From contig JAAYFF010000068.1 in NCBI GenBank assembly GCA_012728375.1, forward strand, positions 1 to 40,618: a stretch of DNA of 40,618 nt, written 5' to 3'. Both the position numbers and the translations under genes were made by a program. Origin of the DNA: Bacillota bacterium (GTDB lineage: Bacteria > Bacillota > Dethiobacteria > DTU022 > UBA8154). A model generated the notes under the pieces. The model was not told where the DNA came from. It did no database searches and saw nothing but the letters and a program-made list of their open reading frames with translations. Shown here in pieces: positions 1 through 40,618 of the stretch. Positions within the stretch are counted from its first letter, which is position 1, and each line of letters starts with the position of its first letter.

Positions 1-1227
1 CATGATCATAAACAGCCTGCCGTCGCGGTTGGCCGGAAGATAACGGGATATACCGTCGTATAGTTCCGGTAGAAAAGGTTTTCCCGCAAGGGAGTGGAAT
101 TTTTCTTTGAAAAGCATGGACATGGGCATTCCTGTTAGCGCGGCTGCAGCTACCAGTAAAAGAAAAGGGCTGTTTGTTGAGAAATACCATGAGTAGGCGA
201 TGCCGAGCACCATTAAAAAATCTGCATAGCGGTCAAGTATAGAGTCCAAAATTCCCCCGTAATTGCTCTTTTGAAACTTCAAACGGGCAATTTCCCCGTC
301 AACTCCATCGATTATTGAACTGAGCTGGGCTAACAAACCGCCGCAAAGGTTTTTCCCTAGGGCGAAGCAACAGGCTGCAGCCACTGCGATTAAAAATGAA
401 ATAATGGTAATTTGATTCGGCGTTATCCTCGTTCGCGCCAGGAATCTTGTCATCTTCAGCGAAAACCTGCGGTTAAGGTAGCGAGAAATAAAGCCGTCCT
501 TAGCAGATACCAGGGACCGTAGAAGAACTTTTTCACAATATTGATAGCTGGCTTGATCATCAACATCAATCCAAAAATCGTTTACAAAATGCAATTTTAC
601 TTTGCCCAACCCGGCCAGGATATTTACCGCATCGGTAAGGGTGTAGCATCCCTTGGAAATTGCTTGGGACAAAGCATTTAAAAACTCTCCGTTACCAATG
701 AAGAGGCCGCAATCAACGGCGTTGAAATCGTCAAGCTTTTTTCCCAGCTCCAGGGCATAATTCTGCTCAGCTTTGACCTTAGTGCACTCAGCAAGGTCAT
801 AAACTTTTTCCAGACGCTTGTCAGCAGCAAGTAAAAGCTCATTTTCTTTGATATTTTGTGCCTCAGCGAGAAAAGCTTTCAAAAGATCTAGTCCAAAAAT
901 ATGGTCTGACATCATTAAAATAAATTTTTCATCCCGTCTGTACTCCTTGTGAAACGTATATGCGGTTACGCCGTTGCCCAGTTCCCAATCCCCATTATAT
1001 AAATATTTAATATTTATGCCGAATTTTTCCCCGTTACCTAAATAATCCCGTATTTCTTCGGCGTAACAACCTGTAATAACAACAAAATCCCTAATGCCAC
1101 ATTCCCGTAAAGATAAAATGTTACGTTCTATTAAAGAAAGACCTAATAAATGCACAAGAGGCTTGGGCCTGTCGAAGTAAGGCCTCAGCCTCTTTCCTTC
1201 ACCGGCAGCAAGAAAGACGGCTCTCAT
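1..1227 (-). CDS. Bifunctional inositol-1-phosphate cytidylyltransferase / CDP-alcohol phosphotransferase (IPCT/DIPPS-like), 3' end cut by window
   Basis: The reading frame is open from an ATG at 1227 to the window edge, 409 codons without a stop. The N-terminal ~230 residues look like a sugar-nucleotide-type cytidylyltransferase, opening with LAAGEGKRLRP and RPKPLV. The C-terminal part has a complete CDP-alcohol phosphotransferase signature, D-x2-DG-x2-AR-x8-G-x3-D-x3-D, starting near residue 307, followed by hydrophobic segments. This fusion is the known architecture of enzymes that make CDP-inositol from inositol-1-phosphate and CTP and then condense it with a second inositol-phosphate to give di-myo-inositol-phosphate phosphate, a membrane-linked step. 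The start overlaps the stop of the inositol-phosphate synthase by one base (TGATG), so the two are translationally coupled. A phospholipid product (inositol-phosphate lipid) cannot be excluded from sequence alone. Confidence 0.82.
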   Translation of the reverse strand, partial: MRAVFLAAGEGKRLRPYFDRPKPLVHLLGLSLIERNILSLRECGIRDFVVITGCYAEEIRDYLGNGEKFGINIKYLYNGDWELGNGVTAYTFHKEYRRDEKFILMMSDHIFGLDLLKAFLAEAQNIKENELLLAADKRLEKVYDLAECTKVKAEQNYALELGKKLDDFNAVDCGLFIGNGEFLNALSQAISKGCYTLTDAVNILAGLGKVKLHFVNDFWIDVDDQASYQYCEKVLLRSLVSAKDGFISRYLNRRFSLKMTRFLARTRITPNQITIISFLIAVAAACCFALGKNLCGGLLAQLSSIIDGVDGEIARLKFQKSNYGGILDSILDRYADFLMVLGIAYSWYFSTNSPFLLLVAAAALTGMPMSMLFKEKFHSLAGKPFLPELYDGISRYLPANRDGRLFMIM

Positions 1228-2324
1228 CAACGTTCTCTCCTGCCTTCAATAAATTCCTCCACCATCTTTTGGGCTTCTGTGTCGGTATACTGAATTGGCG
1301 GCGACTTCATGGAATAAGCTGAAATAGAGGTCAGAATGCCGCCAATTTGGCGATCAAGAGCCAGTTTCATGCATCTTATGGCGTCAATCATCACGCCCCC
1401 GCTATTAGGCGCGTCTTCCACGGATAGTTTTACATCCACAGTAAGGGGTACATGGCCAAAACCTCTTCCCTCCATGCGTATGTGACATATTTTATTATCA
1501 TTCAGCCACGGAATATAATCGCTGGGCCCAATGTGAATATTATCATCAGCCAGCGCAATTTTCAGCTCTGATTGCACGGACTGGGTTTTTGATTTCTTCT
1601 TGGATTTAAGCCTGCTGCGGTTCAGCATGTTTAAAAAATCGGTATTTCCCCCAAAGTTTAACTGGTAAGTGCGATCGAGAATTACGCCGCGGTTTTCAAA
1701 TAATTTGGTGAGAGTGCGGTGAATGATCGTAGCTCCCACCTGGCTCTTTACGTCATCGCCGATAAGCGGAATATTTTTGTCGCGGAATTTGTTAGCCCAC
1801 TCCTCGTTTGAAGCGATGAAAACCGGCATGGCATTAATGAACCCAATTTTGGCATCCAGGCAGGCTTCAGCATAAAATTTAGCGGCATTTTCAGAACCCA
1901 CCGGCAGATAGTTTATCAGCATTTCTGCGCCGCTTTCCTTTAACACCCGGACGACATCGCAGGGCTCCTCGTCGGCTAACAGAAAACTTTTATCCTGGTC
2001 ATAGTCAGCCATGTGTTCGGATATACCGTCCAATACAGGGCCCATATGTACCTGAACAGGATAATCGGGCAACCTATCATAGAAGACTGTAGTGCAGTTT
2101 GGTTTCGCGAATAGCGCCTCTTTAAGCTTTTTCCCCACTTTACGCTTATCCACATCAAAAGCTGCAACTACTTCGATATCGCCTGGCTTATAACCGGCAA
2201 GTTCGCAGTGCATAAGCCCAATAGTAGTAGTATTATCCGTTGAGTTTTTATACATTTCAATCCCTTGTAATAAAGCACTGGCACAGTTCCCAACACCTGC
2301 AACGGCTATCCTCACTTTAGGCAA
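1227..2324 (-). CDS. ino1: Inositol-3-phosphate (myo-inositol-1-phosphate) synthase
   Basis: 365 residues. It converts glucose-6-phosphate to myo-inositol phosphate using NAD+ in the cytoplasm. Seen: N-terminal Rossmann start (VAGVGNCASALLQGI), the NYLPVGSE segment, GDDVKSQVGATI, the NFGGNTDFLNML block and a C-terminal SGGVMIDAIRC segment, all hallmarks of the short prokaryotic (actinobacterial/Thermotoga-like) branch of the family rather than the ~530-residue eukaryotic type. The start is a TTG with an AAGGAGGAGA ribosome site about 6 bases upstream. It forms an operon with the downstream cytidylyltransferase/CDP-alcohol transferase, which would use its product. Such a pair is uncommon in endospore formers. 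Family call is firm; the end product is inferred from the neighbour. Confidence 0.93.
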   Translation of the reverse strand: MPKVRIAVAGVGNCASALLQGIEMYKNSTDNTTTIGLMHCELAGYKPGDIEVVAAFDVDKRKVGKKLKEALFAKPNCTTVFYDRLPDYPVQVHMGPVLDGISEHMADYDQDKSFLLADEEPCDVVRVLKESGAEMLINYLPVGSENAAKFYAEACLDAKIGFINAMPVFIASNEEWANKFRDKNIPLIGDDVKSQVGATIIHRTLTKLFENRGVILDRTYQLNFGGNTDFLNMLNRSRLKSKKKSKTQSVQSELKIALADDNIHIGPSDYIPWLNDNKICHIRMEGRGFGHVPLTVDVKLSVEDAPNSGGVMIDAIRCMKLALDRQIGGILTSISAYSMKSPPIQYTDTEAQKMVEEFIEGRRER

Positions 2325-2430
2325 TAAGAATCTCCTCCTTTATAATTATTTATTTTAAATTTAAAATTTTTTTAAGATTAATGCTAACAAGATAAATGTG
2401 CTAAGATATCTATTTTGTTAGAGATACGAA

Positions 2431-2464
2431 AAACACTCCCGCCATAAACGGGAGTGTTTATTTT
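2431..2464. terminator. Strong hairpin, terminator or attenuator upstream of ino1
   Basis: An 11-bp perfect stem (2431-2441 with 2449-2459) encloses a 7-base loop. T-runs flank it on both strands, so it could act bidirectionally. On the minus strand it sits about 105 bases upstream of the ino1 start: it either ends transcripts arriving from the right or attenuates an ino1 transcript that begins beyond 2460. Confidence 0.65.
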
Positions 2465-2487
2465 TGAAAAAATTAGCATACAGATCA

Positions 2488-2529
2488 CTCCCGATTAATT
2501 AATCAAATCTCTTCCGCTTAATTAATTAA
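2488..2529. repeat. Pair of 23-bp-spaced direct repeats built on TTAATTAAT palindromes
   Basis: Two copies of CTYCCGMTTAATTAATYAAA lie at 2488-2507 and 2511-2530, offset by 23 bases and matching at 17 of 20 positions. Each contains a palindrome (GATTAATTAATC; TTAATTAATTAA). About two helical turns between copies suggests an operator-like site. Function unknown. Confidence 0.4.
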
Positions 2530-2895
2530 ACCAGAAGTTTTCCATATGTTTGCGATATATTAGCACTCAATTTTAAATGCTGCTAATAATTATTTTAACA
2601 AATTTTTTTCAAATATCAAACATGATTAACAAGTGTAAACATCTTTATTTTAAGAAAACCGGCTGTTATACCGTATTACTTCCTTTTTTCTCTCTCTCAG
2701 AGCGGTTTTCTTGCCAAGTTTAATACAATGCTGTAAAAAAAGGGCAAAGCAGCATTTGCTGCGACGCCGCAAGGAAGGGAAAGATGCAGGAGGGGATAGG
2801 GTGGAAAACGCCAACACTAGGCAAACGCCCGTCAACAGCTGTTCCTGCAAGGGATTGACGGGCGTTCGTTCAAAATATCCAAGGAGGTTCATAAC
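2530..2895. other. AT-rich intergenic stretch with two long inverted repeats
   Basis: No convincing gene lies between 2325 and 2895; the reading frames here lack ribosome sites and family-like sequence. The stretch holds a 10-bp perfect inverted repeat (AAGAAAACCG at 2652-2661 with its complement at 2703-2712), a GCAGC/GCTGC hairpin near 2748-2762 preceded by GGGCAAA and followed by GACGCCGCAA, and a 12-bp perfect inverted repeat (2824-2835 with 2855-2866). An isolated AAGGAGGT at 2881-2888 on the plus strand has no start codon after it. See findings. Confidence 0.5.
2824..2866. repeat. 12-bp perfect inverted repeat, possible terminator
   Basis: AACGCCCGTCAA at 2824-2835 pairs with its exact complement at 2855-2866 around a 19-base loop. 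It lies 30 bases beyond the stop of the small minus-strand reading frame at 2896-3078 and could end its transcript, but only three T residues follow on that strand. Confidence 0.4.
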
Positions 2896-3078
2896 TTAAG
2901 CATCTTCATCTTCATCTTTATCGTCATCATTATCATATCCTTCATATCCGCACATCCAATTAGTATCATTAACCCATTCTTTAAATTTTTTCACATTTTT
3001 TAGCGAAATTCCTTTAGGAGAATTTATTTCCCGTTCCTTCAAGATCAAGACACCCTTTCTCGTCCAAATATTAACCAA
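2896..3078 (-). CDS. Possible small Asp/Glu-tailed peptide, not recognised
   Basis: A 60-codon frame starting at TTG 3078, or 50 codons from an internal TTG at about 3048, which has a better ribosome site (GAAAGGG four bases upstream). The C-terminal 20 residues are aromatic and strongly acidic (WMCGYEGYDN then alternating D/E/K), and the middle is basic. Codon use is AT-rich, unlike the genes to the right. A stable inverted repeat follows the stop. No family recognised; the acidic tail could be a low-complexity accident. It is included because it has a plausible ribosome site and downstream hairpin. Confidence 0.3.
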   Translation of the reverse strand: MVNIWTRKGVLILKEREINSPKGISLKNVKKFKEWVNDTNWMCGYEGYDNDDDKDEDEDA

Positions 3079-3126
3079 AAATTAATATCAGGAAACCTTT
3101 GTTAAGAGCTTTTTCCTGCTTTCCCC

Positions 3127-4236
3127 TTAAACTTCGGTTTCCAAGCGATGTACCTTAATATCCCGGCGGGCCAGCTCCTGCAAAAAGGGATCCGGGTCTA
3201 TTGCGCCCTCCGCTTCAGGGCCGAAGACTCCGCAGCGTTTAATTTTCCCTTTCGCCAACAGACAGGCTCCGATGCTCAGCGGGATGCCGGTTAATCTTCT
3301 CATCTGGTCGACCGTCGCGTAAGTAATGCGGACCTTTTTGCCGTTGCGCTTTCCCGTGATCTCCACTTTTGCCCCGGAGAGGCTGCGGTTTTTGTCAACG
3401 GGAAAGAGAGGCAGCAATTTTTTCATGAGCATGCCCAACTTTTCTTTGCGGTTGGCCGTAGAAGTGAGGCCGAGTGTGACCATCATTTTAGCCAGGCTGT
3501 GCAGGTAGTTTTCCGCCAAGCCTCCTTTCAGGGTAACCTCCCGGACTCCTGGGAGGTTACGGGGCAAGGTAATGGGTTCGGGATGACCCAAATGAAAAAC
3601 AGTAATTTTGCCCAGCGGCTCCGGAAAGAGAGCGGTTTCTTTTCCCGAACCTGCTTTAACGTCAATTAATTGGCGATCCTGGAAAGAGGCCACCTTGCCG
3701 GTAAAAATATGCAGCGTATGCAGAATGACGGCCAGGCCTTCGGAATCGCCGGCACTGCCGGCCCAATACACCCGGATTGTTTCGACCTCCTCCAGCTCGT
3801 CATAACCTTTACGGGCAAAAATATTGGTGATGCCGGGGGTCCAGCCCAAACCGACAAGTATTTTCCGTCCCTTTTCCGCTGCAGCCCGGTCAAGGGGAAG
3901 GACAGCCTGCATGGCATCGTGATCGTCGCAGATGCTCACATAGTCCACTCCGGCAGAGAGGGCTGCCTCCACCAGCGGCTTTTCGAAACGGTAGAAGGGG
4001 CCCAGCGCGCCGGCTGCTACATCATGCCCCTGCATAACCCTCACCAGGTCCTCGTGCGAGGTGGCCTCTACTTTTTGCACGACAGCCCGGGGATCGCCGA
4101 GCCTTGTGGCCAGTTTTTCCGCTGCAGCGGTATTCCTGGCGGCAATGGTGACTTGCTGGACGTCAGTAAACTGGAGCAGATCTTGGACTGCCGCAGAGCC
4201 CATATCGCCGGTGCCGCCCAGGACAACTATTTTCAT
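3127..4236 (-). CDS. Saccharopine-dehydrogenase-like NAD(P)-binding oxidoreductase
   Basis: 369 residues from ATG 4236, with GGAGGG about 8 bases upstream. The N-terminus is a Rossmann fold (VVLGGTGDMGSAAVQDLL), followed by the AARN segment that usually contacts NADP and by GVDYVSICDD and GLGWTPGITNIFA, typical of the saccharopine dehydrogenase NADP-binding / homospermidine-synthase-like superfamily. The C-terminal half carries the substrate-facing domain. The substrate cannot be told: members act on amino acids, polyamines or opines. It is the third gene of an apparent minus-strand run after the MBL and DUF3006 genes, with a 150-base gap before it, so it may have its own promoter. Confidence 0.78.
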   Translation of the reverse strand: MKIVVLGGTGDMGSAAVQDLLQFTDVQQVTIAARNTAAAEKLATRLGDPRAVVQKVEATSHEDLVRVMQGHDVAAGALGPFYRFEKPLVEAALSAGVDYVSICDDHDAMQAVLPLDRAAAEKGRKILVGLGWTPGITNIFARKGYDELEEVETIRVYWAGSAGDSEGLAVILHTLHIFTGKVASFQDRQLIDVKAGSGKETALFPEPLGKITVFHLGHPEPITLPRNLPGVREVTLKGGLAENYLHSLAKMMVTLGLTSTANRKEKLGMLMKKLLPLFPVDKNRSLSGAKVEITGKRNGKKVRITYATVDQMRRLTGIPLSIGACLLAKGKIKRCGVFGPEAEGAIDPDPFLQELARRDIKVHRLETEV

Positions 4237-4386
4237 GTTACAAACCCTCCAAATGCTTTGCTTCTATATTCTCTTGTTTCGGCCCCAATCCTCTGGGAAG
4301 GTTCTTGCTGAATCGGCATTTACAGTGTCAAAAATAGTCTTTAAATCTGCGGCAAAAGCAGGAACGAGGCCTTTTCGTTAGCCAGT

Positions 4387-4605
4387 TCAGACCTGACCCT
4401 TTTTTTTCAATTTTTCAAGAAGCCCTTGAATCTTTTCTTCCTGTTTTTTTGTCCCTTCATCATCCAGTTCAAAGCTTACGTTTAACCAGCTTCCTTCCCC
4501 GGCATTTTCAGGTAAGAGCTGCCGGGGAATCTCCACCTTAATTTCCTTATCTCCAAAAAGCATAACGGCAAAGTCACCTTCAAAACGGTCAATGACAGCT
4601 TTCAT
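4387..4605 (-). CDS. DUF3006 family small protein
   Basis: 72 residues starting MKAVIDRFEGDFAVMLF, the characteristic DUF3006 opening (a short beta-rich protein starting with a DRFEG/D-A-V motif), ending in a lysine/glutamate-rich helix. ATG 4605 is preceded by GGAGGC at 7-8 bases. It lies 53 bases downstream of a ComEC-like metallo-beta-lactamase lipoprotein, a pairing common in Firmicutes. Its function is not known; the recurring neighbour suggests a shared role. Confidence 0.8.
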   Translation of the reverse strand: MKAVIDRFEGDFAVMLFGDKEIKVEIPRQLLPENAGEGSWLNVSFELDDEGTKKQEEKIQGLLEKLKKKGQV

Positions 4606-4658
4606 GCCTGCCTCCTGAAAGGATGTTCTTATTTCCGGTACTGCCCGCGTTTCGGCTT

Positions 4659-5561
4659 TTACGGCACTTTCACATCCCGCGGCACATGCCGGTATGGCTG
4701 CTTTACATTGATATCATAGTTCTGCCCGTCTGTAGTGATGATAATTGTTCCATGCATATCCGTCCGGTAAATATCAACTCCGGCCTGGGATAGTCTGGTC
4801 AAAGTTTCTTCATGGGGGTGGCCGTATGCATTATCCTTGCCGCACATGATAACGGCTATTTCCGGATCTGCTGCCTGGAGAAAAGCAGCAGTAGTGCCGG
4901 CGCGGCTCCCGTGATGGCCCACTTTAAGGACTGTGCTTTTCAGGCTTCCTTTGCCCTGCAGAATTTCCTTCTCGCTTGATTCTTCAGCATCGCCCGCCAG
5001 CAAGAAACTGATTTGCCCAAAAGTAATCTTTGTTACGATTGAGGCATCGTTTAAATGTGACGGTGAAGGGGATGCAGGGTGGAGTATTTCCATTGTAACG
5101 CCGTCGCCCAGCTCCCTTGTCATACCGGCCCGCCCTTCGGTAAAGCTTATGTCCTTTTCATCAATGAGAGTTAAGTAATCTTCAAAAGTTTTAGAAGTGT
5201 GAACAATGCCGGGATCTAAAACTTCTTTAACCGTAAGCTTTTGCAAAACGTTTATCAGGCCGCCTATGTGGTCGGAATGAGGATGCGTCCCGATTACCAG
5301 GTCGATCTGCTTTATACCCCCGGCTTTCAGATAATTAATGACAGAATCGCCCCGTTCTCCCCCATCAATAAGTACTGTTGCCGATGGAGCCTGTATTAAT
5401 ATGGCATCTCCTTGGCCTACATCGATGAAATGGACGGCAAGTGTCCCATTAGTCGGGCTGATTTGTGGCGCTATCTGCGGCAGGCAGCCCGGCAGAATAA
5501 AAAGCAGGATTAATAAAGCAACGATTGCTATTTTCCAGGAAGCTGTAATTCTTAAGTGCAT
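4659..5561 (-). CDS. ComEC/Rec2-like metallo-beta-lactamase-fold hydrolase, lipoprotein
   Basis: 300 residues from ATG 5561 with GGAGGT upstream. A hydrophobic signal segment (about residues 10-25) ends in LPGC, a lipobox-like site with Cys26, so the mature protein is probably tethered outside the membrane. The MBL fold follows: FIDVGQGDAILI, then the metal-binding motif HPHSDHIGG (H93, H95, D97, H98), LLAGDAE and VLKVGHHGS. This is the nuclease-like domain of ComEC without its membrane channel. Members of the stand-alone group are thought to be extracellular phosphodiesterases or nucleases; substrate unknown. It heads the minus-strand run with DUF3006, and a sigma-A-type promoter lies about 90 bases upstream. 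Confidence 0.85.
   Translation of the reverse strand: MHLRITASWKIAIVALLILLFILPGCLPQIAPQISPTNGTLAVHFIDVGQGDAILIQAPSATVLIDGGERGDSVINYLKAGGIKQIDLVIGTHPHSDHIGGLINVLQKLTVKEVLDPGIVHTSKTFEDYLTLIDEKDISFTEGRAGMTRELGDGVTMEILHPASPSPSHLNDASIVTKITFGQISFLLAGDAEESSEKEILQGKGSLKSTVLKVGHHGSRAGTTAAFLQAADPEIAVIMCGKDNAYGHPHEETLTRLSQAGVDIYRTDMHGTIIITTDGQNYDINVKQPYRHVPRDVKVP
4762..4778. repeat. 17-bp direct repeat, copy 1 (inside the MBL gene)
   Basis: GTCCGGTAAATATCAAC here encodes VDIYRTD in the C-terminal part of the MBL protein on the minus strand. An identical 17-mer occurs at 5636-5652, at the predicted transcription start of the same gene. Confidence 0.6.
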
Positions 5562-5635
5562 AGTTTACCTCCACTGTTGCTATGTCTAATAAATTTGCGT
5601 TGCAGTTCATCTAAATGATGTGAAAAGCAGGTTCA

Positions 5636-5652
5636 GTCCGGTAAATATCAAC
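5636..5652. repeat. 17-bp direct repeat, copy 2 (MBL gene leader)
   Basis: Identical to 4762-4778 and immediately downstream, in the transcription direction, of the -10 element at 5653-5658. It may be a scar of a partial duplication of the MBL gene or a leader element. Confidence 0.6.
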
Positions 5653-5681
5653 ATTATACAGCAAAAGAAAGGGCCGCACAA
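5653..5681 (-). promoter_or_regulatory. Sigma-A-type promoter for the MBL-DUF3006 run
   Basis: Reading the minus strand: TTGTGC (5681-5676), a 17-base spacer, then a perfect TATAAT (5658-5653). Transcription would start near 5646, leaving a leader of about 85 bases before the MBL start at 5561. Confidence 0.5.
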
Positions 5682-5798
5682 TGCAACTGGGGCTGAAATA
5701 CCATCGGAACGCCAAATTTTGTACGTTTTTTAAGGGCTTATAAAGGGAAGAGCTCTTTTTTAGCGAATAATTTATAGTTGAGAATGGGGAGATGCAGT

Positions 5799-6680
5799 TT
5801 GAAAACAAAGACTTCTTCATTTGGCACAGGTAAAAGGGAGGGGCACGATTCTTCTTTATATTATAAACGGAATATGGCCAAAAACTTTCTAGAAATAGTT
5901 AAATTAAACCAAAAGGGGAATTTTACCGGCACGCCTTCCGGAGAGCGGGCAGCGGTTAATTGGAAAAATAATGTTTTTGCCCATTCTTCGGAAGATATGG
6001 CGGAGATACCCGATGATTCCGTTGCCCTTGCCTTTACTTCACCTCCATATAATGTGGGTAAGGATTATGATGAAGATTTATCTGTTGACGAGTATACCGG
6101 CTTAATATCCAGGGTAGGCGCGGAGGTGTACAGAACTCTTGTGGAAGGCGGCAGGTATGTGATTAATATTGCCAATTTAGGCCGCAAGCCGTATATTCCC
6201 CTGCACGCAATTTTTTATCAGATACATCTGGCCATTGGTTTTATTCCCAGCGGTGAAATTATTTGGAGGAAAGGCCGCGGGGCCAACGGCAGCTGTGCCT
6301 GGGGATCATGGCAAAGCGCCAAGAATCCTTGTATTAGGGATTTGCATGAATACCTGCTCGTTTTTAATAAAAAACGTATCGGCAGGCCGGATAAGGGAAT
6401 ATCCGACATATCCAGGGAAGAATTTCTGAAGGCAACTTTATCGGTTTGGGATATACCTCCGGAATCGGCAAAGCGTGCCGGCCATCCGGCCCCTTTTCCT
6501 GTGGAGCTATGCAGCAGGGTAATACGGTTGTTTTCTTACCGGGGAGATGTTGTTTTGGACCCCTTTGCCGGGTCGGGCTCGTGCCTGGTAGCAGCCAAAC
6601 AACTTGGCCGGTATTATGTAGGGTATGAGATTGTTGAAGAATACTGCAATACTGCGCGGAAAAGGTTGGCTGAACTGTAG
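5799..6680 (+). CDS. Site-specific DNA methyltransferase (N4-cytosine/N6-adenine type), solitary
   Basis: 293 residues from TTG 5799, which has GGGGAG seven bases upstream; TTG 5778 or ATG 5784 in the same frame are less well placed. The catalytic motif TSPPYN (residues 80-85) precedes the AdoMet-binding motif DPFAGSG (254-260), the order of beta-class amino-methyltransferases. [16 protein letters not shown] closes the protein. SPPY is compatible with N4-cytosine or N6-adenine methylation; the recognition sequence cannot be read off. No endonuclease gene is adjacent, so it is an orphan or regulatory methylase unless the partner is elsewhere. Flanking DNA is AT-rich, which fits acquisition by transfer. 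Confidence 0.87.
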
Positions 6681-6826
6681 TATTGCAGAAAGAAAATTTA
6701 CCCGCGACTTTAAAATTTTTTTGGTCAAATGAATAATACCGAAAAATTTTTTTTAAGAAAAATATAGCCATCTCAAAGAACATGTGGGATAATGTAAAGT
6801 AAATTTGTATTGGGGTGATTACCGGC

Positions 6827-7927
6827 GTGATTATTGGTGTGCCAAAAGAAAGAAAAGCTGATGAAAATCGTGTGGCGATTATACCGGGGGCTGTTCCTGT
6901 ATTTTTAAAGGAAGGGCATAAAGTGTTAATTGAAAAAGAAGCAGGAAAAGGCAGCGGTATTGAAGATATAGAATTTGAACTTGCCGGCGCGGAGATTGTT
7001 TCTACGGCTGAAGAATTATATGAGCGCGCGGAAATGATTTACAAAGTAAAAGAACCCCAGCCGTCGGAATATAACATGCTCAGAGAAGGGCAGATCATTT
7101 TTGCTTATTTCCATTTGGCTGCAGAGCCGGAAGTAACCCGGGTGCTTATGGAAAAAAAAGTGGTAGCCGTTGCTTACGAAACGGTGATTGTTGACGGAAA
7201 AATCCCCATGCTGGCACCCATGAGCGAAATTGCAGGCCGCATGGCCACGCAGATTGGCGCCCACTTCCTGGAAAAATCCAACGGCGGCAGGGGCGTGCTT
7301 CTGGGCGGAGTGCCCGGCGTTACCCCGGCGGAAGTGGTGATTCTCGGCGGAGGCATTGTTGGTGTCAACGCTGCCAGGATTGCTATGGGAATGGGGGCCA
7401 AAGTAACCGTTATCGATATTAACGTACAGAGGCTTCGCTACCTTGATGAAGCAAACGGCGGGCGATTGTTAACTTTATACTCCAACCCGCAAAATATTGC
7501 GCAGGCCGTGGCCAAAGCCGATCTGCTCATCGGCGCGGTGCTGATCCCGGGGGGCAGAACGCCGCAGCTGTGTACAAAAGAGATGGTCGCCACAATGCAG
7601 CCCGGATCTGTAATTGTAGATGTGGCCATTGACCAGGGCGGGTGTATTGAAACGATGGATCACGCCACGACCCACGGCTCACCAACCTATGAGCGCTACG
7701 GCGTTCTTCATTATGCGGTACCCAATATTCCCGGGGCTGTTCCCCGCACCTCCACCTATGCCCTCAGCAATGCGACGCTGCCCTTTGCCCTGGAGCTGGC
7801 CGGTAAAGGGTGTGAACGTGTCATGGAGGAGAGGGGGCCCCTAAGCCAGGGAATAAACGTCATCAACGGAAAAGTTGTCAATAAAGCTGTGGCAGAAGCC
7901 CTTTCCCTTGACTGTTATACTTACTAA
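6827..7927 (+). CDS. ald: Alanine dehydrogenase
   Basis: 366 residues from GTG 6827, with GGTGAT about 7 bases upstream. This start gives the usual family opening MIIGVPKE and places the catalytic Lys75 (in VKEP) and His96 (in YFHLA) at exactly the numbers known for the family; an in-frame GTG at 6815 would add four residues. The enzyme interconverts L-alanine + NAD+ with pyruvate + ammonium + NADH. The NAD site is the Rossmann loop ILGGGIVGVNAAR, and VDVAIDQGG carries the conserved Asp. It is probably a single-gene transcript: a strong terminator follows at 8066. In Bacillus, alanine dehydrogenase supports sporulation; alanine is also a common fermentation product in Clostridia. Confidence 0.96.
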   Translation: MIIGVPKERKADENRVAIIPGAVPVFLKEGHKVLIEKEAGKGSGIEDIEFELAGAEIVSTAEELYERAEMIYKVKEPQPSEYNMLREGQIIFAYFHLAAEPEVTRVLMEKKVVAVAYETVIVDGKIPMLAPMSEIAGRMATQIGAHFLEKSNGGRGVLLGGVPGVTPAEVVILGGGIVGVNAARIAMGMGAKVTVIDINVQRLRYLDEANGGRLLTLYSNPQNIAQAVAKADLLIGAVLIPGGRTPQLCTKEMVATMQPGSVIVDVAIDQGGCIETMDHATTHGSPTYERYGVLHYAVPNIPGAVPRTSTYALSNATLPFALELAGKGCERVMEERGPLSQGINVINGKVVNKAVAEALSLDCYTY

Positions 7928-7966
7928 TTGACAGACAGCAGATAAATAAAAGTTTCACCGAAGCTT

Positions 7967-8014
7967 ACCGGCATGTACTTTTAGCAACGTGGTTGTTTCA
8001 ATGTGCATGCCGGT
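7967..8014. repeat. Inverted repeat downstream of ald
   Basis: ACCGGCATGTAC (7967-7978) and GTGCATGCCGGT (8003-8014) can form a 12-bp stem with one G-U pair around a 24-base loop. No T-run follows directly, so it is not itself a terminator; it may be an operator or mRNA 3' structure. Confidence 0.4.
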
Positions 8015-8065
8015 TAGAATTACCCGTTTTAAAAAATTGATTAAGCATTTTGTCGGCTTAAAAGG

Positions 8066-8092
8066 ATAAAGCGCAAGCTTTATTTTTTTTTT
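8066..8092 (+). terminator. Rho-independent terminator of ald
   Basis: A 7-bp stem ATAAAGC/GCTTTAT closed by a GCAA (GNRA) tetraloop is followed by an unbroken T-run to 8092. Confidence 0.8.
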
Positions 8093-8188
8093 GCAGATGA
8101 ATATTTTTAGGGAGAAAGGCAAAATTGATAGTGAAGGAACAAGCTTCCGGTGGCATCGCCTGGGCCGGAGATAAAAAAGGTGGGAAGT

Positions 8189-8752
8189 ATGAAAATACCG
8201 GGTATTGTAGATAAATTAGCGGATCTGGGAAAAACGACGCAGTATAAGCAGCATGAAATATCCGCGGCTGAAGCGGGGAATATGTGGAACAAGCTGGTGG
8301 CCAGGTATGACCTGACCGAAAGCATCATGATTAAAATGAACTATATCAAAGATGCAGACCTGGAAAAAGAAGTGCGCTACCTTCTGAAAAAGATTAACCG
8401 CCAAATCATTGAGCTGGAAAAAGTGATGGCCGAGCATGCGGTCTCCCTGGCGCTGCAACCCGCGTCAGAAATTAAAATAACCGAGAACATATCATCGGTT
8501 ACAGACAGATATATTTATATAAGGATCTATCAAAGCCTGAAAAGATTTTTGCCGGTGCATATGGTGGCCTTTCAGCAGAGCACGTCTCCAAAGCTGAGGG
8601 AAATGTTTAAGACCTTTCTCCTTGAGGAAATGGATTTATTCGAAAGGTTTCAGGATTTCGGCCGGAAAAGTAATCTTTTGCCCCCCCAACCGGAGTATGT
8701 AAATGAGAAATTAGTGGAACGGATAAAACCTACCGTCATGGAAGCAGCCTAG
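8189..8752 (+). CDS. DUF3231 family protein, N-terminal half of a broken two-domain gene
   Basis: 187 residues from ATG 8189 (ribosome site AAGGTGGGA); an in-frame GTG at 8150 is possible but lacks a site. It contains one DUF3231 domain, a helical, possibly metal-binding four-helix unit seen mainly in endospore formers: MWNKLVARYD, a helix pair ending IIELEKVM, DRYIYIRIYQSL, FLPVHMVAFQQS and LREMFKTFLLEEMDLFERF. DUF3231 proteins often carry two such domains. Here the frame ends at TAG 8750-8752, and the second domain continues in the same frame directly after it before a frameshift. Function of the family is unknown. Confidence 0.72.
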   Translation: MKIPGIVDKLADLGKTTQYKQHEISAAEAGNMWNKLVARYDLTESIMIKMNYIKDADLEKEVRYLLKKINRQIIELEKVMAEHAVSLALQPASEIKITENISSVTDRYIYIRIYQSLKRFLPVHMVAFQQSTSPKLREMFKTFLLEEMDLFERFQDFGRKSNLLPPQPEYVNEKLVERIKPTVMEAA

Positions 8753-9179
8753 ATGTGGAACAAACTGAGCTCCAGATATGAGGCGATTGAGTTTACCAAA
8801 TTATATGGCAAACTTCGCCAGGGATTCCGATTTAAAAGCTGTCATAGCTCTTGGTCAAAGTACGATCCGCAAACATATTCAGGAGCTGGAAAAACTAATG
8901 AAAAAATTTGCCATACCCGTGCCTAGCCAGCCCCCTGAATCGGAAAATACCGCCCGACCGCTGGATGCCATCTCGGACAGGTATATCTACCGGCAGATTC
9001 TCCAAGGAATCCAATCCTTTTTGCCGGTGCATATGGTTGCCTTTCAGCAAAGCGTTAACCCTGAAGTGCGGAAGATCTTTAAAAGCCTGCTCATTGAAGA
9101 GATTAATATCTACGAAAATTTTGTTACCTACGGGCAGCTTAAGGGCTGGGTGCTGAAACCGCCTTCTTTCAAAGGATAG
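8753..9179 (+). pseudogene. Second DUF3231 domain, separated by an in-frame TAG and a frameshift
   Basis: Directly after TAG 8750-8752, in the same frame, comes MWNKLSSRYEAIEFTKL, which aligns with MWNKLVARYD in the first domain. At about 8804 the homology jumps to the next frame (one extra base) and continues as MANFARDSDLKAVIALG, IQELEKLMKKF, DRYIYRQILQGIQ, FLPVHMVAFQQS and EEINIYENF to the stop at 9179. Together with the preceding gene this is a two-domain DUF3231 protein interrupted twice. The second fragment alone could be translated from ATG 8778 or 8805 (125-133 residues), but neither has a clear ribosome site. Sequencing error is possible for the frameshift. Confidence 0.65.
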
Positions 9180-9302
9180 AGGGGGTAAGGACACTTGTAA
9201 TATTTATTAATACTTTTGTAAATTTTATTTAAGATATGGTAAAAATCATTTAGTAATCCCCTGCTAAAATTTTCATGAATAGAGACAGGGGAGGTCATAG
9301 CA

Positions 9303-9854
9303 ATGAAAGCAACAGGCATTGTCCGCAGAATTGATAATTTGGGCAGGCTGGTAATACCCAGGGAGGTCAGGAAAAGTTTGCTTATCCGGGAGGGAGATTC
9401 CCTGGAAATTTTTGTGGGTAGCGAAGGTGAAATTATCCTCCAGAAATTTTCATATATCAAAAAATTGAGCGATTTTGCGGCAAAATATGCCGAATCCCTG
9501 CATGAATCCGTCGGCCATATAGCCTGTATTGCCGACCGGGACCAGATAATTGCCGTTTCCGGAAGACCAAAAAAAGAGTTTTTGCATAAGAATATCGGTG
9601 AGGCCGTGAAAAAAATAATGGAGGAAAGAAGGGCGGTGCTGATCAATAAGAACGGGGGGCGCAACTGCTGCACGATTTTTGCGGAAGAAGGCAACAGGTA
9701 CGCAGCCGAGGTCATCGCGCCAATCATGGTCGAAGGCGACCCAATCGGCGCGGTAATTTTAGCCTCCGGAGAACCGAATGCCAGGTTTGGCGATTTGGAG
9801 CTCAAGTCGGCTGTAACTGCCGCTTCCTTTTTATCCAAACAGATGGAACAATGA
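9303..9854 (+). CDS. spoVT: Stage V sporulation protein T (AbrB-type regulator with GAF domain)
   Basis: 183 residues, close to the ~178 of B. subtilis SpoVT. ATG 9303 follows GGGGAGGT. The N-terminal ~50 residues are the swapped-hairpin AbrB DNA-binding domain (MKATGIVRRIDNLGRLVIP, VRKSLLIREGDSLEIF); the remainder is a GAF-like domain ending in a helix (SAVTAASFLSKQME). SpoVT is a forespore regulator that tunes late sigma-G genes and spore germination. It stands alone, 39 bases from the convergent MFS gene. Confidence 0.93.
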   Translation: MKATGIVRRIDNLGRLVIPREVRKSLLIREGDSLEIFVGSEGEIILQKFSYIKKLSDFAAKYAESLHESVGHIACIADRDQIIAVSGRPKKEFLHKNIGEAVKKIMEERRAVLINKNGGRNCCTIFAEEGNRYAAEVIAPIMVEGDPIGAVILASGEPNARFGDLELKSAVTAASFLSKQMEQ

Positions 9855-9892
9855 AAAATGGGCCGGCCTTGTTATGACGGACAACCCGGTTC

Positions 9893-11296
9893 TTATTGGA
9901 GGGGCAGGGGGCTTTCTTTCTCGGTGTCTCCCGGCTCCTCCTTTTTGTTTGATTTGCCCCTGGCCAGTGAAGCAAAGATGCCGCAGAAACAAAGAACCAT
10001 AAAAACCACAAAGCTGCTTTTGACGCTGAGCAGGAAGGGATGATGGTATGCGGGCGTAATCTGTACTTTTCCCACGTTGACGGAGAGCACCAACATGACA
10101 AGCCCCATGCTGAGCAGTTGGCCCAAGAGCCGCATGGTGGACAGCGTTGCTGAAGCTACGCCGTAAAAAATTTTTTCCACGGAACTCATGATGGCATAAG
10201 TATTTGGCGATGAAAAAAGAGCCAACCCCAAACCAATTATTATTAAACTTAGGATGATGAATCCCAGCGCTGTCTGCGCATTTAAAAAGATGAGCAGCAA
10301 AAGGCCGGCGGAAACAATGCCCATGCCTGAGGAGGCGAGGATTTTCGGGTCAATTCTGTCCGCCAGCCTGCCTGCCGCAGGTGAAAAGGCCGCCATGACA
10401 ATGGGCTGTGCGACCAGGATCATTCCTGCACTTTGCGGATCGAGCCCTTTAATATATTGCAGGTAAAGGCTGAGCAGGAAACCTACGGCAAATGTTGCGC
10501 TGTAATTGATTAATGCAGCCAGGTTGGAAAAGGCAAAAACCCTGTTTCCGGTAAAAAGGCTTATCTTTAAAACAGGGTTTTCCACCCTTTTTTCCCACCA
10601 GATGAATAAGAAGATGCCCGCAGCTCCGGTTAGAGACAGCCACAAGTTTGTCGACAGGCCGAACGTCAGCAAGGCAATTGCCATGCTCAAAATTAGCGAA
10701 CCCGTTAAATCAAGTTTTTCACCCTTTGCTTCGGCCCACTCCCCTTTTAATTTCCGGAAAACGAGGAATATTGCCAGCAAGCCAAAAGGGATATTGATCA
10801 GGAAAAGACTTCTCCACCCGAGATACTGAGTTAACAGCCCGCCCACGATCGGCCCCAGCGATAACCCCAGGTATGTGGAGGCAACATTGATTCCCAAGAC
10901 TTTGCCCCTTTCCTTCAAAGGAAATACGGATATCAGTATGGCTATGTTTGTTCCATAAATCATTGAACTTCCGATTCCCTGTAAGGCTCTAAAGAAAAGA
11001 AGCTGGGGGACAGAGGCGGCGAAAGCACAGAGAAGCGAAGAAAAAGTATAAAGCGAAATACCATAGGAAAAGATTCTTTTTCTTCCGTAAATATCTGCAG
11101 CTTTTCCAAAGGGAACAAGAAAGACTACTGATCCCAGGAGGTAAGCGGTAGCTACCCAACCCAATAAAAGAGCATCTGCAGAGAACTCCTTCCCGATGGT
11201 GGGAAGGGCAATATTTATGGATGAACCCATAAAGGGCACCAAGAAGGCGCTCAGCGTGGCAACTATTAAAGCTGCCCTTTTGTTTGGATCCGGCAC
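9893..11296 (-). CDS. MFS transporter, DHA2 (EmrB/QacA-like) drug exporter family
   Basis: 467 residues from GTG 11296 (AAAGGA nine bases upstream). It is almost entirely hydrophobic, with 12-14 predicted spans. Recognisable: the opening span with FLVPFMGSSINIALPTIGKEF (a D/S-x-N-x-ALP motif typical of DHA2), the motif-A-like loop GKAADIYGRKRIF, and motif C, LGLSLGPIVGG, of proton-coupled drug antiporters. It would export small amphipathic compounds against proton influx; the substrate is unknown. It is a single gene convergent with spoVT, with no linked regulator. Confidence 0.88.
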   Translation of the reverse strand: MPDPNKRAALIVATLSAFLVPFMGSSINIALPTIGKEFSADALLLGWVATAYLLGSVVFLVPFGKAADIYGRKRIFSYGISLYTFSSLLCAFAASVPQLLFFRALQGIGSSMIYGTNIAILISVFPLKERGKVLGINVASTYLGLSLGPIVGGLLTQYLGWRSLFLINIPFGLLAIFLVFRKLKGEWAEAKGEKLDLTGSLILSMAIALLTFGLSTNLWLSLTGAAGIFLFIWWEKRVENPVLKISLFTGNRVFAFSNLAALINYSATFAVGFLLSLYLQYIKGLDPQSAGMILVAQPIVMAAFSPAAGRLADRIDPKILASSGMGIVSAGLLLLIFLNAQTALGFIILSLIIIGLGLALFSSPNTYAIMSSVEKIFYGVASATLSTMRLLGQLLSMGLVMLVLSVNVGKVQITPAYHHPFLLSVKSSFVVFMVLCFCGIFASLARGKSNKKEEPGDTEKESPLPLQ

Positions 11297-11388
11297 AATC
11301 GTTCATCCTTTCAAGATTTTGCAGTTCAAATAACAGTATACCACTTTGCCGTAAAAAAGCACAGAAGCAGAAAATTTCTGAGGCAAGG

Positions 11389-11430
11389 AAAAGATGCCCG
11401 GCAACTTCTAAATTACGGGCGTATCTTTTT
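11389..11430 (+). terminator. Hairpin with T-run in the amidase leader
   Basis: AAAAGATGCCCG (11389-11400) pairs with CGGGC-GT-ATCTTTT (ending 11430), with a 2-base bulge and T-run. No plus-strand gene ends nearby, so it may be a leader attenuator of the amidase gene or a stop for stray transcripts. Confidence 0.4.
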
Positions 11431-11494
11431 GGTATTTGTTACGTTATAAGGTAAGAAGAATATTTTTTGTCTAATTATGTAGAAGGAGATTGTC

Positions 11495-13456
11495 ATGAAA
11501 TTATATTCTAAATTATATTCTAAAAGTTGTCTTCTAACTCTGGCTTTGATCTTGGTTTTGGGGGCGTGTCTACCTGTCGCACGGGCTGCAGAAGGGATAA
11601 GCATTTCTGTGGACGGCTTAGTTGTGGAAACGGATGTGCCGCCATTTATTGACAATAATGGCCGGACGATGGTCCCGGTACGCTTTGTTTCCGAGGCCCT
11701 CGGCTGCGGGGTAATCTGGAACGCGGAAAATCAGCGGATTAAAATATCCCGGACCGGGATATGGGTGGAGCTTTTTATCGGTCAGAAGACCGCTTATGTT
11801 AACGGGACGGCAGTGGAAATGGATACTACGGCTGTTCTCCGGAAGGGGCGTACCATGGTTCCCTTGCGCTTCCTGGCGGAAACATTCGGACTTGAGGTCG
11901 ACTGGAACGAAGCCCGGCGGACGGTAGCCATCAAGTCGTCGGCGCCTCCTGAAGAATCCTCTCCGGAGGAGCCGCCTCCGGAAGGACCCTCCCCGGAGGA
12001 GGACCCAAACCCGCGGGTGGGCATTGTTAGCGGCAATTCAGTAAATATCCGTTCCGGCCCGGGGACGGACTACGACCGCTTAACCCAGGTCAACGCGGGC
12101 ACCCGCCTGACAGTATTGGCGGAAAAAGGCGGGTGGTTGCAGGTGGAGATTCCCGGCGGAGGCAAAGGCTGGATTTTGGGAGATTATGTTGATTTCCAGG
12201 ATCCCGCGTCGCCAGGGAATGTTAATCTGGGGGGTAATTATACCATGCCTTCCGGTGCCGCCTCTTTTGCCCTGGTCATGAAAGATTCCGTCAATGTCCG
12301 CACTTCCCCCAGTCAAAGCTCTTCTGTTATCGCCCAGGTTTCTTCGGGGCAGCAGCTGGAAGTTACGGGAAAGCAGAACAACTGGCTGGCCGTGCGGCTT
12401 CCCGACGGCCGGAGCGGCTGGATTGCCGGTTGGCTGGCAGCTGTGGGATATGATACTCAGAAAAAAGAAAATCCGGCGCCCGGAGGCAGGCCCGCGGAGC
12501 TGATCAGCCGCTGGAGCCCGGGAGGGCAAAACGCTGCTTCCGACCTGCCTGTGCTTACCGACGTGGAGGTGGAGAAGACCGGCGACGGGATTCTTTTAAA
12601 AGTGAGCGCGGCTTCCTACTTGGCGTTTCCTTCTTCGTTCCGTCTAAACAATCCCTCCCGCCTGGTGTTTGATTTTAATGCCAACCTAGGGGAAGACTCA
12701 GCAGCCCCCACGCTGCAAGCCAATTGGGGACCCGTTACTTCGTTTCGGCTGGGGCAGTTTGACGAGAAAACCGTCAGAATCGTAGCTGACCTGCGGGATG
12801 CAGCGTCCTATGCCCTGGACCGGAGCTCTGACGGTCGGACGATCACCATCCAGATCCGTTCCGTTGACTCGTCCGGGAAGCTTATCGTGATTGATCCGGG
12901 GCATGGCGCGCTGCAAACATGGGGCGGCTCTGATCCGGGCGCTATCGGCCCCTCCGGACTGCGGGAGCGGGATGTTGTCCGGAGCATATCCCTGCAGCTA
13001 GGCAATATCCTTCTTAACGAAGGTTTTACAGTAATCTATACCCGGGAGGGCGAAACGGGGCTTTCGCTGGAAGACAGGGCATGGGTTGCCGGCATTTCCG
13101 GAGCGGAGCTGCTGGTCAGCATTCACGCCAATGCTTCCACAGACCGCTCCATGTCGGGAACCATGACCTTTTACCATGCCCCTTGGGGATCTGATCGGGA
13201 GGATCAGATCAGCCAAAGAAAAAAACTGGCCAATTATATCCAGTCTGAGCTGCTGAACCGCCTGCAGCGGGAGAATAAGGGTGTCCGGGAGGCAAATTTC
13301 GCTGTATTGCGCAACTGCCCTGTTCCGGCAGTGCTGGTGGAGGTTGCTTTCATCTCCAACCCGGAAGAGGAAAAACTCCTGGCTGACCAGGTCTTTCAGA
13401 GGCGGGCTGCCGAGGCTATTGCCCTGGGGATTAAAAGATACCTTACCGCGCGCTGA
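11495..13456 (+). CDS. Secreted multidomain N-acetylmuramoyl-L-alanine amidase (stalk + 2 SH3b + AMIN + Amidase_3)
   Basis: 653 residues from ATG 11495 (AGAAGGAGA upstream). Order: signal peptide (~1-31, ends ARA); copper-amine-oxidase-N-type stalk repeats with two 'GRTMVP(V/L)RF' signatures (~32-150); Pro/Glu linker; two bacterial SH3 domains (~173-233, 255-320; both with VN(I/V)R); AMIN domain (~355-455); zinc amidase (~460-650). Zinc/catalytic residues are intact: H470 in DPGHG, E491 in LRERD, H544 in SIHAN, E616 in VEVAF. It should cleave the muramoyl-alanine bond in the cell wall, with SH3b and AMIN parts targeting it to peptidoglycan. In spore formers such enzymes serve daughter-cell separation, cortex formation or mother-cell lysis; which one applies here is not visible. 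Confidence 0.93.
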   Translation: MKLYSKLYSKSCLLTLALILVLGACLPVARAAEGISISVDGLVVETDVPPFIDNNGRTMVPVRFVSEALGCGVIWNAENQRIKISRTGIWVELFIGQKTAYVNGTAVEMDTTAVLRKGRTMVPLRFLAETFGLEVDWNEARRTVAIKSSAPPEESSPEEPPPEGPSPEEDPNPRVGIVSGNSVNIRSGPGTDYDRLTQVNAGTRLTVLAEKGGWLQVEIPGGGKGWILGDYVDFQDPASPGNVNLGGNYTMPSGAASFALVMKDSVNVRTSPSQSSSVIAQVSSGQQLEVTGKQNNWLAVRLPDGRSGWIAGWLAAVGYDTQKKENPAPGGRPAELISRWSPGGQNAASDLPVLTDVEVEKTGDGILLKVSAASYLAFPSSFRLNNPSRLVFDFNANLGEDSAAPTLQANWGPVTSFRLGQFDEKTVRIVADLRDAASYALDRSSDGRTITIQIRSVDSSGKLIVIDPGHGALQTWGGSDPGAIGPSGLRERDVVRSISLQLGNILLNEGFTVIYTREGETGLSLEDRAWVAGISGAELLVSIHANASTDRSMSGTMTFYHAPWGSDREDQISQRKKLANYIQSELLNRLQRENKGVREANFAVLRNCPVPAVLVEVAFISNPEEEKLLADQVFQRRAAEAIALGIKRYLTAR

Positions 13457-13498
13457 AAAGGTCTTGGCATGGAGATTGAACCCAATTTGCACCGCGTA

Positions 13499-13523
13499 GG
13501 GCAAATTTTGCCGATCTTTTTTT
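13499..13523 (+). terminator. Weak terminator after the amidase gene
   Basis: GGCAA (13500-13504) can pair with TTGCC (13508-13512) around a 3-base loop, followed four bases later by a 7-T run. The stem is short. Confidence 0.35.
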
Positions 13524-13564
13524 GCGGTAGTGGTGTATAATTGTACAAGATAGGAGGTGCGCGC

Positions 13565-13996
13565 TTGAAAAAAGCGGTAATTGAAACGGAAAAAGGGACC
13601 ATGGTGGCGGAGTTGTTTGAGAAAGACGCACCTGGAACAGTGGCCAACTTTGAGAAACTTATTAAGGAAGGTTTTTACGACGGGCTGACTTTTCACCGGG
13701 TCATTCCCAACTTTGTCATCCAGGGCGGATGCCCCTACGGCAACGGTACCGGCGGGCCCGGCTATACCATCAAGTGCGAAGTGGAAAATAACCCGAACAA
13801 ACATCTGCGCGGAAGCCTTTCCATGGCCCATCGGGGTAAGGATACGGGAGGCAGCCAGTTTTTCATCTGCCACAGCCCGCAGCCCCACCTCGACGGTATG
13901 CATACTGTTTTTGGCAGGGTGATAGAAGGGATTGACGTTGTCGATCGAATCGTCCAGGGAGATAAGATGCTCAAGCTGCATATCGAAGAGGATTAG
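13565..13996 (+). CDS. Cyclophilin-type peptidyl-prolyl cis-trans isomerase
   Basis: 143 residues from TTG 13565 with AGGAGGT six bases upstream; the longer frame from 13541 overlaps that ribosome site and is unlikely. Cyclophilin core motifs are intact: [16 protein letters not shown] (catalytic Arg and Phe), [36 protein letters not shown]. No signal peptide, so cytoplasmic. It speeds proline isomerisation during folding. A TATAAT at 13536-13541 may be its -10 element, although a matching -35 is not clear. Confidence 0.94.
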
Positions 13997-14004
13997 CAGC
14001 TTTC

Positions 14005-14033
14005 TTGCATTATTTTTTTATTTGTGGTAAAGT
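14005..14033 (+). promoter_or_regulatory. Promoter and long structured leader of the cold-shock gene
   Basis: TTGCAT (14005-14010), a 17-base spacer and TAAAGT (14028-14033) make a plausible sigma-A promoter. Transcription from here would leave a leader of about 128 bases containing a bulged hairpin (14072-14082 with 14101-14115), like the long leaders of known cold-shock mRNAs. Confidence 0.4.
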
Positions 14034-14167
14034 TACTATTGGTGTTGAAAAGATGTGAAGAACTAAAAACGAACTTTTAAGCCTCCTTTTGGTTTAACCT
14101 GCTTAAAAAGAAGTTTGATGTTATTCCGCTTTTTGCTCCAAAAAGAAAACCTCAGGGAGGCTGACAG

Positions 14168-14365
14168 ATGACAGGCAAAGTAAAATGGTTTAATGCGGAA
14201 AAAGGTTACGGTTTTATTGAAAGCAATGGAGGCGGGGACGTTTTTGTTCATTTTTCCGCTATTAAGGGCGAAGGATTCAGGACCCTCGAAGAGGGCCAAA
14301 GCGTCGAATTTGACGTTGTTGAAGGCAACCGCGGCCTGCAAGCGGCAAATGTTATCCGCCTGTAA
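14168..14365 (+). CDS. Cold-shock protein (CspA family)
   Basis: 65 residues, normal family length. ATG 14168 follows AGGGAGG. A single five-stranded OB fold with both RNA-binding motifs: RNP1 KGYGFI (12-17) and RNP2 VFVHF (25-29), plus the GKVKWFN opening. It binds single-stranded RNA/DNA and prevents mRNA secondary structure. It is monocistronic: a long leader precedes it and a terminator hairpin follows. Confidence 0.96.
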
Positions 14366-14392
14366 GGCATAATAATCCGGCACGGAACTAGG

Positions 14393-14432
14393 CAAGGCAT
14401 TTCCGCTTTTTGAAGGAAATGCTTTGTTATTT
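14393..14432 (+). terminator. Terminator after the cold-shock gene
   Basis: A 12-bp stem with one G-U pair (14393-14404 with 14415-14426) and a short T-rich tail (TTATTT). Confidence 0.6.
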
Positions 14433-14473
14433 GCAAACCGGCAATTTTTACTCTATGAGGATGGGGAACTTAT

Positions 14474-15088
14474 ATGGCAGAAGCAGACAGATTGCAAAAG
14501 CAGATTGAGTTTATATTGGAAATCGATAAACTCAAGGAAGTTTACCGCCGGAGTTTTGTTACGGGCAGCAAGAAGGCGGAAAACGATGCCGAGCATTCCT
14601 GGCATCTGGCCCTCATGAGCATCCTGCTCCTGGAATATGCCCGGACGAAGCAAGGAGAGCCGGACCTTCTGCGCGTCTTGAAAATGGTTCTTGTCCATGA
14701 TCTGGTGGAGATCGATGCCGGCGATACCTATTGCTACGATGAGGAGGCCGCCGGAGACAAACGCCTTCGGGAGGAGAAGGCCGCGGAGAGGCTCTTTAAC
14801 CTGCTCCCTCCGGATCAGGCCGCGGAGTTCCGCTCGCTGTGGGATGAATTTGAGCAGCGCCGCACTCCGGAAGCTCTTTATGCGGCCGCGCTGGACCGCC
14901 TGCAGCCGGTGCTGCTCAATTACCATACCCAGGGCAGGTCCTGGAAAATGCACGGAATAACGGCAGAGCAGGTCCTGGAGCGCAACAGCCTGATCAAGGA
15001 AGGAGCTCCCGAGCTTTGGGCATACGTCCGGGAGATAATCCGCAAAGCTGTGGAAAAAGGATATCTTTCAGGAGGACGTGACAGATAA
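14474..15088 (+). CDS. HD-domain phosphohydrolase (YfbR/HDDC2-like)
   Basis: 204 residues from ATG 14474. The HD metal site is complete: H41 (in AEHSWH), H75-D76 (in VHDLVEID) and D141 (in AALDRLQP). The layout matches the small HD hydrolases related to 5'-deoxynucleotidase YfbR and HDDC2, which dephosphorylate deoxynucleoside monophosphates; that substrate is an inference from family. The ribosome site is weak (GGGGA about 9 bases upstream). It lies between the cold-shock gene and tRNA-Ser with no linked partner. Confidence 0.83.
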   Translation: MAEADRLQKQIEFILEIDKLKEVYRRSFVTGSKKAENDAEHSWHLALMSILLLEYARTKQGEPDLLRVLKMVLVHDLVEIDAGDTYCYDEEAAGDKRLREEKAAERLFNLLPPDQAAEFRSLWDEFEQRRTPEALYAAALDRLQPVLLNYHTQGRSWKMHGITAEQVLERNSLIKEGAPELWAYVREIIRKAVEKGYLSGGRDR

Positions 15089-15123
15089 AAATTAATGTGT
15101 TATAATAATAAGCGAAGTCCTAC

Positions 15124-15219
15124 GGAGAGATGGCTGAGTTGGACGAAGGCGCTCGCCTGGAAAGCGAGTAGATGGGGCAAAACCCTGTCTCGAGGGTTCG
15201 AATCCCTCTCTCTCCGCCA
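15124..15219 (+). tRNA. tRNA-Ser (anticodon GGA)
   Basis: A class II tRNA with acceptor stem GGAGAGA/TCTCTCC, discriminator G and encoded CCA (15217-15219). The anticodon stem CTCGC/GCGAG holds the loop CTGGAAA, anticodon GGA, reading UCC/UCU serine codons. The long variable arm and T-loop GGTTCGAATCC are present. Confidence 0.96.
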
Positions 15220-15233
15220 TTTGTTAAAAATTT

Positions 15234-15502
15234 GGCCGTGCTAGACGGGGAGGTAGCGGTGCCCTGGACCTGCAACCCGCTAGAGCAGGGTTGAATTCCT
15301 GTCCTCGGCCTTTACTTTGCAGGGTCTGCCCCTGGTAAGTGGCGAGGAAGCTCTGGTCCTGTGCGGCGCGAGCCCATGAACCCCGTCAGGTCCGGGAGGA
15401 AGCAGCGGTAAGTGGATCCTTGCGGGTGCCACAGGGTTGCTGGGGCCGAGCAAACTGCCCGGGTTACGCCTGGGGGGTAAGGTCAAAGACAGGTGCACGG
15501 CC
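15234..15502 (+). ncRNA. ffs: Signal recognition particle RNA, large Firmicute type
   Basis: The ends pair (GGCCGTGC 15234-15241 with GCACGGCC 15495-15502), giving ~269 nt, the size of the B. subtilis scRNA with an Alu-like domain. The conserved S-domain is obvious: GCCCATGAACCCCGTCAGGT, CCGGGAGGAAGCAGCGGTAA, then GGGTTGCTGGGGCC. It binds Ffh for co-translational membrane targeting. It lies 14 bases after tRNA-Ser and upstream of dnaX, a usual Clostridia arrangement. A terminator follows. Confidence 0.95.
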
Positions 15503-15516
15503 TGTTAATTTTTCTG

Positions 15517-15557
15517 GGTGGAAGGAAAAGCAGTTCTACGGCTCCTTCCGCCTTTTT
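15517..15557 (+). terminator. Terminator of the SRP RNA gene
   Basis: GGTGGAAGGA (15517-15526) pairs with TCCTTCCGCC (15543-15552, one G-U pair), followed by TTTTT. Confidence 0.7.
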
Positions 15558-15669
15558 CGTTTCCGGGGTTTTAGACATATGCAGGAATACGCCTTGGCCG
15601 TAGCGAAATTAATTACCAAAAAACCGGGAAAAATAATGACAACGATTGTCTGACGAGGTGACTTTGGCC

Positions 15670-17334
15670 ATGCTCTCCCCAAAAGGCAAGACCCCCTATA
15701 CCGCGCTTTACCGCCAATGGCGTCCCCAACTTTTTTCCCAGGTTGTGGGACAGGAACATGTTACCCGCACCCTGCAGAACGCGCTTGCCAGTTCGAGGGT
15801 AGCCCATGCCTACCTCTTTTGCGGGCTCAGGGGGACGGGCAAAACAACTATGGCCAAATTGCTGGCCAAAGCCCTTAATTGTCTGGAAGGTGTCAGCAAA
15901 GAGCCCTGCAATACCTGCCGCTCCTGCCTGGAGATCGCCGAGGGGCGCAGCCTTGATGTTATCGAAATCGATGCAGCCTCCAACCGGGGCATTGACGAAA
16001 TCCGGGATCTGCGCGAAAAAATCCGCTATGCCCCGGCTTCAAGCCGCTACAAGGTTTATATCATCGATGAAGTGCATATGCTTACAAATGAGGCTTTTAA
16101 CGCGCTTCTCAAGACGTTGGAGGAACCTCCTCCGGGAGTGGTCTTTATACTGGCAACCACTGAAGTTCACAAGCTTCCCCTTACGGTGGTCTCCCGTTGC
16201 CAGCGTTTTGAATTTCATCTTCTTGAGGCGGAGCCCCTCGGCGCCCACCTGGCGCAAATCTCCCGGGAGATGAATTTTTCCATCGATAAGGAGACCTGCA
16301 TCCTGCTGGCCCGCCTGGCGGAAGGCTCGGCGCGGGATGCCCTGGGCTTGCTGGAACAGTGCCGGGCATACGGCGGTGAACGGGTTGATTACGAGGAAGC
16401 CCTGGAAATTCTGGGCCTTGCCCACCCGGAAATAATTTACCGGCTGCTCTGCTCCGTTGCCGCGGAAAATATCGGCGACGGCCTGGCCATTCTAAGCGAA
16501 GTCGTCAGCAGGGGAAAAGATTTGCACCGTTTTCTGCGAGAACTCATACTCTATCTGCGCAAGCTGCTTTTGCTTCAGGCGGAGAACGGGGAGCAGTTCC
16601 TGGAGGATGTTCCCGGGTTTAAACCGTACCTTTTGGAACAGAGGCATACCTTTGACCATACAGTCCTTTTGGAAATGCTGGAGATCCTGCAGGAGCTCAC
16701 TTTTCAGATGAAGGGGGCCTCCCAGCCGCTGTTCCTTCTGGAGCTCGCCTTTTTGCGCCTTATCAGGGTCTACCGCTTCCGGAACTATCTTTCCCCCGGG
16801 GAGCTGTTCCGCCGCCTTGAGGAGCTGGAAAGCAAACTGCAGGACGTCGGCCTTTCCCTGGCAGAATCCGGGGATAATCCTCCCTGGGAGCCGGAAGAGC
16901 CGGCAAAGCTTCCCTGCGAGCCCGTCAGAAACAGCAAAAAGGTTTTACCTCCCAAGGAAACTCCTAGGGAAACTTTTAAGGAAACTTCCAGAGAAATTCC
17001 CGGAGAGGCTTCCCCCCGGGCTGCCGGGAAAAAAGGCGGGAACAGGGGACCGGAATTTTCCTTTAAAGGGCTGCTAAGTAAGCAAAACCAGCCGCCTTTG
17101 CCGGAGGATCCGCCTCTTCCGGAGCCTCCGCCCGAAGAGGAGGCAGAGATACCCCGGGGCAGGCTTTCCTCGCTCCTTGCAGAAAGTCCTCCGGAAAAAT
17201 CCCCTTCCGCTGCTGCCCCTTCCCGGCGAAGCAGGGGCGAGAAAACAAAAGGGGCAGGCTATGCGTCTTTAAAAGAAGATCCGTTTCTTGAGCAGGTGCT
17301 GGATCTCTTTAAGGGACGCCTCATTGATACATGA
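15670..17334 (+). CDS. dnaX: DNA polymerase III subunits gamma/tau
   Basis: 554 residues from ATG 15670, placed nine bases after GAGGTG; an in-frame TTG at 15646 overlaps that site. It is the clamp-loader ATPase that opens the sliding clamp and links polymerases at the fork. Seen: Walker A GLRGTGKTT (52-60), four-Cys zinc module (C71, C80, C83, C86), Walker B IIDEVHML, sensor/arginine-finger SRC (VVSRCQRFEF), clamp-loader domain III to ~residue 390, then a Pro/Glu/Lys-rich tau linker and a short C-terminal domain ending FLEQVLDLFKGRLID. First gene of the classic dnaX-ybaB-recR group. Confidence 0.96.
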   Translation: MLSPKGKTPYTALYRQWRPQLFSQVVGQEHVTRTLQNALASSRVAHAYLFCGLRGTGKTTMAKLLAKALNCLEGVSKEPCNTCRSCLEIAEGRSLDVIEIDAASNRGIDEIRDLREKIRYAPASSRYKVYIIDEVHMLTNEAFNALLKTLEEPPPGVVFILATTEVHKLPLTVVSRCQRFEFHLLEAEPLGAHLAQISREMNFSIDKETCILLARLAEGSARDALGLLEQCRAYGGERVDYEEALEILGLAHPEIIYRLLCSVAAENIGDGLAILSEVVSRGKDLHRFLRELILYLRKLLLLQAENGEQFLEDVPGFKPYLLEQRHTFDHTVLLEMLEILQELTFQMKGASQPLFLLELAFLRLIRVYRFRNYLSPGELFRRLEELESKLQDVGLSLAESGDNPPWEPEEPAKLPCEPVRNSKKVLPPKETPRETFKETSREIPGEASPRAAGKKGGNRGPEFSFKGLLSKQNQPPLPEDPPLPEPPPEEEAEIPRGRLSSLLAESPPEKSPSAAAPSRRSRGEKTKGAGYASLKEDPFLEQVLDLFKGRLIDT

Positions 17335-17385
17335 AAAGATGGCTTTAGAAAGTTTTGAGGCTTAAAAAGAAAGGGGTAGGATGAG

Positions 17386-17709
17386 ATGAACGGAAAAATG
17401 GGAAAAATGCTCAAGCAAGTGCAGAAAGCCCAGGCGCAAATTTTAAAACTGCAGGAAGAGCTTGGCCGGCGGACCGTGGAGGCTACCAGCGGCGGAGGTG
17501 CGGTGCGCGCCGTCTGCAGCGGAGCTAAAGAGCTTCTCGAACTGCATATTGACCCCGAGATACTTAAAGAAGAAGAAGCGGACGTGGAAATGATTCAGGA
17601 TCTCGTTATTACCGCGGTGAATGAGGCCCTTCGGGCTGCGGATAAAATGGTGGCCGACGAAATGGCAAAAATTACCGGGGGTATGGGTTTGCCTCCCAAT
17701 ATGCTTTAA
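17386..17709 (+). CDS. ybaB: YbaB/EbfC family nucleoid-associated protein
   Basis: 107 residues, normal length. ATG 17386 follows GGGGTAGGATGAG. N-terminal Met/Gln/Lys-rich helix (MGKMLKQVQKAQAQILKLQEEL), then the conserved beta core (VEATSGGGAVRAVCSGAKELLELHIDPE) and a C-terminal helix ending GGMGLPPNML. Homodimeric tweezer-shaped DNA-binding protein. Lies between dnaX (51-base gap) and recR (20-base gap) and is probably cotranscribed with both. Confidence 0.95.
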   Translation: MNGKMGKMLKQVQKAQAQILKLQEELGRRTVEATSGGGAVRAVCSGAKELLELHIDPEILKEEEADVEMIQDLVITAVNEALRAADKMVADEMAKITGGMGLPPNML

Positions 17710-17729
17710 GACAAAGGGGATAAGCTGCA

Positions 17730-18329
17730 ATGATTTTTTCTCCAGCTATTTCAAGGCTTATCGAGGCGTTCCGCCGCCTGCCCGGTATCGGCCCGAAAAC
17801 AGCGCAGCGCCTGGCCTTTTATGTCCTTTCCATGAAAAAGGAAGAAGTGGCGGAGATCGCCGGTGCTCTTCTGGAGGCTAAAAAAAGAGTCCGGCAGTGC
17901 TCCCGCTGCTTCAACTTGACAGAAGAGGAATTATGCCCCATCTGCCGCGATCCCCGGCGGGATGCCGGCTTGCTCTGTGTGGTCCAGGAAGCCCGGGATA
18001 TCTACGTGATCGAAAAAACCGGACAATACAAGGGCCTTTACTTTGTCCTGCACGGAGCCCTTTCCCCCCTGGAGGGGATCGGCCCGGAAGAGCTGAAGAT
18101 TCCCGTTCTTCTGGAGCAACTCCGCAAGGGCGAAGTAAAAGAAGTGATTATTGCCACCAACCCCAACGCTGAAGGGGATGCCACGGCCTTTTATATAGCC
18201 CAATCGGCAAAACCTCTGGATGTCAAGGTAATGCGCATCGGCTTCGGCCTTCCTGCCGGGGGGGATCTGGAATATGCCGACGAGCTGACCATGTCCCGCG
18301 CCCTGGAGGCGAGAAGAGAGATACTCTAA
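17730..18329 (+). CDS. recR: Recombination mediator protein RecR
   Basis: 199 residues, full length. Helix-hairpin-helix LPGIGPKTAQRLAF near the N-terminus; Cys4 zinc finger CSRC...CPIC; Toprim domain (LLCVVQEARDIYVIEKTG, ATNPNAEGDATAFYIA); Walker-B-like end (GLPAGGDLEYADELTMSRALEARR). With RecF/RecO it loads RecA on gapped DNA. ATG 17730 follows AAGGGGATAAG. The last four bases overlap the end of the convergent transglycosylase gene, and no terminator separates them. Confidence 0.97.
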   Translation: MIFSPAISRLIEAFRRLPGIGPKTAQRLAFYVLSMKKEEVAEIAGALLEAKKRVRQCSRCFNLTEEELCPICRDPRRDAGLLCVVQEARDIYVIEKTGQYKGLYFVLHGALSPLEGIGPEELKIPVLLEQLRKGEVKEVIIATNPNAEGDATAFYIAQSAKPLDVKVMRIGFGLPAGGDLEYADELTMSRALEARREIL

Positions 18330-18751
18330 CTATTTTGCTCCGGAAAAGAAGACCCGGATTGTTTGCCCTCGTGCTCTTTTGCATAAATGAGCACTTTTTT
18401 TATGTACTTTTTTGTCACCGGGAAAGGGGGAACCCCGCCGTACTTTTTCACGTTATGGGGACCCGCGTTGTAAGCGGCAAGTGCGCTTTCCCAATCCAGA
18501 AAAAGCTCAAACATCTCCTTCAGGTACCGCGCTCCCGCTTCAAGCTGCAAAAGGGGGTCTGCAGCAAGCCTTGCCGGTTCAAAACCCATTGCCCTCGCTG
18601 TTGACGGCATTACCTGGGTCAAGCCGATAGCCCCGCTGCTACTGCGCGCCCCTGGGTTCCAATTCGATTCCGCCTCGATCAATCCGAAAAAAATTCCTTC
18701 CGGTATACCGTGCTGCCGGGCAACAATAGCTGCCTGTTCCCGAAGATCCAT
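18326..18751 (-). CDS. Soluble lytic transglycosylase (SLT domain) without signal peptide
   Basis: 141 residues from ATG 18751 with GAAGGAG nine bases upstream; a TGA stop directly precedes the ATG in frame, so there is no hidden leader. The SLT fold has catalytic Glu28 in LIEAESNWNP, then SSGAIGLTQVMPSTARAMG, LEAGARYLKEMF and AAYNAGPHNVKKYGG. The enzyme cleaves the MurNAc-GlcNAc bond with anhydro product formation. Absence of a signal or membrane segment is odd for a wall enzyme; non-classical export or release on mother-cell lysis are possibilities. Its 3' end overlaps recR by four bases. Confidence 0.88.
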   Translation of the reverse strand: MDLREQAAIVARQHGIPEGIFFGLIEAESNWNPGARSSSGAIGLTQVMPSTARAMGFEPARLAADPLLQLEAGARYLKEMFELFLDWESALAAYNAGPHNVKKYGGVPPFPVTKKYIKKVLIYAKEHEGKQSGSSFPEQNS

Positions 18752-18867
18752 TCAATACCACTCCTTCTTCACTGATTTCTGACTTCTAGTCAGTATATGC
18801 CCGCCTTCCGAATAATGTTTTCTTTTCCGGCCAATAATAAGGAGAAAAAGGAAAGGAGAAAATTGCC

Positions 18868-19632
18868 ATGGGCCGCAAGGCGGTACTTGTCTTTATCCTT
18901 TTTCTTATTGTGAGCGGTATTTTTTTTATGCTTCCGGATACTTATTTTACCGCCAAGGAAAGCGATTACCGGCCGCTTTTTGTGATTATGGAAAAGGCCG
19001 GCGCTGCGGTTACAGGAGGAGAGCTGCACTACTGGGCTTCCCTTAAGGAAGTAGGCAGCGGAGAGTTTACGCTGCAGGATTTGGAAACCATTGCGGATGA
19101 GCTCGCTGTTAAACTGGCAGGACTGGGTGTGGAAGAAAGTGGAAAAGCACCAGTAAAGGAGGGGATGCATTTACTGGTACAGAGGGAGGGGCGGCTCTTT
19201 TGCGGAGCAGATATGAAACTGCTTCTCCAGCCGGTGGAAGGGGAAGGAGAAAGAACGGTTCATCTCCTTTTAATTCTTAGCGGAGAGCCCGGAAGTTTGG
19301 CGGAGCTGGCTGCCCGGGTCCCTGCCTTGCTGGCTGCCAACACGGTGGGAGGAACCATGTCTTTCTGTCTGAGCGGAGAGATCGACCGGGAGATGAAGAC
19401 CGACGAGATGGAAGAACTTGCCCGCCTTCTCGTCCGGGAAATAGGAGGAACATATGGGCAGGGTATTTGTGACGGGCAGATGGTTAGCGTTACCGGATAC
19501 TATCCCGGGCTGGGCCCTTATTTCCAGGCGGGTAGGGAACGTCTTAATTTGAATATTGCCCTGCGCGGCAATGACTTGGCCGGTAATACCCGCATTTGGG
19601 CAGGAACTCCCCTTATCTCCGGCTGGTACTGA
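18868..19632 (+). CDS. ywmB: YwmB family protein
   Basis: 254 residues from ATG 18868, with AAAGGAG upstream. A single N-terminal membrane/signal segment (VLVFILFLIVSGIFFML) is followed by a TATA-box-binding-like duplicated domain typical of YwmB: AAVTGGELHYWASLKE near the start and GYYPGLGPYFQAGRERLNLNIALRGN, TRIWAGTPLIS near the end. Its place immediately before murA and spoIID matches B. subtilis, where the gene is uncharacterised. Exported or membrane-anchored. Function not known. Confidence 0.82.
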   Translation: MGRKAVLVFILFLIVSGIFFMLPDTYFTAKESDYRPLFVIMEKAGAAVTGGELHYWASLKEVGSGEFTLQDLETIADELAVKLAGLGVEESGKAPVKEGMHLLVQREGRLFCGADMKLLLQPVEGEGERTVHLLLILSGEPGSLAELAARVPALLAANTVGGTMSFCLSGEIDREMKTDEMEELARLLVREIGGTYGQGICDGQMVSVTGYYPGLGPYFQAGRERLNLNIALRGNDLAGNTRIWAGTPLISGWY

Positions 19633-19643
19633 ACTCGCCCGGT

Positions 19644-19676
19644 GCCATTTCTCTAAAAGGGAGATGGCCACTTTTT
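19644..19676 (+). terminator. Hairpin with T-run between ywmB and murA
   Basis: GCCATTTCTC (19644-19653) pairs with GGGAGATGGC (19659-19668, two G-U pairs) around a 5-base loop; TTTTT follows at 19672-19676. It probably separates ywmB from murA. Confidence 0.55.
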
Positions 19677-19695
19677 AGTAAAGCAGGTGAACTGT

Positions 19696-20964
19696 TTGTC
19701 CAAGATCTATATAGAAGGAGGCGTTCCCCTCAAAGGAAGGATCCGGGTCAAAGGGGCGAAAAACTCCTGTCTGCCTATTATGGCTGCTTCCCTGTTGGTA
19801 CCCGGGGAGATAACTCTTTGCGAAATTCCCGATCTGGAAGATGTCCGGACCATGACGAGCCTGCTGCGCCTCCTGGGGGTGAAAGTCCGCCACGATCGCC
19901 GGAATGAAAAAGTTGAGCTTGACTCCCGGCATCTGATTACCTGCACGGCCCCGTACGGTCCGGTGCGGCGCATGCGGGCCTCTTTTCTGGTTGCCGGGCC
20001 GCTGCTCACCCGTATGGGCAGGGCGCGCATTTCCCATCCCGGGGGGTGCGCGATCGGTGTGCGCCCCATTGACCTGCACTTAAAGGGGCTGGTAGCCATG
20101 GGCGCTGAATTTACTATGGGCGACGGCTTTATAGATATTGTTGCTCCGAGGCTTACCGGAGCGCATATTTACCTGGACTACCCCAGCGTGGGAGCTACGG
20201 AAAATATTCTTATGGCTGCTGTCCTTGCTTCCGGGACAACGCGTATTGATAATGCTGCTGCTGAGCCGGAGGTGGTGGACCTGGCCAATTTTTTAAGCTC
20301 TTTGGGGGCCAGAATTGAGGGTGCGGGAAGCTCTCTGATTACCGTTGAAGGGGTGAGCTCGCTGAAGGGAGGCCTGGCGAAGCCTTATACCGTCATTCCG
20401 GACCGCATTGAGGCCGGAACGTTTATGGCTGCCGCGGCCATGACCGGGGGCGATCTTATTATTGAAAACGTTATTCCCGGCCACCTCACCGCGGTTAGTG
20501 CCAAGCTGACAGAAGCCGGAGCCGAGGTGGAAACAGCGGACAGCAGAACAATCCGGGTCCGGCCGCGCGGTCGCCCCAGGGCAGTGGAAATTAAAACGCT
20601 GCCTTACCCTGGCTTTCCCACAGACCTCCAGCCCCAGTTCATGGCTCTTCTCACCCTGGCTCAGGGGACCAGCGTAATCCGTGAAACTGTTTTCGAGAAA
20701 CGCTTTACCCAGGTGGAAGAACTTGCGCGCATGGGCGCGCGGATTCGCATTGAAGGGCGCAGCGCCATTATCACCGGCAGACAGTTTCTGCAGGGAGCTG
20801 CCGTGCGCGCTGCGGATCTGCGGGGAGGGGCCAGCCTGGTCCTGGCCGGGCTGGCAGCCCGGGGGATCACCGAAATCCGGGGGTTGCACCATATCCGCCG
20901 GGGGTACAGCCGGCTGGTGGGGAGGCTTCGCTCCGTCGGCGCGCGCATCTTTATCTCCCCTTGA
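19696..20964 (+). CDS. murA: UDP-N-acetylglucosamine 1-carboxyvinyltransferase
   Basis: 422 residues from TTG 19696 (AGGTGA five bases upstream), giving the typical MSKIYIEGG opening; GTG 19687 in the same frame overlaps the ribosome site. It transfers enolpyruvate from PEP to UDP-GlcNAc, the first committed step of peptidoglycan synthesis, in the cytoplasm. Lys22 (GAKNS), the flexible loop with catalytic Cys118 (HPGGCAIGVRP; the residue fosfomycin alkylates), the central GAGT-like SVGATENILMA and the DRIEAGTFM and YPGFPTDLQPQ blocks are intact. In synteny with ywmB and spoIID, as in the murAB (murAA/murZ paralog) region of Firmicutes. Confidence 0.96.
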   Translation: MSKIYIEGGVPLKGRIRVKGAKNSCLPIMAASLLVPGEITLCEIPDLEDVRTMTSLLRLLGVKVRHDRRNEKVELDSRHLITCTAPYGPVRRMRASFLVAGPLLTRMGRARISHPGGCAIGVRPIDLHLKGLVAMGAEFTMGDGFIDIVAPRLTGAHIYLDYPSVGATENILMAAVLASGTTRIDNAAAEPEVVDLANFLSSLGARIEGAGSSLITVEGVSSLKGGLAKPYTVIPDRIEAGTFMAAAAMTGGDLIIENVIPGHLTAVSAKLTEAGAEVETADSRTIRVRPRGRPRAVEIKTLPYPGFPTDLQPQFMALLTLAQGTSVIRETVFEKRFTQVEELARMGARIRIEGRSAIITGRQFLQGAAVRAADLRGGASLVLAGLAARGITEIRGLHHIRRGYSRLVGRLRSVGARIFISP

Positions 20965-20981
20965 TTGAGCGGCTGTCCGCC

Positions 20982-22010
20982 TTAGTGATCGTTGAGCAGC
21001 CGCACTTCCGTCTCCCTGTAATAAAACTGCAAAATCTCAGGAAAAGTGTAACCCTGTGAAGCCATCCCGTCTGCGCCGTACTGGCAAAGGCCCACACCGT
21101 GGCCGTAACCCCTGGTGTAAAAAATGATCCGGTCGCCTTCAGCCTGCCAGCGGAAATAAGTTGAAGGGAGCCCTAAAAGGCGCCGGATCTCCTCCCCACG
21201 GTAAAGCTGCCCGGAGTTGCCGATTCTAAGGAGCATATTCCGGCCGCTGCCGCTCCTGGACACTACTTCCATGAGGGGAATATTGCCTTCCCCGAGAACA
21301 GGAAGGGCACCTGATTCCTTCCTGAGCGCGGCAGCATAGGAGGCCGGATCCATCTCCTGCTCACCGGTATAATGGGGGGAATGGCGGCAAAAGTTGCACT
21401 CCACGCTCTGCAGGTACGGTACGTCGCCGCCTCCGCTCCAGGCTTCTGCAGCTGCCTCCGTTTCTCCGCCGCAGGTGGAATGATAGACCGTCTGGGCCAG
21501 ATCCTCCCGGTACATCAAGACCGCGCCCCGTGTGGACTCCACGGCATTTAAAATCCTTTCCAGGTAAAAGGAAGCTTCTTTTTCAGGCCATTTTTCCGCA
21601 ACTGTGCGGATATCCTCCCAGGCTTGGCAGCATGTGCTGCCGGTACAAAGGTCCGCGCCGGGGTTTTTGCTGCATCCTCCCTGACGGACTTTTACCAGGG
21701 CATAAGTACGCGCGATTATTGCCTGCGCTTTGAGCGCTTCCGGGTGAAAGGAGGCCGGCATTTCTGCTGCAACCACCCCGGCAATATATTCCTCCAGAGG
21801 CAGGTCCAGCATTTTTTTTTGTACTGTGCAGTAAATTTTTAGATCCCGCACCCACGCCTCCGAAGCGGGGAAATACTTTGCCGGTGCACCGTCCAGGGGC
21901 CTTATCCCCTCCCTGCTTTCCCATCTCCACCAGCCCCCCACAAGGGAAGCGGGAAGAAGAATAAGCGCCAGAAAGAGAGACAGGAGATAAAGCAAAAGTA
22001 TTTTCCACAA
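20982..22010 (-). CDS. spoIID: Stage II sporulation protein D (lytic transglycosylase)
   Basis: 342 residues from TTG 22010, with GGAGGAAAAAACC upstream. An N-terminal membrane anchor (ILLLYLLSLFLALILLPASL) is followed by the SpoIID domain: LEEYIAGVVAAEMPASFHPEALKAQ with catalytic Glu83, ARTYAL, STCGG, the zinc-type Cys pair CNFC, and the end RGYGHGVGLCQYGADGMA. It degrades peptidoglycan in the septum during forespore engulfment, with SpoIIM and SpoIIP. A well-matched sigma-E promoter lies just upstream, consistent with mother-cell expression. It is convergent to murA (17-base gap) and divergent from the spoIIQ-like gene. Confidence 0.95.
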   Translation of the reverse strand: MWKILLLYLLSLFLALILLPASLVGGWWRWESREGIRPLDGAPAKYFPASEAWVRDLKIYCTVQKKMLDLPLEEYIAGVVAAEMPASFHPEALKAQAIIARTYALVKVRQGGCSKNPGADLCTGSTCCQAWEDIRTVAEKWPEKEASFYLERILNAVESTRGAVLMYREDLAQTVYHSTCGGETEAAAEAWSGGGDVPYLQSVECNFCRHSPHYTGEQEMDPASYAAALRKESGALPVLGEGNIPLMEVVSRSGSGRNMLLRIGNSGQLYRGEEIRRLLGLPSTYFRWQAEGDRIIFYTRGYGHGVGLCQYGADGMASQGYTFPEILQFYYRETEVRLLNDH

Positions 22011-22048
22011 GGTTTTTTCCTCCGGCTTAAATATTAAGCTATGAACCT

Positions 22049-22076
22049 ATTTTATGTTACCCGCCGCGGGAATATT
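22049..22076 (-). promoter_or_regulatory. Sigma-E promoter of spoIID
   Basis: Reading the minus strand: AATATT (22076-22071), a 14-base spacer, then CATAAAAT (22056-22049). This fits the sigma-E pattern (ATATT, 13-15 bases, CATACAnT). Transcription would start ~32 bases before the spoIID start. Confidence 0.65.
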
Positions 22077-22086
22077 ATCCATTACC

Positions 22087-22115
22087 GGATTAAAATCATT
22101 TTTTTGGGACATACT
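22087..22115 (+). promoter_or_regulatory. Sigma-F promoter of the spoIIQ-like gene
   Basis: GGACATACT at 22107-22115 fits the sigma-F -10 pattern GGnnAnAnT exactly; GGATTA (22087-22092) stands 14 bases upstream in place of the GYATA -35. B. subtilis spoIIQ is a sigma-F gene. Confidence 0.55.
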
Positions 22116-22156
22116 ATCCTATCATAGATTTCATAGATTTCTTGAGGTGAAAGGTT

Positions 22157-23371
22157 ATGCCTTTTTGGAGAAAAAAAACGGTCCAATTTTTTTGGAAGAC
22201 AACTTTGAACATGCTCAGAAACGTGCTCAGAATTAAGAAAAACATTTCCCATAATGTTTCCGGCAGGGACAGGCATGCAGTAAAGAAAGCAAAAGCCCCA
22301 GGATCGGCAATAAAAAATGTCTTCTCCCGCCGCTTTCTCCATCTGGGCGGAATCTGCCTGGCGGTATTTGTGCTGCTTGCCGTTGTCCTGCCCCGGATGG
22401 GCCTTTTGCCGGCACCGGAGATCCCCGGCTTGGATAAAGAGGGGTCTAGTTTGCCAAATGACGGGCCGGCCGGCGAATTTGCCCTCGATGATAACGGTTC
22501 TTCCCCGGAGACAGGGGCGGAAACAAAGGGCAGTCCCAATTACCTCCCGGAAAGCCCGCCGGCTGCCGAAGAAGAGCCCCCTTTGTTATCCGGGGAATCT
22601 TCCGGGGAGGACGGGGATAACGGTGCGGAAAACTTTGCTTTGAATACCGGAGGTGAGGCTACCGCTACCGGAGACGAGGTTGCCGCTGCCGAAGATTATT
22701 TTCCCGCTTCCCCCCCGGCATTGCCCCTTCCCAGCTGGTATCTCCACACAGCCTATGGAGATTACACCAGCGAAATTTTACCCTCAGGAGGACTGATGCA
22801 TCGCCGCACCAGGGGAGTCCTCCTTGCGGGGACGCCCGGAGCTTCTGTTTCGGCCATGTGGGACGGCGTTGTGGTAACTGCAGGTGAAAAAAGCTTTCCC
22901 TACGGAAATTTTGTTGTCCTGAAACATGAGGAGGGGTACAGCACCCTGTATGGGAATCTGCGCGAAATCTGGGTTAAAGAGGGAGAGGAGATCAGCAGGG
23001 GGGAAATTATCGGTCTTCTTCCCCATACCCCGGCGGCAAGAGATGGCGAACTGTCCGGAGATGGGGGTTCCGTTGAGCTAAACAGCCCGGACAGACAGGC
23101 GGCAACGCCTTCCACCGCGGAGCTGCCTTTCCATACCGTTGTCGGCGGCAGTTTTAACGGCCGCGCCGAAGAAAAGGGCGTAGGCGGTAAAGATCTTCAG
23201 CAGGATAAGGGACATTTTTCGGCAGCCTCCGACCGTCAAAGCGTGGAAAGGGCAGAGGGAGACAGCGAAAAGGACTCCTCCTTTCACCGGGGAAATCCTC
23301 TTCTTTACCTTGAATTGCGCCAGGGCAACCGTTATCTTGATCCCCTTCTATTCATTGGGCAAAGGAATTAA
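22157..23371 (+). CDS. spoIIQ: SpoIIQ-like membrane protein with degenerate M23/LytM domain
   Basis: 404 residues from ATG 22157 (GAGGTG seven bases upstream). Basic N-terminus, one membrane span (~56-78), an acidic Pro/Gly/Ser-rich linker (~85-190), then a LytM fold (from ~200: AGTPGASVSAMWDGVVVTAG, NFVVLKHEEGYSTLYGNL, EEISRGEIIGLL). Zinc ligands are mostly lost: H215 remains, but the Asp position is R219, the LYGH His is N267, and the HLH motif reads LLY (382-384). A polar insert of ~85 residues splits the domain before PLLYLELRQGN. Position between spoIID and spoIIID and a sigma-F-like promoter point to SpoIIQ, the forespore half of the SpoIIQ-SpoIIIAH channel; here it would be structural, not enzymatic. 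Confidence 0.83.
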   Translation: MPFWRKKTVQFFWKTTLNMLRNVLRIKKNISHNVSGRDRHAVKKAKAPGSAIKNVFSRRFLHLGGICLAVFVLLAVVLPRMGLLPAPEIPGLDKEGSSLPNDGPAGEFALDDNGSSPETGAETKGSPNYLPESPPAAEEEPPLLSGESSGEDGDNGAENFALNTGGEATATGDEVAAAEDYFPASPPALPLPSWYLHTAYGDYTSEILPSGGLMHRRTRGVLLAGTPGASVSAMWDGVVVTAGEKSFPYGNFVVLKHEEGYSTLYGNLREIWVKEGEEISRGEIIGLLPHTPAARDGELSGDGGSVELNSPDRQAATPSTAELPFHTVVGGSFNGRAEEKGVGGKDLQQDKGHFSAASDRQSVERAEGDSEKDSSFHRGNPLLYLELRQGNRYLDPLLFIGQRN

Positions 23372-23394
23372 TACGAAGAGCGCTACATATAAAT
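23366..23394 (+). promoter_or_regulatory. Possible sigma-E promoter of spoIIID
   Basis: CATATAAAT (23386-23394) resembles the sigma-E -10; an AT-rich AATTA lies about 15 bases upstream. The -35 match is poor. Confidence 0.3.
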
Positions 23395-23425
23395 TTACTA
23401 ATGCCAGCTAAAGGGGGGCGGCCCC

Positions 23426-23722
23426 ATGCAGGATTACATCATGCAGAGAGTAATCGATGTTGCCAACTATATTTTAGATACAGGCTATACAGTCAGACAG
23501 ACAGCCCAAGTTTTTGGCGTCAGCAAGAGCACTGTGCATAAAGACGTTACGGAACGTCTTCCCCAGATTAATGAAAATCTAGCGCAGGATGTCCGCGTTG
23601 TGCTGGAAAAAAATAAGGCGGAACGCCATTTGCGCGGAGGAGAAGCGACCCGCCTGAAATACAGCTCTTTACGTCGGAAGCAAGCCGGATCTGCCCAGGA
23701 AAATGCGCTTTTAAAAGACTAA
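23426..23722 (+). CDS. spoIIID: Stage III sporulation protein D, transcriptional regulator
   Basis: 98 residues (B. subtilis 93). ATG 23426 follows AAGGGGGGCGG. A helix-turn-helix at ~22-42 (TVRQTAQVFGVSKSTVHKDV) is followed by ERLPQINENLAQDVRVVLEKNKAERHLRGGEATRLKY, nearly invariant in the family, and a basic C-terminal tail that makes extra DNA contacts. It activates and represses mother-cell genes between the sigma-E and sigma-K stages. It precedes mbl as in B. subtilis, with an 85-110 base gap that has its own promoter-like sequence. Confidence 0.97.
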   Translation: MQDYIMQRVIDVANYILDTGYTVRQTAQVFGVSKSTVHKDVTERLPQINENLAQDVRVVLEKNKAERHLRGGEATRLKYSSLRRKQAGSAQENALLKD

Positions 23723-23773
23723 TAAAAATTTTTACTAAAAAGGAAAAATAGGGAGGAATGTCGAAGTTTACCC

Positions 23774-23803
23774 TTGCAGGTCTTTTCAGGGTTCTGTTAT
23801 ACT
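23774..23803 (+). promoter_or_regulatory. Sigma-A-type promoter of mbl
   Basis: TTGCAG (23774-23779), an 18-base spacer and TATACT (23798-23803) lie about 30 bases before the mbl start. Allows vegetative expression independent of spoIIID. Confidence 0.45.
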
Positions 23804-23834
23804 ATCTATGCGCAAGGGGAGAGGTGCAAAGGAA

Positions 23835-24860
23835 GTGGCCTGGTCAGCAGATATGGGGATCGACCTCGGTACGGCAACGATACTGGTTTATTTAAAAGGC
23901 AAGGGGATTGTGCTGAATGAACCTTCGGTAGTAGCAATTGATTATCAGGAAAGGAAAGTTCTGGCCGTTGGAGAACTTGCCCAAAAGATGCTCGGGCGCA
24001 CCCCGGGTAACATTATTGCCATCCGTCCCCTGCGTGAAGGGGTTATCGCTGATTTTGACGTTACAGAAGTTATGCTTAAGCATTTTATATACAAGGTCTG
24101 TAAAAAACGGCGCATCTTCAGACCTCGTGTTGTGGTCTGCATTCCCGTGGAAACCACCGCGGTAGAAAAGAGAGCGGTTATTGAAGCTGTGACGCGCACC
24201 GGTGCCAGGGAAGCCTATCTCATTGAGGAACCCCGTGCTGCTGCGCTGGGAGCCGGACTGGAGATTTTTCAGCCGAGCGGGAGCATGGTTGTTGATATTG
24301 GCGGAGGGACTACGGATATTGCCGTAATCTCCATGGGGGAGACGGTGGTCTCCTGCAGCGTCAGGGTTGGAGGGGACAAGTTGGATGAAGCTATTGTCCG
24401 CTACATGAAGAAGGAGCATAGCCTCCTTATCGGTGAGCGTTCCGCGGAAAGGCTGAAAATTGAAATCGGTTCTGCCTTGAAAGGGGAACGTTCCCTTAAA
24501 ATGGAAATCAGGGGGCGCGACCTAATTAACGGTTTGCCCCGCTCCCTGGAGGTTTCTACAGAGCAGGTGGTTGAAGCTATCAGCGAAACCCTCTGGGTTA
24601 TTGTCCAGGGCGTTCGCCAGGTGCTGGAAAAAACTCCGCCCGAGCTGGCCGGCGATATTATTGAAAAGGGTATTGTGCTTACCGGAGGAGGAGCCATGCT
24701 GGACGGGCTGTACAAACTTATTGCCCAACATACAGGCGTCCCCACCTACCTGGCTGAAGACCCTATCGGGAGTGTAGCCAAGGGAACCGGCCTGGTCCTG
24801 GAAAACCTGGATCGCCTGGCCGACAGCCTTATATCAAACAGGAACATTACTCCGGCTTAA
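23835..24860 (+). CDS. mbl: MreB-like rod-shape-determining actin homologue (Mbl)
   Basis: 341 residues from GTG 23835 (GAGGTG eight bases upstream), giving the family-like opening MAWSADMGIDLGT; ATG 23808 would add nine basic residues and overlaps the ribosome site. Actin-fold nucleotide motifs: phosphate-1 GIDLGTATILVY, connect-1 VVVCIPVETTAVEKRAV, phosphate-2 VVDIGGGTTDIAVIS, adenosine motif IVLTGGGAMLDGL. It forms membrane-bound filaments guiding lateral wall synthesis. Gene order after spoIIID matches Bacillus mbl. Confidence 0.94.
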   Translation: MAWSADMGIDLGTATILVYLKGKGIVLNEPSVVAIDYQERKVLAVGELAQKMLGRTPGNIIAIRPLREGVIADFDVTEVMLKHFIYKVCKKRRIFRPRVVVCIPVETTAVEKRAVIEAVTRTGAREAYLIEEPRAAALGAGLEIFQPSGSMVVDIGGGTTDIAVISMGETVVSCSVRVGGDKLDEAIVRYMKKEHSLLIGERSAERLKIEIGSALKGERSLKMEIRGRDLINGLPRSLEVSTEQVVEAISETLWVIVQGVRQVLEKTPPELAGDIIEKGIVLTGGGAMLDGLYKLIAQHTGVPTYLAEDPIGSVAKGTGLVLENLDRLADSLISNRNITPA

Positions 24861-24881
24861 AGAAAGCATAAGTGAAACTGC

Positions 24882-24953
24882 GGGGACGGTTCGAGCGTCT
24901 CCGCACCTTAGAAAGCGCACCGTAGGAAGTGGGAAGACGATGGAACCGTCCCC
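24882..24953. repeat. GGGGACGGTTC inverted repeat, REP-like element
   Basis: GGGGACGGTTC (24882-24892) and its exact complement GAACCGTCCCC (24943-24953) flank 50 bases. This motif is familiar as an interspersed intergenic repeat in Clostridia. It lies between mbl and the PHP gene, where it could also act as an mRNA hairpin. Confidence 0.55.
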
Positions 24954-24979
24954 TGCTTCGCTGTATGGGTTGGCTAAAG

Positions 24980-26038
24980 ATGAATAAATATGAATACGTA
25001 GGACATTTGCATATTCATTCCAGTCTTTCGGATGGAAGCGGTTCCATACGGGAGATTGCCCGGGCAGGGCGGGAGGCGGGATTGGATTTTATTGCCGTCA
25101 CCGATCACAACACCCTGGCCGGTAAAGAGACGGGTTTTGAGGGCTGGCAGGACGGTATCCTGGTTCTCGTGGGCGTTGAGTTGGGCTATAAGAAAAATCA
25201 CTATATTGCCTTCGGGGTGGATAAGCCAATTTCAGCAGACGACAGCGACCCCCAAAAAACAATCGACGCCGTCAACGCCCAGGGAGGCTTCGGCTATCTC
25301 GCTCACCCGGGTGAAAAGCCCAACCCTGCGTTTCTCGGGGGCAGCTTCTATGCATGGGACAGTTGGGATGTTGAGGGTTTTACCGGGCTTGAAATCTGGA
25401 ACTTTAGTTCAATTTGGAGGGAGGCATACCGCAACAAACTTGCAGCCCTCTTTTGGTATTTTGTTGATCGCCATCGCGGCGCGCGCTATCCGGAACCGGA
25501 AACTCTGAAAAAATGGGATCTCCTTGCCGCCAAGAGGCCGGTGGTGGCCTTCGGCGGGACTGATGCACATGCTTTTCCGGTTAATTTAGGTATTTTAAAG
25601 TTTTCTTTGTTTGCCTACAATTTCCTTTTCCGCACCGTTAATACCCATTTGCTTTTGGATGAAGAACTCAGCCGGCAGTCCGGCAGGGCGCTGGAGCAAG
25701 TGCTGGAGACGCTGCGCAGGGGGCGATTTTTTATCGGCAGCGACCATCTTTCCCCGGCCCGGGGATTTCGTTTTGATGCTTTCAGCGGGGAGGAAAAGAG
25801 CGCGGGCATGGGCGACCGGATGCCCTTTGCCCCCAATACGGTGTTGCACGTTGTCTCCCCCTCCAGGCGCGGACTGGTGCGAATTCTCTGCAACGGAAAG
25901 GTCGTTTGTGAGAGCCGGCAGAAGGCCGTAGCTTTTAAGGTCCTGCAGCCGGGAGTATTCCGAGTGGAGGTTTACTGGCGCCCGCGGCTGGGAAAGCCCG
26001 TTCCCTGGATCTACAGCAATCCCATTTACTTTTATTAA
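24980..26038 (+). CDS. PHP-domain metal-dependent phosphoesterase
   Basis: 352 residues from ATG 24980; in-frame starts at 24965 (ATG) and 24929 (GTG) exist, but the latter falls inside an inverted repeat, and no start has a good ribosome site. The PHP metal motifs are clear: GHLHIHSSLSDG (H9, H11, H13), FIAVTDHNT, GGFGYLAHPG, and GGTDAHAF. A C-terminal ~90 residues (from about FRFDAFSGEEKSAGMGD) form a beta-rich appendage. PHP enzymes hydrolyse phosphoesters with two or three metals; relatives act on PAP, nucleotides or histidinol-phosphate. Substrate unknown. No signal peptide. Gaps of ~95-120 bases on both sides suggest its own expression. Confidence 0.83.
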   Translation: MNKYEYVGHLHIHSSLSDGSGSIREIARAGREAGLDFIAVTDHNTLAGKETGFEGWQDGILVLVGVELGYKKNHYIAFGVDKPISADDSDPQKTIDAVNAQGGFGYLAHPGEKPNPAFLGGSFYAWDSWDVEGFTGLEIWNFSSIWREAYRNKLAALFWYFVDRHRGARYPEPETLKKWDLLAAKRPVVAFGGTDAHAFPVNLGILKFSLFAYNFLFRTVNTHLLLDEELSRQSGRALEQVLETLRRGRFFIGSDHLSPARGFRFDAFSGEEKSAGMGDRMPFAPNTVLHVVSPSRRGLVRILCNGKVVCESRQKAVAFKVLQPGVFRVEVYWRPRLGKPVPWIYSNPIYFY

Positions 26039-26134
26039 ATTTTCTTAATGACGTAACCAAAATTGTTTTGTCCCGTCTTATAAAAAGGACACAAGATTTT
26101 TTAGTTTTTCAACCTGGAAAGGCAGGAATAGATC

Positions 26135-27196
26135 ATGCATTTTTTTACACCGGCCGCGGCTTTTTTTCTGGCCCTTGCCCTAACACCGTTGATGCGGCGC
26201 CTTGCTTTTCGGTATGGCGTCCTCGATTACCCCGACCAGCGCAAGATCCATGGACAGGCCATGCCTTTGCTGGGGGGTGTCGCCGTTTATCTGGCTTTCT
26301 GGCTTGTCGCGGGGCTTGCCCTCTTTTACCTGCAGGGAAACGGGCGTTTCTGGGGCCTTTTTTTGGGCAGCACGCTCATTCTGGCCTTGGGCCTGTACGA
26401 CGATATCCGGGGGCTTTCCTATCGGGCAAAGTTTGCCGGACAGTTCGCTGCAGCCCTCATCTTGCTGGCTTTTAATATTAAAATTGAATTTATTACCTTC
26501 CCTTTTCAAAGCATGGTTTTTTTGGGAATATTTGTTGTTCCCCTGACCCTGATCTGGGTTGTGGGCGTTACCAATGCCGTCAATCTAATTGACGGAGTGG
26601 ACGGGCTCGCCGCGGGCGTTTCAGCTATCGCCGCCATAGTTATGGTTGCCTACACCTGGGGTGAGTTTCCCCTGCTCTCTATCCTTTGCTTGATTCTGGC
26701 CGGCGCTGCCCTGGGGTTTCTGCCCCTTAATTTTCCACCGGCGCGCATTTTCCTGGGCGATACGGGGAGCCTTTTTCTGGGCTTTATGCTGGCAGGATTT
26801 TCCATTATGGGCGCTACCAAGCAGATTACCCTTACCACGCTGTTTATCCCCATGCTGATCCTCGGCCTGCCCATTACCGACACCTTTTATGTTATGTGGC
26901 GCCGCCTCAAGAGCGGACGTCCCATTTTCCAGGCTGACCGGGGCCATATCCATCACAAGCTTCTGGGGCTGGGGCTTACTCCCCGGCAGACGACAATCGC
27001 CCTCTACCTCATCAGCCTATATTTCGGCGGAGCGGCTATCTTTTTTCACCAGTTCACGAGGCCGGCGGTTTTATGTTTTATCCCGGTAACCTTTTTCCTT
27101 TTTCTGCTGGGGCTTAAGCATGTGGATGCCCTTACCGTTTTTCAGCGGAATGCAGAGGGGTTCTCCAACCGGTCCCGGCAGCAAAGAAAAGGATGA
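26135..27196 (+). CDS. Undecaprenyl-phosphate GlcNAc-1-phosphate transferase (WecA/TagO/MraY family)
   Basis: 353 residues, about ten membrane spans. ATG 26135. Family residues: KIHGQAMPLLGG, LYDDIRGLSY (Asp pair), NAVNLIDGVDGLAAG, FLGDTGSLFLGF, and the WecA/TagO-specific loop DRGHIHHKLLGLGL, which separates this branch from MraY. It loads a sugar-1-phosphate, usually GlcNAc-1-P, onto undecaprenyl phosphate at the inner face of the membrane, starting a teichoic acid, teichuronic acid or other wall polymer. Eighteen bases upstream of the UDP-GlcNAc 2-epimerase; the two would feed the same polymer. Confidence 0.93.
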   Translation: MHFFTPAAAFFLALALTPLMRRLAFRYGVLDYPDQRKIHGQAMPLLGGVAVYLAFWLVAGLALFYLQGNGRFWGLFLGSTLILALGLYDDIRGLSYRAKFAGQFAAALILLAFNIKIEFITFPFQSMVFLGIFVVPLTLIWVVGVTNAVNLIDGVDGLAAGVSAIAAIVMVAYTWGEFPLLSILCLILAGAALGFLPLNFPPARIFLGDTGSLFLGFMLAGFSIMGATKQITLTTLFIPMLILGLPITDTFYVMWRRLKSGRPIFQADRGHIHHKLLGLGLTPRQTTIALYLISLYFGGAAIFFHQFTRPAVLCFIPVTFFLFLLGLKHVDALTVFQRNAEGFSNRSRQQRKG

Positions 27197-27214
27197 AAAT
27201 AATAGGAGGATGAT

Positions 27215-28390
27215 TTGCAGCTTATGACTTCAATAAAAGTACTGAGCATTGTCGGTACAAGGCCGGAGGCCGTAAAAATGGCCCCGCTGGTCCGACTTTT
27301 GCAGGAAACCGGGGAAATTGAGTCCGTTCTATGCCTGACAGCACAGCACCGGGAGATGCTCGACCAGGTGCTTTCTCTTTTTCAGCTGGAACCCCATTAT
27401 GACCTGGATATTATGAAGGAGGGCCAGAGCCTGACCCATATTACGGTGCGGGCGTTGGAAGGCCTGGAGAAGGTTCTGCAGGCGGAAAAGCCGGATTTCG
27501 TCCTGGTGCAGGGGGATACCACCACTACTGTTGCCGGGTCCCTGGCCGCGTTTTATCAAAAAATTCCTGTGGGCCATGTGGAGGCGGGATTGCGCACGGG
27601 AGAGCGGTATGCGCCCTTTCCCGAGGAGATCAACAGGCGCCTGAACAGCGTTATGGCGCAGCTTCACTTTGCTCCCACCAGCCTGGCAAGGGAAAACCTC
27701 CTGCGGGAGGGGATTGATCCGGGAACCATTTTTCTTACCGGAAACACCGTTATCGATGCCTTGCAGACCACTGTGCAGCCTGCTTTCAGCTTTGCCGATC
27801 CCATACTGCAAAAGCTGGACTTTTCCCGTTACCGGATCCTGCTGGTGGAAGCCCACAGGCGTGAAAACCTGGGAGCGCCCATGGAATCCATTGCTCTGGC
27901 TCTGCGGGACTTGCTGGAGGCTTTTCCCGATACCTTTCTTGTCTTTCCGGTGCACAAAAATCCGGAGGTGCGCCGGGTTGTGTTCCATGTTTTGCAGGAT
28001 CACCCGCGGGTGCTCTTACTGGAACCCCTGGACACTTTCTCCTTCCATAATTTAATGGCCCGTTCTTACCTTATCCTGACAGATTCGGGGGGGATTCAGG
28101 AGGAAGCTCCTTCCCTGGGCAGGCCCGTTCTCGTTCTCAGGCGCGTCACGGAGCGTCCCGAAGCCCTGGAGGCGGGAACTGCTCTGCTGGCAGGCACCGG
28201 GAGGCAGGAGATCGTTTCCATGGCCTCACGCCTCTTGAGGGAGAAAGCAGCCTACGAAGCCATGGCCCGCGCCGCCAATCCCTACGGCGACGGCCGGGCT
28301 TCCCGGCGCATTTGCGAGGCAATTCTTTACTATTTCGGCTTGCGTCCGGCCCCGCCGGAACCCTTTGAGCCGCCTGTCAGCCGGAACTAA
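27215..28390 (+). CDS. wecB: UDP-N-acetylglucosamine 2-epimerase (non-hydrolysing)
   Basis: 391 residues from TTG 27215 (AGGAGGA about 5 bases upstream; ATG 27224 is the alternative). GT-B fold with all family blocks: GTRPEAVKMAPL, QHREMLDQVL, VQGDTTTTVAGSLAAFY, HVEAGLRTGERYAPFPEEINRR, EAHRRENLG, TDSGGIQEEAPSLGRPVLVLR. It makes UDP-ManNAc from UDP-GlcNAc in the cytoplasm (also named mnaA in Gram-positives). ManNAc is the second sugar of many wall-polymer linkage units, so it fits the transferase upstream. It heads into the DUF5693 cassette. Confidence 0.95.
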   Translation: MQLMTSIKVLSIVGTRPEAVKMAPLVRLLQETGEIESVLCLTAQHREMLDQVLSLFQLEPHYDLDIMKEGQSLTHITVRALEGLEKVLQAEKPDFVLVQGDTTTTVAGSLAAFYQKIPVGHVEAGLRTGERYAPFPEEINRRLNSVMAQLHFAPTSLARENLLREGIDPGTIFLTGNTVIDALQTTVQPAFSFADPILQKLDFSRYRILLVEAHRRENLGAPMESIALALRDLLEAFPDTFLVFPVHKNPEVRRVVFHVLQDHPRVLLLEPLDTFSFHNLMARSYLILTDSGGIQEEAPSLGRPVLVLRRVTERPEALEAGTALLAGTGRQEIVSMASRLLREKAAYEAMARAANPYGDGRASRRICEAILYYFGLRPAPPEPFEPPVSRN

Positions 28391-28456
28391 ACCGCAAATT
28401 GTAAATGAGGCACAATATCAGGGACAACCGGAGCGAAGCGGAGTGAATGGCGAACA

Positions 28457-30490
28457 TTGAAAAAACAAACGATGGTTATATTTTTAAGTGCCATTATTTT
28501 ACTCGGCCTTGTCGTGGCGCTGGGCGAGGCCTGGAACCGCGTGCAAGTGGAGGCGGGCAACCTGCACACGGAGATTCTCGTGGAGTACGGAGAGTTTGTG
28601 GAGCAGGTTAACCGCCACAGCATGGGGCGCTTTAGCGTTGAAGAGGCCTTGGCAGCCTTCAAGGCAAGCGGAATCGGAGGGGTGCTCTTTAAAGAGCAGT
28701 CCCTGGATGATCTGGCCCGGGGGGGACAGCTGCAGGTCTTTAGGGGTGCACAGCTTCTGGCCGCCTCCAAAAGCGGCCGTTTGAACGATTACCTGCCGGG
28801 GTTTGCCGCTCTGGACTCTTTTAATCCCTATCACCTTTACGTGGAGATTCCGGAGCCGGCCCTCTGGGAACGGGTTTCCTTCCACCTAAGGAGCAAGGTC
28901 CCGGGGACAATTATCCATCAAGAACCGAAAGGGCCTGAAGGCGCGTCAGGGAACGCTGCCCCTTCCTGTGGGGGGATCCTTTCCGTCCCGCTGGAGGAGG
29001 AAATGCTTAGCGAGGTAGGGGTCGGCTTTCCCAGGGCAGAGATGGAAAGCGTCCTTGCCATGGGCATGAATATCTATTTGCAAATATACGGCTGGCCCGG
29101 GGACGAGCAAAGCATTCCGGAGGTTTTCGGGGATTTTCAAGAGCTTCCGGGAGTGAGGGGAATTCTTTTTTTGGGCGCCAATCTGCCCGGTTTCCCGGGG
29201 CACACGGCTCTTGCCGCCTCTGAGGTTGACCGTCTCGGCGTTCCGGTGGTAACCATCGATCTTTTCGAGCTGCAGCGCAGGCCCCTTCTTTCTCTGGTGC
29301 GCTCCTCGGCCAAAAAAGAGGTAATCCGGCTTCACGCCATCCCCCAGGAAGAACGGGACCTCCTTTCCAGGGAACGGGCGCTGTCCCGCTACCATTTGGC
29401 TGTAACTGAGCGCAACATTCGCCTTTTGCTGATCCGCTACGGGGGGAAGAATCTTTATGGCCTGCCGTGGCTGGAGGAAAATACCGGGTTTGTTGCCGAT
29501 TTACGGGAAGGACTGGCCGCGGCCGGACATCCTGTGGGAACGGTTCTCCCTTATAAGAGCAGCGATTTTTCCTTTTCCAGGGCTAAAATATTTTTCATCA
29601 GCGCCGGTATTTTGGCCGCCGGAGTTTTGCTTCTCTTCAGGGCAGGGATGCAGGTAGCAGGCCTTTTGCTGGGGGCTGCCGGACTGGTGCTGGTGGGGTT
29701 TTTACTGGTAGCGGGGGGCAAGATTATGGGCATGGAGGGCATTGACCTGGCCCGCAAGGGGATGGCCCTGGCCGCCGGTATTATTTTCCCCCTGTTGGGG
29801 TTGTCCCTTTACAAATGCCGCTTCGGGGGAAAATCGCTGCTAAAGGCCCTTTATAGCCTGCTGGCCATTTCCGCTGTTTCCCTGGCAGGCGCGTTGCTTT
29901 CAGCCGGCCTGCTGGCGGAGATGACCTACATGGTCAAGCTGGACCAGGTCCAGGGTATTAGACTGGCGCTCCTTTTACCCCTGCCCCTGGCCTGGCTGTT
30001 GTTGATTGCCGGGGATGAAACATCCCTTCGAGGTATGGCCCGTAAATTTAGGGAGCTTTGGGATCGCCCCCTGTTTGCAGGTACAGCGGTTCTTGTCCTC
30101 CTGCTCCTTGCGGCAGCTGCCGTGGTCCTGATCCGCTCGGGGAACGAATCCCCTCTTGTCACGGAACTGGAACTGCGCGCCCGCTCTTTTTTGGGAGAGC
30201 TTCTGACGGTGCGCCCCCGGACGAAGGAATTTCTTTTCGGTCATCCTTTTTTGCTGGCCGCGCTTTACTGGGGATTAGGTAGCAGGCTCGGCATGTTGGC
30301 CGCGATCATGGGGATGGTCGGCCAGGTCTCTCTGGTCAACACTTTTTACCATCTGCACACCCCTCTGACCATATCCCTTTTGCGGACTGGCGGCGGCCTT
30401 GCCCTGGGAATTATCCTGGGCGTTGTTTTGGCTCTGGCTCCCAAAATATTGTGCAGGATTTGGGAGCGCCTGCCCGCGCGCGGGGAGTGA
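28457..30490 (+). CDS. DUF5693 family polytopic membrane protein, paralog A
   Basis: 677 residues from TTG 28457; the ribosome site is weak, and ATG 28472 is an alternative. N-terminal anchor (~5-24), an extracytoplasmic domain of ~340 residues, then 8-9 membrane spans from ~375 to the end. The outer domain alternates helices and short strands (FSVEEALAAFKASGIGGVLF, VPVVTIDLFEL, NIRLLLIRY), reminiscent of a TIM barrel, but no catalytic residues are recognised. The C-terminus has VRPRTKEFLFGHPFL and SLVNTFYHLHTPL, shared with paralog B at 33633. DUF5693 genes tend to lie beside wall-polysaccharide and CsaB-type genes in Clostridia; function unknown. A transport or polymer-modifying role is inference. 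Confidence 0.8.
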   Translation: MKKQTMVIFLSAIILLGLVVALGEAWNRVQVEAGNLHTEILVEYGEFVEQVNRHSMGRFSVEEALAAFKASGIGGVLFKEQSLDDLARGGQLQVFRGAQLLAASKSGRLNDYLPGFAALDSFNPYHLYVEIPEPALWERVSFHLRSKVPGTIIHQEPKGPEGASGNAAPSCGGILSVPLEEEMLSEVGVGFPRAEMESVLAMGMNIYLQIYGWPGDEQSIPEVFGDFQELPGVRGILFLGANLPGFPGHTALAASEVDRLGVPVVTIDLFELQRRPLLSLVRSSAKKEVIRLHAIPQEERDLLSRERALSRYHLAVTERNIRLLLIRYGGKNLYGLPWLEENTGFVADLREGLAAAGHPVGTVLPYKSSDFSFSRAKIFFISAGILAAGVLLLFRAGMQVAGLLLGAAGLVLVGFLLVAGGKIMGMEGIDLARKGMALAAGIIFPLLGLSLYKCRFGGKSLLKALYSLLAISAVSLAGALLSAGLLAEMTYMVKLDQVQGIRLALLLPLPLAWLLLIAGDETSLRGMARKFRELWDRPLFAGTAVLVLLLLAAAAVVLIRSGNESPLVTELELRARSFLGELLTVRPRTKEFLFGHPFLLAALYWGLGSRLGMLAAIMGMVGQVSLVNTFYHLHTPLTISLLRTGGGLALGIILGVVLALAPKILCRIWERLPARGE

Positions 30491-30534
30491 GAAGAAGATG
30501 TTTTTACTATGGAAAAGAGTGAGAGAAATTTACC

Positions 30535-32151
30535 ATGGATATAAAAACATGTGTTAAACGGAAAAAGAAGATGTTTGGTAAAATGGGTATTTTTCGCCTT
30601 TCAGCATTGGTTCTTAGCGCCGCCGTTGTCTTTGGGACCGTTTTTTTCGCCCCTTTTCCCATGAATGCATCTTTCGGCGGCAACCTCCTGGGGTGCAGGG
30701 CCCTGGCTTCCGGCGGGGAAGTGTTTGCAGCCGGGCAGGAGGGGTCCGGCGTTGAGCGTCATAATCTTGCTCCAGGAGTGCTTTTTACCCTCTACCGGGG
30801 TTATAAAAATCTTGCCGGCGAGGATCTGCGGGTTTATGTTCTGGAGGTGGATCTGAACCGGCAGGATGTGGAGATCCTTCCCGTTGTGGCCGGTGACAGC
30901 CTGAGCGGAGCGGAGACGACGGCAGCTGCGGCAGCCCGCATGGGTGCAATTGCCGGCGTCAACGGCGGCTTTTATTACACGGAGGGGGGTAAGACCCTCC
31001 CTGTGGGGAACCTCATTATTGCCGGTGAGCCCTGGAGTATTTTGGACTACACGACAGCCTCGGCTGCTCTGTCCCGCTTTCCCGAAAAGGGAGGCAAGCT
31101 GGAGATGCTCACGGGGTATTTTGTCCCCCGGACAGAAGTGGCCTTCTCCGGAAAGAGCCTTCCCGTAACCACGATCAACAGCAGCTCCACAATCCCCGGA
31201 GTGCACCTTTTTACTCCCCGCTGGGGGGAGGCTGTGGAGGCTGCCGGAGGTTCCCTCCAGGTCGCGCTGAGCCCTGCCGGAGACAGCAGCTATACCGTGA
31301 CAGCAGCAGGGACCGGCAGAATGCTTATCCCTCCCCGCGGGCTGGTGCTGCGTTTTATCGGAAATCCCTGGAGCGCGGAAGGAGAGCTCCTCCGTCAAGG
31401 AGAGGCGGTTTCTTTAACTTTTACATATGACCAGGGTTACTGGGGTGAGATTGAACATTTAATTACCGCAGGCCCTCTTCTCGTTGAGGATGGAGAACCG
31501 GTATTCCAGGCCATACAGGAAGGTTTTACGGGCAGCGTCCTTCTCCCCAATCCCCGGACAGCTATGGGGGTTACAGCTGATAACAGAGCTTTGCTGGTTG
31601 TGGCCGAGCGCTCCGAAAAGGGCAGCCGGGTCGGACTGACATTGGAAGAGATGTCGCTGCTGATGACCGGCCTGGGCGCGGTCCGGGCCATAGGCCTGGA
31701 CGGCGGGGGTTCGAGCACATTTTATGCTGGTGGCCGGATTTGGAACAATGCCCGCAGTTCTCCCAGGGCAGTGGCCAACAGCCTCCTCGTTCTGACGGGG
31801 TTGAAGCTCTACCTGAACAACATCCGCATTTTTCCCGATGTTCCTCCCTATCTTGCCGAAGGAGGCAGAACCATGGTTCCCATCCGGGTGATCGTGGAGC
31901 ATCTCGGCGCGCAGGTGGAATGGAAAAGTGAAACGCAAACTGTTTTCATCAGCCGGGAAAATCGCATTGTCAAACTGAATATCGGCAGCAAAGAGGCAGA
32001 TGTGGACGGCGTCCCGGTTCTGCTGGAGGCACCCCCGGTCATCAAGTCCGGCCGCACCATGGTACCCTTGCGCTTTGTTGCGGAAAATTTGCAGTGCCGC
32101 GTGCACTGGGACGATCTTCGCCGCGCCGTGTACATTGCCGCTGACCGGTAA
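30535..32151 (+). CDS. Secreted phosphodiester glycosidase (NAGPA domain) with copper-amine-oxidase-N stalk
   Basis: 538 residues from ATG 30535. A signal/anchor segment (~20-45) is followed by a NAGPA-type domain (~105-420: GAIAGVNGGFYYTEGG, LLPNPRTAMGVTADNRALLVV, LDGGGSSTFYAGG near 388-397, SPRAVANSLLV). Members hydrolyse sugar phosphodiesters (the human uncovering enzyme; bacterial homologues act on wall or exopolymer). Residues ~430-538 are a stalk domain of two repeats, each with GRTMVP(I/L)R. Sits between two DUF5693 proteins and next to wall-linkage-unit enzymes, so a sugar-phosphate wall polymer is the likely substrate (inference). Confidence 0.88.
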   Translation: MDIKTCVKRKKKMFGKMGIFRLSALVLSAAVVFGTVFFAPFPMNASFGGNLLGCRALASGGEVFAAGQEGSGVERHNLAPGVLFTLYRGYKNLAGEDLRVYVLEVDLNRQDVEILPVVAGDSLSGAETTAAAAARMGAIAGVNGGFYYTEGGKTLPVGNLIIAGEPWSILDYTTASAALSRFPEKGGKLEMLTGYFVPRTEVAFSGKSLPVTTINSSSTIPGVHLFTPRWGEAVEAAGGSLQVALSPAGDSSYTVTAAGTGRMLIPPRGLVLRFIGNPWSAEGELLRQGEAVSLTFTYDQGYWGEIEHLITAGPLLVEDGEPVFQAIQEGFTGSVLLPNPRTAMGVTADNRALLVVAERSEKGSRVGLTLEEMSLLMTGLGAVRAIGLDGGGSSTFYAGGRIWNNARSSPRAVANSLLVLTGLKLYLNNIRIFPDVPPYLAEGGRTMVPIRVIVEHLGAQVEWKSETQTVFISRENRIVKLNIGSKEADVDGVPVLLEAPPVIKSGRTMVPLRFVAENLQCRVHWDDLRRAVYIAADR

Positions 32152-32268
32152 AAAAGAGAGCCGGCTGGAATATGCCTCTACAATGGTTGCTGATTTTAAG
32201 CGAACACTTTGTAAATGGAGTTTATGCAGTAGAGAATATATAAAAAGGGTTATCTTAAGGAGAAAGTT

Positions 32269-33582
32269 ATGGCCTGTCAAGAAAAAAAACAAATCTTTTG
32301 CTGTTTTTCTTTGTTCTCCACGATTTTAGTCCTTTTTCTAATTATGGTCCTGGTGCCGCCTTCCGGAGCCTGCGCTTCCGAAGTTGCGGCACGGGTGGAC
32401 TGGCAATTTCGAGATAATGTCTACGGTGCGCACCCCACAGACCTGGTCCTGCTGGATAACGGAAATTTGCTGATGGTTCTCAACGGCTCCTCCCATTCCC
32501 GCATCCTGGAGGTTTCCAGGGACGGCAGAATTGTCTGGAGCTATGAGGGGATCGCGGCCAACAGCGCGCGCCGGCTGCCAAACGGCAATACCCTGGTGGC
32601 TGATTCCGGCGCCCCGGGTTATCCCTTCTTTCCCCGCGTAGCCGAGATCGCTCCGGGAGGGGAGATCGTCTGGGAGAAGCGTTTTTCCTCCCGGTCCAGA
32701 GCGCCCCTGATGGCTGAACCCCTGGCGGACGGAACTATTCTGGTGACCGTCCGGGACCGGGTCTTTCAGCTGCTTAAGGAGGGAGGAGAAGGCTTCTCCA
32801 TCTCCCGGGCGCAGCTCTTTTCCGGGCAGGGGAGGGATTTCTTCGGAAGCGACGCCCTGCAGCTCGTTTCAGCCCGGCAGCTGGACAGCGGCAATCTGCT
32901 CGTCATCGGGCAGCAGATCCGGGGCCAAGGAAGCGTTGTGGAAACCACAACTGCAGGCCAGGTTGTTGCCCGCTTTACCGGCCTGGAACAGCCGGTGGAC
33001 GCCCTGCGCCTCTCCGACGGAGGAACCCTGATCCTGGACCTGGGCAGCTGCCAAGTGCTGGACTATGCCCCCTCCGGCGAACTGCGCGCCATCAGGAGCT
33101 ACCGGCCTGTGATCAGCGAGCTTCCGGTGCTGAACCAGTGGAGAGGCTTTTTGCTTCCTTCCCGGCATGCCTTTATCTCCCTGATCTTTACCAATACTCA
33201 ATCCCTGGTGATGGAGATAAACGATCAGCTCCCCCGGGTATTTGTTGACGGCGTCGAGGTTCCCCTGGTGCGGGGCCCGTTTATGGCCAACAGCCGCCTG
33301 ATGGTTCCCCTGCAGGAAATATGCAAAGCAGCAGGAATAAATCTCACCTGGGGAGAAAAGGATAGAAGCTGGACAGCGCAGCGGGGGAATGTTTCGTTGA
33401 CATTATTTGAGAACAGACAGGAATATCTGCTTGGGGGCAAGAGCTGGACTTTCCCTGCCTTCCCCATCTTAAGCGGGAAAGAACTATATATCCCCATCGG
33501 CCTGCTTCAGGAGGCTTTCGGCATGAACGTGCGCTGGAACGCTGCCGCCAGAACCGCGGAGATAAGCACTACTGCTTACTAA
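32269..33582 (+). CDS. Secreted beta-propeller protein with copper-amine-oxidase-N-like stalk
   Basis: 437 residues from ATG 32269 (AAGGAGA six bases upstream). A signal segment (~12-37, ends ACAS) is followed by ~270 residues of short repeats of the type 'P-x-D-hydrophobic-x-L-x-(D/N)-G-N-x-L', e.g. PTDLVLLDNGNLLMVL, ARRLPNGNTLVAD, AEPLADGTILVTV, ARQLDSGNLLVIG, ALRLSDGGTLILD, a propeller resembling PQQ-like or arylsulfotransferase sets. Residues ~325-437 are a divergent stalk domain (SRLMVPLQEICKAAGI, KELYIPIGLLQEAFGMNVRWN). No catalytic residues recognised; likely a surface binding or scaffold protein. It is the middle gene of the DUF5693 cassette. Confidence 0.75.
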   Translation: MACQEKKQIFCCFSLFSTILVLFLIMVLVPPSGACASEVAARVDWQFRDNVYGAHPTDLVLLDNGNLLMVLNGSSHSRILEVSRDGRIVWSYEGIAANSARRLPNGNTLVADSGAPGYPFFPRVAEIAPGGEIVWEKRFSSRSRAPLMAEPLADGTILVTVRDRVFQLLKEGGEGFSISRAQLFSGQGRDFFGSDALQLVSARQLDSGNLLVIGQQIRGQGSVVETTTAGQVVARFTGLEQPVDALRLSDGGTLILDLGSCQVLDYAPSGELRAIRSYRPVISELPVLNQWRGFLLPSRHAFISLIFTNTQSLVMEINDQLPRVFVDGVEVPLVRGPFMANSRLMVPLQEICKAAGINLTWGEKDRSWTAQRGNVSLTLFENRQEYLLGGKSWTFPAFPILSGKELYIPIGLLQEAFGMNVRWNAAARTAEISTTAY

Positions 33583-33632
33583 AAAGAGGCTTTTTTTAGC
33601 AAATATTCCGGCTGGAGAGCGGAGGAAACGAG

Positions 33633-35804
33633 TTGTCCACTAAACATAAACATGAGATCCTGACGGGAGCTTTTCTCTGGCTTCTGGTACTCCTTGCCGT
33701 GGCCTCCGCGGCCTGGGCAGGCTTTCGCTTTCACGCAGACATACCGGCACAGGAGGAAAACGTTGAATTTACCGTCCGTTACAGCGACGTGGAAATCTTT
33801 GCTGCCCGCGCCGGAATGACTGTTGAGGAAACTTTGGCCTTCCTTAAGGAGCAGGGTGTATCCTCTGTGGGAGTTTTCGAATACACCCTCTGGAATCTGC
33901 GCCGGGAATCAGGATGTTACGTGCTCAGCAACCTGGAACTGGCAGGAGAGATGGCGTTTAATACCGAACTGGCCCGGTACAGGGACTTTATCCTTGACAG
34001 CGCAGAAGGGCTTCAGCTGGGGGATTATATCGTCCTTATGCCGGAGGGGGCCTGGGCTGAGCAGGTTTGGGAGCACCTGGAACAGCTCAAAGAGGTGGAA
34101 GATTCGGTCCGTTTCCGCCTGAAAAGGGCCTCCTGCGAAGGGATGGAACTTTTTGTAATCCAGGGAGCCGTCTATGATAACCTTCCTTATCTGGCTCTGG
34201 GAGCCAACCCTGCACAGTTAAAAAATGTTTCCCACGCGGGCTTGCTGGTGAACCCATATTTGAGCGCCAGGAGAATTGAAACTCCCGCTTCTGCCGAGCA
34301 GGCCCTGGCCACTTATGACCGCGCCTCTTTATCCGCGGTCGTCTTCGAGGGGGGGAGGGTCCCCGGTTTTCCCCGCTATACTGCGGAGACGGCTCAGGCC
34401 GTGAAAAAAAGAGGGCTTCCTGTGACGGTTTTCGAATATCACCAGTACCCCCAGGGGATGAAAGAGCTGGCCTTGATGCTGGATTACAATTTGGCGGTCA
34501 TGATTCCCGGGAAAACAGGTCTCCAGGAGGCCATGGAGGTCTGGAACGGAGTCCGGGAGCGCAAGGTTAGATTAATTGAGCTTCGGCTCCGCGACTTTGC
34601 TCCCCAGTTCCGGGGAGAAGAGCTAAAGGAGCGATTTGCCGGGCGGATGTCCTCTATTGTAGGATTGCTGCAGGAAAAAGGGTACAAATCCGGCAAGCTG
34701 CAGGCGCTTTCTGTCAGGCCTTTGCCCCCAGGTGTTTATCTGCTCATGGGAGCAGGCTTGCTGGCCTTTACTCTTCTTTTCCTGCGCACAATTATTCCTG
34801 TCAGGCCCCTTGTCCTCATCCTGCTTCTTGTCCCGGGTACTGCCTTTGTTTTTCTGCTTTTTCTCTGGAACCGGATCCTGACGGGGCAGGTGCTTTCCCT
34901 TTGGACCGCGCTGCTCTTCCCCTTATACGCGGTTCTGACGCTGTATTTTTCTCCTCCTCTCAGGGAAAAAGAGGAGCGGGGCTGTGAAAGAGGGCCCGGC
35001 AGGGGAGCCCGCGCTCCGGTTTTGCAGCTTTTTACCCTGCGCCCCGGGTTTTTTGTGCGGACCGGACTTATGCTCTGCGGCACTTTTCTCTTCTCTCTGG
35101 CCGGGGGGCTTTTGCTGCACGGTTTTTTAACCATGCCGCCATTTTACAGCGGCCTGGAATTTTTCCGCGGCGTCAAAATCATGTATGCGGCACCCCTGTG
35201 CCTGGCCGGGCTGGCTGCCCTGGCCTATTGGAGCGCAGGGGAGGTTGAAACTTGCAGGAGCGGTTTCCGGCTGCTCCCTGCAGGAGAGCTCGGGAAGACC
35301 TGTCTGGCTTTTATCCGCCGCATTCTGCGCCGGCCCCTGGTCCTCGGGGACCTGATCTTTTTGGGAATTCTGCTTCTGGTTGCCTACTTTTATCTTACCC
35401 GGACCGGTCATGTTACGGAGATTACTGCTGCGGAAAGCCAGGCCCGCGGTTTTCTGGAAACAGCCCTCGGTGTCCGGCCCCGCTTTAAAGAATTTCTCAT
35501 CGGTTATCCTCTGGCCTTTCTGGGATTTTATCTTCTGGAGAAACCTGGTAAAAATATTCGGCTCCTGGCTTGTCTCCTGCTGGCTGCCGGAATTCTGGCC
35601 CCCGTATCTGTACTCAATACCTTTGCCCACATCCAGGCCCCCATCGTCCTTTCTCTCTGGCGAAGCCTCCACGGGTTCTGGCTGGGAGGGCTTTGCGGCC
35701 TGCTGCTGCTTTTCGTGTGGACATTTGGCGGGCTTTTTGCTGCGGCCGTCAGGTCAGAAAAAGCCCCTAAAAAATGGAATAAAGAGGAAAAAGGGCGGGG
35801 ATAA
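33633..35804 (+). CDS. DUF5693 family polytopic membrane protein, paralog B
   Basis: 723 residues from TTG 33633, with GGAGGAAACGAG upstream. Same plan as paralog A: N-terminal anchor (~10-30), a large outer domain (~30-365; MTVEETLAFLKEQGVSSVGVFEYTL... style), then about 9 spans. Shared blocks: PGFPRYTAETAQAVKKRGLPVTVFEY (A has PGFPGHTALAASEVDRLGVP), VRPRFKEFLIGYPL and SVLNTFAHIQAPI. A charged cytoplasmic loop (REKEERGCERGPGRG) separates spans near residue 445. Identity to A looks modest, so the duplication is old. Function unknown; the retained pair suggests two complementary roles or a heteromer. Confidence 0.8.
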   Translation: MSTKHKHEILTGAFLWLLVLLAVASAAWAGFRFHADIPAQEENVEFTVRYSDVEIFAARAGMTVEETLAFLKEQGVSSVGVFEYTLWNLRRESGCYVLSNLELAGEMAFNTELARYRDFILDSAEGLQLGDYIVLMPEGAWAEQVWEHLEQLKEVEDSVRFRLKRASCEGMELFVIQGAVYDNLPYLALGANPAQLKNVSHAGLLVNPYLSARRIETPASAEQALATYDRASLSAVVFEGGRVPGFPRYTAETAQAVKKRGLPVTVFEYHQYPQGMKELALMLDYNLAVMIPGKTGLQEAMEVWNGVRERKVRLIELRLRDFAPQFRGEELKERFAGRMSSIVGLLQEKGYKSGKLQALSVRPLPPGVYLLMGAGLLAFTLLFLRTIIPVRPLVLILLLVPGTAFVFLLFLWNRILTGQVLSLWTALLFPLYAVLTLYFSPPLREKEERGCERGPGRGARAPVLQLFTLRPGFFVRTGLMLCGTFLFSLAGGLLLHGFLTMPPFYSGLEFFRGVKIMYAAPLCLAGLAALAYWSAGEVETCRSGFRLLPAGELGKTCLAFIRRILRRPLVLGDLIFLGILLLVAYFYLTRTGHVTEITAAESQARGFLETALGVRPRFKEFLIGYPLAFLGFYLLEKPGKNIRLLACLLLAAGILAPVSVLNTFAHIQAPIVLSLWRSLHGFWLGGLCGLLLLFVWTFGGLFAAAVRSEKAPKKWNKEEKGRG

Positions 35805-35895
35805 AACACTGCGGCCTCAGCCCCAGGGGCTTGGAATAGTTTGTTTTTGCTAAAGCGTAGGGGGAAAATTTTACTTGAACGTGCAGGAGGAAATC

Positions 35896-37488
35896 TTGAC
35901 CGAAAAAAAACGGGATAATATTTTTTTATTTAGATCAATGACCCTGGTTATGCTGGCCACATTGCTCAGCAGGCTGCTGGGCTTTTTTCGCGAGGTTTCT
36001 ATTGCTTATCGCTTCGGGACAACCATGGAAACGGATGCCTACCTTGTGGCCATTTTGTTGCCCACAATTCTTTTTTATGCCTTCAGCGACGCGCTTAGAA
36101 ATACCTTTATAACTGTTTTTGCTGCTTTTCGGAAAGATGAAAGCGCTCCGCGCTTTCTCAACACCCTTACCCTGTACATTTCTGCAGCCTTGCTGCTGTT
36201 CGTTTTGCTGGGGCTTTTGTTCGCGCCCCAGGTGGTCTTTCTCTTGGCTCCCGGCTTTAGAGGGGAGGCTTTCAACCTGACGGTCAAATTGACCCGAATT
36301 CTTTTGCCCGGTATTTTTTTTATGGGCCTGGCGGGAATTGCCACGGGCTTTTTGCACAGCCATCAGCGCTTCCTTATTCCCGCGCTCGTCAATGTCCCTC
36401 ACAACCTTATCGTCATCGGCAGCGCCCTGTTCTTGGGAGTAGGCTACGGAATTACCGGACTGGCAGCAGGAAGCCTGGTTGCCGTGGCGTCACAGTTTTT
36501 TATCCAGGTGCCTTCTCTTTGCCGGGTTCCTTTTCCCTTTAGCCCGGGGCTTTCTCCGGGGCATCCCGGCCTTAAAAAGATATCTGCCCTGCTTCCGGCA
36601 ATTCTTCTTTCCAGCGCGGTCCTGGAGCTCAAGCACCTTCTGGACCGGCTTTTTGCTTCCTTCCTACCCGCGGGCAACATCTCGTCCCTGAACTATGCCG
36701 AACGCATTTATGTGCTTCCCCAGGCCATCCTGGGCACGGGGATAATTATTGTCCTCTATCCCGTTCTGGTGGAGATGCTGAACGAGAAAGATCTGCAATC
36801 CTTTGTCCGCGAGGTAAGCCGCGGCATCTCTCTGCTGCTCTTCGCCCTCCTGCCGGTAACAGCCGGCCTGATGATGCTGCGCATCCCCCTGGTGGAGGTT
36901 TTTTTTGAGCGGGGAGCCTTTGACGCTTCGGCTACGGAGATGACGGCCCGCGCCCTTTTTTACTATACCCCCGGTTTGGTGGGCTTTGCCCTGCACTATT
37001 TTTGTAACCGCATCTTCTTTGCCCTACAGGAGGTCAAAGTGCTGGTCTGGGTTAATCTGGCCATGGTGGGGGCCAATGCTCTGTTTAATTTTCTGCTCAT
37101 GCCCGGCTTGGGGCACGGCGGCATTGCCCTCGGGACTTCCTTAGCTTTTACGCTGGGTTCTTTATGGCTCTTCTTCGTTTTTGCCCGGCGTCTTTCCCTT
37201 TCCTTTAGACGCCTACTGCTGGCCCCCTTGTTCCGCTCCGGGCTGGCAACCGCGTTCATGGTAGCGGGGCTCTATTTTTTCAGCTATTTCTGGACGGGCT
37301 TCCTGGGACGTCCTTTTACAGGGATGACTCTGCTGCTGACGGCCGTCTTGTGGGGGGCAGCTGTTTATTTCCTCTCCGCATACCTGCTGCGCCTCCCGGA
37401 GATGGCACTTCTGCAAGAGTTCCTGCGCGGTGTGGCCGGGAAGGGACCGTCTTCGGAGGGACGAAGCGGGGATCAGCCTCAAAGATAG
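35896..37488 (+). CDS. murJ: MurJ/MviN-family lipid-linked oligosaccharide flippase
   Basis: 530 residues from TTG 35896 (AGGAGGA four bases upstream); TTG 35875 is possible (+7 residues, GGGGGA nine bases upstream). About 14 spans of the MOP superfamily: SMTLVMLATLLSRLLGFFREVSI with the conserved Arg-rich first helix, GTTMETDAYLVA, LRNTFITVFAAF, LLPGIFFMGLAGIATGFLHSHQRF, SLNYAERIYVLPQAI, FFERGAFDASAT. It flips lipid II or another undecaprenyl-linked intermediate. It may serve peptidoglycan or the polymer of the neighbouring wecA/wecB-DUF5693 genes; it is cotranscribed with the downstream recombinases (9-base gap). Confidence 0.92.
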   Translation: MTEKKRDNIFLFRSMTLVMLATLLSRLLGFFREVSIAYRFGTTMETDAYLVAILLPTILFYAFSDALRNTFITVFAAFRKDESAPRFLNTLTLYISAALLLFVLLGLLFAPQVVFLLAPGFRGEAFNLTVKLTRILLPGIFFMGLAGIATGFLHSHQRFLIPALVNVPHNLIVIGSALFLGVGYGITGLAAGSLVAVASQFFIQVPSLCRVPFPFSPGLSPGHPGLKKISALLPAILLSSAVLELKHLLDRLFASFLPAGNISSLNYAERIYVLPQAILGTGIIIVLYPVLVEMLNEKDLQSFVREVSRGISLLLFALLPVTAGLMMLRIPLVEVFFERGAFDASATEMTARALFYYTPGLVGFALHYFCNRIFFALQEVKVLVWVNLAMVGANALFNFLLMPGLGHGGIALGTSLAFTLGSLWLFFVFARRLSLSFRRLLLAPLFRSGLATAFMVAGLYFFSYFWTGFLGRPFTGMTLLLTAVLWGAAVYFLSAYLLRLPEMALLQEFLRGVAGKGPSSEGRSGDQPQR

Positions 37489-37497
37489 GTGATACGG

Positions 37498-38448
37498 GTG
37501 CTTTTAACAGAAGCCATTGACGAATTTTTGACATATCTGCTCGTTGAATTAAACCGCTCTCCATATACCTGCAGCGGTTATGAAAAGGATTTGCATGTCT
37601 TTACCGAATTCCTGCAAAAAAAAGGAGTGACCGGTTTAACAATAGAAGAACTTAATCCGGAGCTCCTCGGCGAGTACCTGCGCTACCTGACCAGGGAGAG
37701 GGAGAGTAAGGCCAATACCGTGCGAAGGCATGTCACTTCCCTGAAATCATTTTGCAGGTTTCTTGTTGATTGCGAATATCTGGACCATAATCCGGCGGCA
37801 AACCTTCCCCGCCCCCGCACACCGCAAAAGCTTCCGCGCCATCTCCAGCGGACAGAAGTGGACAGGCTTTTCGATGCCGTCCCAGAAGACGAATCACCGG
37901 CCAAACTTCGCGACAGAACGATGCTCTTTTTTTTGTATTATAGCGGCGTAAGGGTGGGTGAACTTGTCAACGTCCGCACAAAAGACATAGATTTTGACGG
38001 CGGTTTCATCAAGATTATCAAAGGCAAGGGAAACCGCTTCCGCAAAATACCTCTGCACGACCGGCTGAAAGGACAGCTTAAAAAATACCTTACCGGAGCT
38101 GCCGGACTGGTTGGCGAGTACCTTTTTTGCAACAGGGAGGGCAAACAGATCAGTACCGATTATGTGCATCATATTATCGGCGAATATGCCCTTAAAGCGG
38201 GATTAAAAAGCAAAGTAACGCCCCACATGCTGCGCCACTCCTTTGCCACGCATCTTTATAGGGAAAATGTTGACATTAAGACCCTGGGCAAGCTTTTGGG
38301 GCATGCAGAAATAAGAACTACAGCCGTATACACTCATGTGGAGTTAAAGCATCTGCGCGAAGCTGTGCATAAGCTGAACACTTCCGCGAAACTTGAAGCC
38401 CAATTATTCCCCCTGGAGGAAGACAATGCTCCTGCAGACAGTAATTGA
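37498..38448 (+). CDS. Tyrosine recombinase, XerC/XerD family, first of a tandem pair
   Basis: 316 residues from GTG 37498, placed five bases after AGGTGA; GTG 37489 would overlap that site. N-terminal SAM-like core-binding domain (FLTYLLVELNRSPYTCSGYEKDLHVFTEFL), then the catalytic domain with Arg in YYSGVRVGEL, Lys in KGKGNRFRKIPL, HxxR in HMLRHSFATHL, His in LGHAEIRTT and Tyr in VYTHV. All are intact. It exchanges DNA strands at a dif-like site or a mobile element. The 3' end overlaps the next recombinase by 23 bases, as in pairs working together. Confidence 0.92.
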   Translation: MLLTEAIDEFLTYLLVELNRSPYTCSGYEKDLHVFTEFLQKKGVTGLTIEELNPELLGEYLRYLTRERESKANTVRRHVTSLKSFCRFLVDCEYLDHNPAANLPRPRTPQKLPRHLQRTEVDRLFDAVPEDESPAKLRDRTMLFFLYYSGVRVGELVNVRTKDIDFDGGFIKIIKGKGNRFRKIPLHDRLKGQLKKYLTGAAGLVGEYLFCNREGKQISTDYVHHIIGEYALKAGLKSKVTPHMLRHSFATHLYRENVDIKTLGKLLGHAEIRTTAVYTHVELKHLREAVHKLNTSAKLEAQLFPLEEDNAPADSN

Positions 38449-39334
38449 ACGCTACCTTGAGTTCCTGGAATTTGAACAGCGCGGCAGCCAAAGCACGATT
38501 TCTTTGCGCTCTTACGAACTTCACCGCTTCAGAAAATATATGGAAGCCGAGCAGGGAATAAGCAACTTTAAGGAGATAAAGATCAACCATCTGAGGAGCT
38601 ATCTGGCATACCTGCGCCTGAACACCGGCTACCGGCCCATTTCACTGGAAGGCGTTATTTACAGCTTAAGGGCGCTGTACAAGTTTGCCGTCCTTAAGGG
38701 TATTGTGACGGATAACCCCGCCCAGCGCCTTAAAAAACCCCATGTGGAAAAAAAAGAAATCGAACATTTTACCTGGGAAGAGGTGGAATCCCTTTTCCTG
38801 GCTGTACCGCGGGGCGCTAATTATCTGCGCGATCTGTGCATCTTGCTGCTGCTTTATTACTGCGGTCTCAGGCTCAGCGAATTGAGCAAGCTTAGGGTGA
38901 ACGATTTCAGCGAAGATTTGACTGAGGTTTACGTGGAGATGAGCAAGGCCGATAAAGCCAGGCTGGTACCCCTCCATCCCTTTGTGCAGAGGGTGCTGCC
39001 CCTTTATCTCAAGGAAAGAGAAAGGGGCTCAATTTCACCCTATCTCTTTCCCGGAAGGGGGAAGGAGCCCCTCAGCAAAGCACGGATTTACGGGATTGTA
39101 AAGCGTTGCGGAGAACTGGCGGGCATTAAAAAACGGGTTTCTCCCCATACATTTCGTCATACTTTTGCCACGCACCTGCATCAAAAGGGTGTGGATATCA
39201 ACAGGCTGGCCGAGCTGCTGGGACATACCAATATTGAAAAGACGGCAATTTATACCCATACGGAGTACGGAGAGCTGACAGCCGCGGTGCTAAAACTAAA
39301 AGATGGAAGGGTTGTTTGGAGGATTGCAGACTAA
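38426..39334 (+). CDS. Tyrosine recombinase, XerC/XerD family, second of the pair
   Basis: 302 residues from ATG 38426, with GGAGGA five bases upstream inside the previous gene; the frame is open from TTG 38393 but that lacks a site. Core-binding domain (YLEFLEFEQRGSQSTISLRSYELHRF), catalytic Arg in YYCGLRLSEL, Lys in MSKADKARLVPL, HxxR in HTFRHTFATHL, His in LGHTNIEKT, Tyr in IYTHT. Intact and only moderately similar to the upstream recombinase. The pair could be the chromosomal XerC/XerD resolving dimers, or belong to an integrated element. Confidence 0.92.
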   Translation: MLLQTVIERYLEFLEFEQRGSQSTISLRSYELHRFRKYMEAEQGISNFKEIKINHLRSYLAYLRLNTGYRPISLEGVIYSLRALYKFAVLKGIVTDNPAQRLKKPHVEKKEIEHFTWEEVESLFLAVPRGANYLRDLCILLLLYYCGLRLSELSKLRVNDFSEDLTEVYVEMSKADKARLVPLHPFVQRVLPLYLKERERGSISPYLFPGRGKEPLSKARIYGIVKRCGELAGIKKRVSPHTFRHTFATHLHQKGVDINRLAELLGHTNIEKTAIYTHTEYGELTAAVLKLKDGRVVWRIAD

Positions 39335-39438
39335 TACTCTTTCAGCTTTTTTTCAATGCTGGCGATGCGTGTAAAATCAAGGTCATTGTGTAGAAGAAAT
39401 AAATTATTTTCAATCGCTGTTTGTGCAATTAAAAGACA
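39331..39438 (-). pseudogene. VapC-type PIN-domain toxin remnant (C-terminal 35 codons)
   Basis: On the minus strand, from a TGA at 39444-39442 to the TAG at 39333-39331, the frame reads CLLIAQTAIENNLFLLHNDL, then DFTRIASIEKKLKEY. This matches the C-terminus of PIN-domain VapC toxins (D-x-LIA-x-TA-x-E-x-x-L-x-L-x-TND-DF). No start, no N-terminal Asp/Glu. It overlaps the last bases of the recombinase gene. No antitoxin seen. Confidence 0.6.
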
Positions 39439-39454
39439 AAATCATTGGATATTC

Positions 39455-39482
39455 TTGACAATTAATGGTATGATACTATTAT
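39455..39482 (+). promoter_or_regulatory. Sigma-A-type promoter of the MNT/HEPN pair
   Basis: TTGACA (39455-39460), a 16-base spacer, and TATTAT (39477-39482). The start at 39496 would have a very short leader. Confidence 0.55.
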
Positions 39483-39495
39483 ATAAAAAATATTC

Positions 39496-39957
39496 ATGAA
39501 AGACGGTGTATTTCCTTTGAGTAAAGTGACCGCCGGTTTTCAGGATAAGTTAAATAAATTAACTGCATTCCTCGAGAAAGATACTGATATACTTCTGGGT
39601 TATCTTTTTGGTTCGCAGGCAACGGATAAAGCTGGACCTCTAAGCGATGTCGATATTGCTGTTTTATTAAAATCCACTTCAAAGAAAGAATTATTTGCCA
39701 AAAGATTGGTACTTTTAAGGGAATTTACCAAAATATTTGCCGCAAATGACATTGATTTAGTCATTTTAAATGAAGCGCCGATAGCGCTAAAATATAACAT
39801 TCTGAAAAATAGCAAGCCCTTATATATTTTTGATGAAAATTTGCACTTTCAGCTTGTTCAAGAAACAATTTCCCAATACCTGGATTTTAAACCGGTGCTG
39901 GAGTACCATTATAAGTCCTTACAAAAAAGAATTGAGGATGATCAGTATGCAAATTAA
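39496..39957 (+). CDS. mntA: MNT-type nucleotidyltransferase antitoxin (MntA-like)
   Basis: 153 residues from ATG 39496; this start has no ribosome site and a very short leader from the predicted promoter, so TTG 39517, eight bases after GGTG, is a real alternative (146 residues). The minimal nucleotidyltransferase motif GS-x10-D-x-D is complete (G39-S40, D51, D53, in FGSQATDKAGPLSDVDIAVLL), with the third acidic residue in DIDLVIL. In type VII systems this enzyme silences the HEPN partner by AMPylating a tyrosine. The gene overlaps the HEPN gene by 11 bases, ensuring coupled translation. Confidence 0.88.
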   Translation: MKDGVFPLSKVTAGFQDKLNKLTAFLEKDTDILLGYLFGSQATDKAGPLSDVDIAVLLKSTSKKELFAKRLVLLREFTKIFAANDIDLVILNEAPIALKYNILKNSKPLYIFDENLHFQLVQETISQYLDFKPVLEYHYKSLQKRIEDDQYAN

Positions 39958-40378
39958 CTATGATATGATTATGTCGCGCCTAAACCGGTTAGAAAGCACC
40001 TTGGCAAAACTCAAAAGGATTGTTCAGGGAAACAGTAAACATGAGTTTCTTAAAAATGATGATTTGCAGGATATTGTTGAAAGAAACTTGCAGGTTGCGG
40101 CGCAATGCTGTATAGATATAGGAAATCATATTATTTCAAAAATGAAACTTTCTTTCCCTGAATCATATGGCGACATTTTTATTAAATTGGGCGAAGCCGG
40201 TATTATCGATGAAAAAACCAGCCTGACAATGTCAAAAATTGCCGGATTTCGCAACATATTGGTGCATGATTATTTAAAAGTAAACTACGAAATTGTCTAT
40301 GATAATTTGCAAAATTTAGATGCCTTTATTAACTTTGCTAAACAAATTAACCATTTTCTAACATCTGATCGGCTATAA
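39947..40378 (+). CDS. hepT: HEPN-domain RNase toxin (HepT/DUF86 family)
   Basis: 143 residues from ATG 39947, with GAGG nine bases upstream; the longer open frame from 39830 lies inside the upstream gene. All-helical DUF86/HEPN protein with the R-x4-H-x-Y motif intact: R102, H107, Y109 in FRNILVHDYL. R and H form the RNase site; the Tyr is the residue modified by the cognate nucleotidyltransferase. Second gene of a type VII toxin-antitoxin operon, in AT-rich DNA unlike the envelope genes upstream, which suggests transfer. Confidence 0.9.
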   Translation: MQINYDMIMSRLNRLESTLAKLKRIVQGNSKHEFLKNDDLQDIVERNLQVAAQCCIDIGNHIISKMKLSFPESYGDIFIKLGEAGIIDEKTSLTMSKIAGFRNILVHDYLKVNYEIVYDNLQNLDAFINFAKQINHFLTSDRL

Positions 40379-40416
40379 AGAAGCATAATAAAATTTTTCC
40401 GGACTGCTTTTGTTCA

Positions 40417-40618
40417 TTATTGTTCTTTCAGCAGATTTAACAACGTTTCCTCACTGTCCAGGTCAAAGATAAATTCTAGCGCTTTTTCCAAGCGGGGTAT
40501 ATCAGTGGTATCCATGATTGTTTGCTCAGTTTTCGGGTTAATATGGCCCAGTTTTTTCTTGACCTGTTTTATTAGAGTTCTCTGCAAGGCTGTTATTCCC
40601 TTTTCCATTCCTTTTTCC
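40417..40618 (-). CDS. C-terminal fragment of an Rpn/PD-(D/E)XK transposase-related protein (partial)
   Basis: Open from the window edge to the stop at 40417 (67 codons). It reads EKGMEKGITALQRTLIKQVKK, then LGHINPKTEQTIMDTTDIPRLEKALEFIFDL and a leucine-rich end. The EKG-x-EKG repeat followed by such a helical tail is usual at the C-terminus of Rpn-family recombination-promoting nucleases and DUF4351-containing proteins. The catalytic domain lies outside the window, so the family call is tentative. Confidence 0.5.
   Translation of the reverse strand, partial: EKGMEKGITALQRTLIKQVKKKLGHINPKTEQTIMDTTDIPRLEKALEFIFDLDSEETLLNLLKEQ

Follow-up and report, generated by a model that had tools for sequence, protein, structure and literature searches.

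The window, which is the whole 40,618-nucleotide stretch of DNA analysed here, encodes two paralogous membrane proteins of the DUF5693 family, A and B, and the question that it raises is whether the C-terminal signature shared by the two marks an active site and, if so, for which reaction. The features on which the argument draws are the following.

26135..27196, + strand: TagO/WecA-type GlcNAc-1-phosphate transferase (Und-P priming); PF00953, best NCBIfam match ECA_wecA, under its cut-off
27215..28390, + strand: UDP-GlcNAc 2-epimerase (UDP-ManNAc supply); PF02350, 396 bits
28457..30490, + strand: DUF5693 protein A, 677 aa, TTG start according to the ORF finder; PF18949, 409.2 bits, residues 38-665 on profile positions 3-608 of 609
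28559..29554, + strand: predicted extracytoplasmic TIM-barrel ectodomain of A, residues 35-366; AlphaFold2 model and VIA-align
30122..30436, + strand: conserved C-terminal segment of A, residues 556-660 (predicted TM7 outer end, interfacial helix 570-582 and TM8-TM10); conservation in 53 sequences
30209-30247, + strand: A motif 1, VRPRTKEFLFGHP, residues 585-597
30329-30367, + strand: A motif 2, SLVNTFYHLHTPL, residues 625-637
33633..35804, + strand: DUF5693 protein B, 723 aa; PF18949, 362.3 bits, residues 43-698 on profile positions 2-607 of 609
35472-35510, + strand: B motif 1, VRPRFKEFLIGYP, residues 614-626
35607-35645, + strand: B motif 2, SVLNTFAHIQAPI, residues 659-671
35875..37488, + strand: MurJ-family lipid flippase; PF03023, 274 bits, TIGR01695 over its cut-off

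Both proteins match PF18949 over its full length and above its gathering score of 29, and a profile search of the whole source genome finds them to be its only two DUF5693 genes. Between them lie a NAGPA (PF09992) phosphodiester-glycosidase protein and a second protein (30535-32151 and 32269-33582), both terminating in a Cu_amine_oxidN1 domain (PF07833); since homologues follow DUF5693-CsaB in locus L145 and A in locus L033, these two products may share the DUF5693 pathway. Elsewhere in the window, an N-acetylmuramoyl-L-alanine amidase (11495-13453) carries Cu_amine_oxidN1, SH3 and AMIN domains. The MurJ gene is followed by two neighbouring ORFs alike in sequence (37489-39334, one homology cluster), with a tyrosine recombinase at 38393-39331 according to Pfam, and a similar pair is found downstream of DUF5693 in L035.

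The conserved C-terminal segment

A preliminary description of the window held that A and B end in a common signature, with the two halves about 35 residues apart, and this signature (VRPRTKEFLFGHP...SLVNTFYHLHTPL in A; VRPRFKEFLIGYP...SVLNTFAHIQAPI in B) proves to be real and stronger than first claimed, A having 27 residues, and B 32, between the end of motif 1 and the start of motif 2, which is close to that figure. Two back-translated motif patterns match at least 592 stretches in the genome collection, and 585 among the matches listed encode a relative. Because the 80 sequences fetched in this way are biased for motif conservation, they were dropped as proof of it in favour of 53 sequences picked with the Pfam HMM rather than with the motif, which avoids circularity: A, B, the 30 best matches in a sample of 299 genomes of the phylum, and 21 proteins from 20 more loci chosen among the lower-scoring matches listed. 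This set includes the A and B genes of one genome of the same genus besides those of the window, and one row (L128) lacks its N-terminal part.

Nineteen columns of the 53-sequence set reach at least 95% identity, the start Met aside, and 15 of them fall within residues 556-660 of A (hypergeometric 7e-10); the 26 motif columns hold eight of the 19 (9e-8). Invariant throughout, in A numbering, are R560, R576, R586, P587, R588, K590, P597, H632 and R643, with T629 in 52 of the 53, E572 as 51 E and 2 D, and E591 as 51 E and 2 S, so that the conservation on which the first reading depended is confirmed for R586, P587, R588, K590, H632 and R643 in the HMM-selected set (53/53) as well as in the biased, pattern-fetched one (80/80). 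Twelve polar positions of the segment are kept in at least 49 of the 53. The idea that the polar residues of the motifs are active-site candidates is reasonable for the Arg, Lys and Glu residues and for H632, but not for N628 (N 40, E 9, D 4) and H596 (H 38, Y 13, D 1, F 1), whose variation rules them out as invariant catalytic residues. R560, E572, R576 and R643, which lie outside both motifs and were overlooked at first, are conserved like the motif residues, and on this pattern of conservation they may reasonably be considered better active-site candidates than Asn628 and His596. Searches for 'DUF5693' and 'PF18949' returned no open-access paper, subscription journals not being covered.

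The AlphaFold2 model of A, built on the 80-row alignment (pLDDT 93.1, pTM 0.91), consists of TM1 (helix 2-34), a TIM barrel at about residues 35-366 and nine further spans (375-395, 399-418, 428-451, 461-485, 508-517, which is short, 541-560, 589-605, 610-629 and 637-671). TM8 is preceded by an extra helix, 570-582, which carries the invariant R576 and is also predicted when the membrane core is modelled alone (pLDDT 90.2); its amphipathicity is mild in A, with a moment of 0.31 that ranks 66th of 298 segments, and the family mean is 0.45. Our own reading of the model is that the N terminus would be inside, the barrel outside and the C terminus inside. With that topology TM8 would carry motif 1 at its outer end, and motif 2 would cover the outer end of TM9 plus the loop to TM10. 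In the 80 sequences, basic residues make up 19% of the inner loops versus 11% of the outer ones, and 16% of the motif-bearing outer loop 560-589. The motifs had been described as lying inside the last membrane bundle; the model agrees as to TM8-TM10, but predicts a position at the outer membrane boundary rather than in the middle of the bundle, and it speaks to the orientation of the motif residues at the level of topology, as outer ends of helices. Conservation is stronger in the outer half than in the inner half of TM8 (3.39 vs 1.34 bits) and TM9 (2.74 vs 1.18 bits), and the same comparison over TM1-TM7 gives no significant difference (p 0.39).

The TIM-barrel fold of the modelled ectodomain is borne out by VIA-align, with 2dfa as the best match (Z 12.5, 182 residues, 3.7 A) and, below it at Z 10-11, other TIM barrels that are diverse and unrelated in function; the predicted fold says nothing of what the ectodomain does. 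Its conserved positions lie at strand ends: E268 (75/80), Q272 (73/80), H293 (64/80) and R319 (80/80, and 53/53 in the HMM set). Eight loci (L117, L118, L119, L122, L123, L124, L126 and L133) encode shorter DUF5693 proteins, in open frames of 543-616 aa, in which the profile match breaks past position 80-100 or so, as though a portion of the barrel were absent. Members with a broken ectodomain match still keep the membrane residue set.

The divergence of B from A is uneven, with 40 identical residues of 104 in segment 556-660 versus 61 of 305 in the ectodomain and 41 of 179 in TM2-TM7. R28 and E32 are absent from window B and from its orthologue in L034, and present in the other 78 of the 80 sequences (E32 also in 49 of the 53 of the HMM set); E32 was set aside as the essential acid on account of these B-type proteins. 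B has also lost Q272 and H293, and it retains R560, E572, R576, R586, R588, K590, E591, H632 and R643, so that the membrane-face set is what selection keeps as the rest drifts. Since the membrane site is kept in both copies and the changes in B fall on its ectodomain and the end of its TM1, A and B might use a different acceptor or chain end. The two genes are adjacent in L034 and have two genes between them in the window; they are also adjacent in L047, whose B frame spans just 516 aa and loses similarity toward its end, and the related L033 has A and no B within its flanks.

Gene neighbourhood and Wzy_C at csaB

CsaB, called by TIGR03609 with a representative over the cut-off, is found in 60 of the 80 pattern-found loci, always on the same strand as DUF5693, adjacent to it in 58 and downstream of it in 58 (upstream in 2). 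The gap between the two genes has a median of -7, and an overlap of -4 recurs. In 28 of the 36 loci chosen by HMM, too, the automatic gene call has DUF5693 immediately before a co-directional csaB, the exceptions being L116, L121, L124, L128, L130, L131, L143 and L153. Other recurring neighbours are WecA/TagO (33/80 and the window), MurJ (24/80 and the window), WecG/TagA (19/80) and LCP (19/80). Among the 20 loci without a neighbouring CsaB, 19 belong to genomes with a CsaB match elsewhere, 18 of these over the cut-off; in the source genome CsaB lies on a different contig from DUF5693, and there are 11 SLH repeats. In L138-L141 the order is DUF5693-CsaB-TagA-TagO followed by a protein of about 1,300 aa, which in L138 has an SLH domain. 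L116 and L121 come from CsaB-less genomes in which DUF5693 sits beside TagA, an arrangement suggestive of the ManNAc-GlcNAc lipid, rather than pyruvate itself, as the substrate.

Some of the CsaB frames of 612-742 aa are not plain CsaB: fusions were seen with a WecG/TagA domain (L155, L157, L128) and with a GT4-type glycosyltransferase (L154, L156), and in L124 the 732 aa seem to come from an open frame that extends into the gene from upstream. In 17 of the 80 loci DUF5693 adjoins a gene for a protein with an LmeA-like phospholipid-binding domain (PF11209; e.g. L107:8248-8958).

At the level of genomes, DUF5693 is matched in 180 of the 299 of the phylum sample, counting two matches under the cut-off (G159 and G204). 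By counts made by eye, CsaB is matched in 176 of the 180 positive versus 78 of the 119 negative genomes (Fisher 1e-14), and SLH in 174/180 versus 85/119 (Fisher 6e-10): SLH and CsaB can occur without DUF5693, and DUF5693 seldom occurs without them. Four of fourteen control genomes (Thermus composti, Deinobacterium chartae, Bacteroides ihuae and Thermotoga maritima) match DUF5693, three of them above its cut-off, and SLH is matched in three of these four carriers and in Synechococcus elongatus. The DUF5693 match without an SLH match in Bacteroides ihuae counts against a role in an SLH-binding polymer.

Where DUF5693 is missing, Wzy_C (PF04932) is frequently found near csaB. Pfam's own model on whole genomes, with distances read by eye from domain coordinates, places Wzy_C within 5 kb of csaB in 21 of 36 DUF5693-negative versus 5 of 80 positive genomes (Fisher 2e-9), many of the genomes being related and contig ends possibly hiding neighbours on either side. 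The negatives (12/20, 8/15 and 1/1) are all those whose csaB coordinates were listed; the positives combine 3/35 and 2/45, the CsaB-less G048 and G122 being set aside, the DUF5693 locus being used where csaB coordinates were not listed, and G297, whose csaB position is not known, being scored as no. Counted by taxonomic family, the figures are 9/18 versus 4/43 (p 0.001), and the anti-association is in part shared ancestry. A local Wzy HMM run on the fetched loci gives 11/20 negative versus 6/116 positive, with G204, the sub-threshold match, grouped here with the negatives. In three of these 20 negative loci (L161, L167 and L169) an unrelated protein of 10-12 spans lies directly upstream of csaB-tagA, in DUF5693's very slot, and Pfam identifies it as Wzy_C. 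Both states occur within one taxonomic family, f92: DUF5693 is absent from G201 and G298, whose Wzy_C gene precedes csaB by 1.5 kb, and G176 has the order Wzy_C, another gene, DUF5693, CsaB. Of the five positives with Wzy_C near csaB, L125 carries both genes in a row. No Wzy_C match was found anywhere in 11 of 82 positive genomes, some of them incomplete, versus 0 of 36 negatives; G057, of the window's genus, is one of the 11, and the source genome has two Wzy_C matches, away from both its DUF5693 and its csaB locus. MurJ and LCP are without such an exchange (MurJ in 24/80 positive vs 4/20 negative loci, LCP in 19/80 vs 8/20). The other O-antigen ligase family, PF13425, matched 0 of 8 genomes but also 0 of 14 controls and is uninformative.

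Candidate functions

In our view, DUF5693 has roughly one chance in two of being an unrecognised extracytoplasmic polymerase or ligase for the lipid-linked secondary cell-wall polymer (SCWP), similar to Wzy or WaaL without detectable sequence relationship. This reading draws on conservation, operon position, the association with CsaB and SLH and the anti-association with Wzy_C beside csaB, together with the predicted placement of the site at the outer face; from these we infer a substrate, a reaction and a role for each residue. TagO, TagA and CsaB build a pyruvylated ManNAc-GlcNAc unit linked to a lipid pyrophosphate, according to the available text of two papers (PMC6030368, PMC6801904). DUF5693 would take such undecaprenyl-pyrophosphate-linked units, usually 4,6-pyruvylated by CsaB and already flipped outward, and would either link them up into the polymer on which SLH-domain proteins are held or attach them to it by ligation. 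At the outer face of the membrane, the pyrophosphate(s) might be bound by R560, R576, R586, R588, K590 and R643; the acceptor hydroxyl might be activated by H632 or by an acidic side chain (E591 or E572), with the growing sugar chain held by the TIM-barrel ectodomain. Enzymes acting on Und-PP substrates, as described in the available part of one paper (PMC10449877), offer a precedent for such an arrangement: in enzymes such as RodA and WaaL the pyrophosphate is bound by outer-face arginines, one of them on a short interfacial helix, and Asp or His serves as the base; the known GT-C enzymes of this type have in common a loop base (His338 in WaaL) and an amphipathic helix on the periplasmic side that bears a conserved Arg. 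The corresponding parts in DUF5693 would be R576 on helix 570-582, R586, R588, K590 and R643, and H632, E591 or E572. We therefore rank a polymerase or ligase as most likely, followed by a flippase and an accessory factor, with a structural role last.

That DUF5693 is a flippase, or part of one, moving the lipid-linked SCWP unit outward seems unlikely, even though the operon logic with tagO-tagA-csaB fits equally well, ten spans are predicted, the Arg/Lys cluster could bind Und-PP head groups, and the step after CsaB in P. alvei has no assigned gene in the available text of a review (PMC6801904). DUF5693 is accompanied by a MurJ-family gene in 24 of the 80 loci as well as in the window, and such a gene is found in negative loci too, so that MurJ, unlike Wzy_C, is not displaced. 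The conservation of TM8-TM9, confined to the outer face, also argues against transport, as does the 330-residue TIM-barrel ectodomain, since an ectodomain of this kind is unusual in flippases. Neither A nor B matches the MurJ/MOP flippase profiles (PF03023, MatE), and the neighbour at 35875-37488 matches MurJ.

We give a similarly low probability to an accessory, trimming or modifying factor, whose barrel would bind or cleave the polymer (length control, hydrolysis or substituent transfer) and whose membrane site would only hold the lipid carrier. The ectodomain does have conserved strand-end positions of its own in E268, Q272, H293 and R319, and the glycosidase-type TIM barrel is the commonest of that sort; yet B dispenses with Q272 and H293 and some members miss part of the ectodomain, and in both cases the membrane set remains intact. 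Helix ends often carry Pro, Gly and Arg for structural reasons, and the Arg, Lys, Pro and His of the motif could in principle secure a lipid of the outer leaflet or a contact with another subunit without any chemistry, but twelve polar positions kept in at least 49 of 53 sequences, including an invariant His in an outer loop, exceed the needs of packing and make this the least probable explanation. Returning to the polymerase or ligase, a more specific proposal, which we advance tentatively and hold to be somewhat less probable than the general one, is that DUF5693 represents a new class of extracytoplasmic lipid-linked-glycan polymerase or ligase, with a TIM-barrel ectodomain and a ten-span core bearing an R-R-K-E/H site, which, across many Bacillota and in some other phyla, would make the pyruvylated SCWP used to anchor SLH proteins and would have been repeatedly swapped with Wzy_C, in either direction, in the csaB operon.

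Known systems and the SCWP pathway

The available text of a 2019 review describes SCWP biosynthesis after CsaB in Paenibacillus alvei as still elusive, states that neither in silico nor experimental data favour a Wzx/Wzy- or an ABC-transporter-dependent route, and notes two ORFs of unknown function in the gene cluster (PMC6801904). In the part of another paper that is available, the P. alvei locus has the order orf1-csaB-tagA-tagO, which matches the DUF5693-CsaB-TagA-TagO of L138-L141 (PMC6030368); from gene order alone we infer that orf1, one of the two ORFs without a function, is DUF5693. The P. alvei work of that paper combined MnaA, TagA and CsaB in vitro with a synthetic lipid-PP-GlcNAc. 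The exchange between DUF5693 and Wzy_C would then be an in silico argument for a polymerase or ligase. If this is true, a family matched in 180 of the 299 sampled genomes gains a function, specific residues and a place in a pathway for the attachment of S-layers and probably, in some diderms, of outer membranes. Related literature, in the portions available, touches on the subject from other sides: a paper on DrpA/DrpB mentions csaB merely as a tool (PMC6282519), one on the lipocone proposes VanZ proteins for similar missing transferases with no mention of DUF5693 there (PMC12419801), and one on MnaA has nothing there on the ORF upstream (PMC11464976).

A likeness to GT-C or ligase enzymes had also been suggested for the polar cluster. 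From fold and sequence it receives little help, since the GT-C match is weak and no Wzy_C sequence match was found, but the functional analogy to Wzy and WaaL is backed by gene context. For A and B, Pfam at E up to 0.01 gives DUF5693 only, without Wzy_C, and NCBIfam gives no family at the same E. With the 80 membrane domains and Pfam at E up to 1, no other family matches more than two of the 80; of 34 families matched, the 25 that were listed do not include Wzy_C, and the other nine match one member each. A sequence search of solved structures yields nothing usable (best E 0.15 with A, 0.95 with the 80-row profile). Foldseek with the full-length model returns 434 matches, dominated by the TIM barrel and none at E 0.001 or better, and with the membrane core a best E of 0.44. 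VIA-align, which re-aligns Foldseek's own matches and thereby excludes no family outside them, scores the core against PglB at Z 5.0-5.4 (ranks 2, 3 and 5), AftD at 4.9 (rank 6) and OST at 4.1 and 3.9, in the same range as a designed protein (5.9) and a GPCR (5.0), so that GPCRs and transporters tie with GT-C.

The resemblance of the modelled core to the GT-C fold is therefore suggestive but weak. DUF5693 shares with the GT-C transferases PglB and AftD the layout of TM1, a large outer loop and TM2, and the best PglB alignment (163 residues, 4.3 A, Z 5.4) is far under the informative level for helical bundles. In GT-C enzymes the first outer loop, which follows TM1, holds a catalytic acid, and E32, conserved where TM1 ends on the outer side, would be GT-C-like, but it is missing in the B-type paralogues. 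With SEDS/RodA and WaaL, as far as these Und-PP enzymes are covered by the available source, DUF5693 would share an outer-face interfacial helix with an invariant Arg and a possible loop base; unlike them, it has different motifs, only a mildly amphipathic helix in A and no Pfam match to the family. From the Wzy_C family of O-antigen ligases and polymerases (PF04932; WaaL, Wzy), DUF5693 is set apart by the lack of a sequence match and by its TIM-barrel ectodomain, which follows TM1 and precedes TM2. Both families have about ten or more spans and a presumed extracytoplasmic site of Arg and His, and in different genomes both occupy the same operon slot upstream of csaB-tagA.
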